Shown here: positions 1 through 49,627 of the stretch, piece after piece
Position numbering within the stretch: the first letter of the stretch is position 1
How the letters are laid out: each line of letters begins with the position of its first letter
Source: Desulfocapsa sp.
Lineage (GTDB): Bacteria; Desulfobacterota; Desulfobulbia; Desulfobulbales; Desulfocapsaceae
Direction of reading: 5' to 3'
Length of the DNA: 49,627 bases
NCBI GenBank assembly: GCA_022712895.1
Contig: JAFLJS010000020.1
Span: 1-49,627 of the forward strand
Program-made: the position numbers and the translations under genes
Notes under the pieces: generated by a model
Databases searched by the model: none
Told to the model about the DNA's origin: nothing
What the model saw: only the letters and a program-made list of their open reading frames with translations

Positions 1-426
1 AGGACGGTTGGTGGCCCATGTTGAGCGAAAATCACGTTACCTCCTTGCTGGGAAAGCAGAAGATGGTACAGCGACTTCATTCAATGATGTCAGTTTGCAC
101 CTTTTTCGACGGATACCGGATAATTATCGTAAAACATTGACACTCGATAACAGAAGTGAAAACAGTCGCTTCAGTGAACTGGAAGGCAAATTGCTGCTAC
201 GCGTGTATTTTGCAAAACCATACGCAAGTTGGGAGAGAGGTACCAATGAAAATATAATGGCTTGTTGAGACGTTTTTTCCCTAAAGGGACGGACTTTTTA
301 ATGGTCACAGACTCAGAGCTTGCAAAAGCAGTCAGAATCCTCAATCATAGACCAAGAAAGTGCCTCAGTTATAGGACTTCTTTTGAGGTGTTCAACTCAA
401 TAACTGGTGGTGCACTTGGAAACTGA
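1..426 (+). pseudogene. IS30-family transposase remnant (frameshifted, 5' end outside window)
   Basis: The translation matches the C-terminal catalytic half of IS30-type DDE transposases: VERKSRYLLAGK at the start, then TLDNRSE at the second catalytic Asp, then WERGTNEN at the catalytic Glu. The reading frame breaks after NEN near position 255. It resumes one frame over as NGLLRRFFPKGTDF and HRPRKCLSYRT, ending at a TGA at 424-426. A single lost base explains the break. The usual DNG at the second Asp is changed to DNR, another sign of decay. The 5' part lies before the window, so it is unknown whether the rest of the element survives. It is almost certainly inactive. No terminal inverted repeat was recognised at the 3' end. 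Confidence 0.85.
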
Positions 427-436
427 ATTCACCTAA

Positions 437-591
437 TGATAAACTCGTAAAAACCCAGAATTTAGATGGTTAAGTAAAAAACTTCATATCCGAGGCGCAA
501 ATACTTTCTATCATTTCGGCGTACTAAGGTACGTCGTAATGGTAGAAAATGTGCAGCAACGAAGGAGATGGAGAGTTTTACGACGCCATCA
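437..591 (-). repeat. Palindromic MITE-like repeat, copy 1 (inverted relative to copies 2 and 3)
   Basis: This 155-bp element is nearly identical to the reverse complement of 4808-4963. Its ends are imperfect inverted repeats, TGAT-N4-TCGTAAAA(A)C. The centre (about 504-548) is an imperfect palindrome around GTACTAAGGTAC. It encodes no protein. Flanking CTAA (433-436) and ATAA (592-595) could be a decayed 4-bp target duplication, and TAATGATA occurs on both sides (434-441 and 593-600). It sits between the IS30 remnant and the DUF362 gene, ending 10 bp before that gene's ATG. Confidence 0.85.
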
Positions 592-601
592 ATAATGATA
601 T

Positions 602-1531
602 ATGACAAGTCCATTTAGCATTCCAGTCTGTCTTGACCTGTGTCACACTTATACGCATGAGGCCTTGTACTCTTTACTGCAAAAACATCTGGATGTACTA
701 CAGATTCCCTCTGATTGCTCTGGCAAGAAGATTCTTCTAAAGCCAAATTTGATCAGCGCCTCTGCTCCACCACTTGCCTGTTCTTGTCCTCAGTTTGTGG
801 CAACAGTTGCCAACTGTTTTTTAGAACGTGGTGCCACTGTGCTTCTTGGCGATTCCCCAGCTTTTGGCAGTGCAAAACATGTGTTGAGAAAGCATGGTTT
901 TGTAGCAGCTCTTTCAGGGTTGAATGTATCGTTGCTTGAGTTTCAGACAAAAGTTATACGGCAGCTTGATTGTGGTCTCACGGTGACGGTTGCTGCTGAA
1001 GCGCTGGATTGTGATTATTTTGTGAACTTGCCAAGGGTTAAGGCACATCAGCAGATGGGGATAACCGTGGCAGTAAAAAATGTGTTTGGTATTGTACTTG
1101 GTGCGCGTAAGGCCCTGTTACATATGACACACGGTGGAACCCATCATGGCTTTGCCGAGATGATCCTTGATCTTTGTAAATTGTTGCCGCCGACCATTGG
1201 TATTGCTGACGGCATTACTGTTATGAACAGAGTGGGACCGGTAAATGGAAGCCCCTTGTCTCTCTCTTGTGTGGCGCTTTCAAGGAACTTTGTGGCGTTG
1301 GACAGAGTTATGCTTGAAGTGCTAGGTGTTGAAAAACAACAGATTCCTCTGGCGGTGGAGGCTGAGGCGCAGGGTTTGCCAGGGGCCACCCTTGATGAGA
1401 TCGATTTTCCAGCTCTCCTGCCTGATGCTTTTGCAAATTCCAGTTTTCGTATACCTCGTCGCTTGAGTCCCGTCCGTTTTCAGTTGCTTCGGTATTTTCG
1501 AAGTTCCGTGAAGAGAATCTTCTCTTCCTGA
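602..1531 (+). CDS. DUF362 domain-containing protein
   Basis: A 309-aa protein with the DUF362 signature: KILLKPNLIS near residue 45, ATVLLGDSP near residue 80, NLPRVKAHQQMGITVAVKNVFG in the middle, and an ADGI segment after it. DUF362 proteins are often fused to or encoded beside ferredoxins, and their biochemical role is not settled. This one has no 4Fe-4S cysteine motif. An in-frame TGA at 596-598 lies just upstream, which fixes the start at or after 602. The family alignment begins within the first 15 residues, so 602 is reasonable. No Shine-Dalgarno sequence lies next to it. The nearest purine-rich match, GAAGGAG at 561-567, is inside the upstream repeat. It converges on the ParB-like gene, 23 bp away. 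Family assignment is confident; function is unknown. Confidence 0.85.
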   Translation: MTSPFSIPVCLDLCHTYTHEALYSLLQKHLDVLQIPSDCSGKKILLKPNLISASAPPLACSCPQFVATVANCFLERGATVLLGDSPAFGSAKHVLRKHGFVAALSGLNVSLLEFQTKVIRQLDCGLTVTVAAEALDCDYFVNLPRVKAHQQMGITVAVKNVFGIVLGARKALLHMTHGGTHHGFAEMILDLCKLLPPTIGIADGITVMNRVGPVNGSPLSLSCVALSRNFVALDRVMLEVLGVEKQQIPLAVEAEAQGLPGATLDEIDFPALLPDAFANSSFRIPRRLSPVRFQLLRYFRSSVKRIFSS

Positions 1532-1554
1532 CATAGCCATCCTGTGCGTATTGT

Positions 1555-2700
1555 TCAACGCTGGTATTGTTCGCAATTTGCTCCAGTTGTACAGGGCTTT
1601 ACAAGGGATAGTCCGGGAATTAATGTTTGAGTCGACATAACCCCTTTCATGCGCCGCAGGGATGAGTGAGTGAAGTTAGAAATAACTTCTGCATCTGATG
1701 CCAGTAAGTCACGGCTGAGAACGGCCTTGAGGATCAAATCGATTGAACCGTGAACGGAATGTAACTCGACTACTTCCGGAAGGGCAAAAAGTTTGTCAAT
1801 TAAGCGATGCTCTTGTGTTCCATCCACATTAATCAGGATGAAAAAAGTTATGTCACGTTTCATCTCCGGATATTCTTCAATCTGTTTCTGTGCCATTTTT
1901 GTGCGAAATGCCTCCATATCACGAGGGATAAGTTCATCGATGCCGATTCCATAGCGTCGTTTCGATGCCCGCTGCCATTGGTGCGTGGAAATGTAAAGGT
2001 AGAGGTCATCAACGGTTCGGTTGGGAAAGGATTGAAGGAGTCCACTGTTTTGAATCAGTGTTTTTAGTGGCAAATAAATGGTACGGTACCAGTCTGCACC
2101 TGCTTCCTGAAGTTTTACGTCCTTTCCCGTTTCTTTTTTTAAGAATTGTTGATGGGTATTTATCTGTTGAAACAGGTACTCACTCTGGCCTGGTTCGGTA
2201 AAATCCACCATACTATTTAGTCCGACCTGATCACGGAAATCAATTCTTTCCAGGTATAATCTGTTCTCTTCTGTTTCCTCAGATGGCAGCAGCTCAAGAA
2301 TAGTTGCCTGAATGGTTGATTGCTCAAGATTTCTGGCCGCTGTTACACGGTGGTGACCGTCAACGATGTAGTAGTTATCTTTTATCTGATAGAGTGAGAC
2401 AGGGGGAATCGCTTTTCCGGCCTGGATGGCAGCTGTTAAGGATCGTAAACGTTCGCTGGTGCCGGCTCCCTGCAAACGAAATTGCTGGTCAAAGTCAGTG
2501 TAACGACCTACAGAGCCAATGATTTTGTCAAGGGGGATTGCAGCTACACCACGCTTGACACTTTCGTATGCTTTTTCAGCTTTCCGTACCTGATCAAAGT
2601 TATGTTTACTTGCATTGTTACTTTGTTTTGGGGGGCTGGGTTGTTTTTGTGAACGTTGCTTCTTTTGCCACCAACTCAGTTTCGAAGAAAAAAAAGCCAT
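1555..2700 (-). CDS. ParB-like N-terminal domain protein with C-terminal Lrp/AsnC RAM-like domain
   Basis: A 381-aa protein. Residues about 55-140 form a ParB/sulfiredoxin-type domain with the VDGHHRVTAAR motif. The middle (about 205-270) contains WYRTIYLPLKTLI, FPNRTVDDLYLYI and similar segments also seen in some stress-related ParB-like proteins. The C-terminus (about 290-370), starting FFILINVDGTQEHRLIDKL, looks like the ligand-binding RAM/ACT-like domain of Lrp/AsnC regulators, but no helix-turn-helix precedes it. There is no Walker or partner ParA gene nearby, so chromosome partitioning is unlikely. A regulatory or nucleotide-dependent enzymatic role is more plausible, but this is inferred. 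The first 83 bp overlap the 3' end of the metallophosphoesterase gene. The N-terminal 45 residues are basic and low complexity, so a later start is possible. Confidence 0.75.
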   Translation of the reverse strand: MAFFSSKLSWWQKKQRSQKQPSPPKQSNNASKHNFDQVRKAEKAYESVKRGVAAIPLDKIIGSVGRYTDFDQQFRLQGAGTSERLRSLTAAIQAGKAIPPVSLYQIKDNYYIVDGHHRVTAARNLEQSTIQATILELLPSEETEENRLYLERIDFRDQVGLNSMVDFTEPGQSEYLFQQINTHQQFLKKETGKDVKLQEAGADWYRTIYLPLKTLIQNSGLLQSFPNRTVDDLYLYISTHQWQRASKRRYGIGIDELIPRDMEAFRTKMAQKQIEEYPEMKRDITFFILINVDGTQEHRLIDKLFALPEVVELHSVHGSIDLILKAVLSRDLLASDAEVISNFTHSSLRRMKGVMSTQTLIPGLSLVKPCTTGANCEQYQR

Positions 2701-3304
2701 AACTATTTACCACCTTTGTTTCGTAAAATGAAGTAATTCGTTCTGCGGGGTCTTTGAATAGTTTGTGAATATGACCATGGATAAACCAGTTCGGTTGCCT
2801 CTTCTTAATCAATGTCCTGAAACTTTTAAATCCCTTATGGCATGGATCTTCCTGGTCATGGATAAAACGAGGTGGAGCATGACTTATAACGATGTCCAGT
2901 TTCCAGGCGGGGAGCAAATGAAACCATTTGCCTAGAATACATCTTTTCATTTCGCTTTCGTGGTATTGATGTTGCCCGCCGTTGTACCATCGTGAGCCGG
3001 AAAAACCTGCAATTCGTAACCCTTGTTCGGTGATAACCTTTGCATGGATATTTGAACAGCCAACAGGAGGAGAGTCTCGGTATCTGATGTCGTGGTTGCC
3101 TTCTACATACAGAAGGGGGACTTCGTAGAATGCTCTGAGATCTGTGAGGTATTCGGGGGGCAGGTCACCGCATGCGAGAATGAGATCCGGAGGGGAGGGG
3201 AGAGTGTCCTTCCGTTCGAGGAGCGTTTTCTCTACATAATCTGAAACACTGAGTATTCGCAATGTTGTTCTGGGCTCCCGGTCTGGTGTCAACAGCTGAT
3301 ACAA
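2618..3304 (-). CDS. Calcineurin-like metallophosphoesterase
   Basis: A 228-aa protein with most metallophosphoesterase motifs in order: SVSD near residue 20, ACGDLPPEYL near 45, VEGNHD near 68, SHAPPR near 142, and HGHIHK near 177. The first motif is SDYV, so the usual histidine of DxH is missing, as occurs in some subfamilies of this fold. It probably hydrolyses a phosphodiester or phosphomonoester; the substrate cannot be deduced. The start is a TTG at 3304 with little ribosome-binding signal, so the exact N-terminus is uncertain. It follows the cNMP-binding gene by 55 bp and overlaps the ParB-like gene by 83 bp, which suggests co-transcription. Confidence 0.8.
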   Translation of the reverse strand: MYQLLTPDREPRTTLRILSVSDYVEKTLLERKDTLPSPPDLILACGDLPPEYLTDLRAFYEVPLLYVEGNHDIRYRDSPPVGCSNIHAKVITEQGLRIAGFSGSRWYNGGQHQYHESEMKRCILGKWFHLLPAWKLDIVISHAPPRFIHDQEDPCHKGFKSFRTLIKKRQPNWFIHGHIHKLFKDPAERITSFYETKVVNSYGFFFFETELVAKEATFTKTTQPPKTK

Positions 3305-3359
3305 TCCGTTATGTTACCGATTCTGTTATGACGTAAAAGCGTAGCAGTTGTAGAGAAGT

Positions 3360-3821
3360 CTAATTGTCTTCTCTGATTTCATACAGGAGCAGGTTGTCTT
3401 TCAATTGGGCAACTTCCTGTTCCAGTTTTTTGTACTTTTTTCGATAGTAGTCTGCCTGTTGCTGTGCCTCCTTAAGACGGAGAACCAACTGGCTGGCCAG
3501 AGGTTTTAAAATCGGCAGGTCATTATTTAACAAGGCAAGGCGCAGGGTACGGTCCCTGACCATAATCACCCTTGTTGGCTCCAGGGCCACGCCGCTAGCG
3601 CAGCGTGGCTCGTCGGTAAGTATGGCCATCTCGCCAATAATGTCACCGCTGGAGACCTTGGCAATGCAGCTTGTTTTACCCTTGGATTCCTTTCTGACTT
3701 CAACGCTCCCATTTATGATAATATAGATATAATCGCCGATATCACCTTGCTCAAAGAGTGTTTCACCTTTTTTGTAATCCTGGGTGATAAATTTGGCGGT
3801 TTCTACGTTCTGGGGCATCAT
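3360..3821 (-). CDS. Cyclic nucleotide-binding domain protein with C-terminal coiled coil
   Basis: A 153-aa protein. Residues about 15-110 form a CAP-family cyclic nucleotide-binding domain. The phosphate-binding cassette is intact (IGEMAILTDEPRCAS), including the Arg that contacts the cyclic phosphate. Residues about 112-145 are predicted coiled coil (KEAQQQADYYRKKYKKLEQE). There is no DNA-binding domain, so it is not a Crp-type transcription factor. It probably acts as a small sensor or adaptor that oligomerises. It is first in a minus-strand group with the metallophosphoesterase and ParB-like genes. Because the partner phosphoesterase may act on nucleotides, a cyclic-nucleotide circuit is possible but speculative. 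Confidence 0.85.
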   Translation of the reverse strand: MMPQNVETAKFITQDYKKGETLFEQGDIGDYIYIIINGSVEVRKESKGKTSCIAKVSSGDIIGEMAILTDEPRCASGVALEPTRVIMVRDRTLRLALLNNDLPILKPLASQLVLRLKEAQQQADYYRKKYKKLEQEVAQLKDNLLLYEIREDN

Positions 3822-3988
3822 CTGACTTTTAGGGTAAAGAGGGTCACGTTGTAGTCGGAAATCGAAAAAATCTTTTAAAACCTAAAACCAATATAATTAT
3901 TTTCTTGTGTTTTTTAACAGAAAATAATCTGGTGTAAGAGTTACTACTGGCTCACTGCTCGTCAATAGTATTAGACAAGAATACCTAA

Positions 3989-4642
3989 ATGATTATAAGA
4001 TTGGAAGAGATTTTTAATCTAAGCAAAAAAATAGCCATTTCTAATATGACTCAAATTTTATCAAACAAAGTGGAAATGATCCTTGCTTCCGGCTCTCCGA
4101 GAAGACAGGCTTTTTTTCAGGATCTTGGCCTGATGTTCCGTGTAGTAACATCTGATATTGAAGAGACACGTGGCTCTGGAGAGGGTCCTGAAGAATATAC
4201 CCGACGCCTGGCAATGGAAAAAGCTGCATATGTATCAGGAAACTATCCAGAAAGATGGGTCATTGCTGCTGATACAGTGGTCTGTTGTGACGAAAGCATC
4301 TTAGAGAAACCGAGTGGAGTAGAAGATGCTGTACAGATGTTGCTGATGCTACGGAATCGTGAACACGTTGTGTGGTCTTCGATTTGTCTTATGCATGGCA
4401 AGTGTTCTGTCGTAGACGTATGTTCTGTTTCCACCTCTGTCGAGTTCTGGGATTTCTCAGAGGAGATTATCAGGCGTTACGTGGAAACGAGGGAGCCTCT
4501 TGATAAAGCTGGCGCATACGGTATTCAGGGAAAAGGTGCTTTTCTTGTACGTTGCGTTAAAGGCTCTTATTCAAATGTTGTTGGTCTGCCCCTGGTTGAG
4601 TGCATTCAGATGTTGCAACGCCATGGGGTTGTTAGAGCGTAA
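3989..4642 (+). CDS. maf: Maf family nucleotide pyrophosphatase
   Basis: A Maf/HAM1-fold protein that hydrolyses non-canonical or canonical nucleoside triphosphates to monophosphates. The diagnostic N-terminal motif ILASGSPRRQAFF and the central VIAADTVV are both present, followed by the conserved DKAGAYGIQGKGA segment near residue 170. As drawn it is 217 aa, roughly 25 residues longer than usual, because the first ATG lies upstream of the family start. An ATG at 4046 (MTQILSNKVEM) would give a more typical N-terminus. Neither start has a good ribosome-binding site, so the start is unresolved. It is transcribed away from the cNMP-binding gene. Confidence 0.9.
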   Translation: MIIRLEEIFNLSKKIAISNMTQILSNKVEMILASGSPRRQAFFQDLGLMFRVVTSDIEETRGSGEGPEEYTRRLAMEKAAYVSGNYPERWVIAADTVVCCDESILEKPSGVEDAVQMLLMLRNREHVVWSSICLMHGKCSVVDVCSVSTSVEFWDFSEEIIRRYVETREPLDKAGAYGIQGKGAFLVRCVKGSYSNVVGLPLVECIQMLQRHGVVRA

Positions 4643-5000
4643 GTCCGCGGGCATACATTTGGTCGTGGGGAGGTGTTTGTTTTGTTTTTGTGGTAACTCG
4701 GTAGAATAACAGGTGTCTTTCTTGACTTTTGACATTTTTGAGTGTAGCTATCTATAAATAGGAAGATGTTTCTGTTTTTGTTTTAGGTTACTAATACTAC
4801 TCAAAGGTGATGGCGTCGTAAAAACTCTCCATCTCCTTCGTTGCTGCACATTTTCTATCATTACGACGTACCTTAGTACGCCGAAATGATAGAAAATATT
4901 TGCGCCTCGGATATGGAGTTTTTTACTTAACCATCTAAATTCTGGGTTTTTACGAGTTTATCAAAGGTGATTACTTTTCCCGCTTGTTCTTGGATCTTTT
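4643..5000. other. Gene-free region holding repeat copy 2
   Basis: This 358-bp gap lies between maf and the HEAT/cNMP/PilZ gene. The only recognisable content is the palindromic repeat at 4808-4963. The first 165 bases are T-rich with no convincing ORF or hairpin terminator. No clear promoter was found for the downstream gene. Confidence 0.7.
4808..4963 (+). repeat. Palindromic MITE-like repeat, copy 2
   Basis: A 156-bp element bounded by TGATGGCGTCGTAAAAAC and the inverse of TGATAAACTCGTAAAAAC, giving 14 of 18 matching terminal positions. A 46-nt near-palindrome occupies 4851-4896, with arms TTTTCTATCATT and AATGATAGAAAA around GTACCTTAGTAC. The flanks carry an exact 11-bp direct repeat, TCAAAGGTGAT, at 4801-4811 and 4961-4971. 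This includes AAGG immediately outside each end, a candidate 4-bp target duplication. It encodes no protein and resembles a MITE mobilised in trans. It is the best preserved of the three copies. Confidence 0.9.
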
Positions 5001-8000
5001 ATGGTAAATGGTGACAGTCAAAAGGAGAGTCTGGAAGCGCTTAAGTTGATTAATGCTGCTTCTACTGCTCTTCGTTTATATCCCGCTGACTCTGCTCAGG
5101 TACGCAACTCTACTGAGAAGGCCTATCTGGGCGTTAAGTCCTTTCTGCGAGAGCACGAACAACTCCGATTTTCTTGCCACAATGGCACCTGTCTCCTGGC
5201 GGGGATTGCGGTGGACAAACCTACCCAGGAACGTTTGCAGCTTCTCACCTTTAATGATTTACTCCAGAAAATGGGTTTGCATGAGCTGGTTTTGACCGGA
5301 ACCTTTGATCTCCTAAAATTTAAAAAAATCCTATCCGTTTTTAGTGTTACTCCAGAACAGATACAGAAGGTTGGTGGCAGCAGGGCATTTATTGAGCAGT
5401 TGCAACTGGGCAATGTGTTCCCTGAAGAATATGTTGCACCTGGTGAAAGCAGGGAAGAGCTGGCTCATAAGCAACGGGTAGATGACGTTCTTAAAGAACT
5501 TGCTGGCAATCAGGTCCATCCTGATGATCTTCATTATCTGTACGGGAAGAAAAAAGGAGACAAGCTTCAGGAGCAGATATCTCACAAATTTCAAACTGCG
5601 GAAGGCGCATCCCATTGCATTGCCGCAGCATGTTATTCCCTGTTACAAATCTTCCAGAAAGAAAAGTCGGTTTCCGTGGCTCCTGCTTTTAGCAACATGC
5701 TTGAACGTGTGGGAATACTGGTGCAGACTGCCGGGAATGACAAACATGATGAGTATGCACTAAAGGCTGCAGTACTTCTTGCCCCGGTACTTGATGACCC
5801 TTCTCTTATGATTCTTATTAGTCAGGAATATCCTGAACGTTTTGGCTCTAGTTTTTATAGCGCGATAATCAAGGCTGTTGACGGGCAGAGTCTTAATAGA
5901 GTGTATAGTTGGATGGTGGTACAGCACGAAAAGAGTGTGTCTTCTTCAGGTGATGGCAGCGTTCAGATGCAGGTTATTGCAAATGCTTATGAACGATTTA
6001 TGAAAACCTCCCGAGCGAAACAGTTACTGGCTGTAAGCAAGGCTCGTGAGTTGCTGACAAAGACCGAGGAGAGCAGGAAAACAAAACGAGTTCAGGTTGG
6101 GATAGAAGCCTTAGCTGCAGGCAATATGGAGGGGCTCAAAAACAGGGAAGTGTGTAACAGTCTGCCTTCTACGATTTATAAACTTTTGAAAAATGATAAA
6201 GAGTCTCTGGCTGCCGCTATTATTCAGAATGTTGTGAATGGGTTACGAAAAGACAGTAATGAGCTCCATTCTTCTTTCGTTCAAGTTGTCGGAGGGGTGG
6301 CCGAGAAACTGGTTCTTCTTAAGCGATGGGATTGGCTTGAAAAATTAACACCAGTCTGTCTTGCCAGAATCCGTGAGACGGAAATTCTGGATTCCAGTTA
6401 TCCGCAATATGTACAGGCGATGCAGGACATGATGAATTATGCCTGGGGTGCTGGCAACAATGACCTTGCCGAAGGTATCCTCGATATTTTTTATTATACT
6501 CGTTCAGGAGCATTCGATAAAGTTGCAGAGTTACAGTCTGTTATCGCAAGTATTCAGGATGAAAATGTTGATCTTGCTCTTTTGCAGGCTTATCTTGATG
6601 AATGTTTTATTCGACCGGTAAATGAGATAATCTGTAAGAAAATTACCATGCAGGGGCCAGTGGCTGCCCGTTTTCTTCTCGATACACTTATCAGCACAGT
6701 TGAACGCTCAGACCGTATTCGTTTGTTGAAATTACTCAGTGAAATTGGGGAAGGGCTTGTTCCTGTTCTGCTTGAGCGTTTTCCAGACCCTATGCCCTGG
6801 TATGGAAAACGAAATATCATCCGTCTTCTTGCTGAAACCGGATCTGAGAAGAATGTGGCTGTTGTGCTGCCGTATATGGTTCATGAAGATCTTCGTGTGC
6901 AGCAGGAAAGTTTGCAGTGTATTGTCCGTTTAGGTAAAGCATCCAAAGGGAAATATCTACTCCAGGTTTTACCCAAAGTCAGTTTGCGTATGAAGATTCT
7001 GGTTGTAAAAAGTCTGGCAAGGGGGGCTGATGAATCTGTAGTCGCTCCCTTAGCTGAGCTCTTGCGAGATTGTAAACTGTATAAAGGAGAGGGGAAAAAA
7101 GTGCTGGCTAAAGAAATTTGTCACACCTTGGCTGCCAGTGGTTCTGGAAAAGCCGTTCCCGTTTTACAGAAAATTGTTGATGCTCCAGAGAAATTATTTG
7201 GAAAAGAGAGTTATGCCGCAGCGAAGAATGCAATCAGTATCCTGAAAGAGTTGAAAAAAGAGCGCCAAAAAACAAAAAAACCACAATCACCTGCTAAAAC
7301 AGTTGCCATAGAACGATCAGAAAAGCCAGAACCAGAGGTCGTTGAAAGTAGTGTCCCCACCGTTACAACAGCTTATAACTCTATCACTGATAGCGAAGAT
7401 GAAGCTGATGTCTATAGGCTCCTTGCCGAAGATAAACTGGAAAGTGCTAAAAAAATACTGCTGTCGCTTATTGAAAAGAGTGCCAATACAAAGCACTTTA
7501 AGAGGGCTGAGGAATTACGTTTACGATTGATTGATATCGACTCCATAGCCCTTGCCGATATTATTAAAGCTGCAGAGTATATAGAAAATGCAAAGACCGA
7601 AGGAGTAGCTAATGATCATATCATTGTCTGGTCTGAACTCTATGATCTGTTAAGCACCGAAGAGTTTAATGAGTTCTATCATGCATTGGTTCATGAAAAT
7701 TATGCTCTTGAAGAAAATATTGTAAACCAGGGTGATCCGCAGTGGCGTCTTTACTTTGTGAATAAGGGACGAGTGAAACTGTATTACCAGGAAAAGGAAA
7801 ATGAAATCCTGGTGAAAACCATCGGTAGTGGTCAGGTGTTTGGTGGTGATTCTTTCTTTAACGATTCCGTGTGGACGCTGAATGCTGCAAGTATGGGTAG
7901 TGTGGAACTTTCTACTCTGGCAGTTGATAATGTTCGGGAGTGGAAGGAAACATACCCCGCACTGGAACCTAAAATTCAGGATTATTGTAAACGTGTGAGT

Positions 8001-8372
8001 ACCGAGCAGGAGTTCTTCCAAAGTTCCGGTGCCAATCGTCGTAATGAGAAGAGGCATTCATTTGATGTTTCTGTGAGTATGGAACTGCTGGCAGAAGATG
8101 GTTCCAGTGAAGGTACTCGTGTTAAAGGTTTTGGCAGTGATATCTCGACGGGAGGTCTTTCTTTTGTTTCACGGATCAGTAGAAGGAAACATGCAAGAAT
8201 GCTCCTGGGCCGTTCCGTAACAATGTATCTTGAACATGACGGAGAAACAATAAAGCTTCAGGGGCGTGTTGTGGCTGTTCGAAATCTTCATTCAGTGGAC
8301 CTTGGTCGTTCAGTGCATATTTCTTTTGATAAAGAACTTACGGAGGCTGCTCTGTTATCCCTGGTTGGCTAA
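5001..8372 (+). CDS. Large HEAT-repeat-like protein with cNMP-binding-fold and PilZ domains
   Basis: A 1123-aa cytoplasmic protein with no signal peptide or membrane segment. Residues about 1-730 are alpha-helical and include HEAT-like repeats around 570-740 (for example VVAPLAELLRD and KAVPVLQKIV). A basic, low-complexity linker follows near 750. Residues about 880-975 resemble a cyclic nucleotide-binding fold, but the cassette FGGDSFFNDSVWTLNA lacks the canonical Arg, so cAMP binding is doubtful. Residues about 1012-1123 form a PilZ domain with both c-di-GMP motifs: RNEKR (RxxxR) and DISTGG (DxSxxG). It is probably a c-di-GMP-responsive scaffold; the partner and output are unknown. The ATPase gene follows by 26 bp, suggesting an operon. 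Confidence 0.85.
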   Translation: MVNGDSQKESLEALKLINAASTALRLYPADSAQVRNSTEKAYLGVKSFLREHEQLRFSCHNGTCLLAGIAVDKPTQERLQLLTFNDLLQKMGLHELVLTGTFDLLKFKKILSVFSVTPEQIQKVGGSRAFIEQLQLGNVFPEEYVAPGESREELAHKQRVDDVLKELAGNQVHPDDLHYLYGKKKGDKLQEQISHKFQTAEGASHCIAAACYSLLQIFQKEKSVSVAPAFSNMLERVGILVQTAGNDKHDEYALKAAVLLAPVLDDPSLMILISQEYPERFGSSFYSAIIKAVDGQSLNRVYSWMVVQHEKSVSSSGDGSVQMQVIANAYERFMKTSRAKQLLAVSKARELLTKTEESRKTKRVQVGIEALAAGNMEGLKNREVCNSLPSTIYKLLKNDKESLAAAIIQNVVNGLRKDSNELHSSFVQVVGGVAEKLVLLKRWDWLEKLTPVCLARIRETEILDSSYPQYVQAMQDMMNYAWGAGNNDLAEGILDIFYYTRSGAFDKVAELQSVIASIQDENVDLALLQAYLDECFIRPVNEIICKKITMQGPVAARFLLDTLISTVERSDRIRLLKLLSEIGEGLVPVLLERFPDPMPWYGKRNIIRLLAETGSEKNVAVVLPYMVHEDLRVQQESLQCIVRLGKASKGKYLLQVLPKVSLRMKILVVKSLARGADESVVAPLAELLRDCKLYKGEGKKVLAKEICHTLAASGSGKAVPVLQKIVDAPEKLFGKESYAAAKNAISILKELKKERQKTKKPQSPAKTVAIERSEKPEPEVVESSVPTVTTAYNSITDSEDEADVYRLLAEDKLESAKKILLSLIEKSANTKHFKRAEELRLRLIDIDSIALADIIKAAEYIENAKTEGVANDHIIVWSELYDLLSTEEFNEFYHALVHENYALEENIVNQGDPQWRLYFVNKGRVKLYYQEKENEILVKTIGSGQVFGGDSFFNDSVWTLNAASMGSVELSTLAVDNVREWKETYPALEPKIQDYCKRVSTEQEFFQSSGANRRNEKRHSFDVSVSMELLAEDGSSEGTRVKGFGSDISTGGLSFVSRISRRKHARMLLGRSVTMYLEHDGETIKLQGRVVAVRNLHSVDLGRSVHISFDKELTEAALLSLVG

Positions 8373-8398
8373 AGGGCGGGCAATTGCTTGAGTCGAAT

Positions 8399-10183
8399 AT
8401 GGAATTTAGCGAAGCAACACTTCAACTGTATCAGCAGCATCTTCCGGGAAGTCGTCTTGTAAATAATCAGCTGCGGGGAGATTGTCCATTTTGCAAAGAA
8501 AAGGGATTTGATGGAACAGATAAATTTCTTGTTTATCTGAATAAGGATGGTTTCTTTTTCGGTTATTTTTGCTGTCTGAATCATTGTGTGCCCGGTGGTT
8601 TTCCGCTTTGGTTTGCAAGGCTTTCCGGAATTGACCCTTCTCATATCCCGGGATTTGATCCTGACCGGGAGATTTTGCTGAAAAATGTAGATTATCCCGC
8701 AAAAAATTTAAATCATGAAATAACTGTTCATACGGCGAGCATGACGGAGAGTCTGCAGGCACGTTTTCAGGACGCGGGCGTACGTAATGATGTGCTTTTA
8801 GACTTGGGGATTGGTTTCAATGGACGTTATCTTGTGTATCCGTATTTTCAGGATGATGGCAACTGTTATGCTGCCCATTGTGTTTTCCCGGATCGCGTAG
8901 AAGATAGTTTCTGGCATGGCAATGAAGATTTTTTTACTGAGCAGCATCGTATTTTTAATGTGCAGGATATTGCCAGATGTGAAAATGGTGCACTCTTTCT
9001 GTGCGTTGGTGAGGAATCCCTTTTGGTGCTGAAAAATCTGGGATATCCCGCTGTGGCAGTACCTGATTTAGCAACTCTTGAAAGTCTGGATCCTGTTCGT
9101 TTTGCTTTTATCAAAACCCTGTTTCTTGTGACATCAAATTCTCAGGAAGCCGATGTCAGTATGAGGGTATTAGCTTCTCGCATGGGCTATAAGGTACGCC
9201 CTTTCAGGTGGCCGGCAGGCCTTGCCAGAGAATATAGTCTCTGGCAAATGGCAAAAGAGAAGGGTGACGGTTTTCGAGCAGCTGTTTCAACAATGATTTC
9301 AACATCCCGTGCTTTCTCTCCGTTTGCCACTCCCAGAAGAGAATATGAGAGCTTCAGGGAACAGCTTACAATGGAGGGTGGCCGTGATTACAGTGCTTTG
9401 CGCTCTGGTTTTCCACTACTTGATGAAGCCTTAGGTGGGATTCATGGTATCAATATCATTGGAGGCGCTCCCAAAACCGGTAAGTCCACCTTTTTGATTC
9501 AGGCTGCCACTGAAATGGCTTTACGGAAGATCCCGGTGCTCTATTACGATTTTGAAAATGGCAGACAAAAAATATATCAACGCAGTCTCTGTCGTCTGAG
9601 TCGTATTGCTGCTGAGAAGATCAGGTCACAAAATTTAACAGCTGATGAAAAAAAACGTTTTGACCTGGCAACGCAAAAAATGCAGAAGATGTTGCAATTT
9701 TTCAGGGTAATAAATGATAGGCAAGTGAACCCGGAAATCATGCGTCGTCATATCGATTTTATTCGTCATGAGACGAACTCACCGTACACTGTTGTGGTGA
9801 TAGACAGTCTGCATAAACTTCCCTTTAAAGATTTCTCGGAACGCAGAACAGGTATTGATGCCTGGTTGCGGCAAATGGAATCCATCCGTGATGAACTTCG
9901 AGTTTCTTTTCTTGTTGTGTCCGAATTATCCAGAGGGGATGGCAGGAGTTACCAGGAAACACCACATCTTGGAGTGTTTAAAGGCTCTGGCGATATTGAG
10001 TATAGTGCGGATAACGCTATGGTGCTCTATCCCGATTGGGACCAGATGGAGACTATGTCAGGTGAAAATCGTAAAAACAGATTGTGGTTGGTTGCCAGTC
10101 GTGAGCATAGTCCGGGGCATGTTGCCGACTATATCGTTGATTATCCATATTGGGGGTTTACTGAGCATTCTCCAGGGGCATAA
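8399..10183 (+). CDS. CHC2-type zinc finger and RecA-like ATPase (primase/helicase-like) protein
   Basis: A protein of about 594 aa. Near residue 28 it has a cysteine cluster (CPFC ... FCCLNHC) resembling the CHC2 zinc finger of DnaG-type primases. The middle (about 90-270) is compatible with a degenerate Toprim-like region, although its catalytic acidic residues were not confirmed. The C-terminal half (about 335-580) is a RecA/RepA-like ATPase with Walker A GGAPKTGKST and Walker B VVVIDSLHKL. This order resembles phage and plasmid primase-helicases, but no replicon or phage genes flank it. The ATG at 8399 has GAG six bases upstream. A TTG at 8384 would add five residues. It lies 26 bp after the PilZ protein gene, so a shared function is possible. 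Confidence 0.75.
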   Translation: MEFSEATLQLYQQHLPGSRLVNNQLRGDCPFCKEKGFDGTDKFLVYLNKDGFFFGYFCCLNHCVPGGFPLWFARLSGIDPSHIPGFDPDREILLKNVDYPAKNLNHEITVHTASMTESLQARFQDAGVRNDVLLDLGIGFNGRYLVYPYFQDDGNCYAAHCVFPDRVEDSFWHGNEDFFTEQHRIFNVQDIARCENGALFLCVGEESLLVLKNLGYPAVAVPDLATLESLDPVRFAFIKTLFLVTSNSQEADVSMRVLASRMGYKVRPFRWPAGLAREYSLWQMAKEKGDGFRAAVSTMISTSRAFSPFATPRREYESFREQLTMEGGRDYSALRSGFPLLDEALGGIHGINIIGGAPKTGKSTFLIQAATEMALRKIPVLYYDFENGRQKIYQRSLCRLSRIAAEKIRSQNLTADEKKRFDLATQKMQKMLQFFRVINDRQVNPEIMRRHIDFIRHETNSPYTVVVIDSLHKLPFKDFSERRTGIDAWLRQMESIRDELRVSFLVVSELSRGDGRSYQETPHLGVFKGSGDIEYSADNAMVLYPDWDQMETMSGENRKNRLWLVASREHSPGHVADYIVDYPYWGFTEHSPGA

Positions 10184-10343
10184 AAAAATGTCTAGCTGAA
10201 ATTCAAAAGTTGTTGAATCCTACTGGAAGTTCCTATTTTTATTTGGTGTTTTTCTGTGTGGTACGGTATCTTCCTGAATGTTGTTAGGCAAATTTACTGT
10301 ATTGGTTTTTTTTTAATGCAAATAGCTTTTCAGGGAGTAGCGT

Positions 10344-11027
10344 ATGAAACTGTTTTCTTCGGCCATGATTGCTGCTGGTTTTCTTGTTTTTACAGTTCAA
10401 AATGTACTGGCATTTGATATACATGGCGGCAATGCCCTTTGGGGAAAATACGCCATACAGACTTGCCGATCGTGTCATACTGAAAAAGGATTGACGTCTC
10501 TTGATCCTCAAGAAAGAAGTGCTGAAGTATGGGAAACGTTTTTTGTAGATGACTACAAGAAATTGCAAGAAATGGATCATGATTTCTCAGCCGTTGGTAT
10601 TAATGATAGGCAGCTGGAGAATATCCATAAGTACCTTGTCGAGACTGCTCCAAAAAGGAGCGGTGGCTCTGCGATTGCCACCAGCCCTAAAAAAACATAT
10701 ACCACTTCTTTGAGGAAATCAAAAGTAGTAACTGGCAAAAGTAGTGGCGGCAAAAAGTTTGATATGGAAGCCGGAAATGCTGGAAAGGGGAGGTATATTT
10801 TCAGGAAATGCCTCGCTTGCCATAAGAAAAATAAAGCACCTGTTATCTCTCCAGCAGACAGAACAAGAAAGGCATGGAGTCGTTTCTTTGACCGTGATTT
10901 TAGAAAGTTTAAGAAATATATGCCAAAGTTTGATACGTATAAGTATTCAACTTCACAGATGGAGCATCTCCATCAGTTTTTTCTGAAATATGCTCTTGAT
11001 GCTGAGAAACCAAAGACTTGTGAATAA
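10344..11027 (+). CDS. Periplasmic diheme c-type cytochrome with tandem-duplicated domain
   Basis: A 227-aa protein with a Sec signal peptide (about residues 1-23, ending VLA) and two CxxCH heme sites: CRSCH at 41-45 and CLACH at 156-160. The two halves are clearly homologous. Both begin G(G/A)NA..G.Y followed by the heme site, and continue with a W...FF.(D)D(Y/F)(K/R)K stretch and a terminal helix containing (I/L)H(K/Q)(Y/F). It is therefore an internal duplication of a small class I-like monoheme unit. GGGAG precedes the ATG at a good distance. It probably shuttles electrons in the periplasm and may serve the neighbouring multiheme protein, which is encoded convergently beyond a strong terminator. 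Confidence 0.85.
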   Translation: MKLFSSAMIAAGFLVFTVQNVLAFDIHGGNALWGKYAIQTCRSCHTEKGLTSLDPQERSAEVWETFFVDDYKKLQEMDHDFSAVGINDRQLENIHKYLVETAPKRSGGSAIATSPKKTYTTSLRKSKVVTGKSSGGKKFDMEAGNAGKGRYIFRKCLACHKKNKAPVISPADRTRKAWSRFFDRDFRKFKKYMPKFDTYKYSTSQMEHLHQFFLKYALDAEKPKTCE

Positions 11028-11180
11028 AATACAGACGTTGCTATTGATATGGGGGATGGCTTTGCTTACCTGAACATTTCAACAGTAAGGGTTGAAAAGC
11101 AGGAGTTTGAGGACAGAGATTACTGAACAGAGTTCCCGTTGACGTTTTCGTTCTGTTTGTTGTCGGTTCGGTGTTTAGAG

Positions 11181-11228
11181 AATAACAAAGCCCAAGTGCC
11201 TATGTTTCAGCACTTGGGCTTTGTTATT
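11181..11228. terminator. Strong bidirectional intrinsic terminator
   Basis: A perfect 19-bp inverted repeat (11181-11199 and 11210-11228) with a 10-base loop. The stem contains GCCCAAGTGC. Flanking A and T runs give a U-tract on either strand. It lies between the diheme cytochrome gene and the convergent cytochrome-rhodanese gene and should end transcription from both. Confidence 0.9.
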
Positions 11229-11258
11229 AACTCAGTGTTAGATTGTTGTTCCCCAGCT

Positions 11259-13400
11259 TTAGTCAAATTCAGCCGCCCACTCCGCCCATGAACCATCATG
11301 GGTCTTTACATTCGCATATCCAAGATACTCAAGTACCATATACAATTCTGCCGCCAGCATATTGGTATTACAGGTTGTGATAATAGTTCTACCCGTTGAA
11401 GCATTGCTGATTCCAGCATTGGAAAGTAACCAGGCAAGACGTTTGGTGGAGTATAGTTCACCGTTACTGTTGCGAAGAGTTTGTAGTGGTAAACTAATTG
11501 ATTCCGGAATAGCACCACCTCTTTTGGCGATATCACTTCTCAGCATATCACCCTTGTGCTGTGCTACATTTCGTGTGTCCACCACAATGGCCTGTCCTGC
11601 ACCCATGAGTCTAATGATATCTTGATTATTAACAAGAAGATCCGGTGTGGCGCTGAGAGGATACTTTTTGACTTTAGTTTTAGGTGCCCGGCCTTTGGCA
11701 AGCTTGTATCCTTTCTCCTTCCAGGAATCAATGGTGCCATCAAGAAAAGAAATATTTTTATGGCCGACCATTTGTAGGGCAAGGAAGGCAATACCACGCC
11801 CACTATGACCATCGTCATATATGACTACTCTTTTCTTCGGAGTGAGACCCAGACGCGACCCTCCGAAAATTTTGGCAAGTTCTTCCGCTGTCTGCATCAT
11901 ATAGGGAGGTGTGGACTCTGCAGGTGTCCGAAAGAGACAGAAACAGAGGTGATAGGCCCCGGGAATATGCCCTTTTTCGTACTGTCCTCTGGTTCGTGTG
12001 TCAAGAATGATGATATTGTTATCTTTCTGGTGTTTTTTTAGCCATTCTATTGAAACACGCATGGTTGGATCGGGATGAGTAGGAGAGAGAATAAAGGATC
12101 GCTTCGTCTGCACAGGACCAGGTACATCGGAGGTTTTCAACGCAACATGTCTGTTGATAACGATTTGATCAAATGGCATTGAATCCTGGGTAAGAAAGAG
12201 CTCTTTATTTCCGTGGCAATGGTTGCAGTCTGCACTTTGCCATGTTCGGCGCTGGATGGTGTGGGGGGAGGCTCTCTTGTAAGTTGGTAATGCGGAGTAA
12301 CTTTGCATTTTGCCTATGGTATCTTTAAAAGTGTCTCGCTGTACAGCAACTTCGCGAAGTAGGACAAAACGAGGACCTTCTTTATCAGGATTTAAACCAA
12401 TCTTTAAGTTTTTGTATGAAGGTGATGATTGTGAGTAGACTATTCCGTCTTTGTCAGTTGCAATGTGGCAGGAGTTGCAGTTCTGATATGGTGCCGCATG
12501 ACAAACTGCACACGATACATTTTTATGCAGTACATGTTCAGGGATGGGGCCATTGCTTACATCTGCATGACAGTCAATGCACTTTGCCTTGGCACTGAAA
12601 TGAAATCTGTTGTCTCCCTTTTCTGCCGCGGCATGTAACTCTTCGTTACCATGACAACTGGTACAAGTCATATTGTGTTTGCGATAATGGATATCTCCAC
12701 TCCCTTTTTTACCTATGAAATCATTGCCAGTTGGAGATGTATGACAGGGGAGGCAGTTGTAGACAAAGTCAGGTTTTTTGATGAAAAAATGGCCCCTCTG
12801 TAATCCACCACCAGCGATGTCAGGCCTACTCACATGGCATGAACCACAACTGCCCTGGTGGCAAATAAGGCACTGTTTATCGAGGATTGAGTCTTTAAGT
12901 TTTGAAAGCTGGTCGGTTGAGCATCTTTTCTCAAGGGTGGCGTAGAGTGGGCTTGGATTCATATGCAGAGAGTTGCTTCCGCTAGTGCTGATATCGGAAT
13001 GACACTGTCCGCATGTGGTTTCACTGGTAAGACTGGGATCACTCACTAAGCCTTTATGGGCAAGTGCAGGGTCATTACTGTCAGGGTTGCCATTGTGGCA
13101 GAGATGGCAGGGAATCTGTCCATGGGTGGATTGTAGAAAGTCTTCATCAACAAGCATCTTTTCATAGAGGTCAAAAGGTGCTTTTTCCACTCCGTAACCT
13201 TTGCCGTGTTGCATGGAAGATATCTCGTCATCATCTTCACCAAACATTATAGCTTCTTCGGTAAGCTCATCCATTAGGTCGTCATCGGTATGACAGATGG
13301 CGCATTGGGTAAGTTCGGCAGCTGTCAGAGGTGGAAGAGCGAGTGCTGTCAGCAGGGTAAGTGCCGAACAAAATAGCACGGAAGTTTTGGTAGAGAACAT
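11259..13400 (-). CDS. 11-heme c-type cytochrome fused to tandem rhodanese domains
   Basis: A 713-aa exported protein. A signal peptide occupies about residues 1-28 (ending LTAAE). Eleven CxxCH sites lie at 33, 98, 130, 177, 185, 216, 246, 274, 297, 308 and 392. Two rhodanese-like domains follow. The first (about 445-570) has Asp in place of the catalytic Cys (VIYDDGHSGRG). The second (about 595-713) keeps it at Cys677 (IITTCNTN), the same inactive/active arrangement as two-domain thiosulfate sulfurtransferases. An upstream TTG (13412) is in frame, but the ATG at 13400 has GGAG seven bases before it and is preferred. The role is probably periplasmic electron transfer coupled to sulfane-sulfur handling; this is an inference. 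The DUF3373-like porin gene is immediately upstream on the same strand. Confidence 0.9.
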   Translation of the reverse strand: MFSTKTSVLFCSALTLLTALALPPLTAAELTQCAICHTDDDLMDELTEEAIMFGEDDDEISSMQHGKGYGVEKAPFDLYEKMLVDEDFLQSTHGQIPCHLCHNGNPDSNDPALAHKGLVSDPSLTSETTCGQCHSDISTSGSNSLHMNPSPLYATLEKRCSTDQLSKLKDSILDKQCLICHQGSCGSCHVSRPDIAGGGLQRGHFFIKKPDFVYNCLPCHTSPTGNDFIGKKGSGDIHYRKHNMTCTSCHGNEELHAAAEKGDNRFHFSAKAKCIDCHADVSNGPIPEHVLHKNVSCAVCHAAPYQNCNSCHIATDKDGIVYSQSSPSYKNLKIGLNPDKEGPRFVLLREVAVQRDTFKDTIGKMQSYSALPTYKRASPHTIQRRTWQSADCNHCHGNKELFLTQDSMPFDQIVINRHVALKTSDVPGPVQTKRSFILSPTHPDPTMRVSIEWLKKHQKDNNIIILDTRTRGQYEKGHIPGAYHLCFCLFRTPAESTPPYMMQTAEELAKIFGGSRLGLTPKKRVVIYDDGHSGRGIAFLALQMVGHKNISFLDGTIDSWKEKGYKLAKGRAPKTKVKKYPLSATPDLLVNNQDIIRLMGAGQAIVVDTRNVAQHKGDMLRSDIAKRGGAIPESISLPLQTLRNSNGELYSTKRLAWLLSNAGISNASTGRTIITTCNTNMLAAELYMVLEYLGYANVKTHDGSWAEWAAEFD

Positions 13401-13437
13401 AGATATCTCCAACTAAGTGTTATGATATATAGTATGG

Positions 13438-13480
13438 GGAAAAAAAAGAGGCAGATCGAAAAAATCGATCGGCCTCTTCT
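13438..13480 (-). terminator. Intrinsic terminator between porin and cytochrome-rhodanese genes
   Basis: On the minus strand a 14-bp stem (13465-13478 with 13446-13459, one mismatch) is followed by eight T residues (13447-13440). It lies just after the porin stop codon and 38 bases before the cytochrome ATG. It should limit, but not necessarily block, read-through from the porin gene into the cytochrome gene, allowing different expression levels. Confidence 0.8.
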
Positions 13481-13509
13481 GTTGCTGAATTGCTTAAACC
13501 AACTGTCTT

Positions 13510-15246
13510 TTACCAGCGATATACAAGATTCATGTAATAATTCCACATGGTATCAGTAACAGGTAGGAAGGAGTCAAGGGCGTTAAGATCTGAAATTTTT
13601 ACTGGGGCTCCCATGGGGTTTCCACTTCCTGAGTAAGCATAATCGTAGTATTGCGCACCCATGGAAAGGGTCAGCCTATTTCCAACCAGTGGATGGTTGT
13701 AAAAGAGTTCATATACTGAACCGCGAGTAGCAAGTTTTGATCCAGCGGGATTGTCTTCTCCACCGGTGAAGGAGATCCAATATTTTGAACCGTAGTTATA
13801 TTCAAATCCTATGCTAGCCGTCCAGGGGAGTTCGGTCTTGACACCACCCCAGAAAGAGTAACCCGTTCGGTTATGCTGTTCGCCATTGGAATTCAGTAAA
13901 CCGTCGGTTCCTAGAAACTGCATCATAGGGTTTGCAGAGATGCCGGATGGTTTTGCGTAGCTGAGTGCAAAGTCTCCAAAGAAACTAACATCTCCAACGG
14001 TGGTCTGGCCAAGTAATGTTACGATATCAATGGAACCGATGTTGGCTGTTGGCTCTGTACGACTGATATATGCTCCGTCATTGAGACTCATCTGGAACTG
14101 ATCATAGCTGCCGTCGTTGTCCATATCAAATCCGTTCAGCGTAAAGGGCTGAACCACAAGGCCGGTGAAACCGTCAGTTACGTTGGATGCATGAGCAAAC
14201 ATATGAGCAACTTTTGTTGTCTCATCTTCATAGATGTTGGCTACCCACCCTGCAAATTGCATATCATCAACGTCTGAGTTGTAGGACATGGAATAGGAAT
14301 TACCGGATCCAACGCCAGATTCAAAGCCAACTCCCCAGCACAGTTTGAAGTTTGCACCGGGAACGCCGGTTACTTCATCAAGGTTAAAGCCAAGGGATGC
14401 ACCGTCAAACTGCCAGTTGATACCGTGAGCCATGGGAGATCCTCCAACCATACTGGAGGTACTGAATTCTGATGGAGTACCACCAAGGGCAGGGCGTCGT
14501 CCTAAAGAAAAGTGGTAGCCTACATCACCCATATCACCAAAATAAGTGAAAAATGCACGTTCTACCCGCAGGGCTGAGTCACTGCCCGTGGAGTGCACAT
14601 TGCCATCCATGGTAACCGCGTTGGGGCCACCATTGTACCATTTGACTCCCGTGGAATCACCAAATATTTTAGCGGCAGAGAGGCGACCGACAAATGAAAG
14701 ATTTCGTGTTGGTTTGCCTTTGAGGTCCAGGCGAAGACGACTGGTAAAGAGGGTGTCGTTGCTGATGGATTGCTTTTCAACGCCCTGCTGTCTGAACATG
14801 GCCTTGTACTGTTCCATTTCGGCTGCAGAAAACTGGGAACCAGCAACGGCCATCTGGCTGATCTGGATCTGAGTAGCCATGGGCATGGTTTTTACTTTCA
14901 TATGGATGGAATTCACCTGGGTTTCCAGTTCAACACCTATTGTTACCCGGTCAAGTGCGGTGTGTTTTTCTGCATCACCAACCCGTTCATCAATTTCATC
15001 AACTACATCCATTACCTCAGCAACCTGAGCGTCTTGTTCTTCTTTCATTTCAAAACTCATCTGCAGCATCTCTTCTGCTGAAATGAGACGATCGTTGAGA
15101 TCCATAACTATATTTTTCAACATTTCAATTTCATTGATAAGATCTTGCTGCGAAAGTGTTGTCTGGCCACCGAAAGCTGCGCCTACTAAGAGCTGTGTAG
15201 ACAACAGGGCGCCGGTCAGCCCGATCATTGTATAACGCTTTATCAT
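13510..15246 (-). CDS. DUF3373-like outer-membrane beta-barrel porin
   Basis: A 578-aa protein with a signal peptide (about 1-26, AAFG) and a periplasmic coiled coil (about 30-105, including EIEMLKNIVMDLNDRL). From about residue 155 there are alternating amphipathic strands typical of a large barrel, ending in a C-terminal Trp (LVYRW), the usual BAM recognition feature. The sequence resembles DUF3373 proteins, which in metal- and sulfur-reducing Desulfobacterota are often encoded next to multiheme cytochromes and are thought to house them across the outer membrane. Here the next gene downstream encodes an 11-heme cytochrome. A porin-cytochrome conduit is therefore likely, but not demonstrated by sequence alone. 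Confidence 0.8.
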   Translation of the reverse strand: MIKRYTMIGLTGALLSTQLLVGAAFGGQTTLSQQDLINEIEMLKNIVMDLNDRLISAEEMLQMSFEMKEEQDAQVAEVMDVVDEIDERVGDAEKHTALDRVTIGVELETQVNSIHMKVKTMPMATQIQISQMAVAGSQFSAAEMEQYKAMFRQQGVEKQSISNDTLFTSRLRLDLKGKPTRNLSFVGRLSAAKIFGDSTGVKWYNGGPNAVTMDGNVHSTGSDSALRVERAFFTYFGDMGDVGYHFSLGRRPALGGTPSEFSTSSMVGGSPMAHGINWQFDGASLGFNLDEVTGVPGANFKLCWGVGFESGVGSGNSYSMSYNSDVDDMQFAGWVANIYEDETTKVAHMFAHASNVTDGFTGLVVQPFTLNGFDMDNDGSYDQFQMSLNDGAYISRTEPTANIGSIDIVTLLGQTTVGDVSFFGDFALSYAKPSGISANPMMQFLGTDGLLNSNGEQHNRTGYSFWGGVKTELPWTASIGFEYNYGSKYWISFTGGEDNPAGSKLATRGSVYELFYNHPLVGNRLTLSMGAQYYDYAYSGSGNPMGAPVKISDLNALDSFLPVTDTMWNYYMNLVYRW

Positions 15247-15531
15247 GTTTTTTCTCTACAGAAGGATGGGTGATGGTAACTATTACTAATTAAAGGTTTT
15301 CTTTCTTCATCTTTGTTTTTAGTAGAGCGGAGGGCGCTTTGTCAAGGAGAAAGGGTATTTTAGGCTAGGGATTTGATAGTTATAGCGTTTCGCTAAGATC
15401 TTAAATAATTGTTGTGACATGATTATATTCCTTATTCGTTTCAATTCACAGGCAGAGGTGTTATAGTTTTCCAGTTTTTGAGGGGGAGATAAAGATTGTC
15501 AGGTTTTTAATGCAAAAATAAGGAGGAGAAA
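15247..15531. other. Divergent intergenic region between porin and heme-sensor genes
   Basis: This 285-bp region separates two divergent genes and must hold both promoters. A TTGACA hexamer on the minus strand (15345-15340) is a candidate -35 for the porin gene, but the -10 match 15-17 bases away is poor. AAGGAGGAG at 15521-15529 is the ribosome-binding site for the sensor gene. No obvious operator palindrome was found. Confidence 0.45.
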
Positions 15532-16437
15532 ATGGGGATACGATCAAAATTTATTATTATTATTACGGTACTGAGCCTTCTAGCCACCATTGTTATTGGG
15601 TATACCAGTTACATGTTGAGTCGGCAGAGTGCCATTGCCGAAGCGAAAAGCAAGGGTGAGATTATCTATAATTATATCGAAGCCAGTGCTAAATTCTTTG
15701 GTAAATATCAGTATCCATTGATAATGGAAGACAATATGGATAAAGACAGGTTTGTTCCTGAACTGATGTCCAAATTTGTTGTTAGTCGTATGGAGTTTGA
15801 GATTTTTCAAGAGACTCTTGAAGGTTACCTGTTTAAGCAGGCGACTCTAGATCCTCTCTGGCCAGATAATAAAGCTAATAGTGATGAACAGAAAGTGATC
15901 GCATACTTTGAGGCTAACCCTGAATCAATGGAGCAACAGGGTGTCATGGAGAAGAATGGGGAGAATTTCTTTTACACTGCACGGCCCATCCGTATTGAAA
16001 AGGCTTTTTGTCTGACTTGTCACGGAGATCCAGCGGATGCTCCTGGTGATCAGCGGGATATTTACGGTACAGAGGATGGCTATAACTGGAGCATGGGCGA
16101 AACCGTAGGAACTTCTATTGTCTATATTTCAATTGCTAAAGCAATGGACGATGCAAAACAGTCTGCGCTGAAGATTTTCACCGTTGGTATTGTCTGTTTA
16201 CTGGTGACCATCATCTGTATCTGGGTATTCCTTGATCGTTCTGTTGTTGCCCCTATTATTCAACTATCCAGTTCTGCCAAGGATATCAGTATTGGCAAAA
16301 ACCTCTGTGATTCTATCCATACAGACTCCAATGATGAAATTGGTGGATTGGCTAACTCCATTGATCGTATGCGAATCAGTGTGAATAAATTATTGAAACG
16401 AACGTGCCCTGACGCAAAAAAACGAAAAAAGAAGTAA
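15532..16437 (+). CDS. Membrane c-heme sensor protein (DUF3365/Tll0287-like) with HAMP
   Basis: A 301-aa protein with a first membrane segment at about 7-27, an extracytoplasmic domain at about 30-210 resembling the DUF3365 (Tll0287-like) heme-binding sensor fold with one CLTCH heme site near residue 162, a second membrane segment at about 218-238, and a HAMP-like segment at about 240-290. It ends with a basic tail (KKRKKK) and has no histidine kinase, methyl-accepting, GGDEF or PAS domain. This is unusual for the architecture and suggests loss of, or separation from, an output domain. A strong ribosome-binding site (AAGGAGGAG) precedes the ATG. Divergent from the porin gene, it may sense periplasmic redox state or a small ligand. 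Confidence 0.8.
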   Translation: MGIRSKFIIIITVLSLLATIVIGYTSYMLSRQSAIAEAKSKGEIIYNYIEASAKFFGKYQYPLIMEDNMDKDRFVPELMSKFVVSRMEFEIFQETLEGYLFKQATLDPLWPDNKANSDEQKVIAYFEANPESMEQQGVMEKNGENFFYTARPIRIEKAFCLTCHGDPADAPGDQRDIYGTEDGYNWSMGETVGTSIVYISIAKAMDDAKQSALKIFTVGIVCLLVTIICIWVFLDRSVVAPIIQLSSSAKDISIGKNLCDSIHTDSNDEIGGLANSIDRMRISVNKLLKRTCPDAKKRKKK

Positions 16438-16461
16438 ACTAGCAGAGTTATTTTGTATAAA

Positions 16462-16497
16462 AAAAGGCCATTGCAGTATTTGTTGCAATGGCCTTTT
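16462..16497. terminator. Bidirectional intrinsic terminator
   Basis: A perfect 14-bp inverted repeat (16462-16475 and 16484-16497), containing GGCCATTGCA with flanking A/T runs, separates the convergent heme-sensor and trmFO genes and can terminate both. Confidence 0.85.
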
Positions 16498-16514
16498 GGC
16501 TTTGTTCTACCGGG

Positions 16515-17837
16515 TTAATTCAATTTTTCAAACCACTCAGCCATGGCAGCCATAGATATTTCCTTCCGTTTTTCACCCCGAAATTTTTTCGGAACTTTCT
16601 TTTCCCAGGCTGGAAAAAGTCCAAAGTTTACATTGGATGGCTGGAAGCGGTCAGGGTCAGTTGCTGTGAGGTGTTTTATCAGTGCCCCAAAAGCAGTGGT
16701 GGGTGGTGGCGGAATAAGCTCTTTCCCATAACAGGTGCGAGCGGCATTGAATCCGGCGAGCAGGCCCATGGCAGTCGATTCCACATAGCCCTCAACCCCT
16801 GAAAGCTGTCCGGCAAGGTAAATGCTGGGATAGCTTTTTAATTGCAAACTGGGCTCAAGGAGCAGCGGGGCACAAACAAAGGTATTGCGGTGGATGGAGC
16901 CAAGTCGTTCAAATTCAACGTTCTCCATACCCGGGATCATCCGGAAAATACGTTTCTGTTCAGGATAGGTAAGCTTTGTTTGAAATCCAACAAGGTTCAG
17001 AAACGTGCCTTCGCTGTTTTCCATGCGAAGTTGAACGACGGCGTAGGGATCTTTTCCAGTGCTTGGATCACGCAAGCCCACTGGTTTCATAGGCCCGTAG
17101 CGTAAAGTGTCTTCGCCACGTGCTCGCATGACTTCAATGGGCAAACAGCCCTCAAAGTATTTTTCTTCTTCAAACTCTTTCAGGGGAACAGTATCTCCTT
17201 CTCCAAGAGCGGTGATAAATGCAAGATACTGTTCCTTATCGAAGGGGCAGTTCAGGTAATCTCCAGGACCGTCCTGCCACCGTGATTTAGAATAGATGAT
17301 ATCCATGTTCAGTGATTCGGTAGAGACAATAGGAGCGATGGCATCGTAAAATGCCAGTCGATCACGTCCAGTGAGCACTGCAAGAGAATCTGCCATGGCT
17401 TCAGAGGTAAGAGGCCCTGTGGCAAGAATTGTCTGCATCTCCGGATCTTCAGCAAGTATGGTCTGTTCTTCTTGAATTAAATCAATATTGGCATGGTTTT
17501 GAATATGTTTAGTAACACTTGCTGCAAATTTGTCCCTATCAACTGCTAGAGCTTGTCCTGCTGGAACTGCTGTTTCATCGGCAATACGCATAAGAAGTGA
17601 GTCCATCTGTCGCATTTCAACTTTAAGCAGGCCCACCGCTGACGTGGGAGCATTTGAGCGAAGAGAGTTACTACAGACTAGCTCTGCCAGGGAAGGAGAG
17701 TTGTGAGCAGGGCTGTATTTCTCCGGCTTCATCTCGTAAAGTTTTACTTTACAGCCGCGTTCAGCTGCCTGCCATGCAGCTTCACAGCCAGCAAGACCTG
17801 CTCCAATTATTTTTATAGTTTTATTTTGTGTATTCAT
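16515..17837 (-). CDS. trmFO: tRNA uracil-54 C5-methyltransferase, folate/FAD-dependent (TrmFO)
   Basis: A 440-aa flavoprotein of normal length. The N-terminal FAD-binding motif is IIGAGLAGCEAAW. The NSLRSNA, MKPVGLRDP and LAGQLSGVEGYVES segments conserved in TrmFO are all present. The enzyme forms 5-methyluridine (T54) in the T-loop of tRNA from methylenetetrahydrofolate. It is the last of three minus-strand genes after mutL and the 3D-domain lipoprotein, 62 bp downstream of the latter, and it ends before a strong bidirectional terminator. Confidence 0.97.
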   Translation of the reverse strand: MNTQNKTIKIIGAGLAGCEAAWQAAERGCKVKLYEMKPEKYSPAHNSPSLAELVCSNSLRSNAPTSAVGLLKVEMRQMDSLLMRIADETAVPAGQALAVDRDKFAASVTKHIQNHANIDLIQEEQTILAEDPEMQTILATGPLTSEAMADSLAVLTGRDRLAFYDAIAPIVSTESLNMDIIYSKSRWQDGPGDYLNCPFDKEQYLAFITALGEGDTVPLKEFEEEKYFEGCLPIEVMRARGEDTLRYGPMKPVGLRDPSTGKDPYAVVQLRMENSEGTFLNLVGFQTKLTYPEQKRIFRMIPGMENVEFERLGSIHRNTFVCAPLLLEPSLQLKSYPSIYLAGQLSGVEGYVESTAMGLLAGFNAARTCYGKELIPPPPTTAFGALIKHLTATDPDRFQPSNVNFGLFPAWEKKVPKKFRGEKRKEISMAAMAEWFEKLN

Positions 17838-17899
17838 AATTTGTTGTTTTTTTTAAAAAAAAAGAGAATTGAAAATGCTTACAAATGATGTGCCAAAAT

Positions 17900-18478
17900 C
17901 TAAGGTTTTTCGATGGTAACATAGACCTTTCGCCTACCCCACTGTAATGCTTCAGAGTGAGAGTTGAAATAGAGGTCAATCCTGTCTATGCCCTTGATGG
18001 CGCCGCCCCGGTCTTCGACTACGCCCCATCCATATCCGGGTACATACATTCGCGTACCGAAGGGATAGTACTTTGTGTCTGCGGCAATGGTTCCATCTTC
18101 CGGGAGGAAATACCAGGGGAAAAGAATAATACGGGTCGGAATCATCCACGGTCTTTCCAGGCTATCCATGGAGAAAAACCCTTCCTCCGGCTCCTCGGGA
18201 TATTCTCCATTTGCCGTCTGCCCTGTGTAAGTCCGACCTTTCCCACTCCCTGCACTCACGTATCTGTTCCAGAAATCGAGTTTTAAATAGGACCAGCTTC
18301 CACGTTCCCAGGAACAGCATTTGGCGCAACCGCAGTAGGCGGTGGTCTCCATTATCCGTCCCACAGGCTTCTTGGAACAGCCAGCCAGAATTGCCAGGCA
18401 ACAAAACAATCCCAACAGGAAAGAATGTGTGCGCAGCGGGTTGCGGCTTTTTGTTTTTTTCAAGTGCGATGGAACCAT
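17900..18478 (-). CDS. 3D-domain lipoprotein
   Basis: A 192-aa protein with a lipoprotein signal: a basic N-terminus, a hydrophobic segment at about 19-33, and lipobox LAGC with Cys near residue 34. The C-terminal region (about 120-190) is a 3D domain, named for three conserved Asp residues and related to MltA lytic transglycosylases, seen here as VVEDRGGAIKGIDRIDLYF. A TAYCGCAKCC motif near residue 47 is also typical of such proteins. It probably cleaves or binds peptidoglycan at the envelope. Its 5' end overlaps the mutL 3' end by 19 bp, indicating coupled translation despite unrelated function. Confidence 0.85.
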   Translation of the reverse strand: MVPSHLKKTKSRNPLRTHSFLLGLFCCLAILAGCSKKPVGRIMETTAYCGCAKCCSWERGSWSYLKLDFWNRYVSAGSGKGRTYTGQTANGEYPEEPEEGFFSMDSLERPWMIPTRIILFPWYFLPEDGTIAADTKYYPFGTRMYVPGYGWGVVEDRGGAIKGIDRIDLYFNSHSEALQWGRRKVYVTIEKP

Positions 18479-20250
18479 TTTTTTATATCAGCATCGGAAA
18501 ATTGTTTTAAAACCGGGCGTCCATGAGGACAGTGGGAAAAAAGATTAGCCCTTGCCATATTATTCAGTAAGGCTTCTATCTCTTCAGGTGAGAGTCTATC
18601 CCCAGCTTTTACGGCAGACTTACAGGCCATGGAGGCAAGGATATCTTCGAGAAGAGAACCATTTGCTTGTTTATTCTGTGCTGTACCAAATTGCTCCAAA
18701 ATATCCAACAGAAGATCTGAGGGAGAAATATGACTGCCAAGGGCGGGAATAGCTGAAATGACGTAGGAGTTATCCCCGAAATCACGAATGTAAAAGCCCA
18801 TTTTTTCTAAAGAGTCTGAGTATTGTTCAACTTTATCACTGTCAACACGAGAAAGCTCTACAGTTTCCGGGAACATAAGATTTTGACTGGAGATCCTGCC
18901 TTGGAGAAACTGCTTTTTTAACTTTTCAAAGAGTAGGCGTTCATGGGCAGCGTGTTGATCGATGACGATCAGTCCAGCAGATGACTGACAGAAAATGTAG
19001 AGATTGTTGAACTGGCCTATAACTTTCAGACCATGGCCCTGTTGTTGCTTCTTGGTAAAAGCCGGTTGTTGTCTCACTGGACTTGGCGATTCTACCACGG
19101 GTAGCGGGGACTGAGCATGTTTTGTGCTGCCGCCGGGTACTGGTTCTGCTGTTGTGCCAATGTAGGACGCTACTGGTTTGATTGGCGAAGGTGTCATGGT
19201 GGCCTGTCGAACAGGTGTGGCTGCTTCTTTTTGTTTGAAAAATGAGTTGCGCAAGGTACTTTGGTATGCTTGCATTGTTTCCTGAATTGTCTGCACAATA
19301 AGCTGATGCATATCACGACTGGCTCTGAACCTGACTTCCTGTTTCGTCGGATGCACATTGACATCCACTTCGGCTGGATCAATATGCAGATGCAGGAGTC
19401 CGGCAGGATTCCTACCCTTCATCAAAAAACCGCGCAATCCTTCGGTTACACCATGGCTGAGCATACGGTCTTTCACTGATCGTCCATTGACCAGAAGTTT
19501 GATACGGGCAGATCCTTTGATCTGTGCGTCCGGTGGAATGAGGAACCCTGAGAGTCTGGGCAGAGTCTTGCCATGTGCCGTTTCTATCTCAATAAAGTCA
19601 CCGGAATAGTGGAGAATGCCTGCCAGCCGTTGGGCAAGATTCTGTTCAGAATCGAGGAGCAGTGTCTGGCGATCATCGACTCGTAGTAAAAAACTGACAT
19701 CGGGCGCAGCCAGTGCGTAGTTTTTAACGATCTCATCAATATGTCCGATTTCAGTACGTTTGGTGCGCAGGAATTTTTTTCTGGCCGGGGTGTTGCCAAA
19801 GAGATTCCGAATCTCCATGATGGTTCCCCGTGAACACCCGGATTCATGGATTTTGAACAGTTTTCCGTAATTGAGGATGGCAGTGGTGCCAAGATCGTCT
19901 GCCTGGTGTCTGGAAGTGATGGTCATTCGTGAAACAGAGGAAATGGAGGGGATAGCCTCTCCACGAAATCCCAAGGAGCTGATGGCCTCAAGATCGTGAG
20001 CCTCGGTAATCTTGGAAGTACCATGACGCTCAAGGCAAAGCAGGACATCATCTTCAACCATGCCCTCACCGTTATCGATCACCCGGATGAGTCTGGTGCC
20101 TCCACCTTCAATTTCAACTTCAATTCGTGTAGCACCGGCATCAAGGCTGTTTTCGATAAGTTCTTTGACAACAGATGCCGGTCGTTCCACCACTTCTCCG
20201 GCGGCGATACGATTGGCGAGTTGTTCTGGCAGGACTCTAATTTTAGACAT
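18460..20250 (-). CDS. mutL: DNA mismatch repair protein MutL (endonuclease type)
   Basis: A 596-aa protein. The N-terminal GHKL ATPase motifs are intact: ELIENSLDAGA, DNGEGM and SLGFRGEA. A linker spans about 340-410. The C-terminal domain carries the endonuclease metal-binding motif DQHAAHERLLFE, with the accessory ACKSAVKAG and CPHGRPV elements. It therefore belongs to the nicking type found in bacteria without MutH. It starts 57 bp from the divergent P-loop/FHA/phosphatase gene and overlaps the 3D-domain lipoprotein gene by 19 bp. No mutS is present in the window. Confidence 0.97.
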   Translation of the reverse strand: MSKIRVLPEQLANRIAAGEVVERPASVVKELIENSLDAGATRIEVEIEGGGTRLIRVIDNGEGMVEDDVLLCLERHGTSKITEAHDLEAISSLGFRGEAIPSISSVSRMTITSRHQADDLGTTAILNYGKLFKIHESGCSRGTIMEIRNLFGNTPARKKFLRTKRTEIGHIDEIVKNYALAAPDVSFLLRVDDRQTLLLDSEQNLAQRLAGILHYSGDFIEIETAHGKTLPRLSGFLIPPDAQIKGSARIKLLVNGRSVKDRMLSHGVTEGLRGFLMKGRNPAGLLHLHIDPAEVDVNVHPTKQEVRFRASRDMHQLIVQTIQETMQAYQSTLRNSFFKQKEAATPVRQATMTPSPIKPVASYIGTTAEPVPGGSTKHAQSPLPVVESPSPVRQQPAFTKKQQQGHGLKVIGQFNNLYIFCQSSAGLIVIDQHAAHERLLFEKLKKQFLQGRISSQNLMFPETVELSRVDSDKVEQYSDSLEKMGFYIRDFGDNSYVISAIPALGSHISPSDLLLDILEQFGTAQNKQANGSLLEDILASMACKSAVKAGDRLSPEEIEALLNNMARANLFSHCPHGRPVLKQFSDADIKKWFHRT

Positions 20251-20307
20251 GGAGACAGGTTACTTTAGTGTTTGTGAAAAAATCAAGTTTACCCGGTACG
20301 GGTGTTC

Positions 20308-22464
20308 ATGATAGAATATACACCATTAGAGGTTGAGTCTAGCAGAATTATACCCTTGTCCCCAGGAATCTTGTGCGTGCCCATGATAGATCCGCTGAAA
20401 AAGAAACTGATTCCCATAGAAGATTTGCAGGAGATTCGAGGGGTACAGTTACCCGCCCGTTTGAACTTTGTGCAACTCATTGTGACGGGTCCGCCAGGAG
20501 CTGGAAAGACCTATTACATCAATAAGGTACATGGCTGGCCGAATGAAGGCTATGTTGATCTTACCCGAAAAGGGTGGTGGAAGGATCAGACCCTGACGTA
20601 TCGTCCGCGTGAAGTGCATCTCGGCTTTCCTTTTAAAGGCTTTGACGAAGCGTTAACGGTTTTCGACAAAGAGTGGCTGGAAGCAGAAGAACCGTTAATT
20701 TTAGAATATGATCGTATTCAGATTCCCCCGACCAGTACCAATATCATTCAGGTCAACTGGCTCACCCGGTATATTTTTGAATTTTTACTGCCTGATCCCA
20801 AGAAAATATTTAAACGACGAAAGGCCAGACATAGTGAAGGGTATTTTCCAGTGGACGAAAATCTGAGTCTTGAAATGGTCACACGGCAATCGGAACTGTA
20901 TCGTGAAGTTGCTCTCTATATGGACCGTGCTGGAATGCAGGTATATGTCCGGGAAGGAATCAGTAAGATTCCCATGCGGATCGCTGAGGAAGATAACGTT
21001 AATGTGCCTCCCTGGGCCGAAGCCAGATCAACCTTTTCGCCTGATTTAAGTACCCTGGCCGGTTGGAAATGGCTTGTCTTTCGAGAAGAACCCATTCACT
21101 GGTTTACAGTAACTGATGTGTTACAGGAGGTCACTGAACAGTGTCGTATCGCCCATGACGGAAAAACGTTTGAGATGATCATTGGCGATCAGCATTTTGT
21201 CTTCCGGCCTGAAATTCCCAAAGGAGTGAAGAAAAAACATATTAAAAAGAATTGGGTTATTGCCAGATCAAAGGATTGCACAAGAGACAGCATCTATGCC
21301 TTTTCCAGGATTAAGGTGGATGAAACGATTCTTATCGGACGAGACAATGAGCAGTACAATGAAATTTTTCACTTTTCCAAGGATATCAGCAAACGCCATT
21401 TAACGGTTACCAACAGAAAAGGTGATTTGATTCTTAAACCTCAGGAAGTGACAACTCCCATTCAGATTATCAGAAGTGGCGATCAGGATATTCGGGAGCG
21501 CTTGAGTACCAATCGATTTAATGCGGTAACAGCCATTCAGGATATATATGGTGGTAAGTTAAATCTTCTTCCCACGGTTGAGGCAATGAACACCATCCGG
21601 GAAGTAAATGGGATTTTGGGTAATGAAGCGTACCGAGAAAAGATTGATTCCGGTGTTCCCGGGGCTCTGTTACAGATCCCCGATGAACAGACCCTGGTCA
21701 TTATCGGTGATCTGCACGCAAATATGGATAATTTACTCAAAATCCTCACTGAAAATTGTTTGATTGCCCATCTGGCCGCAGGCAGTGCCACTCTGGTTGT
21801 TCTTGGTGATGCTGTGCATTCAGAAGTTCCTGGAGAGATGGAGAAGATGGACAGTTCCATTCTGATGATGGATTTCATTTTTAAACTGAAGTGTGAGTTT
21901 CCCGAGAACTTTTTTTATATTCTTGGAAATCATGACAGTTTTGATAGCGAGATCAGTAAAAATGGAGTTTCTCAGGGGGTGTTGATGCGCAAGCTTTTGC
22001 AGGAGTTACGAGGCAGTGAATATGTAACTGAAATGCAAAGTTTTTATGACTTGCTGCCCCTGATCATGACTACCAGGTCTTGTGTGGCCTGTCATGCCGC
22101 TCCGCCCCGCAAGCGTCTTTCACATAACTATATCGTTGAGTTACGAGAGCATCCAAAAACCGTACAGGAAATTATCACTAACCGGCTTAAACGCTCACAC
22201 TATCTGGCAGGCTATGATAAAAAGGATGTGAAACGGTTCCGAACCAGTCTTGATCTTCCGAAGAAGACCACTTTTGTGGTAGGGCACACCCCCCTTGACC
22301 CCTTTAACAGTATTTGGAAAAATGCTGGCAATATCAAGGGGCATCATATTATATATAGTGGCCATTTAGACGGGCCGAGTTTGTTTATGCAGGTACGGGG
22401 GAAAATGATTCCTCTGACGTATCCTGCGGAACCGCTTTTGAAAATTATTAATGAAATGTCATAA
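20308..22464 (+). CDS. P-loop ATPase/kinase-like, FHA-like and metallophosphatase fusion protein
   Basis: A protein of about 718 aa. A Walker A motif (TGPPGAGKTYY) lies near residue 62, in a domain of about 220 residues that could be a kinase or other P-loop phosphotransferase. Residues about 330-390 resemble an FHA phosphothreonine-binding domain (ILIGRDN ... DISKRHLTV ... GDLILKP). Residues about 460-718 are a calcineurin-like phosphatase with GDLHANMDN, GDAVHS, GNHDSF, CHAAPP and GHTPLD; the usual GDxxDRG is altered. The combination of phosphate transfer, phosphopeptide recognition and phosphatase in one chain is unusual. A GTG six bases upstream (20302) is an alternative start. The DUF47 and Pit genes follow, 20 bp after the stop, suggesting a role in phosphate metabolism or signalling. 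No closer family is recognised. Confidence 0.8.
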   Translation: MIEYTPLEVESSRIIPLSPGILCVPMIDPLKKKLIPIEDLQEIRGVQLPARLNFVQLIVTGPPGAGKTYYINKVHGWPNEGYVDLTRKGWWKDQTLTYRPREVHLGFPFKGFDEALTVFDKEWLEAEEPLILEYDRIQIPPTSTNIIQVNWLTRYIFEFLLPDPKKIFKRRKARHSEGYFPVDENLSLEMVTRQSELYREVALYMDRAGMQVYVREGISKIPMRIAEEDNVNVPPWAEARSTFSPDLSTLAGWKWLVFREEPIHWFTVTDVLQEVTEQCRIAHDGKTFEMIIGDQHFVFRPEIPKGVKKKHIKKNWVIARSKDCTRDSIYAFSRIKVDETILIGRDNEQYNEIFHFSKDISKRHLTVTNRKGDLILKPQEVTTPIQIIRSGDQDIRERLSTNRFNAVTAIQDIYGGKLNLLPTVEAMNTIREVNGILGNEAYREKIDSGVPGALLQIPDEQTLVIIGDLHANMDNLLKILTENCLIAHLAAGSATLVVLGDAVHSEVPGEMEKMDSSILMMDFIFKLKCEFPENFFYILGNHDSFDSEISKNGVSQGVLMRKLLQELRGSEYVTEMQSFYDLLPLIMTTRSCVACHAAPPRKRLSHNYIVELREHPKTVQEIITNRLKRSHYLAGYDKKDVKRFRTSLDLPKKTTFVVGHTPLDPFNSIWKNAGNIKGHHIIYSGHLDGPSLFMQVRGKMIPLTYPAEPLLKIINEMS

Positions 22465-22484
22465 TTCCGATTTGTGGAGATAAA

Positions 22485-23171
22485 ATGGTTATGAAAACAA
22501 CGAGTCCCCTGGCTGGCCTTTTACGAAAATCACCCTTTAAACCTATTCAGGAACATATGCGGGTTGTTATTACCTGCGTGGCACTGCTTCCAGAACTCTT
22601 TGATGGGGTCTATAAAAAAGATCAGGACAGTGTGCAACGGATTGCACAGCAAATCAATGAGCGTGAAACAGCAGCTGATAAAATTAAGTCCGTATTTCGT
22701 GGCAATATGCCCAACACGCTGCTCTTACCTGTTGATAGAAAAGACCTTCTCAGTCTGATCAATGAACAGGATGCCATTGCCGATGGTGCTGAAAAGATAG
22801 GACAGATTCTTGAAAGTCGGGATATGCTGATTCCACCTGCTATCAAGGACAGTTTTGACGACCTCCTGGAAAGCACAGTGACAATCTGTGAACAGGCTAA
22901 GTTAATGATTGAAGAGCTTGACGAACTTGTCCACGTTGGCTTTTCGGGACGTGAGCACGACAGGGTTATGGCGATGATCAAGGTTGTACGTAAAGAAGAA
23001 CACGACATTGATCAGATATTACGCAAGGTGAACAGAACACTGTTTATGGCTGAGAAAGAGCTTGATCCGGTATCAGTTATGTTCTGGTATAAGATCATTG
23101 AAGAGATTGGGGATATCTCAGATCATGCCGAGAATATGGCAGATCGTTTGTTGCTGTTTTTGTCAAAATAA
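22485..23171 (+). CDS. PhoU-like DUF47 family protein (Pit accessory)
   Basis: A 228-aa all-helical protein of the DUF47 (TIGR00153) family, distantly related to PhoU. Recognisable segments are KIKSVFRGNMPNTLLLPVDR, DLLSLINEQD and a C-terminal EIGDISDHAENMADRL. Members are usually encoded directly beside Pit-type phosphate carriers and are thought to modulate transport. That arrangement holds here, with pit 71 bp downstream. GGAG precedes the ATG. It probably binds metal clusters through acidic helix motifs, as in PhoU, but that is family knowledge, not seen directly. Confidence 0.9.
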   Translation: MVMKTTSPLAGLLRKSPFKPIQEHMRVVITCVALLPELFDGVYKKDQDSVQRIAQQINERETAADKIKSVFRGNMPNTLLLPVDRKDLLSLINEQDAIADGAEKIGQILESRDMLIPPAIKDSFDDLLESTVTICEQAKLMIEELDELVHVGFSGREHDRVMAMIKVVRKEEHDIDQILRKVNRTLFMAEKELDPVSVMFWYKIIEEIGDISDHAENMADRLLLFLSK

Positions 23172-23242
23172 ATATGAATTACTCATTTCATTCGCTCACA
23201 ATCGATGTTGACTGAACAGGGAAGAAAAAGGGAAGAGGAAAA

Positions 23243-24508
23243 ATGGAAATTATAGCTGCATACGGAACCATCTTTATGATACTGGCCATCATTTTTGGTT
23301 TGTACATGACCTGGGGCGTCGGAGCAAATGATCTGGCCAATGCTATGGGAACTTCTGTTGGCGCAGGAGCAGTAACTGTTAAGCAGGCCATTTGCATTGC
23401 CATCATTTTTGAGTTTGCAGGTGCAGTTATTGCCGGAGGCAATGTTACATCAACAATCCGCAAAGGCATTATTGACCCCACAGCTATTGTAGCTACACCC
23501 GAGATTCTTGTGTACGGCATGCTGGCCTCTCTTCTTGCCGCTGCTGTGTGGCTGATGATTGCTTCAAGCCGTGGCTGGCCTGTTTCCACCACTCACTCCA
23601 TTGTCGGAGCACTTATCGGTTTTGCTGTCGTGGGAATCGGGCCGGATGCTGTGAACTGGGGCAAGGTCGGTAAAATTGTTGCCAGTTGGGTTATCTCTCC
23701 TGCAATTGGTGGCACCATTGCCTTTTTGCTGGTTATGTCCACCAGAAAGTTGATTTTTAACAGTGAAAACCCCCTGAAGAGTGCCAAACGATATGCACCG
23801 ATATATGTATTTATGTTGGGGTTTGTTATCTCTTTAATCACCATGTTTAAGGGGCTGAAACATCTGAATATAGATCTTTCTGTAGTGCAGAGTTTTATGC
23901 TGGCAATAGTTGCCGGATTGTTTACTGCAGCAGTTGGCTGGTATTTTATAAGCAAAGTCGAAGAAGATCCAGAAGCTGACCGGGAATTCCACTTTGCAAG
24001 TGTTGAAAAAGTTTTCACTCCCATGATGCTTTTTACTGCCTGTGCCATGGCATTTGCCCATGGCTCAAATGATGTTGCCAATGGTATTGGTCCGCTTGCT
24101 GCTGTTATCAGTATTGTAAGTTCCGGTGGTGAGGTCATGCAGACATCTGCAATGCCGATCTGGATTCTCGTGGTCGGTGGAACAGGTATTGTGGTTGGTC
24201 TTGTTACCATGGGGTATAAGGTTATGCTCACCGTTGGGACGAAAATCACTGAGCTTACCCCGTCTCGAGGCTTTTGTGCTGAACTTGCTGCGGCCAGTAC
24301 CGTTGTTCTGGCATCCCGTACCGGAATTCCTGTCTCCACGACCCATATTCTTGTGGGAGCGGTTTTAGGCGTCGGTCTGGCTCGTGGAATTGGAGCCCTT
24401 GACCTGCGTGTTGTCTTAAATATTATTATTTCCTGGGTTGTCACCCTGCCTGCTGGTGCTCTTATGGCCATGGTGTTTTTCTTCTTCCTGAAAGGTGTTT
24501 TTGGTTGA
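23243..24508 (+). CDS. pit: Inorganic phosphate transporter, Pit family
   Basis: A 421-aa membrane protein with about ten hydrophobic segments. The two homologous halves carry the PHO4 signatures GANDLANAMGT near residue 30 and HGSNDVANGIGP near residue 275, and the STTHS/STTH segments. Pit carriers take up phosphate, often as a metal-phosphate complex, driven by the proton gradient; some family members in anaerobes may use sodium. A clear ribosome-binding site (GGGAAGAGG) precedes the ATG. It follows the DUF47 regulator, and the class A PBP gene starts 3 bp after its stop codon, so translation is probably coupled. Confidence 0.93.
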   Translation: MEIIAAYGTIFMILAIIFGLYMTWGVGANDLANAMGTSVGAGAVTVKQAICIAIIFEFAGAVIAGGNVTSTIRKGIIDPTAIVATPEILVYGMLASLLAAAVWLMIASSRGWPVSTTHSIVGALIGFAVVGIGPDAVNWGKVGKIVASWVISPAIGGTIAFLLVMSTRKLIFNSENPLKSAKRYAPIYVFMLGFVISLITMFKGLKHLNIDLSVVQSFMLAIVAGLFTAAVGWYFISKVEEDPEADREFHFASVEKVFTPMMLFTACAMAFAHGSNDVANGIGPLAAVISIVSSGGEVMQTSAMPIWILVVGGTGIVVGLVTMGYKVMLTVGTKITELTPSRGFCAELAAASTVVLASRTGIPVSTTHILVGAVLGVGLARGIGALDLRVVLNIIISWVVTLPAGALMAMVFFFFLKGVFG

Positions 24509-24511
24509 TTT

Positions 24512-26368
24512 GTGGCTCCGTCTAAGAAAAAAGCAGTTGCTCGACCTGCATCAAAAAAGAAAAGGGTATACAAGAAGCCGCTGAACGAGAAACATATCAT
24601 CGGTTTTTTGTTTACCATTGCACTCAGTTTGAGTCTCTTTCTTGGAGGCTTACTGTTGACTCTGGCGCTTCTCAAAGTCCCTGATATCCGGACAGTTGCT
24701 GAGTATAGACCTGTTCAGGCTTCTGAGATTCTTGATCGCCATGGCAGGGTTATTGCGCGTATTTATGCGGAGAACAGAACAGTTGTTCCCCTCCATCAGC
24801 TCCCTGACTATCTCCCCCAGGCCTTTGTCGCAGCAGAAGACAGTCGTTTTTATGAACATCCGGGGCTTGATTTCTGGTCCGTCTTTCGAGCTGCACTGAA
24901 TAACGCAAGAAGTGGCAGACGGGGACAGGGGGGCTCTACTATCACTCAGCAGGTTGCTAAATCACTTCTGCTGACACCTGAAAAAACCTATCTGCGTAAA
25001 TTTAAAGAGGCCATACTTGCCTGGCGTATCGATACCTTGCTAACAAAAGATGAAATTCTCCATATTTATCTAAATCAAATATACCTGGGCAGTGGTGCCT
25101 ATGGGGTGGAAGCAGCATCTTGGGACTATTTTGATAAATCGGCGCGAGAGTTGAGTGTTGGTGAAGCAGCAATTCTGGCTGGGCTTCCCCAGGCACCAAG
25201 CAGATATGCTCCTGATAAACATATGGAAGCTGCGAGAAAACGACAGCGCTATGTTTTAAACCGTATGGTGGCCAATGGTTATCTGAGTTCTTCTTCTGCA
25301 CGTAGGGCCTATGACCAACCAGTAAGACTTACGGGTGGGAAACAAAAACGCCGGGGAGAAAATGGCTATTTCACTCAGCTGGTGCGCAAACAGGCAGAGA
25401 AGATTCTGGACATGTCCCTTAACCGGGCAGGTGTTCGCATATACACCACCCTCGATACAACTATTCAGAGAAAAACGGTGAAGGCATTACGTAAGGGGAT
25501 TTCTAGGAGATTTCCAGGAGAGACAAAGGTGCAAGGAGCTGCAATTGTAATAGATGCTACAGGCGGCGAAGTTCGGGCGCTTGTAGGTGGACGTAATTTC
25601 AACAACAGTGCTTTTGATAGAGCAACCCAAGGTAGACGTTCAGCCGGGTCGTTGTTTAAACCGATTCTCTACAGCACAGCCTTTGCCAATGGTTTTACAC
25701 CAAATAGCATAATAATGGATAGTCCGTTTTCCAGTAAAGGGCGACAGGGAAAAGTCTGGAAACCAAAGAACTTTACAGGTAGGCATTATGGCGCAACCAC
25801 CCTGCACGATGGTTTGATATACTCTCGAAATATTGTGGCCATTAAACTTCTGCAGCAGGTAGGAATCAAGAAAGTGCAAAAGCAGGCAGAGCAATTTGGC
25901 ATACGTCCCCCAATTACATCCGACCTGTCTTTAGCACTTGGAGCAACAGGAGTTTCACTGCTTGAGATCACTGCCGCTTATGCACCATTTGTCACTGAGG
26001 GAAAGTATAGTGAACCTATTCTTATTAAAAAGATTAAAAGAAATAATGGTACATCTGTTTACCAGGCAAAAGCTGTGTCTCGCCAGGTGATCAGTCCAAA
26101 TGTAGCAAATACCATGAAAGGTTTGTTGATGGATGTTGTCAGCAGAGGTACCGGGAAACGTGCAGCAGGTGTTCCTGGCCCTGCAGGTGGAAAGACAGGT
26201 ACCACCAATGAAAACAGAGACGCATGGTTTGTAGGTTTTAGCGGACAGCGCCTGGGTGGGGTCTGGATTGGTCATGATAATAATAACAGCCTCGGGCCCG
26301 GGAAGAGCGGAGGCGTTGTGGCTGCCCCTATCTGGCGTGATATTATGCGTAAAGAGAAGAGTAACTGA
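24512..26368 (+). CDS. Class A penicillin-binding protein (PBP1A family)
   Basis: A 618-aa bifunctional peptidoglycan synthase. A short basic cytoplasmic tail and a membrane anchor (about 28-52) precede the GT51 glycosyltransferase domain (about 70-245: EDSRFYEHPG, QGGSTITQQVAKSLLL, LNQIYLGSGAYGVEAA). The transpeptidase domain (about 330-610) has SLFK near residue 380, SRN near 433, and KTGTT near 560. It acts at the periplasmic face of the inner membrane. The start is a GTG at 24512, 3 bp after the pit stop codon, with a weak ribosome-binding signal consistent with coupling to pit. Co-transcription with phosphate transport is noteworthy but has no clear functional reason. Confidence 0.93.
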   Translation: MAPSKKKAVARPASKKKRVYKKPLNEKHIIGFLFTIALSLSLFLGGLLLTLALLKVPDIRTVAEYRPVQASEILDRHGRVIARIYAENRTVVPLHQLPDYLPQAFVAAEDSRFYEHPGLDFWSVFRAALNNARSGRRGQGGSTITQQVAKSLLLTPEKTYLRKFKEAILAWRIDTLLTKDEILHIYLNQIYLGSGAYGVEAASWDYFDKSARELSVGEAAILAGLPQAPSRYAPDKHMEAARKRQRYVLNRMVANGYLSSSSARRAYDQPVRLTGGKQKRRGENGYFTQLVRKQAEKILDMSLNRAGVRIYTTLDTTIQRKTVKALRKGISRRFPGETKVQGAAIVIDATGGEVRALVGGRNFNNSAFDRATQGRRSAGSLFKPILYSTAFANGFTPNSIIMDSPFSSKGRQGKVWKPKNFTGRHYGATTLHDGLIYSRNIVAIKLLQQVGIKKVQKQAEQFGIRPPITSDLSLALGATGVSLLEITAAYAPFVTEGKYSEPILIKKIKRNNGTSVYQAKAVSRQVISPNVANTMKGLLMDVVSRGTGKRAAGVPGPAGGKTGTTNENRDAWFVGFSGQRLGGVWIGHDNNNSLGPGKSGGVVAAPIWRDIMRKEKSN

Positions 26369-26373
26369 AGCGA

Positions 26374-26904
26374 ATGGAATATCATGAGATCATCTCGTTA
26401 GCTTATTGTGGGAATGGCCCTGAAAAGCTTGCAAAGACAGAGCTATTATTTCGCCAGTATGGAAAACGCTTGCTCAATCAGGATGAGATCGCGGAGTCAA
26501 TTGCAGCCTTGCGAGAAGCCGTTACAAACCTTGATTTGCATATGGCTGCCATGGATATGGGGAAAAACTGCTCTGTTTGCGCTGCAATGCCTGATGGTGG
26601 ATGCTGTAGTGCGTATATGGGGCATGAAAATAATGATGTCCTACAGTTACTGATGAATCTACTGGCCGGCGTGGATATCAGGGTTGTACAAACCGATGGT
26701 GTGGAATGTTGTTTTCTGGCAAAAAGTGGTTGTATTCTACTCTTTAAGCCGATCTTTTGTCTGAACTATTTATGTGAGCGAATTCAAAAGGAATCAGCAA
26801 ATGCTGATTTGAAATTGCTTGAGGAAAAAACAGGGTATTTACTGGGGCAGCAGGTGCTTATAGAACAAAAGATTATTTCATGTCTACAGCTTTACAGCAT
26901 TTAA
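26374..26904 (+). CDS. YkgJ-like cysteine-cluster protein
   Basis: A 176-aa cytoplasmic protein. The cysteine pattern CSVC ... GGCCSAYMG near residue 67, followed by CCFLAKSGC and KPIFCLNYLC near residues 110-130, follows the CxxC/CC/CxFL/GC/RPxxCxxxxC layout of YkgJ-type putative zinc- or iron-chelating proteins. The usual Arg-Pro is Lys-Pro here. The start codon is 5 bp after the PBP stop, so it belongs to the pit-PBP operon. Its function is unknown; Fe-S or zinc binding is inferred from the cysteines. Confidence 0.65.
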   Translation: MEYHEIISLAYCGNGPEKLAKTELLFRQYGKRLLNQDEIAESIAALREAVTNLDLHMAAMDMGKNCSVCAAMPDGGCCSAYMGHENNDVLQLLMNLLAGVDIRVVQTDGVECCFLAKSGCILLFKPIFCLNYLCERIQKESANADLKLLEEKTGYLLGQQVLIEQKIISCLQLYSI

Positions 26905-27029
26905 CTATCAGCGGCTTATTCAATGCTCTCTTCTTTTGCTTAAGGTGACTGATCTTGGTATACTTTCTTGCAGTTGCTTTCTTGGTCTTGGTGTAAAGAC
27001 AATATATAGGTGGTGTGATTTGTGATACT

Positions 27030-27206
27030 TGATGGCGTCGTATTTATGCTCATAGTTAGGGGCAAAATTCTCCATCTCCTTCGTTGCTGCACATTTTCTA
27101 TCATTAGGACGTACCTTAGTACGCCGAAATAATAGAAAATATTTGCACCTCGGATATGAAGCTTTTTACTTAACTATCTAACTTCAGGGCTTTTACGAGT
27201 TTATTA
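27030..27206 (+). repeat. Palindromic MITE-like repeat, copy 3 (with internal insertion)
   Basis: A 177-bp element of the same family as 4808-4963, in the same orientation. It begins TGATGGCGTCGTA and ends ACGAGTTTATTA. A stretch of about 22 extra bases lies after the left end (27042-27070), replacing the AAAAACTC segment of copy 2. The central palindrome is at 27094-27139. TACT occurs directly outside both ends (27026-27029 and 27207-27210), a clean candidate 4-bp target duplication. Confidence 0.88.
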
Positions 27207-27298
27207 TACTTACTAACGCCAGCTAGTGGAGGTTGAGGATTTCGGCAGATGCAATTGGTCGGACGTATATTTGTGGAAACCTTTGAGAAATAATGGAA

Positions 27299-27336
27299 CA
27301 AAATTGTCCAACCCATAAGTCGGCTGGACAATTTTG
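27299..27336 (-). terminator. Hairpin after the phnD-like gene, probable terminator
   Basis: A perfect 12-bp stem (27299-27310 and 27325-27336) with a 14-base loop lies 34 bases past the stop codon of the minus-strand phnD-like gene. The following minus-strand sequence is T-rich but interrupted, so efficiency is uncertain. Confidence 0.65.
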
Positions 27337-27369
27337 CAATCGTAAAGGGTGTATTGAAAACAGATTCTA

Positions 27370-28254
27370 TTAGTTTGCGAATGCTCCCACACTAAGAGCC
27401 TTCTGCAAGTCTTCAACTGGTCCATAATCAAGGGCGTCAGTCCAGCCGATAATTTTTGCCTTCTTAGCAGCAGCATCGTCTTTGTTAACAGCCTTTAACG
27501 CAGCAGCCACTTCCTGAGCGAGGGCATCAGACGTAGCTGCAGTTTTGGCCAGTGGCCATTCAGGATACAGGGTAGTTGAGTAGACAAAAGGGAAATCAGA
27601 ACTCTGCTTGTTGATAATTTTAAAGTCTTCCATGGCAACATCGCCACTGGCAACCATGCGTTCAAGGGTATCTGTACGGACAGTTCCTGCCTGGGCAACT
27701 TCATTTTGAATTGCAAAGACAACGTTGTCATGTTTTCCGGCAAAATCAACTGAGGCAAAATCGGTAAAAGGATCAATACCTTTATCTTTGATGGTTTTAT
27801 AGGCCATTTGCCAGCCACCAAAAGAAGATTTTTTAACAGCCATAAATGATTTTCCTTTGATATCTTCAATGGAATTAATGGCATCATTATAAGCGGAAGC
27901 AATGATAACACCGCCAAAAGATTTTAAAGACTGGCCCTGACGTGAGTTAATCATGGTGGCAATTGCACTGGCACCGAATTTAACTTTTGCGGTTACAAAC
28001 ATGGAGGAGTTAATGAGAAAGAAATCAACTTCGTTAGCTTCAATAGCCGGGTTGACTTTGTCAAAATCAAGGGGAACGATTTTGAATGATTTTCCCAGTT
28101 TTGCAGTGAGATAGTCCCCCGTAGCCGCCCACTTTTTCATGGCTTTAGCTGGACCATTTTTGGCAAGAACACCAATTCGTACATCTGCAGCTTGAACAGA
28201 TAGTGCACAAAGGAAAAGGGGAATTGTTAACAAAACCGAAAGGATTCGTTTCAT
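27370..28254 (-). CDS. PhnD/SsuA-type phosphonate/phosphate-like substrate-binding protein
   Basis: A 294-aa periplasmic protein with a Sec signal peptide (about 1-22, VQA/AD). The periplasmic-binding fold of PhnD-type proteins is recognised from IGVLAKNGPAKAMKKW, DFDKVNPAIEANEVDF, SIEDIKGKSFM and the QAGTVRTDTLERM segment. Such proteins bind phosphonate, phosphite or other oxyanions for an ABC importer, or act as the sensor domain of signalling systems. No permease or ATPase gene is adjacent, so it is an orphan and the ligand is unknown. AGGAGG lies seven bases before the ATG. It is monocistronic, with a hairpin on the 3' side and the glutamate synthase operon upstream. Confidence 0.85.
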   Translation of the reverse strand: MKRILSVLLTIPLFLCALSVQAADVRIGVLAKNGPAKAMKKWAATGDYLTAKLGKSFKIVPLDFDKVNPAIEANEVDFFLINSSMFVTAKVKFGASAIATMINSRQGQSLKSFGGVIIASAYNDAINSIEDIKGKSFMAVKKSSFGGWQMAYKTIKDKGIDPFTDFASVDFAGKHDNVVFAIQNEVAQAGTVRTDTLERMVASGDVAMEDFKIINKQSSDFPFVYSTTLYPEWPLAKTAATSDALAQEVAAALKAVNKDDAAAKKAKIIGWTDALDYGPVEDLQKALSVGAFAN

Positions 28255-28532
28255 AGGAGACCTCCTGAGTCTTAGTTGAAAGATAAGTAGCTTGCCAAAG
28301 GCTGCTACAGCGTCATATTAAAACTCTTTCAAAAAGGTGGAGCGAAGTCAAGAAATAAAAAAAGAAAGCGACAAGGAGGAGAGAGAGAAGAAAGAACTGG
28401 TAAAAAAGAAGGAAGGCGACTGTGGCAAATGTTTAATCTGTACAGGAAGCTGTTCCCGCACAGTAATACTATGCGGGAACAGGCGACCGTGCAACGTTGG
28501 GTTTGCAGGAGTGGCTTCCAAGTTCAAAGCAA
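28255..28532. other. Intergenic region with structured element
   Basis: This 278-bp gap lies between the glutamate synthase operon end and the phnD-like gene. It holds a perfect 11-bp hairpin, CTGTTCCCGCA/TGCGGGAACAG (28450-28460 and 28472-28482). This is enclosed by a GGAAGC/GCTTCC pair (28445-28450 and 28514-28519) and followed on the plus-strand left side by a long purine tract (28357-28415). It may end the operon or be a processed 3' RNA structure. No coding sequence was supported. Confidence 0.5.
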
Positions 28533-30896
28533 CTATAGAGGTTGCATTGTCCATATACCACACGGACAAGTATCGGCACAAAAACCGCAGGCAATACATT
28601 TCTTATCATCAGAAACATACTCATAGTTCGCACCATGTCCGGATTCATAGCCACTGGCATGGGACATATCAAGTTCACGGCGAGTGATGGCACCTTCGGG
28701 GCATATCGTTTCACAAAGGTGGCAGTCACGACATGAGGCACAGGAGAGACAACGGTCAGCTGAGTCTGTCTGACTGTGCTCATGTTCTGTTTCCGGCTTA
28801 TAATGAGTGATGGTCAGCGCTTTCTGGGTAATAAGCTCTTTGGTAAAAGGCTTCCACTCTTCACCTTTAAGCTCAGCTACAATACACGCAGCAGCTGTTT
28901 TTCCAGCACCAAGGGCATGGGTGGCAAGGCCAGGTTTTTCAACATCACCTATGGCAAATACTTTGGCGTCGGTGGTTTTGTGTGAGGAGTCAGTTTTAAT
29001 CCAGTCGGCTCCAGCCACATTGACAGTTTCAATAGAATCAGGCAGGAAGGGAAGTTGCGGCACATCACCAATTGAAATGATAACCGTCTCTGCAGAGATA
29101 AGTTCACCCTGATCGGTAACAAGTCCCTCATCGGTAACTTCTTTGGTCATCACAGGCCATTGGAAGGTTGCACCAAGTTCCTCGGCTGTTTCTTTCTCCT
29201 TACCAAAGGCAAGAGGCTTCTGAATATCCACCAGAGTTACTTTTTCAGCGCCTAACCGATAGGCTTCACAGGCCACATCACAGCCAACATTTCCAGCACC
29301 GATAATAACAACTTCTTTACCGACTTTATAAGGATCATCACTTTTAGCTTTCTTCAGGAAATCAAGGGCGGGTAAAACCTGCTCATGTCCAGGGAATGGA
29401 ATTTTTCGTGGTTTATGGGTTCCAACAGCGACTAGCACATAATCGAAATCATCCTGCAATTTTTTAAAATCATCCTTAGAGAGGTCTACGCCGAGGTTGG
29501 CGTGGATGTTAGGATGATCAAGGAAACGCTTAACTTCCTGATCCCATACAGCCTGAGAAAGGCGTTCCCAGGGGATAACCTGAGCCAGCTTTCCGCCAAT
29601 AATCGTGTCTTTTTCAAAAATATGTGCCTCAACACCCGCAAGGGCAAGCTGCCATGCTGCGTTCATTCCGGCAGGACCACCACCAATAATGGCGACTTTT
29701 TTGCCGATAGGTGCGGCTGATTCCGGTGCCTGGGCATTACCAACAGCGCGACCAAGCACCTGTACTTCAATGCTATCATCAACTTCTTGACGGGAGCAGT
29801 TCTCCATGCAGAGATTGGGGCAGACAGCGCCACAGACAGAAGCAGGAAGAGGAGAGTAACGGAGTAGCATTTCGTATGCTTCATTAATCTTTCCTTCCCG
29901 GATGAGTCGTAAACGATCAACAGTCGGAATATGTACAGGACAGTAGTAGGTACAAGGAGCAGCTGATTCACGGTTGGCCCAGAAAGGAGTTCTTCGTCGC
30001 AATTCACCTGTCGGCACAGCGCCAATAGGGCTACGGTCAAGCCCTGGTGCCAAATCACGAAGTGGATCTCCACCACCAAAAGCATTGTTCCAGTGTTTAT
30101 TACGGAACTCAGCCATGGGCATTGGACCCGAGAAAATAAGAGCTCGTTCCTGAGGTGTTACTGTATTGAGAACCTGCCAGTCACCACGGACAGCCATACT
30201 CTCTTTCAGGTCTTCACGAAGAATCTTCGTGAGGAAGTTCGGCATGTTTTGCTGTAACCAGTCCCACTGCTCATCGGTAGGAAGGGCGAGGCATGAATTG
30301 TTGCGTGCATAGGAGTCATCGGTTTTACCACGAAAGAATATCGTTCCTCCAACCATTCCAACACAGGGACGATAGCCGAGAACGTTATCGGGGTTTTTAG
30401 CATTTTCTCCGCAGATAACTGCCACTCCGCCGCAGTTAAATTCAGCAAAGGAGTCACCAGTTGAACCGAGCACCCAGAGTTCAGGTTTGTCAAAATCAGG
30501 ATTCCACTTGGTCATTGTAAGACCACGGGCACCAATACTGCCGCCAATGAAAACTTTACCATTGGCCATGGCACTACATGCACCGTTGGTCGCGTCACCA
30601 AGTACGGTGATTTCGGCACCAATGTTGAGATATCCAACATCATCGGAACAGGCACCCTTACAGGTGATAGTGGTACCAGGTAATCCCATACAGCCAAGAC
30701 GCTGGCCAGTGGGACCGGATACTTCAATATGCAGGCCATCTTCATGCTGCAGTCGAATTCCAAGGTTATGTTGCCCCATGGAATCGATTTGAAGATGATT
30801 ATTTTCTGCGGCAGCTGCCTGAACCATGGATTCAAAGTCCATGGAATTGATTCTTATGCCATCTTTATTCAGGCCTTTTATAACCGTTGCACTCAC
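28533..30896 (-). CDS. Glutamate synthase GXGXG domain fused to GltD-like oxidoreductase and ferredoxin
   Basis: A 787-aa chain. Residues about 1-245 form the GXGXG structural domain of the glutamate synthase large subunit (GDATNGACSAMANGKVFIGG). Residues about 300-690 resemble the small subunit: a cysteine motif (VCGAVCPNLCMENCSR) for Fe-S binding and FAD and NAD(P) folds (IIGGGPAGMNAAW, VIIGAGNVGCDVACEA). The C-terminus holds two 4Fe-4S motifs (CRDCHLCETICP and CIACGFCADTCP). It is the third of three glutamate synthase genes. The start is GTG with AAGGAG six bases upstream. The added ferredoxin module suggests electrons enter from ferredoxin as well as NAD(P)H. A 108-bp gap with a possible hairpin (30926-30992) separates it from the second gene. 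Confidence 0.88.
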   Translation of the reverse strand: MSATVIKGLNKDGIRINSMDFESMVQAAAAENNHLQIDSMGQHNLGIRLQHEDGLHIEVSGPTGQRLGCMGLPGTTITCKGACSDDVGYLNIGAEITVLGDATNGACSAMANGKVFIGGSIGARGLTMTKWNPDFDKPELWVLGSTGDSFAEFNCGGVAVICGENAKNPDNVLGYRPCVGMVGGTIFFRGKTDDSYARNNSCLALPTDEQWDWLQQNMPNFLTKILREDLKESMAVRGDWQVLNTVTPQERALIFSGPMPMAEFRNKHWNNAFGGGDPLRDLAPGLDRSPIGAVPTGELRRRTPFWANRESAAPCTYYCPVHIPTVDRLRLIREGKINEAYEMLLRYSPLPASVCGAVCPNLCMENCSRQEVDDSIEVQVLGRAVGNAQAPESAAPIGKKVAIIGGGPAGMNAAWQLALAGVEAHIFEKDTIIGGKLAQVIPWERLSQAVWDQEVKRFLDHPNIHANLGVDLSKDDFKKLQDDFDYVLVAVGTHKPRKIPFPGHEQVLPALDFLKKAKSDDPYKVGKEVVIIGAGNVGCDVACEAYRLGAEKVTLVDIQKPLAFGKEKETAEELGATFQWPVMTKEVTDEGLVTDQGELISAETVIISIGDVPQLPFLPDSIETVNVAGADWIKTDSSHKTTDAKVFAIGDVEKPGLATHALGAGKTAAACIVAELKGEEWKPFTKELITQKALTITHYKPETEHEHSQTDSADRCLSCASCRDCHLCETICPEGAITRRELDMSHASGYESGHGANYEYVSDDKKCIACGFCADTCPCGIWTMQPL

Positions 30897-30925
30897 GGAA
30901 AACTCCTTATAAAATAAAGGCTGAA

Positions 30926-30992
30926 AGACTGTAGGCTAGGCTTAGAGGGAAAGGAGGGACACACAATCCTGACAGCCTGAAGCCTGTAGTCT
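30926..30992 (-). other. Possible stem between the second and third glutamate synthase genes
   Basis: AGACTGTAGGCT (30926-30937) can pair over 12 positions with AGCCTGTAGTCT (30981-30992), two of them G-U in RNA. The structure lies in the 108-bp gap before the ferredoxin-fusion gene and could be a processing or stability element. There is no U-tract, so it is not a terminator. Confidence 0.4.
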
Positions 30993-31004
30993 ATACAACC
31001 TGCT

Positions 31005-32645
31005 TTAACAAACGTATTTAATATCCAGACGATCTGCTACGTCTTTGTCAACAATACCCAAGGCATCAGACATACCGACAGGCAGACTCTGTGAACGACC
31101 TAACGGTGCCATAATCTTTTTCATCTCCGTACGGATGGACATAAAGACTTCTCCAACCCGTTCGGCAACAAGATCTGGATCAAGGCGGCGATAGAGTTTT
31201 GGATTCTGGCTGGTAATGCCTTTAGGACAAATACCAACGTTACAGACGTTACAACGGTTTCTCTCATTGCCAAGACAACCGGCTGCGGACTGCATGATAT
31301 ATTTTCCGATATGGACACCGGATGCACCAAGCATTATAAGGGCCATACCATTCTGGGTAACGTTTCCATTCTTACCAATTCCGCCAGCAGCGAAAATTGG
31401 AATTTCGTTCTGCTTACCCTGCTTCACAAGATCGAGATAACACTCACGTACGTTGGAGGCAATTGGATGTCCGGTTGCATCCAGGGATACGTTGAATGCA
31501 GCTCCTGTTCCACCGTCAATACCATCGATTAACAGACCCCCGGCATAGGGGTTACGCACAAGGTTATTCAATACGGATTTTGCGCTGGTAGACGCAGAAA
31601 TCTTCGGATAAATGGGAACCTTATGGCCAAACGCTGTGGAAAGTGTCTGGATCATTTTCATAACGGACTCTTCAATAGAGTAAAGAGTCTGATGCACGGG
31701 AGGAGATGGAAGATCAACACCCTCTGGTACACCACGAAGCCGGGCAATAAGTTTGGAAACTTTATACCACATGAGCAGTCCGCCATCGCCTGGTTTTGCA
31801 CCCTGGCCATATTTGATTTCAATGGCAGCAGGATCACATTGCATATCAGGAATAGCACGGATGATCTCATCCCAGCCAAAATAACCGGACGCAATCTGCA
31901 AAATAATATATTTCAGATATGGTGATTTTAAAACCCATGGAGGACAACCACCCTCACCAGTACACATAACCACGGGAATTCCGAGGACCTCGTTACAGTA
32001 GGCAACACCCTGTAGCAGTCCGAGCCACATATTGGGCGACAGTGCGCCAAAGGACATGGAACCGATCACAAAGGGGAAAATTTCACGTGTTGGTGGAATC
32101 CATCCGCCTTCTTTGGTGCGCTTGAGGAATTCTGCAGGATCAAGGGTACGGCCCAATGTTGTGGTCACATTAAACTCATGACGGCCAGCATCCAATGCAG
32201 GATCGGTGAGCATGGAAATGCGGTTGAACATCATGCGGTCAAGCAGTGTGGAACCTGTCTTGTTGCGACGCCCTCCACGCTTGGTTGGTACCCCTTTCTG
32301 GTTGTTAAAGAAGAGTGTTCTGTGCTCGTTGTCGTTGGGAACGGGCTGGATAGCCTCGTTGGGACAGACCATGGAACACATGGAGCAGCCTATACAGGCA
32401 TTTGCCATATTCTTCCTCTGGCGAATACCGACAAAAGTACGGTATTCATTGCCACGTTTCTTCTTGAGGACGTCAAGTTTTGGCATCCTCTGTCGTCTGT
32501 AGGCAAGATAAATGGCCTCTTTAGGGCACACTGCAGTGCAGTGTCCACAGAGGGTACATCTGTCTTCCCGGTGCTGGATTATCCAGGGCAGGTCAGTGTA
32601 GCTTAAGCTGCCTGGTCCAACGGATACGGATCGTGCTGAGACCAT
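31005..32645 (-). CDS. gltB: Glutamate synthase FMN-domain subunit with N-terminal 2[4Fe-4S] ferredoxin
   Basis: A 546-aa protein. Residues about 28-100 contain two ferredoxin-type motifs (CTLCGHCTAVCP, CIGCSMCSMVCP). The rest is the FMN-binding synthase barrel, with FPFVIGSMSFGALSPNMW, the MCTGEGG and IEIKYGQGAKPGDGG segments, IDGIDGGTGAAF, and the CNVCNVGICPKGI cysteine motif near residue 475 that holds the intrinsic cluster. It converts 2-oxoglutarate and ammonia (delivered by the amidotransferase subunit) to glutamate. The ATG overlaps the 3' end of the amidotransferase gene by 43 bp. This split arrangement is the archaeal-type glutamate synthase, also common in anaerobic bacteria. Confidence 0.92.
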   Translation of the reverse strand: MVSARSVSVGPGSLSYTDLPWIIQHREDRCTLCGHCTAVCPKEAIYLAYRRQRMPKLDVLKKKRGNEYRTFVGIRQRKNMANACIGCSMCSMVCPNEAIQPVPNDNEHRTLFFNNQKGVPTKRGGRRNKTGSTLLDRMMFNRISMLTDPALDAGRHEFNVTTTLGRTLDPAEFLKRTKEGGWIPPTREIFPFVIGSMSFGALSPNMWLGLLQGVAYCNEVLGIPVVMCTGEGGCPPWVLKSPYLKYIILQIASGYFGWDEIIRAIPDMQCDPAAIEIKYGQGAKPGDGGLLMWYKVSKLIARLRGVPEGVDLPSPPVHQTLYSIEESVMKMIQTLSTAFGHKVPIYPKISASTSAKSVLNNLVRNPYAGGLLIDGIDGGTGAAFNVSLDATGHPIASNVRECYLDLVKQGKQNEIPIFAAGGIGKNGNVTQNGMALIMLGASGVHIGKYIMQSAAGCLGNERNRCNVCNVGICPKGITSQNPKLYRRLDPDLVAERVGEVFMSIRTEMKKIMAPLGRSQSLPVGMSDALGIVDKDVADRLDIKYVC

Positions 32646-33745
32646 ATTGTCAGTTCCTTTCGTTCTGGTGGTACGATAATTGTGTGTTCACGCATTGGTT
32701 GAAAATCATTGGCTGGATCACGATCAGGAATCATGGCATCCACGCCGCACATCTCAGATGCAAAAGACCATACACCTTCACGGCCGCCAACGGTCGCAGG
32801 ACGTAGTTTCTTCTGATCCATAACCAGCATGCAGGATTCATCTGGCAGAGTGGCTATCACAGCATTGGGGCCGTCAATAATCAGCCGACGGCAGGTGTTG
32901 CGTAGCCCTGTCAAGAATTCTCCCTGAGGGTGGTTGGCAAGCTCTTCATTACAAAGAGGAGTTATAATGTGCTTAAAGGCCTGCAGGGGAAGCTGTAACT
33001 GTTTCAGAGTGTAGTGGAGAATATGGGTAAAGGTCTCTGAATCACTCTGATAACCAGTATAACCAGGAAAATGCTTTCCGAGCAGCCAGTCGCGGATGGG
33101 AACAAAGGCAGTGTTCTCACCATTGGTCATGGATGCAATTCCCTGGATAAAAAATGGGTGGCAGGCGTACAGGTTAATACCGTAATTGGTATTTTGACGA
33201 CCTTGGGCCATACAGACACGAGACTTGATGCGGCTGTCATTTAAGCCTAACCCATCACCAATATCCAGTGGCCATCCAACTTCTTTAATGGTTACCACAT
33301 CCGGCCAGAAGGAGAATGCAGTGAGATCATTTCCATGATCTTCACCGTTCTTTCTGAGTGCCAGGCGAGTCATCATCAACTCAGTTTCGATCTCTTCTTC
33401 TGATTTTGCCGCAAGGGTTGCGGGCATTTTGTATACGCGAAGAAAGTAACGATATCTGTCCTTTGCCTCAATCTTCCCAGCCTGGGTCTCGAATTCATGA
33501 TCATATCGGAGCTCGAAACCACGTTCGTCCATAAACTTATTCAGACGATGCCACGCCTTTTCCGAGTGGGCAATACCGGAAAGAATAGGGTTTTTAGGGT
33601 TGTATTTGTAATCATCAAACTGAAGACCGCGAAGAAGAAGACCAAGGCCTGAGCCATCATATCCTTCCTGCATTGCCTCCATGGCCGTGAGCACTTCGTA
33701 AGGCGAGAAGGGATCACTGGCTGTTTTCAGGGCTAAACGACACAT
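32603..33745 (-). CDS. Glutamate synthase glutamine amidotransferase (class II) subunit
   Basis: A 380-aa protein with an N-terminal nucleophile Cys (MCRLAL, Cys2 after Met removal) and class II amidotransferase features, including GYDGSGLGLLLRG, MTNGENTAFVPIRDWL and YQSDSETFTHIL. It hydrolyses glutamine and passes ammonia to the FMN subunit. It is first in the three-gene operon. AGGAG stands seven bases before the ATG, and a promoter and hairpin lie upstream (33881-33909 and 33795-33825). Confidence 0.9.
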   Translation of the reverse strand: MCRLALKTASDPFSPYEVLTAMEAMQEGYDGSGLGLLLRGLQFDDYKYNPKNPILSGIAHSEKAWHRLNKFMDERGFELRYDHEFETQAGKIEAKDRYRYFLRVYKMPATLAAKSEEEIETELMMTRLALRKNGEDHGNDLTAFSFWPDVVTIKEVGWPLDIGDGLGLNDSRIKSRVCMAQGRQNTNYGINLYACHPFFIQGIASMTNGENTAFVPIRDWLLGKHFPGYTGYQSDSETFTHILHYTLKQLQLPLQAFKHIITPLCNEELANHPQGEFLTGLRNTCRRLIIDGPNAVIATLPDESCMLVMDQKKLRPATVGGREGVWSFASEMCGVDAMIPDRDPANDFQPMREHTIIVPPERKELTIWSQHDPYPLDQAA

Positions 33746-33794
33746 GCATTACTCCTGACTGGTTAAAAGTGTTAAAGTGTTACTGAATTACACT

Positions 33795-33825
33795 GGTAGT
33801 TCCCCGCTATAGGGGGGAAACTATC
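33795..33825 (-). promoter_or_regulatory. Leader hairpin of the glutamate synthase operon
   Basis: In the minus-strand transcript GATAGTTTCCCC pairs with GGGGAACTACC, with one bulge and one mismatch, about 50 bases before the start codon. It may influence translation or mRNA stability. It does not match a riboswitch I can recognise. Confidence 0.45.
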
Positions 33826-33880
33826 GTTTTGTAACTGTAGAATAGTTACGAGTTACTTAAATAGAATTGAGCAGGCAGGA

Positions 33881-33909
33881 TTGTTACACAGTATCAGCGA
33901 TTTTGTCAA
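33881..33909 (-). promoter_or_regulatory. Sigma-70-type promoter for the glutamate synthase operon
   Basis: On the minus strand a perfect TTGACA (33909-33904) is followed after 17 bases by TAACAA (33886-33881), a weak -10. This implies a leader of about 130 bases that includes the hairpin at 33795-33825. Confidence 0.5.
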
Positions 33910-33985
33910 GCTGAAAGGCATGCTTTAAAAGGGGCTCCGAGTGAGGAAGAGTGGAAAAGAAATGGAGAGAGCACTAGAGCGCCTG

Positions 33986-34297
33986 TTAATCGAAATATTC
34001 ACTCATAAACTGGTAATAGGTTGAATTAAGTTTTAAAAAATTACAGCCAACACCTCCTTCTTCTCTGTGGGTGATGTTTCCATAGATTTCTGTGCTGATG
34101 GACTCGTCGTCACCTTCAAGGATGAGCGTGATGGTGCAGGTTTCTCCTTCTTGTAAGTCCCTTCCAGGATCACATTCGATAAATGCCCCGCCAACACTCA
34201 TATCCTGTGTTTGGCCTTCGATAAGTTCACCGTTGGAAAGCTTTAAGAGAGCAAACCTGCGTATAAGGTGACGTTCATGATCGCGACGTTCTGACAT
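33986..34297 (-). CDS. Single-domain PilZ protein (probable c-di-GMP receptor)
   Basis: A 103-aa protein that is essentially one PilZ domain. Both ligand motifs are intact: RDHER (RxxxR) at about residues 5-9 and DMSVGG (DxSxxG) near residue 32. It should bind c-di-GMP and relay this to an unknown target. AGGAG precedes the ATG. A promoter is visible at 34338-34367. The gene stands alone between the tatA pair and the glutamate synthase operon. Confidence 0.88.
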   Translation of the reverse strand: MSERRDHERHLIRRFALLKLSNGELIEGQTQDMSVGGAFIECDPGRDLQEGETCTITLILEGDDESISTEIYGNITHREEGGVGCNFLKLNSTYYQFMSEYFD

Positions 34298-34337
34298 GAT
34301 GGCTCCTTGGAGGAAAAGAGAATTATCTGATATTTAA

Positions 34338-34367
34338 AGTGTATGGTAGAATACGTTTTCTTGTCAA
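34338..34367 (-). promoter_or_regulatory. Sigma-70-type promoter for the PilZ gene
   Basis: Minus strand TTGACA (34367-34362), 18-base spacer, then TACACT (34343-34338), with the ATG 40 bases downstream. Confidence 0.55.
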
Positions 34368-34398
34368 GAAGAGATCTTGAAAGGAGGGCGTAAAAAAA

Positions 34399-34428
34399 GG
34401 AGAACCTTGAGTGGTTCTCCCTGGAAAA
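34399..34428 (-). terminator. Intrinsic terminator after the tatA pair
   Basis: On the minus strand GGAGAACC (34420-34413), loop, GGTTCTCC (34406-34399) is followed by a run of seven T residues (34398-34392). It lies 34 bases past the second tatA stop codon. Confidence 0.8.
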
Positions 34429-34453
34429 CGGACTATGTTTGGAAAAATATAAT

Positions 34454-34708
34454 TTATTTTAATACGTTGGTGATATTCTTCATGTTCTTTACAGCATCAA
34501 TCTTTTCTTTGACGGCTGAGACTTCTTTTACTCCGGGAACATCTTCAATAATGCTTTTTCCGCTCTCTTCAATGTCACTTATTCCACTTTTAAAGGAAGA
34601 GATTGCTTTGCCAAGGCCTGATCCGATCTCAGGAAGTTTTTTACCGCCAAAAACAAGCACTGCAATACCTAGAATGACAATAAGTTCCGGTGTCCCAAGT
34701 CCAAACAT
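34454..34708 (-). CDS. tatA: Sec-independent translocase protein TatA (paralogue 2)
   Basis: An 84-aa protein with an N-terminal membrane helix (about 6-22, PELIVILGIAVLVFG), the FGGKKLPEIG hinge, an amphipathic helix with GLGKAISSFKSGI, and a longer acidic tail. TatA forms the pore for folded, twin-arginine proteins such as periplasmic oxidoreductases. GAGG precedes the ATG. It lies 13 bp after a second tatA and before an intrinsic terminator. tatC is not in the window. Confidence 0.93.
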   Translation of the reverse strand: MFGLGTPELIVILGIAVLVFGGKKLPEIGSGLGKAISSFKSGISDIEESGKSIIEDVPGVKEVSAVKEKIDAVKNMKNITNVLK

Positions 34709-34721
34709 AGTATTTCCTCAA

Positions 34722-34913
34722 TCAGGTTTGTGAGTCCTCTTTATCTTTAGAGTCCTCATCAATTTTTTTTGCTTCTTCTTTTTTAGTGGCATCTTTGAAG
34801 TTTTTGATTCCTTTGCCAATTCCAGATCCAATCTCAGGTAATTTACCGGCTCCGAAAATAATAACAATGATGACCAGAATAACAACTAACTCTGGCATTC
34901 CTAATCCAAACAT
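34722..34913 (-). CDS. tatA: Sec-independent translocase protein TatA (paralogue 1)
   Basis: A 63-aa protein with the same layout as its neighbour: [13 protein letters not shown], the [20 protein letters not shown] segment, and a short acidic lysine-rich tail. It is transcribed first, and the spacer to paralogue 2 is 13 bp. The pair is a recent or functional duplication, with the tails differing most, so the two proteins may handle different substrates or form mixed complexes. Confidence 0.93.
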
Positions 34914-35042
34914 AAAAGACCTCTGTAAGCAGTTTAGGCCGCAGGCTGTTCGTTAGCGATAAAGTCTACAGGATGCAGCGTATTGGTTGTTAGAAAAATA
35001 TATATTCACACAATGTCAAAATAGAGCAGGTAGGGCAGAATG

Positions 35043-36368
35043 TCAATCCTTTCCATCCAAGGCAATCTTTTCACTCATCTGCCGCATATCCGCCAGCAGA
35101 CGATCTTCGTCCATGGTCATGAGTTTACGGTTTTTCATGACAACTTTTCCATCAATGATGGAATGCGTTACATCAGCCCCACGGGCGGCATATACAAGAT
35201 GGGATGGAACATCATATAAAGGTGTCAGGTGCGGTTGATTCATATTGAGCACGATTACGTCTGCTTTTTTTCCAATAGCAAGTGATCCGATCTGCTGATC
35301 GGCCTTCAGCGTTTCAGCACCGCCAAGGGTGGCTGCATGCAATGTCTGGCTTGCATTCATGGACGTTGAATCCATGGTGATCACTTTTTGCATCTTGGCA
35401 ACACTGTCCATCTCAGTAAACATATCAACATCGTTGTTAGACGCTGCCCCATCAGTACCGATTCCAACTTTCACACCAGCGGCAAGCATCGCAGTGATTG
35501 GTGCGGTTCCCGAAGCCAGCTTCATATTTGATTCTATACAGTGGGAAACGGAAGCACCGCGTTTTGCCATGAGCCGTATTTCTTCGTCACTCAGTATTAC
35601 ACAGTGGGCTGCCAGAGTATTTGTGCTGAGAAGGCCAAGCTTGTCGAGATGATGCACGGGACTGCAATTGTAACGATCTTTGCAGGTATTCACTTCAGCT
35701 TCATTTTCAGAAAGATGAATGACATAGAGACTGTTGTTGGCCTGCGCGACTCTTCCAAGTCTTGTCAGCAGATCTTGTGAACAGGTATAGACTGAGTGAG
35801 GAGCGGCAGTAATATTGATTAGAGGGTGATCGTGGTAATGGCTAAAAAGATCATCGACATAGGCAAATCCATTTTCCAGTTCACCGTAACAGGGCGAGGG
35901 GAAATCATAGAGCACTTCACCAATCCAGGCACGCATTCCTGCTTCTTCCGTTGCTCGGGCAACTTCTTTAGAGAAAAGATACATATCACAAAAGCTGGTG
36001 GTTCCAGATTTTATCATTTCAGCAAGAGACAAGCGGGTGGCCTGAAAAATCATTTCTGGAGTCCACTGCGATTCAACCAGAAAGATGTGTTCTTCAAGCC
36101 AGGTCATGAGAGGAAGGTCGTCAGCCAATCCTCTAAACAGAGCCATGGGTGCATGGGTATGGGTGTTTACAAGCCCAGGCATGATCAGTCCATGTTCTGT
36201 GTGCAATGTTTGGCTTGCATTGAAATCTGCGTTGATCTGTTCCACTGTGCCAATTGCGGATATCGTATCGTTTGTGATGGCAAGAGCAGCATCTTTGAGC
36301 ATCTCTTGCTGATTTGCACCAGGAAGGAGATACCTTCCCGAAATAATGAGGTCCGCCTGCTGCTTCAT
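35043..36368 (-). CDS. mtaD: 5-methylthioadenosine/S-adenosylhomocysteine deaminase
   Basis: A 441-aa amidohydrolase of usual length. Metal ligands are visible as NTHTHAPM (HxH near residue 70), HLSENEAEV (His near 220), AHCVILSDEE, and GTDGAASNND (Asp near 305). The SHCIESNMKLASG segment is typical of the MtaD/TrzA group. It deaminates methylthioadenosine or S-adenosylhomocysteine to the inosine form. It starts 3 bp after the nucleoside phosphorylase stop codon in the topB-rsfS-thrC-phosphorylase operon, and the pairing suggests a methylthioinosine route. Confidence 0.92.
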   Translation of the reverse strand: MKQQADLIISGRYLLPGANQQEMLKDAALAITNDTISAIGTVEQINADFNASQTLHTEHGLIMPGLVNTHTHAPMALFRGLADDLPLMTWLEEHIFLVESQWTPEMIFQATRLSLAEMIKSGTTSFCDMYLFSKEVARATEEAGMRAWIGEVLYDFPSPCYGELENGFAYVDDLFSHYHDHPLINITAAPHSVYTCSQDLLTRLGRVAQANNSLYVIHLSENEAEVNTCKDRYNCSPVHHLDKLGLLSTNTLAAHCVILSDEEIRLMAKRGASVSHCIESNMKLASGTAPITAMLAAGVKVGIGTDGAASNNDVDMFTEMDSVAKMQKVITMDSTSMNASQTLHAATLGGAETLKADQQIGSLAIGKKADVIVLNMNQPHLTPLYDVPSHLVYAARGADVTHSIIDGKVVMKNRKLMTMDEDRLLADMRQMSEKIALDGKD

Positions 36369-36370
36369 AG

Positions 36371-37192
36371 CTATAACCTTCTGCTGATTTCTACAAGTAA
36401 CTGTTCAAGTTTGGGTTCCATGGCTTCAGCCGTGGCAATGATGTCTTCTAAAATGATCGGTTCCAAATTGTCAGGGTCATTGACGTTTGAGACAACAGAG
36501 AGTCCCAAAACTTCCATTCCTGCGTGACGCGCAACAATAATTTCGGGGACAGAAGACATGCCCACAGCATCCGCACCACACTCGCGAAGCCATCTGGTTT
36601 CAGCAGGAGTTTCAAGGCTTGGTCCGGGAATACACACATACACTCCACTGATCACATTATTTATTTTGCAATGCGTTGCACTGTCCAGTGCTGTTTTAAT
36701 CAGACCGGGGTGGTAGGGGGTTGAGAAGTCAGGGAAGCGTGGACCCCACTCATCGACGTTGGGGCCGCGAAGCGGGTTTTCACCTAAAAAATTTAAGTGA
36801 TCTCGAATAACCATGATGGAGCCCGCTTTGAAAAGAGGATTTAGTCCACCAGCTGCATTGGTAACAAGAAGTGTTTTGGCACCCAGCAGGGAAAGAACTC
36901 GAATGGGAAAGGCGACTTGCTTGGTGGAGTATCCTTCGTAAAAATGAAATCTTCCCTGAAGGACAGCTATCTTTTTACCCGATAGTCTGCCAAAGATCAG
37001 GTTCCCACTGTGACTTGTAACTGTAGATTGTGGAAAGTGGGGTAGCTCTGAATAGGGAAGTGTCAGTTCGGAATCGATCTTTTCGGCAAAATTGCCAAGA
37101 CCAGTCCCGAGCTGGATGACAAGTTCAGGCGAGAAAGGAGCACATTTTTTGAGGAAAGCAACGCACTCCTCGACCTGTTCCTGATAATTCAT
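36371..37192 (-). CDS. Purine nucleoside phosphorylase, trimeric (PNP/MTAP family)
   Basis: A 273-aa protein with the trimeric phosphorylase motifs: VIQLGTGLGNFAEKI near residue 25, VTSHSGN, GRFHFYEGY, LLVTNAAGGLNP, CIPGPSLETPAE and DAVGMSSVPE near 205. It cleaves a purine nucleoside with phosphate. The specificity residue is Asn in the SNVNDPD segment, consistent with 6-oxopurine nucleosides. With mtaD 3 bp downstream, the natural substrate could be methylthioinosine; this is inferred. GGAGG stands six bases before the ATG. thrC lies 31 bp upstream. Confidence 0.9.
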   Translation of the reverse strand: MNYQEQVEECVAFLKKCAPFSPELVIQLGTGLGNFAEKIDSELTLPYSELPHFPQSTVTSHSGNLIFGRLSGKKIAVLQGRFHFYEGYSTKQVAFPIRVLSLLGAKTLLVTNAAGGLNPLFKAGSIMVIRDHLNFLGENPLRGPNVDEWGPRFPDFSTPYHPGLIKTALDSATHCKINNVISGVYVCIPGPSLETPAETRWLRECGADAVGMSSVPEIIVARHAGMEVLGLSVVSNVNDPDNLEPIILEDIIATAEAMEPKLEQLLVEISRRL

Positions 37193-37222
37193 AAAACCTC
37201 CATCTCACAGGCTGCAGCTCAA

Positions 37223-38629
37223 TTACTCGCCCAGCGAATGAATGGCGTTAGCTTTGACAAAATCACGAATCTGGTTCATGTCAGCGTCCATAAGCTCACA
37301 GCGAGATTCTTTATTCATCAGATTGTTGATGGATTCGGGTAACTCAAGATCTTTGCCAATCGCTTTTTCTACAATATCACCAAATTTTCCTGGGTGGGCT
37401 GTTGACAGACAGCAGATAGGAACACCCTTTGCTACATATTTAAGCGCGCAGTGAACACCAACTGCGGTATGAGGATCCATGATGTAGCCATGTTCCTGGT
37501 AGATAGTTGCAATTGTACTTTCCACTTCCTCTTCTGTTGCGGATTCTGCTATAAAACTTCGCTGAATCTGATCTTTAAAGTCGGCCAGATCGAGTTTTCC
37601 TGATTCTGCAAATTGTTCCATGGCCTGCTTGCAACGATTCGGCTCCTCGTCGAGAAGATAATAGAGGTATCGTTCAAAATTAGAGGCAGATTGAATATCC
37701 ATGGAAGGACTTGAGGTGGCAGTCACTTGGCTAAGTGAATAATCACCGTCGTTTACCATGCGGCTCAGGATATCATTGGAGTTAGTGGCCAGTAGTAATG
37801 TACGAATGGAACCTTCTGGCAGCATACGTTTTGCAATATAGCCTGCGAAAATATCACCGAAGTTTCCGGTGGGTACGGCAAAGTTCACCGTATTATCATT
37901 TTCGTGTTTACTGACGTGGAGGCTGGCGTACACATAATAAACAACCTGAGCTAAAATTCTTGCCCAGTTAATGGAGTTAATGGCACCAAGATGATGGCTG
38001 TCTTTGAAGTCAAGATCGTTAAAGATGGATTTGACAATGGCCTGGCCATCATCAAAGGTACCGCGGATGGCAATATTAAACACATTGCTATCGGTTACGG
38101 TAGTCATCTGTTTTTCCTGCACCGCACTTACTCGTCCATGGGGGTGGAGGATAAAAATATTGATCCGTTCTTTACCACGTACACCGTATATGGCAGCACT
38201 TCCGGTATCTCCTGAAGTGGCACCCAGGATATTCATGACAGAATCTTGCTTTTTCAGCAGATACTCGAAGATATTCCCGAGAAACTGCAAAGCAATATCT
38301 TTAAAGGCAAGTGTTGGTCCGTGGAAAAGTTCCATGATATGCAGGGAGCCCTGATGCACGAGAGGTGCAACCTGCTCGGTGTCAAATGTCGCATAGGAAC
38401 GTTCTATGATGTTACGGAGTTCAGCTTCCGGGATGTCGTCAATAAAACGGGACATCACCTCAAAGGCAAGCTCGGAATAGCTGAGGTCTTGCCATTCTTC
38501 ATAGGTGGCTGAGCCAATTCTGGGGATTGCTCGTGGTAAGAGAAGGCCACCATCAGTGGCAAGGCCCATCATTACAGCTTCGGTAAAGGGGATAGGGTCA
38601 ATCCCTCCCCTGGTGCTTATATATTGCAT
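37223..38629 (-). CDS. thrC: Threonine synthase
   Basis: A 468-aa PLP enzyme of the longer threonine synthase type. The N-terminus YISTRGG, LFHGPTLAFKDIALQFLG with the PLP-binding Lys near residue 110, ATSGDTGSAA, and FAVPTGNFGDIFAGYIAKRM are all present. It converts O-phosphohomoserine to threonine and phosphate in the cytoplasm. It starts 2 bp after the rsfS stop codon, so it is co-transcribed with topB and rsfS. Confidence 0.97.
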   Translation of the reverse strand: MQYISTRGGIDPIPFTEAVMMGLATDGGLLLPRAIPRIGSATYEEWQDLSYSELAFEVMSRFIDDIPEAELRNIIERSYATFDTEQVAPLVHQGSLHIMELFHGPTLAFKDIALQFLGNIFEYLLKKQDSVMNILGATSGDTGSAAIYGVRGKERINIFILHPHGRVSAVQEKQMTTVTDSNVFNIAIRGTFDDGQAIVKSIFNDLDFKDSHHLGAINSINWARILAQVVYYVYASLHVSKHENDNTVNFAVPTGNFGDIFAGYIAKRMLPEGSIRTLLLATNSNDILSRMVNDGDYSLSQVTATSSPSMDIQSASNFERYLYYLLDEEPNRCKQAMEQFAESGKLDLADFKDQIQRSFIAESATEEEVESTIATIYQEHGYIMDPHTAVGVHCALKYVAKGVPICCLSTAHPGKFGDIVEKAIGKDLELPESINNLMNKESRCELMDADMNQIRDFVKANAIHSLGE

Positions 38630-38631
38630 GC

Positions 38632-39015
38632 TTAGCTCTCGTCTATTTCAACTCTGGGGGCATCGTGCCACAGCCCTTCAAGATCGTAAAAGGATCGCTG
38701 TTCATGGTAGAAAATATGTACCACTACGTCATCAAAGTCAAGAAGAACCCACATTCCATCCTGGATTCCTTCGGCATTGGCGGCACTGATACGCTTGGAA
38801 CGCATGGTGGCTTCCAGGGCCTGGGCAAGGCCCTGCACGTGACGACTGGATCGCCCACTCATGATTACAAAATAGTCGGCAAAGGAGGAGATTCCCTGTA
38901 CGTCAAGTACAACCACATCTTCTGCTTTGTTGTCCCATGCTGCTTGTGCGCAAAGGGTCGCTCGTTCAAGTCCGGTTTTATCCAGGATTTCTTTCTTTAG
39001 TCTTTTTAGATTCAT
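38632..39015 (-). CDS. rsfS: Ribosome silencing factor RsfS
   Basis: A 127-aa protein of the RsfS/Iojap family, which binds ribosomal protein uL14 and blocks subunit joining. Recognisable segments are KAEDVVVLDVQGISSFADYF, SGRSSRHVQGLA, and WVLLDFDDVVVHIF. The start ATG overlaps the topB stop as ATGA, a clear sign of coupled translation. thrC follows 2 bp later. Confidence 0.95.
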   Translation of the reverse strand: MNLKRLKKEILDKTGLERATLCAQAAWDNKAEDVVVLDVQGISSFADYFVIMSGRSSRHVQGLAQALEATMRSKRISAANAEGIQDGMWVLLDFDDVVVHIFYHEQRSFYDLEGLWHDAPRVEIDES

Positions 39016-41471
39016 TTTTTATTGTTTCCTTTCCGTTTTCGCGGAGGAAATTCAAAGCTGATTTTACCAGCTTTGCTAAGGAGCAGATAGGCGTCGAAGG
39101 GACGCTTCTTCTTAGAGATGAAATTATTTATCAGCTCTGTTTTCCCATCTGTCAAGAGTTGTCGTATGTGATCGGGTGTGATTTCTCTGGCAAGGATGAT
39201 CTTACTGATCTGCAGGCCCTGCTTTTTGTCACCGTCAAGGGTTGATGCGGACATATATGCCGCAGGTGTTTCAAAAACTGGACTGTCGTCCACTGGGGAG
39301 TTGCCCAGTGGTTCGCTCTGTTTTATAGCATCTATATCAAGCTCTGCAATGGAATCGGCAAAGAGGAATTCAATTTTATTGTTTGTCAGTCGCAAAGAAG
39401 CAGTGAAGGGCTTTCCGCGTTTACTCCTGAAATCACTGAATGGTCCTAACGTCTTACCGTTAATGATGTCGATTATTTCCTCATTGGTCATCAGCCTGCC
39501 ACCAAGAATTTTACGCAGGGTGATTTTTTCATCTTCGGAAATGTAGGCGGTGGGGGTTTCCATAAAATGAATATCACCCACAGGACTGAAAGGGGCCACT
39601 TTGTGCACAGGATCTTTTTCAAACTTATGTACCTGCGAGATGATATGTTCTGTCAGAGCCCGGATGTCAGTCATGAACTGTTTACGAGTAAACTTGCCAA
39701 GAAGAATCTGGTTAAGCTTGAATTCCCACTCGCCAGTCATTTGGGGAGAGGCCAGAACCTCAATGTGCAATGCTTCAAGCAGCGCGAATAATTCGAATGC
39801 CTTTCCTGTGGGGGGGAGTTCTTTCCCTTCGCGGACTATATACTTTTCTTTGAGTAATTTTTCAATTATCGCAGCTCGCGTGGCTGGAGTTCCTAGCCCA
39901 CGGTCTTTCATTGCCTCTGCCAGTTCTTCGTCATCCACAAATTTTCCAGAATGTTCCATGGCTGAGAGCAGGGTGGCCTCGTTGAATCGTGGTGGTGGTT
40001 TGGTGGCTGATTTTTCTTTTACTACTTCCTTACAGAGGACATGGCCATCTTTTGGGATCTCGCTCAGCAGTTTATCTGTTTCCTGAGTACCATTTCCCTG
40101 GTAGACAATCTTCCAGCCCGGATCTGTCTGAATCTTACCTTCTGTGAGAAAGGTTTCTTTCTCCACCACGGAAAGACGTTTGGTGTTGAGGTATAGGGCA
40201 GGAGGAAAGAAGACAGCGAGAAAGCGTTGCAACACCATGGTGTAAATCTTCAACTCCGGTTCGCTGAGGTTGCCTGGTAACTTATTGGTGGGAATGATAG
40301 CGTGATGGTCGGATATCTTTTTGTTGTCAAATATCCGTTTTTCCTGCTTGATATATTTTTTTGCAATAATAGTTTTGGCATGTTCACCCAGTTGCCAGCC
40401 TTCTTGCTGTTTGACGGTTTTTTTAACGATGCTTAAATAGTCTTCGGGCAAGTTGCGGCTGTCAGTTCTAGGGTAGGTGAGTAATTTATGCTTTTCGTAC
40501 AGCGCCTGGGCAAGGCCCAGAGTATTCTTGGCAGAAAATCCGAAACGGGTGTTGGCTTCGCGTTGCAAGGTGGTGAGGTCGTAAAGACCAGGTGAACGTT
40601 GGCTGGATTTTTTACTACTTTCTGTGACAATAGCGGGCTTTCCCAGACATTTGTCAGCTATTTCCTGGGCAAATGACTCCTTCCATATCCTGTTTTGACG
40701 AGCATGTTCGTTTTCCGGGTCTTTTTTGAACTGCGGGTCAATCCACTTCCCTTCATATTTTCCGGAATCAAATGAGAAGGTACCTTGTAATGTGAAATAA
40801 TCTTTTGGTTTAAAGGCAAGACGAAACTGTTCGCGTTTAACCAAAAGAGAGAGCGTTGGCGTTTGCACACGGCCACATGGCGTGAGGAAGAACCCACCTT
40901 TACGAGAGTTGAATCCGGTGAGGGCTCGAGTAGCATTGAGTCCTATAAGCCAGTCAGACTCTGATCTGCAAAGAGCAGCATCTTCCAGGGGGATCATGTC
41001 CTCATGGTCGCGCAGGTTGGCAAAACCTTCCTTTATGGCATCCTTGGTCATGGATTGCAGCCATAAACGTTTAAAGCTCTTCTTGGCAACCGAAGAATTC
41101 CAGACATAACGCAGGATATATTTAAAGATCAACTCTCCTTCACGTCCAGCATCACAAGCATTGATGATCTCAGTGACATCTCTTCTGCGGATGAGTTTCT
41201 GTAGGGCGTTGAGCTGTCCTTTTGTGCCTTGAAGACCTTTTAAAGGGAATTCCTCAGGGAGAATGGGCAGATTACTGAGAGACCAGTTTTTGTATTTGGG
41301 GTCTATCTCTTCAGGATATTTAATGGTAACCAGATGGCCAATGGCGTAAGAAACTATGTAGGAGTCACTTTCGTAGTGAGTCTTGGTCTTTTTGAATTTG
41401 CCGGGCAAAACTTTGGCAAGATCTCCAGCAACGCTGGGTTTCTCCGCAATGATAAGGGTCTTATTACTCAT
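39012..41471 (-). CDS. topB: DNA topoisomerase III (type IA)
   Basis: An 819-aa topoisomerase. The Toprim domain is at about 1-150 (LIIAEKPSVAGDLAKVL, ACDAGREGELIF). The catalytic tyrosine is in LLTYPRTDSRNLP near residue 335. The C-terminus carries two copies of the type IA C-terminal repeat beginning ETPTAYIS and ETPAAYMS, which replace zinc-finger repeats. It decatenates DNA by single-strand passage. It is first in the run topB-rsfS-thrC-phosphorylase-mtaD. The alpha/beta hydrolase gene ends 36 bp upstream. No clear ribosome-binding site precedes the ATG. Confidence 0.95.
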   Translation of the reverse strand: MSNKTLIIAEKPSVAGDLAKVLPGKFKKTKTHYESDSYIVSYAIGHLVTIKYPEEIDPKYKNWSLSNLPILPEEFPLKGLQGTKGQLNALQKLIRRRDVTEIINACDAGREGELIFKYILRYVWNSSVAKKSFKRLWLQSMTKDAIKEGFANLRDHEDMIPLEDAALCRSESDWLIGLNATRALTGFNSRKGGFFLTPCGRVQTPTLSLLVKREQFRLAFKPKDYFTLQGTFSFDSGKYEGKWIDPQFKKDPENEHARQNRIWKESFAQEIADKCLGKPAIVTESSKKSSQRSPGLYDLTTLQREANTRFGFSAKNTLGLAQALYEKHKLLTYPRTDSRNLPEDYLSIVKKTVKQQEGWQLGEHAKTIIAKKYIKQEKRIFDNKKISDHHAIIPTNKLPGNLSEPELKIYTMVLQRFLAVFFPPALYLNTKRLSVVEKETFLTEGKIQTDPGWKIVYQGNGTQETDKLLSEIPKDGHVLCKEVVKEKSATKPPPRFNEATLLSAMEHSGKFVDDEELAEAMKDRGLGTPATRAAIIEKLLKEKYIVREGKELPPTGKAFELFALLEALHIEVLASPQMTGEWEFKLNQILLGKFTRKQFMTDIRALTEHIISQVHKFEKDPVHKVAPFSPVGDIHFMETPTAYISEDEKITLRKILGGRLMTNEEIIDIINGKTLGPFSDFRSKRGKPFTASLRLTNNKIEFLFADSIAELDIDAIKQSEPLGNSPVDDSPVFETPAAYMSASTLDGDKKQGLQISKIILAREITPDHIRQLLTDGKTELINNFISKKKRPFDAYLLLSKAGKISFEFPPRKRKGNNKK

Positions 41472-41507
41472 ATGGGTTGTTTATTGCTATTGTAAGTAGG
41501 TTGCTTG

Positions 41508-42101
41508 TCAGGCTGTGGCTGCAAAATCAAATAAAGTTTTATGCCACAGATCGGGTTGTTCAAGATAGCACGGGTGTTTCGCTCCCTGGAAAGTGACAAG
41601 TGTTGCACCGGGGATACGCTCTTTAAGGAGTCTGCCATTGGCGGGGTCTGAGATCTGATCGTTTTCTCCCCATACTATAAGGGTCGATTCTGGTAGCTCA
41701 TGTAATTGGTCGATGTTTTCCTCAACACCAACTGCACCAATAAGGATAAGGCCTGTAATGCAATCGGGATGTGCGAGGCTGAATTCCAAAGCAATTTTCC
41801 CACCCATTGATGGGCCAACCAGTATTATTTTTTTTACATCAGTGTTCTGCATAAGTTGTGAAATAATAGTTTCAGGTGCGAGGTTCGCTTCAGGAGTTTT
41901 GCCAAATCCGGGCAGGTCAACGGCAATTACAGAAAATCCAGCATTAATAGCGGCTTCAAGAGTGCCGAGTTCTTGCCAGGTTTCTGCTTGAAATGCCTTG
42001 CCGTGAAGAAAAAACAAAGTTGGTTTGCTTGTATCTCCACCTTGTAATGTGTTCACCGGGCAACCGTTTATGTCGATAATTTGTGTTTCGATGGTTTGCA
42101 T
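41508..42101 (-). CDS. Alpha/beta hydrolase fold protein
   Basis: A 197-aa hydrolase. The oxyanion/HG motif is LFFLHGKAF, the nucleophile elbow is VGPSMGGKIAL, the acid is in GENDQISDP, and the histidine is in GAKHPCYLEQ. It is short for the family because the cap region between the nucleophile and acid is minimal. The ATG at 42101 has AAAGGAG eight bases before it. A TTG 24 bases upstream is in frame but unlikely. The substrate is unknown. It precedes topB on the same strand. Confidence 0.85.
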   Translation of the reverse strand: MQTIETQIIDINGCPVNTLQGGDTSKPTLFFLHGKAFQAETWQELGTLEAAINAGFSVIAVDLPGFGKTPEANLAPETIISQLMQNTDVKKIILVGPSMGGKIALEFSLAHPDCITGLILIGAVGVEENIDQLHELPESTLIVWGENDQISDPANGRLLKERIPGATLVTFQGAKHPCYLEQPDLWHKTLFDFAATA

Positions 42102-42340
42102 AATTAGTCTCCTTTGGGCAATCAAAACTGCAATGTTTTATAAGTACCTTTCCGGTTTGTCAATCAGTAAATGTGCTTGTAACGTTAAGCAGCTTTTTAT
42201 TCCTGTCAATTGTGTCGGCGAAGCATGTCTAGATAACTAGCTGATAATAGATTCAAATAGGTGGTCCTGTTTGTTTCGGCTAGTGAAGGATAAATCAAAG
42301 ATAATTAAAAATAGTCTCTTTCTCCAATTGTTGCAATTTC

Positions 42341-42369
42341 TTGACAGTAACTTGTTTTTATGTTTTATT
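42341..42369 (+). promoter_or_regulatory. Promoter of the tRNA-Gly gene and nusA operon
   Basis: TTGACA (42341-42346), a 17-base spacer and TTTATT (42364-42369) place a start site about 12-14 bases before the tRNA. It probably drives the tRNA and, by read-through, the rimP-nusA-infB operon. Confidence 0.6.
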
Positions 42370-42389
42370 GGGACATTGGAACGGGATGT

Positions 42390-42465
42390 GCGGGTGTAGC
42401 TCAGTTGGTAGAGTACAAGCTTCCCAAGCTTGGAGTCGCGAGTTCAAACCTCGTCGCCCGCTCCA
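42390..42465 (+). tRNA. tRNA-Gly (anticodon CCC), CCA encoded
   Basis: A complete 76-base cloverleaf: acceptor GCGGGTG with CGCCCGC, D-arm GCTC...GAGT, anticodon stem CAAGC/GCTTG with loop TTCCCAA (anticodon CCC, reads GGG), T-loop GTTCAAA with stem CGAG/CTCG, and a genome-encoded CCA end. The discriminator base is T. It sits at the head of the rimP-nusA-infB cluster, as metY does in Escherichia coli. Confidence 0.95.
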
Positions 42466-42467
42466 GT

Positions 42468-42549
42468 GTCAGTAAGTTTTTTGCTGACGCCATACCACTT
42501 TCTTTGGGAGATCGTGGCTATGAAAGTGGGCTATGCCCGCTTTTTTTTT
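42468..42549 (+). promoter_or_regulatory. Attenuator-like structure between tRNA-Gly and rimP
   Basis: Three hairpins can form. One is GTCAGTAA/TTGCTGAC (42468-42488), just after the tRNA. The second is CCACTTTC with GAAAGTGG (42495-42502 and 42522-42529). The third is a terminator stem, AAGTGGGC/GCCCGCTT (42524-42531 and 42535-42542), followed by nine T residues to 42549. The second and third share 42524-42529 and so exclude each other, the arrangement of an antiterminator and terminator. A role in controlling read-through into the nusA operon is inferred. Confidence 0.6.
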
Positions 42550-42590
42550 ATGCCCGTATATCGGGGAAATGTGAAGTGGGTTAGGCTTGT

Positions 42591-43046
42591 ATGAGTGACT
42601 ATATTATAGAAAAGATTGAGGAATTTGCTGAAGGCGTCTTGCCCTCCATGGGCCTTGAACTAGTTGAAGTGCAGTATCGGCAAGAAGGGCACGGTTGGGT
42701 GCTACGTCTCTTTATCGACGGCCCGAATGGCATCGGTGTGGATGAGTGTGCCAAGGTGAGTCGGGAGCTGAATGTGTTTCTCGATGTTGAAGGTCTGATT
42801 CCCAACGCCTTTCATCTAGAAGTCTCATCCCCCGGGATTGAGCGTGCACTACTTAATGTTAGAGATTATAAACGATTTGCTGGTAAGAAGGCTCGTGTGA
42901 AAGTGCGACATCCCATTGATGGACATAAGGTGTTCATTGGCCTTATTGGCGACTCTGATGAGTTTGGTTTCGATTTGATCATGGAAGACGAAAGCAGCAT
43001 GCGCTTTAATCAAGATCAGATACGAAAAGCTCGGCTGACCCTGTAA
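42591..43046 (+). CDS. rimP: Ribosome maturation factor RimP
   Basis: A 151-aa protein of normal length. The typical ILR motif GWVLRLFIDGPNGIGVDEC near residue 30 and the LEVSSPGIERAL segment near residue 76 identify it. It assists maturation of the 30S subunit. It opens the rimP-nusA-ylxR-infB-rbfA-nrnA-truB cluster, and nusA begins 63 bp downstream. Confidence 0.96.
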   Translation: MSDYIIEKIEEFAEGVLPSMGLELVEVQYRQEGHGWVLRLFIDGPNGIGVDECAKVSRELNVFLDVEGLIPNAFHLEVSSPGIERALLNVRDYKRFAGKKARVKVRHPIDGHKVFIGLIGDSDEFGFDLIMEDESSMRFNQDQIRKARLTL

Positions 43047-43109
43047 GGGGCCGGGAAATACAAAGAGAAAGATAACTTAATTTCGTAGAATTATTTTACG
43101 GGGAATGCA

Positions 43110-44531
43110 ATGGTATCGGATTTAGGACGTATAATCGATCAGATATGCCGGGATCGTGGTTTTGATAAAAAAATGCTGATCGAAGCAATTGAAGAAGCTG
43201 TTGAGTCAGCTGCCAAAAAGAAACTGGGCGCTAGACGTGAGATAGAAGTACGCTTCAACGAAGAATTTGGTGAGGTTGAAGTCTTTCAGTTTCGAACAGT
43301 GGTTGAAACCGTTGAAGACGAGCAGACAGAAATAGCCATTGATGAAGCCAAAGCTCTTGATCCTGAGGTGCAGCTAGAAGATGAGCTCGGCGAGAAGATG
43401 GAAAACATTGAAGACCTAGGTCGCATTGCTGCCCAGTCTGCAAAGCAGGTAATCATCCATAAGATGAAGGATGCTGAGCAAGATGTTATTTTCAATATGT
43501 TTAAAGATCGTAAAGGCGAGATTGTCAGCGGTATTGTCCAACGTTTTGAACGTGGAAATATGATCATCAATCTTGGCCGTACTGACGCTATCCTGCCTCG
43601 TGATCAGCAGATCCCGAAACGTTCTTTTAATCAAGGAGACCGTATCCGTGCATACCTTGATGATGTCCGTGAAAATGCAAGGGATTCACAGCTTATATTA
43701 TCTCGTACCTGTAATGATTTTCTAGCGAAGCTCTTTACCATGGAAGTTCCTGAGATCGCAGAAGGTATTGTTGAGATAATGGGTGTTAGCCGTGAGCCTG
43801 GATTTCGGGCAAAAATTGCGGTCAGTTCCCTTGAGACAGATGTCGATCCCGTTGGTGCCTGTGTAGGTATGAAAGGATCACGTGTTCAAAATGTCGTTCA
43901 GGAACTACAGGGAGAGCGAATTGATATTGTGCCCTGGAGCCCTGATCCGGCTAAATATGTATACAACGCACTTGCTCCAGCTCATGTTTCCATGGTTATG
44001 GCAGATGAGGATGCAAAAACATTGTTGGTAGTTGTACCAAATGATCAACTTTCCTTAGCCATCGGTCGCCAGGGACAGAACGTTCGTCTGGCATCTCGTT
44101 TGCTAGGCTGGCGTATCGATGTGAAAAGTGAGCAGCGTTATGCAAATCTGAAAGATCCCGGATATCTGTCACTGCTTGCCATTAAAGGTATTGAAGAACC
44201 CCTTGCAGACCAGTTGCTTGGTCGTGGCGTTTTTTCTGTTGAGAAACTTGCCGAGGCAGCAGTTGATGAGCTGATTGTTATACGTTCGATAGATGAAGAG
44301 CAGGCACAGTTTCTAATTGGTACTGCAGCTCAGATGATAGCAGAAGGAAGGGGCTCAAATTATTTTGGTGAACCCACCGAGGGTGATGTCGATCCTGAAG
44401 TCGAAGATGCTGCCATTGGTAATGTTGTAGAAAATGCTACCAAAGAGAGCGATTCTGAAGCTGAAGTTTCCGGGAATAAAGTTGCTTCCGAAGAAGAAGT
44501 CGTTGAACAGGTTGAAAAACCAAAAGAGTAA
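43110..44531 (+). CDS. nusA: Transcription termination/antitermination factor NusA
   Basis: A 473-aa protein. The N-terminal RNA polymerase-binding domain (about 1-125), S1 domain (about 135-200, FERGNMIINLGRTDAILP), and tandem KH domains (about 225-345, GACVGMKGSRVQNVVQEL and SLAIGRQGQNVRLASRLLGW) are present. A single C-terminal helix-hairpin-helix-like region and an acidic tail (about 430-473, rich in Glu) follow. It binds RNA polymerase and nascent RNA. GGGG stands eight bases before the ATG. Its 3' end overlaps the ylxR start by 20 bp. Confidence 0.97.
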   Translation: MVSDLGRIIDQICRDRGFDKKMLIEAIEEAVESAAKKKLGARREIEVRFNEEFGEVEVFQFRTVVETVEDEQTEIAIDEAKALDPEVQLEDELGEKMENIEDLGRIAAQSAKQVIIHKMKDAEQDVIFNMFKDRKGEIVSGIVQRFERGNMIINLGRTDAILPRDQQIPKRSFNQGDRIRAYLDDVRENARDSQLILSRTCNDFLAKLFTMEVPEIAEGIVEIMGVSREPGFRAKIAVSSLETDVDPVGACVGMKGSRVQNVVQELQGERIDIVPWSPDPAKYVYNALAPAHVSMVMADEDAKTLLVVVPNDQLSLAIGRQGQNVRLASRLLGWRIDVKSEQRYANLKDPGYLSLLAIKGIEEPLADQLLGRGVFSVEKLAEAAVDELIVIRSIDEEQAQFLIGTAAQMIAEGRGSNYFGEPTEGDVDPEVEDAAIGNVVENATKESDSEAEVSGNKVASEEEVVEQVEKPKE

Positions 44532-44739
44532 AGGTTTTCGAACCTGCATCGTTTGTCGTCAACGTTTTGTAAAGATTGATTTATTGCGTTACGTGTGGGA
44601 TGCAGATTCAGCTGAAGCAGTTATAGATTGTAAACAGATCATGGCTGGAAGGGGAGCGTACTGTTGTTCTGAGGAAAAGTGCAAAATGCAGTTTCTGACA
44701 AGAACAAAGTGGTTAAAAAGAGCCTTTCAACTGAGTTAA
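44512..44739 (+). CDS. YlxR family (DUF448) RNA-binding protein
   Basis: A 75-aa protein with the YlxR signature RTCIVCRQRF near residue 10 and GRGAYCC near 47. It is a small RNA-binding protein usually encoded between nusA and infB, as here. The start is probably the TTG at 44512 inside the nusA 3' end; an upstream extension in the same frame lies wholly within nusA and is not credible. The N-terminus (KNQKSKGF) is basic. Start codon confidence is moderate. Confidence 0.88.
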   Translation: MKNQKSKGFRTCIVCRQRFVKIDLLRYVWDADSAEAVIDCKQIMAGRGAYCCSEEKCKMQFLTRTKWLKRAFQLS

Positions 44740-44825
44740 CAAAAAAAGATTTTATTAGCATACTTTTGATGCACTGGTTAAACGGTGCAGTCATAGATAG
44801 ATTCGTAAAACAGCAGGAGTTGTGA

Positions 44826-47549
44826 ATGAGCAGGGTTAGGATTTATGAGTTGGCCAAAGAAGCTGGCATGGCAAGCAAGGTTTTAGCCGAGAAACTGATT
44901 GGGCTTGGATATGATATCAAGGGGCATAGCTCAACCGTAGACGATGAGACAGCGGCGAAAATCCGCAACTCAGTGTTGCAGGGTTCCGACTCTAAACTGG
45001 TAGAGAAAAGAATTGAGACTAAAAAAGAGGGTGGGCCCACTGTAATACGTCGTCGAGCCACTACTATTATCAGGCGTCCGAAGAAGGAAGAGCCAGAAGT
45101 AGAAGAAGCTGCTGAGGTTCCTGAAGAACCTGTAGTTGAGGAAACGGCTTCTGTAATAGAGAAAGAGCCTGTAACAGAAGAATCACCGGTTGCAGAATCC
45201 ACTCCCGAAGTGGAGGTCGCAGAACCTGAAGCAGAACCTGTTGCTAAGCCTAAGGTCAAGAAATCTGCACTGACCGTTGAAGAGCTTATTGCCCAAAAAG
45301 CTGCTGAAGATGCGGCTGCAGCCATTAAGCAGAAAGAAGACGCTGCAAAAGTAGTCGCCGAGGCAAAAAAAGCGAAAGCTAAAATACCGACGAACAAGGG
45401 CATTGCCAAAGTTATTGGGACCATAGAACTTCCCAAGGAAGAGCCCAAAAGAACGCCACGGAAAAAAAGCGGTCGTCCACCTGCAAGAAGGCCCGGGTCA
45501 AACTCCCCGGCTCCAGCCAGTCAACCGCCATCTGATCCAGGGGCATCGCGTGGCAAAAAGAAAGGTAAGACTGGTGGCCGTGAAGAAACTGAAGAAGAAA
45601 AGGCTAAAGGATTTAAAAAGAAGAAGGGCCGTAAAAATGTAAGAGTTACCCGATTTGGCTACGATGGTGATCGTTTTGCTAAACGCGGAAGAAGAAAGAA
45701 AGGGAGAGGTAAAAGTGCTCCTGCCCAGCCCCCTTCTGAGATGAAGGCCAGTAAGAAAAAGATCAAAATTTATGAAACCATTAGTGTAGGTGATCTTGCT
45801 CATGGCATGCGTGTTAAAGCCAGTGAGATTATTGCAAAATTAATGGATCTTGGTGTGATGGCTACTGTCAATCAGGCGCTTGACCTTGATACAGCAGTTT
45901 TAGTTGCTGCGGATTTCAGTTATGAAGTTGAACTTGCTGTTACCGAGGAGATTAGTGTGCAGAATCTTACCGCCCAGGAGAAAGGCGGCGAGGCTGTGCC
46001 ACGTTCACCTGTAATCACCGTTATGGGTCATGTTGACCATGGTAAAACATCCATCCTTGATGCTATCCGTAAAACTGATGTAGCCGACGGAGAAGCTGGT
46101 GGTATTACTCAACATATAGGTGCTTATCATGTTCGGTCTGCGGCTGGAGATGTGACTTTTGTTGATACTCCAGGCCATGCGGCATTTACCGAGATGCGTT
46201 CTCGTGGTGCGCAAATCACCGATCTGGTTATTCTGGTGGTTGCAGCAGATGATGGTGTTATGAATCAGACCCGTGAGGCGATTCATCATGCGCAGGCTGC
46301 AGAGGTTCCAATCATTGTCGCTGTAAATAAGATTGACAAAGATAATGCCGATACTGATCGTGTAAAACGTGAGCTCGCTGAACTAGATCTTGCTCCTGAA
46401 GAATGGGGTGGTAAGACGATTTTTTGTGAGATGTCTGCCAAGGATGGTACCGGTATTGATAATCTCATGGAAAACATCGAACTTATGGCAGAAATGCTTG
46501 AGTTGAAGGCTGATCCAAAACGTAAAGCTATCGGACATGTTGTAGAGGCAAAACTCGATAAGGGGCGTGGCCCAGTTGCCACTGTTCTTATACAAGAAGG
46601 AACTTTGAAGGCAGGTGACCATTTTGTGGTTGGTCAGTTTGCAGGAAAGGTACGGGCACTTCTCGATTATCGTGGAAACCCAATTAAAAGTGCTGGACCT
46701 TCCATACCTGTTGAAGTTCACGGAATTACTGGTGTGCCATCTGCAGGTGATGAATTTGTTGTTGTTACCGATGAAAAGATGGCTAAGAATGTTGCTCAGG
46801 AAAGAACCCTGAAAGTTCGCGAAAGTGAGCTGGCCTCAGGTTCGAAAGTTTCACTGGACTCTCTTTTTGAGAAACTTGCTGAAGGTGATGTGCAGGAACT
46901 TCGGATTGTGCTTCGTGCGGATGTAAAGGGTACCCTTGAGGCCTTTGCTAAGGCAGCAGAGAAACTGTCCACCGATGAGGTGAAGGTGAAGATCCTCCAT
47001 GAGGGAACTGGCACCATGACTGATTCTGATGTCTTACTGGCGTCAGCTTCAGAAGCGATTATCATAGGTTTTAATGTGCGTCCGTCAGGTAAAGTGAAAG
47101 AGCTTGCCATTAAAGAGCACGTGGATATGCGTTCTTATGAGGTGATTTACCATGCACTGGATGACATTACACAGGCCATGGTGGGAATGCTCGCACCGAA
47201 CCTTGAGGAAGATGTTGTCGGCAACGCTGAAGTTCGTGAGACCTTTCAAGCTCCTAAAGTTGGTACTATTGCTGGTTGCTCTGTTACCGATGGTAAAATA
47301 ATGCGTAGTGCTTCCGTTCGCGTTGTTCGTGATGGTGTGGTTGTCTACACCGGTAAGATTGAATCGCTTAGACGTTTCAAGGACGATGCCAAAGAGGTTC
47401 TGTCCGGTTATGAGTGTGGTATCTCTGTTGAGAAATTCAATGATATCAAAGTCGGTGATAACCTCGAAGCTTTTGTTATGAAAGAAGTTGCCGCAACACT
47501 CAGTGCGACTCAGCAGGAAAAAGATGATAGAGAGGAAAGTGAAAAGTAA
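44826..47549 (+). CDS. infB: Translation initiation factor IF-2
   Basis: A 907-aa IF-2 with a long N-terminal extension. IF2_N modules lie at about 1-55 and 320-375 and frame a Glu/Lys/Pro-rich linker. The G domain begins with GHVDHGKTS near residue 400, then [20 protein letters not shown], and the SAKDGTGI motif. EF-G-like domains II, III and IV follow. It delivers fMet-tRNA to the small subunit. AGGAG is seven bases before the ATG. Confidence 0.98.
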
Positions 47550-47575
47550 AAAGTTGTTTACTTGCTAACTCAATC

Positions 47576-47989
47576 ATGTGGGATCCTAAAGAAACTATTG
47601 AGTCCGTTGGCCTTGGCAAGAGGGAACGGAAACGCTCAGAACGTGTTGGTGATGCTGTACAGAAAGAGCTTTCTGTTCTTTTTCTACAGAAGGTTCGAGA
47701 CGATAAAATCAGTGATGTAACTGTTACTAATGTTCGTGTTACCGATGATTTAAGAGTCGCCCGTGTCTTTTATACGACTCATGGCGACGAGAAAAGTCGC
47801 AAGAAAACAGCAGCAGCCCTCAAGCGTGCTGCTGGATTTGTGCGCAGCCATCTGGCTAAGACATTGAACTTGCGCTACACCCCTTCCATTTGCTTTGAGT
47901 ATGATTTGAAAGCTGACAAGGTTGAAGAGCTTGAGCAGATCTTTGCAGAAATTGCCCTTGAAAGGAAAGTCGATGAAAACAATTCCTAA
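47576..47989 (+). CDS. rbfA: Ribosome-binding factor A
   Basis: A 137-aa KH-like protein that aids 16S rRNA 5'-end maturation. RSERVGDAVQKELS, VTNVRVTDDLRVARVFY and RSHLAKTLNLRYTPSICFEYD identify it. Residues 1-13 may be a slightly extended N-terminus. The nrnA start lies 17 bp before its stop codon, so the two are translated together. Confidence 0.95.
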   Translation: MWDPKETIESVGLGKRERKRSERVGDAVQKELSVLFLQKVRDDKISDVTVTNVRVTDDLRVARVFYTTHGDEKSRKKTAAALKRAAGFVRSHLAKTLNLRYTPSICFEYDLKADKVEELEQIFAEIALERKVDENNS

Positions 47990-48962
47990 GGTAATACCGG
48001 ATAGTATCGCAGCTGCCAGTCACATTGTTTTAGCCACTCATGTAAATCCCGACGGTGATGCTCTTGGTTCGCTGCTTGGGCTTGCTGATATTCTTCACGG
48101 ATTGGGTAAAAAAGTGTTCGCCTACCTTGAAGAGCCCGTTTCATCCATGTATGATTTTCTTCCCAACTGTACCATTGCTGAGCATGATCTTGATGCGTTA
48201 CAGGAGTTTGTCCGGCTGGCAGGGGCAGAGAATGTGGTAAGTATTGCATTGGACAGTGGTGATGCTGAGCGTCTGGGTGTTGCCAAAGATATACTGCTTA
48301 GCAATTCTCCTTTTCTGGTCATTGATCATCATCGTGGACATCGTCCATTTGGTGACGAACTGTGGCTTGAGAATGAATGCTCCTCAACGGGAGAAATGAT
48401 CTACGAACTCGCTTTGTATATGAGAGCAGATGTCTCTGTCACAGCGGCTTTCTGTCTCTATGTTGCAATTGTAACAGATACAGGTTCTTTTCGTTATGAC
48501 TGCACAAGTCCCCGTACCTTACGTATTGCTGCAGATCTTCTTGAAAAAGGGGTTCATCCAGCAGAAGTTGCTGGACAGGTATACGATAATTATACCCTTG
48601 CTCGCTTACGTTTGATGGAATTGGTCCTTTCGACTCTTACTGTTCATGCTTCAGGCAGGATTGGGATAATTAGTGTCAGCGCTGCCATGCTTGAAGATTC
48701 TGGCGCAGAGCCTCAGGATGTAGAAGGGTTTGTTAATTTTCCGAGATCGCTTCGTTCAGTCGAGGTCGCTGCATTTATTAAAGAAACAAAAGTTGGTTCA
48801 GTATCTGTGAGTTTGCGGGCTAAAGGAAAGGTTGATGTTGCTGCAATAGCCGCCGAGTTCAATGGTGGCGGACATAGAAATGCCGCAGGCTTTCGTTTCA
48901 CCGGAAAAAGCCTTGCAGAAGTCCAAGCGTCAGTTCTTTTTGCCCTTCAGAAAGCTCTATAG
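47973..48962 (+). CDS. nrnA: DHH family oligoribonuclease / PAP phosphatase NrnA
   Basis: A 329-aa protein with DHH motifs HVNPDGDALGS near residue 25, ALDSGDAERLG near residue 92, LVIDHHRGH near residue 116, and the DHHA1 C-terminal GGGHRNAAGF near residue 305. It degrades short oligonucleotides and 3'-phosphoadenosine 5'-phosphate. The ATG at 47973 has GAAAGGAAAG just before it and is preferred over an upstream in-frame ATG inside rbfA (47922). Confidence 0.95.
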   Translation: MKTIPKVIPDSIAAASHIVLATHVNPDGDALGSLLGLADILHGLGKKVFAYLEEPVSSMYDFLPNCTIAEHDLDALQEFVRLAGAENVVSIALDSGDAERLGVAKDILLSNSPFLVIDHHRGHRPFGDELWLENECSSTGEMIYELALYMRADVSVTAAFCLYVAIVTDTGSFRYDCTSPRTLRIAADLLEKGVHPAEVAGQVYDNYTLARLRLMELVLSTLTVHASGRIGIISVSAAMLEDSGAEPQDVEGFVNFPRSLRSVEVAAFIKETKVGSVSVSLRAKGKVDVAAIAAEFNGGGHRNAAGFRFTGKSLAEVQASVLFALQKAL

Positions 48963-49003
48963 AAGATAACTTTCCACGACTCTTCAGCCAGATCCCTAAT
49001 ATA

Positions 49004-49627
49004 ATGAATACTGAATTTGAGGCCGGAGCCTTTCTCGTTGATAAACCGGTTGGGGCCAGTTCTTTTTATATGGTGCGCAAGGTGCGTAATGCCCTTGGAA
49101 TGAAAAAAGTCGGTCACGCTGGTACGCTTGATCCATTTGCCACCGGACTTCTGGTGATATGTGCCGGGCGTCCCGCTACCAAGCTGATCAGTAAGATTCA
49201 AGATGGTGAAAAAGAGTATCTCGCTACCTTGAGACTTGGTGTTCAAACTACAACTCTTGATCCTGAAGGTGAGGTCACTGCAGAATGTGTAGTTGGCTGT
49301 TTGTCAGAGACAACAATTGAGGCAACATTGCAAAAGTTCAGAGGTGAACAACAGCAGATACCTCCCATTTATTCAGCATTAAAACACAAAGGAAAGCCAC
49401 TGTATCACTATGCAAGAAAAGGTATAGAGATTATAAAACCACCCCGCACCGTCCAGATAGATACTCTTCAACGGGTTGAAACAACAGGTGAAATTAATGA
49501 TGAGTCTCCGTATTTACACATACGTGTAGTGTGCAGCAAAGGTACATATATTCGAACCCTGGGCGCTGATCTCGGTCGGGAACTTGGCTGTGGTGCCTAC
49601 TTAACAGCTCTTAGACGTGTACGCAGT
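49004..49627 (+). CDS. truB: tRNA pseudouridine-55 synthase TruB (3' end outside window)
   Basis: The first 208 codons are present. The catalytic Asp motif GHAGTLDPFATGLL near residue 37, GEKEYLATLRLG, and the IPPIYSALKHKGKPLYHYAR segment identify TruB, which isomerises U55 in the tRNA T-loop. The reading frame is open to the window end with no stop, so truncation is due only to the window edge. It follows nrnA by 41 bp. Confidence 0.96.
   Translation, partial: MNTEFEAGAFLVDKPVGASSFYMVRKVRNALGMKKVGHAGTLDPFATGLLVICAGRPATKLISKIQDGEKEYLATLRLGVQTTTLDPEGEVTAECVVGCLSETTIEATLQKFRGEQQQIPPIYSALKHKGKPLYHYARKGIEIIKPPRTVQIDTLQRVETTGEINDESPYLHIRVVCSKGTYIRTLGADLGRELGCGAYLTALRRVRS

Follow-up and report, generated by a model that had tools for sequence, protein, structure and literature searches.

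The ext cluster of Geobacter, ExtHIJKL(MNOPQS), unites a rhodanese-like protein, an outer-membrane porin and a cytochrome predicted to hold selenocysteine (Sec), and in the available portions of the reports ExtH is a separate lipoprotein and ExtKL is described as a 5-heme cytochrome (PMC6148476; PMC5877670). In porin-cytochrome complexes of the MtrCAB and OmcB type, the genes of a multiheme cytochrome and of an outer-membrane barrel lie side by side. Known conduit barrels are wider than 18 strands. SseA and the thiosulfate and 3-mercaptopyruvate sulfurtransferases (NF008557; PDB 1urh, 1uar) are tandem rhodaneses with the cysteine in the second domain. Rhodaneses of the SseA type generally show no link to disproportionation, according to the available part of PMC12998232. 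Among the tetrathionate reductase family octaheme cytochromes (TIGR04315), a member with selenocysteine has been listed (PMC13188914). In Desulfurivibrio dismutans the porin RS05170 adjoins periplasmic sulfurtransferases and YeeE/YedE, and a role in sulfur import was proposed for it in the accessible text (PMC12142623).

The window, i.e., the whole stretch of DNA that was analyzed, has a length of 49,627 nucleotides and belongs to a bacterium with sulfur-disproportionating relatives. It contains a gene for a multiheme cytochrome fused to rhodanese domains, with a porin gene upstream on the same minus strand. The span bounded by the stop codon of the fusion and the porin start codon, together with the flanking genes, comprises the following features:

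10344..11027, plus strand: diheme cytochrome gene, convergent to the fusion, kept beside the fusion and beside the fusion-less porin locus
11259..13400, minus strand: 11-heme c-type cytochrome / tandem rhodanese fusion gene, 713 aa from the ATG; the open reading frame reaches a TTG at 13412
11268..11624, minus strand: rhodanese domain 2, SseA/TST-like, second-domain Cys present
11370..11372, minus strand: codon of Cys677 in the predicted active-site loop CNTNMLA
11712..12050, minus strand: rhodanese domain 1, loop without a catalytic Cys
11937..11945, minus strand: CxC motif (Cys486, Cys488) in rhodanese domain 1, seen only in the porin-linked clade
12213..13304, minus strand: 11-heme region from the first to the last CxxCH (residues 33-396), whose profile retrieves relatives phylum-wide
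13194..13196, minus strand: codon of Tyr69, the position of a TGA (putative selenocysteine) in most relatives and of Cys in locus L177
13440..13477, minus strand: terminator-like hairpin with a T tract in the gap that separates porin and fusion; the fusion ATG follows after about 40 bases; equivalents in 10 of the 11 other porin-linked loci
13510..15246, minus strand: DUF3373 outer-membrane barrel protein, 578 aa, with an N-terminal coiled-coil-like stretch
15532..16437, plus strand: Tll0287-like and HAMP protein with one CxxCH, divergent, kept next to the porin whether the fusion is present or not

The ATG at 13400 is preceded by GGAG and is a better start than the TTG at 13412. Judged by eye, the fusion protein carries an export signal peptide, and the same inspection of the sequence revealed no lipobox. 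CxxCH motifs are located at residues 33, 98, 130, 177, 185, 216, 246, 274, 297, 308, and 392 (n = 11), whereas 2000 shuffled versions of residues 1-430 contained 0.08 on average and never more than 2. The exported chain with eleven CxxCH sites named in the preliminary description is thereby confirmed. Pfam assigned Rhodanese to two stretches (E 4.9e-31 for the whole protein, best match at 451-563) as well as Cytochrome_C7. Of the 83 aligned sequences, the window protein included, 82 or more share the eleven motif histidines in register and only nine further histidines, so that two hemes are left without a conserved candidate for a distal histidine. In the structural model of the fusion (mean pLDDT 41), the rhodanese part reaches at most 84 in 10-residue means and the heme part lies mostly below 40; the porin model has a pLDDT of 28. 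Against PDB sequences, the 11-heme profile gave marginal matches only (best E 2.3e-5, no single stretch passing; NrfA E 2.4e-4). A plasmid search returned partial matches in 253 records, all below 60% identity, and in none was 80% of the query covered.

Relatives of the 11-heme part occur across the phylum. The 51 loci examined were sampled without G426:C28, which is in two pieces, and without 11-heme profile matches weaker than 1e-60. A rhodanese is adjacent to or fused with the cytochrome in 48 of the 49 informative loci, the exception being L164; L175 and L179 were dropped, as they end 87 and 182 bases past the cytochrome. Three loci (L163, L164, and L181) have 10 strict CxxCH each. The rhodanese partner is single, tandem or double tandem depending on the locus, and by eye many of the downstream frames begin with signal-peptide-like N-termini. 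All fusions are monophyletic with a support of 0.996, the porin-linked clade having 1.0 (FastTree local values, not bootstrap), and the fusion persists as two long-kept descendant clades. As the window protein shares the histidine register and the fused rhodanese and lacks the in-frame TGA, it is by its sequence a fused, Sec-less member ("type II" sub-clade) of this 11-heme / rhodanese family. The handling of sulfane sulfur that had been suggested for the cytochrome at the outset gains strong genetic support, because the coupling to a rhodanese in the informative loci is phylum-wide.

No published name for the family was found in the literature. The literature also yielded no described system with this fusion, in agreement with the earlier statement, with the qualification that ExtHIJKL, in the available text, already unites a rhodanese, a porin and a putative selenocytochrome. 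The possibility that the TGA-containing family is ExtKL was rejected, since NF040886 matches separate genes in two genomes that also have the 11-heme family (G063 and G068). ExtKL (NF040886) is not among the listed matches of the family proteins, and its best score in the window genome is 32.9 bits against a cut-off of 250. The family proteins also score far below the cut-offs of the ExtH, ExtM, and ExtN models (ExtH 38.1 bits against 200). Weak local similarity over the middle hemes was found to the TIGR04315 octaheme cytochromes, but no score exceeds 32.4 bits (cut-off 375), and those proteins have eight hemes rather than eleven.

A single in-frame TGA is located at one fixed site, between heme 1 and heme 2, in 49 of the 51 11-heme loci. 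This site is occupied by tyrosine in the window protein and in nine other rows of the tree, and by cysteine in L177. The gene selB was found above the cut-off in 12 of 13 genomes, and the window genome has selB though its fusion is Sec-less. The TGA is followed by a SECIS-like hairpin. In the larger of two sequence groups this hairpin begins 9 nt past the TGA and covaries: 56 of 500 shuffles attained the number of doubly changed pairs and 0 of 500 the other measures, with shuffles that ignore relatedness. In the second group (22 sequences, after L195 with its shifted alignment site had been excluded from 23), covariation was absent and 83 of 500 shuffles attained the number of doubly changed cells; eight of the 59 TGA sequences belong to neither group. 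The folding z-score of the 48-nt stretch has a mean of -0.82 over 59 loci, 26 of them below -1 (mononucleotide shuffles), and a search of four loci gave no Rfam match at the gathering threshold. Because of the fixed in-frame TGA and the SECIS-like hairpin covarying in the larger group, the 11-heme / rhodanese family is probably a selenoprotein family. The in-frame TGA would then add a cytochrome family that is not named among the 119 prokaryotic selenoprotein families inventoried in 2026. As the putative redox selenocysteine is a tyrosine in the window, the window protein may act differently from the rest of the family.

In the rhodanese part, the first domain shows YDDGHSG at the position expected for the catalytic cysteine loop, and the second contains the sequence TCNTNMLA, whose Cys677 is invariant in 17 of 17 aligned fusions. 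A degenerate and an apparently active rhodanese domain had been proposed before; the inactive first domain and Cys677 in the second stand, and the activity itself is a prediction. The loop CNTNMLA departs from the usual rhodanese loops, so that sulfurtransferase activity of the second domain is not assured. The fusion also differs from SseA/TST in being exported and joined to 11 hemes, and it reaches 112.9 bits against the NF008557 cut-off of 250. The rhodanese GF1_13980 of D. dissulfuricans was detected only under thiosulfate disproportionation; it was considered as a member of the fusion family and dropped, as the locus tag was not matched to a family locus. Nine rhodaneses are listed for D. 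sulfexigens, among them UWK_00046, for which identity with the fusion gene is not claimed.

The porin matched DUF3373 (PF11853) with an E of 5.7e-113 and 378.5 bits against a gathering threshold of 26.1, so that the preliminary description was right about a barrel gene of this type beside the cytochrome. DUF3373 was the sole Pfam family above its cut-off, and no NCBIfam conduit model (MtrB/PioB, OmbB type) matched. The porin adjoins all 12 Sec-less fusions, across three families, and its tree mirrors that of the cytochrome. In the 19 loci with Sec-bearing fusions that were read, no DUF3373 gene was found; 13 of these offer 850 or more bases of upstream sequence, and the other six, with fewer than 500, say little on a porin there. 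The association of porin and fusion noted in the preliminary description is thus genuine, yet restricted by lineage.

The pair had been suggested to be a porin-cytochrome conduit. In such a conduit the cytochrome would plug the DUF3373 barrel, electrons would pass between the periplasm and extracellular sulfur or minerals, and the rhodanese would bind surface sulfur, comparable with ExtHI of Geobacter. The constant neighborhood with Sec-less fusions, the mirrored trees and the ExtHIJKL precedent, as far as described in the available text (PMC6148476; PMC5877670), speak for this. However, in 11 of the 12 porin-linked loci a terminator-like hairpin with T residues after it lies between the two genes, and an adjacent fusion is absent in 14 of the 25 genomes having the same porin subfamily. 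Ten genomes of a sister genus retain the porin and the sensor at the same place, and the fusion is absent. Unlike in MtrCAB or OmcB-type complexes, the barrel is of another family, and no gene for an outer-surface multiheme lipoprotein was found in the gene neighborhood (lipobox by eye). None of nineteen other selected DUF3373 loci has a multiheme cytochrome gene as direct neighbor. The closest relatives of the porin from outside lie next to genes of the Sulf_transp type (YeeE/YedE) in 4 of 4 cases. DUF3373 is also tabulated in a porin family given 18 strands in the accessible part of PMC4827864. The hairpin was dropped as proof of separate transcription, since in the window the start codon follows it after only about 40 bases and expression of the fusion by read-through is possible. 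Because of the hairpin, the fusion-less porins of the sister genus and the YeeE/YedE neighbors, the conduit is disfavored and we regard it as quite unlikely; the DUF3373 barrel most likely admits a sulfur compound and is not needed as an electron conduit. The likeness of RS05170 to the window porin is one of setting, and the available text mentions no cytochrome fusion (PMC12142623).

On balance, we lean toward the fusion being a periplasmic sulfane-sulfur redox enzyme, with a porin for sulfur compounds encoded next to it; the reaction is a prediction. The barrel would let the sulfur compound in, and Cys677 of the rhodanese would accept sulfane sulfur in persulfide form, with thiosulfate, polysulfide or a persulfide as donor. 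The cytochrome site with Sec69, or in the window Tyr69, perhaps together with the CxC dithiol, would reduce this persulfide to sulfide or oxidize it, and the remaining hemes would wire the site to periplasmic carriers. Sulfur and thiosulfate disproportionation are known from Desulfocapsa, so that either direction of electron flow would be allowed. Alternatively, the proteins might serve not energy metabolism but the detoxification of sulfur compounds or the repair of protein persulfides in the periplasm, with polysulfide or selenium/tellurium oxyanions being cleared with electrons of the cytochrome. This would suit the weak similarity to the ExtM and ExtN cytochromes, a phylum-wide spread broader than expected for disproportionators alone, and the impaired selenite and tellurite reduction upon loss of the porin ExtI, as stated in the available portions (PMC6148476; PMC5877670), but the 11-heme family is not ExtKL and no conserved stress-type gene lies alongside in the neighborhoods listed, so that we consider it unlikely. 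That the two halves have no redox partnership, their pairing reflecting shared regulation with the rhodanese serving, e.g., cofactor or cytochrome maturation, seems highly improbable: fusion halves can be functionally loose and the rhodanese type differs by locus, but the pairing has survived deep divergence in all but one informative locus and the fusion is kept in two clades.

More tentative than the sulfane-sulfur redox enzyme, and rather doubtful in its full extent, is the proposal that the family consists of undescribed selenoenzymes. A cytochrome that carries a catalytic selenocysteine at one of its eleven hemes would, together with an exported rhodanese, form a periplasmic persulfide/polysulfide oxidoreductase phylum-wide. 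One Desulfobulbales lineage would have turned it into a single Sec-less protein that has a CxC dithiol relay and a sulfur porin of its own, and this protein would be a candidate for the missing initial step in the disproportionation of elemental sulfur. The available parts of the literature describe how sulfur disproportionation begins at the enzyme level as unresolved (PMC3739170; PMC8780430; PMC12998232), and multiheme cytochromes paired with sulfurtransferases across the phylum would offer a concrete candidate for these early steps. With natural Sec, Cys, and Tyr versions at hand, the role of selenium at the site is directly testable.

The gene reading, Pfam searches and sequence shuffles recovered all elements of the preliminary description: eleven CxxCH motifs, a degenerate and a Cys677-bearing rhodanese domain, and a DUF3373 neighbor. 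The two genes are:

11259-13400, minus strand: fusion of an 11-heme cytochrome with tandem rhodanese domains, 713 aa, with export signal (by eye), 11 CxxCH motifs and two rhodanese domains
13510-15246, upstream of the fusion gene: DUF3373 porin gene (Pfam)

Shuffled sequences contain at most two CxxCH motifs, versus 11 in the fusion protein. The catalytic cysteine is absent from rhodanese domain 1 and kept in domain 2. Judged by sequence similarity, SseA-type sulfurtransferases are the nearest kin of the tandem rhodanese part, which matches PDB 1urh (E 5.2e-22, PDB sequence search) and scores 112.9 bits against NF008557 (NCBIfam), under the cut-off of 250.

When 395 genomes sampled evenly across the phylum were searched with a profile of the 11-heme part, 65 of them matched at E 1e-15, weaker matches spanning only part of the profile. 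Each of the 50 loci outside the genus that reached E < 1e-60 was analyzed, together with the fusion locus L177, and the 11-heme domain was located in all 51. In 48 of them the cytochrome has a rhodanese on the same strand as its neighbor or fusion partner: 40 were found by an automatic rule, L156 and L157 by Pfam, L162 and L177 are fused, the rhodanese lies directly downstream in a longer frame in L147, L185 and L194, and it lies directly upstream in L196. Because L175 and L179 stop at a contig edge, this amounts to 48 of 49 informative loci, L164 being the only one in which no rhodanese was found beside the cytochrome. As a background scale for such adjacency, the window's own genome (3.68 Mb, with the window as contig C69) contains 15 rhodanese matches. 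The N-termini of many downstream rhodanese frames resemble signal peptides by eye.

The split loci L168, L174, L176, L182, L185, L192 and L194 encode, after the cytochrome and the rhodanese, one or two further proteins of about 610-760 aa with 7-9 CxxCH motifs, and in several of these loci there follows another rhodanese, about 245 aa long. The final multiheme protein of L182 has a weak cytochrome b561-like part, suggesting that a membrane complex may be encoded in such a split locus.

An in-frame TGA was found at one site, between hemes 1 and 2, in 49 of the 51 loci, mostly in the context GxG-TGA-(A/G)G or AG-TGA-GV. The exceptions are L177, which has a cysteine there, and L162, which is broken off by the contig end. 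Among 27 distinct sequences, a hairpin with the loop GUU at nt 13-31 (T of TGA = 1) has 92.6% of cells paired, compared to only 37-48% in slid controls. Its 16 cells changed on both sides were reached by none of 500 shuffles and its four doubly changed pairs by 56 of 500, shuffles which ignore kinship. A second group of 22 sequences is 93.9% paired, but its covariation does not exceed that of the shuffles, which likewise ignore kinship. Of 13 genomes checked for selB, 12 scored over the cut-off, the window's own among them. Three of the 11-heme cytochromes, read through the TGA, gave no NCBIfam match above cut-off. Table 1 of PMC13188914 lists 119 selenoprotein families or subfamilies, among them ExtKL and an octaheme TIGR04315 entry, without naming the 11-heme family, which its "hypothetical" entries could still hide; no word beginning with "cytochrome" occurs in the main text of either PMC12013277 or PMC5029168.

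The whole fusion, searched against 242 genomes of the order, matched in 45, with fusions in several families. In a FastTree phylogeny of 83 sequences all 31 fusions form one clade (0.996), comprising 20 selenocysteine (Sec) fusions (0.999; one, G014, cut early in the rhodanese) and 11 Sec-less fusions (1.0), here termed type II, which include the window. At the Sec site, type II carries tyrosine in ten cases (residue 69 in the window) and cysteine in one. A CxC motif in rhodanese 1 is present in all 11 (ten by regular expression, DL014 by reading its alignment row) and absent from every other row whose region was printed out. The Sec fusions L018, L020 and L024 have a cysteine (VYCD) near the loop of rhodanese domain 1, which the window protein lacks.

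Among 93 genomes of the same family, 20 of them in the window's genus including its own, fusion relatives with 61-81% identity were found in nine other genomes (the G015 copy is broken by the contig end), all nine preceded by a DUF3373 gene on the same strand. Full-length fusions of 37-39% identity occur in eight genomes of other genera, each with one in-frame TGA after heme 1; no DUF3373 gene was found in the sequence read around them, and in seven a 5-heme gene adjoins, the single one scanned being NapC/NrfH-like. Of seven named genomes with full-length relatives, four are MAGs labelled Desulfocapsa and three have broader labels. According to excerpts of PMC3739170, Desulfocapsa sulfexigens lives by disproportionation of sulfur compounds.

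Constant adjacency of porin and fusion holds for type II, with DUF3373 directly upstream in 12 of 12 loci (window, L047-L054, L062, L177, L219; L062 cut), but not for the Sec fusions, where 19 loci read contained none (at least 850 upstream bases in 13, fewer than 500 in six). Genome G496 has both types, L219 (type II) and L227 (Sec fusion, 491 bases upstream). The type II porins form one clade (0.999), mirroring that of the cytochromes.

The proposed porin-cytochrome conduit, in which electrons would pass through cytochrome and DUF3373 barrel, is disfavored by four results. In 11 of the 12 type II loci a hairpin followed by T residues lies between the porin gene and the fusion gene; a script flagged seven at 12 or more pairs and the window weakly, the hairpins of L047, L048 and L049 are visible in the sequence with folding in agreement, the T tract of L051 is weak, and L219 has a hairpin without T tract. 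Furthermore, the porin also occurs without the fusion. Its subfamily (E 1e-100) was found in 25 of the 242 genomes, beside a fusion in nine genomes of the window's genus, G104 and G496; ten genomes of the sister genus carry the porin and a Tll0287-like gene at the same place, nine with a diheme cytochrome, and none has the fusion at this locus. In the remaining four (L108, L255, L256, L257) a YeeE/YedE-type gene lies directly downstream of the porin, assigned by Pfam Sulf_transp in L108 and by similarity to the L108 gene in the others. Finally, among 20 hand-picked loci of other DUF3373 copies (L104 and L113 reach a contig edge on one side), a multiheme gene is the direct neighbor only in L105, which is the type II locus L177 itself; monoheme genes lie near some of them. 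In three of the four YeeE/YedE loci a monoheme cytochrome follows, and these four are candidates for a separate sulfur-uptake operon. In Desulfurivibrio dismutans, polysulfide import has been proposed for a porin encoded next to periplasmic sulfurtransferases and YeeE/YedE (PMC12142623, in excerpts).

The 11 motif histidines and nine further ones (93, 115, 146, 204, 238, 256, 289, 292, 380) are each kept in 82 or more of the 83 sequences, and Met244 and Tyr305 in at least 90%. Nine distal candidates for eleven hemes leave room for a heme that residue 69 might ligate or face as an open site. In the mechanism we propose, a sulfur compound would enter through the porin and its sulfane sulfur would be taken up by Cys677. 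Electron exchange of this persulfide with the heme chain, in whichever direction, would then take place at a site presumably formed by Sec in most relatives and by tyrosine, possibly with CxC, in the window, and periplasmic carriers would provide the link to the respiratory chain.

Among known systems the Geobacter ext cluster comes nearest: it combines a rhodanese, a porin and a putative selenocytochrome, and loss of its porin impairs selenite and tellurite reduction (excerpts of PMC6148476 and PMC5877670). By analogy, its style of working is similar to that of the window system. Membership of the window fusion in ext was rejected (ExtH 38.1 of 200 bits, no ExtKL among the matches listed). 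In agreement with the preliminary description, no account of this fusion was found in the literature covered, in excerpts of mostly non-subscription papers without preprints.

Further genes lie on either side:

5001-8372: 1123 aa, HEAT repeats, cyclic-nucleotide-binding and PilZ domains
8384-10183: protein with DnaB-type helicase C-terminal domain
15532-16437: Tll0287-like domain with one CxxCH, and HAMP

The Tll0287-like/HAMP gene lies beyond DUF3373 in eight of the nine close relatives (cut in L062; the contig of L054 stops before) and is divergent from the porin in every one of the 18 other loci, spread over two genera, whose contigs extend that far. No output domain was recognized in the window protein, which, from its domains, is possibly a heme redox sensor without kinase. 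The two remaining type II loci encode, upstream of the porin, a chemoreceptor with a CZB zinc-binding domain (L177 1-1887, L219 11017-12870). The synteny of the first two genes is kept in the genus wherever the contigs extend to them.
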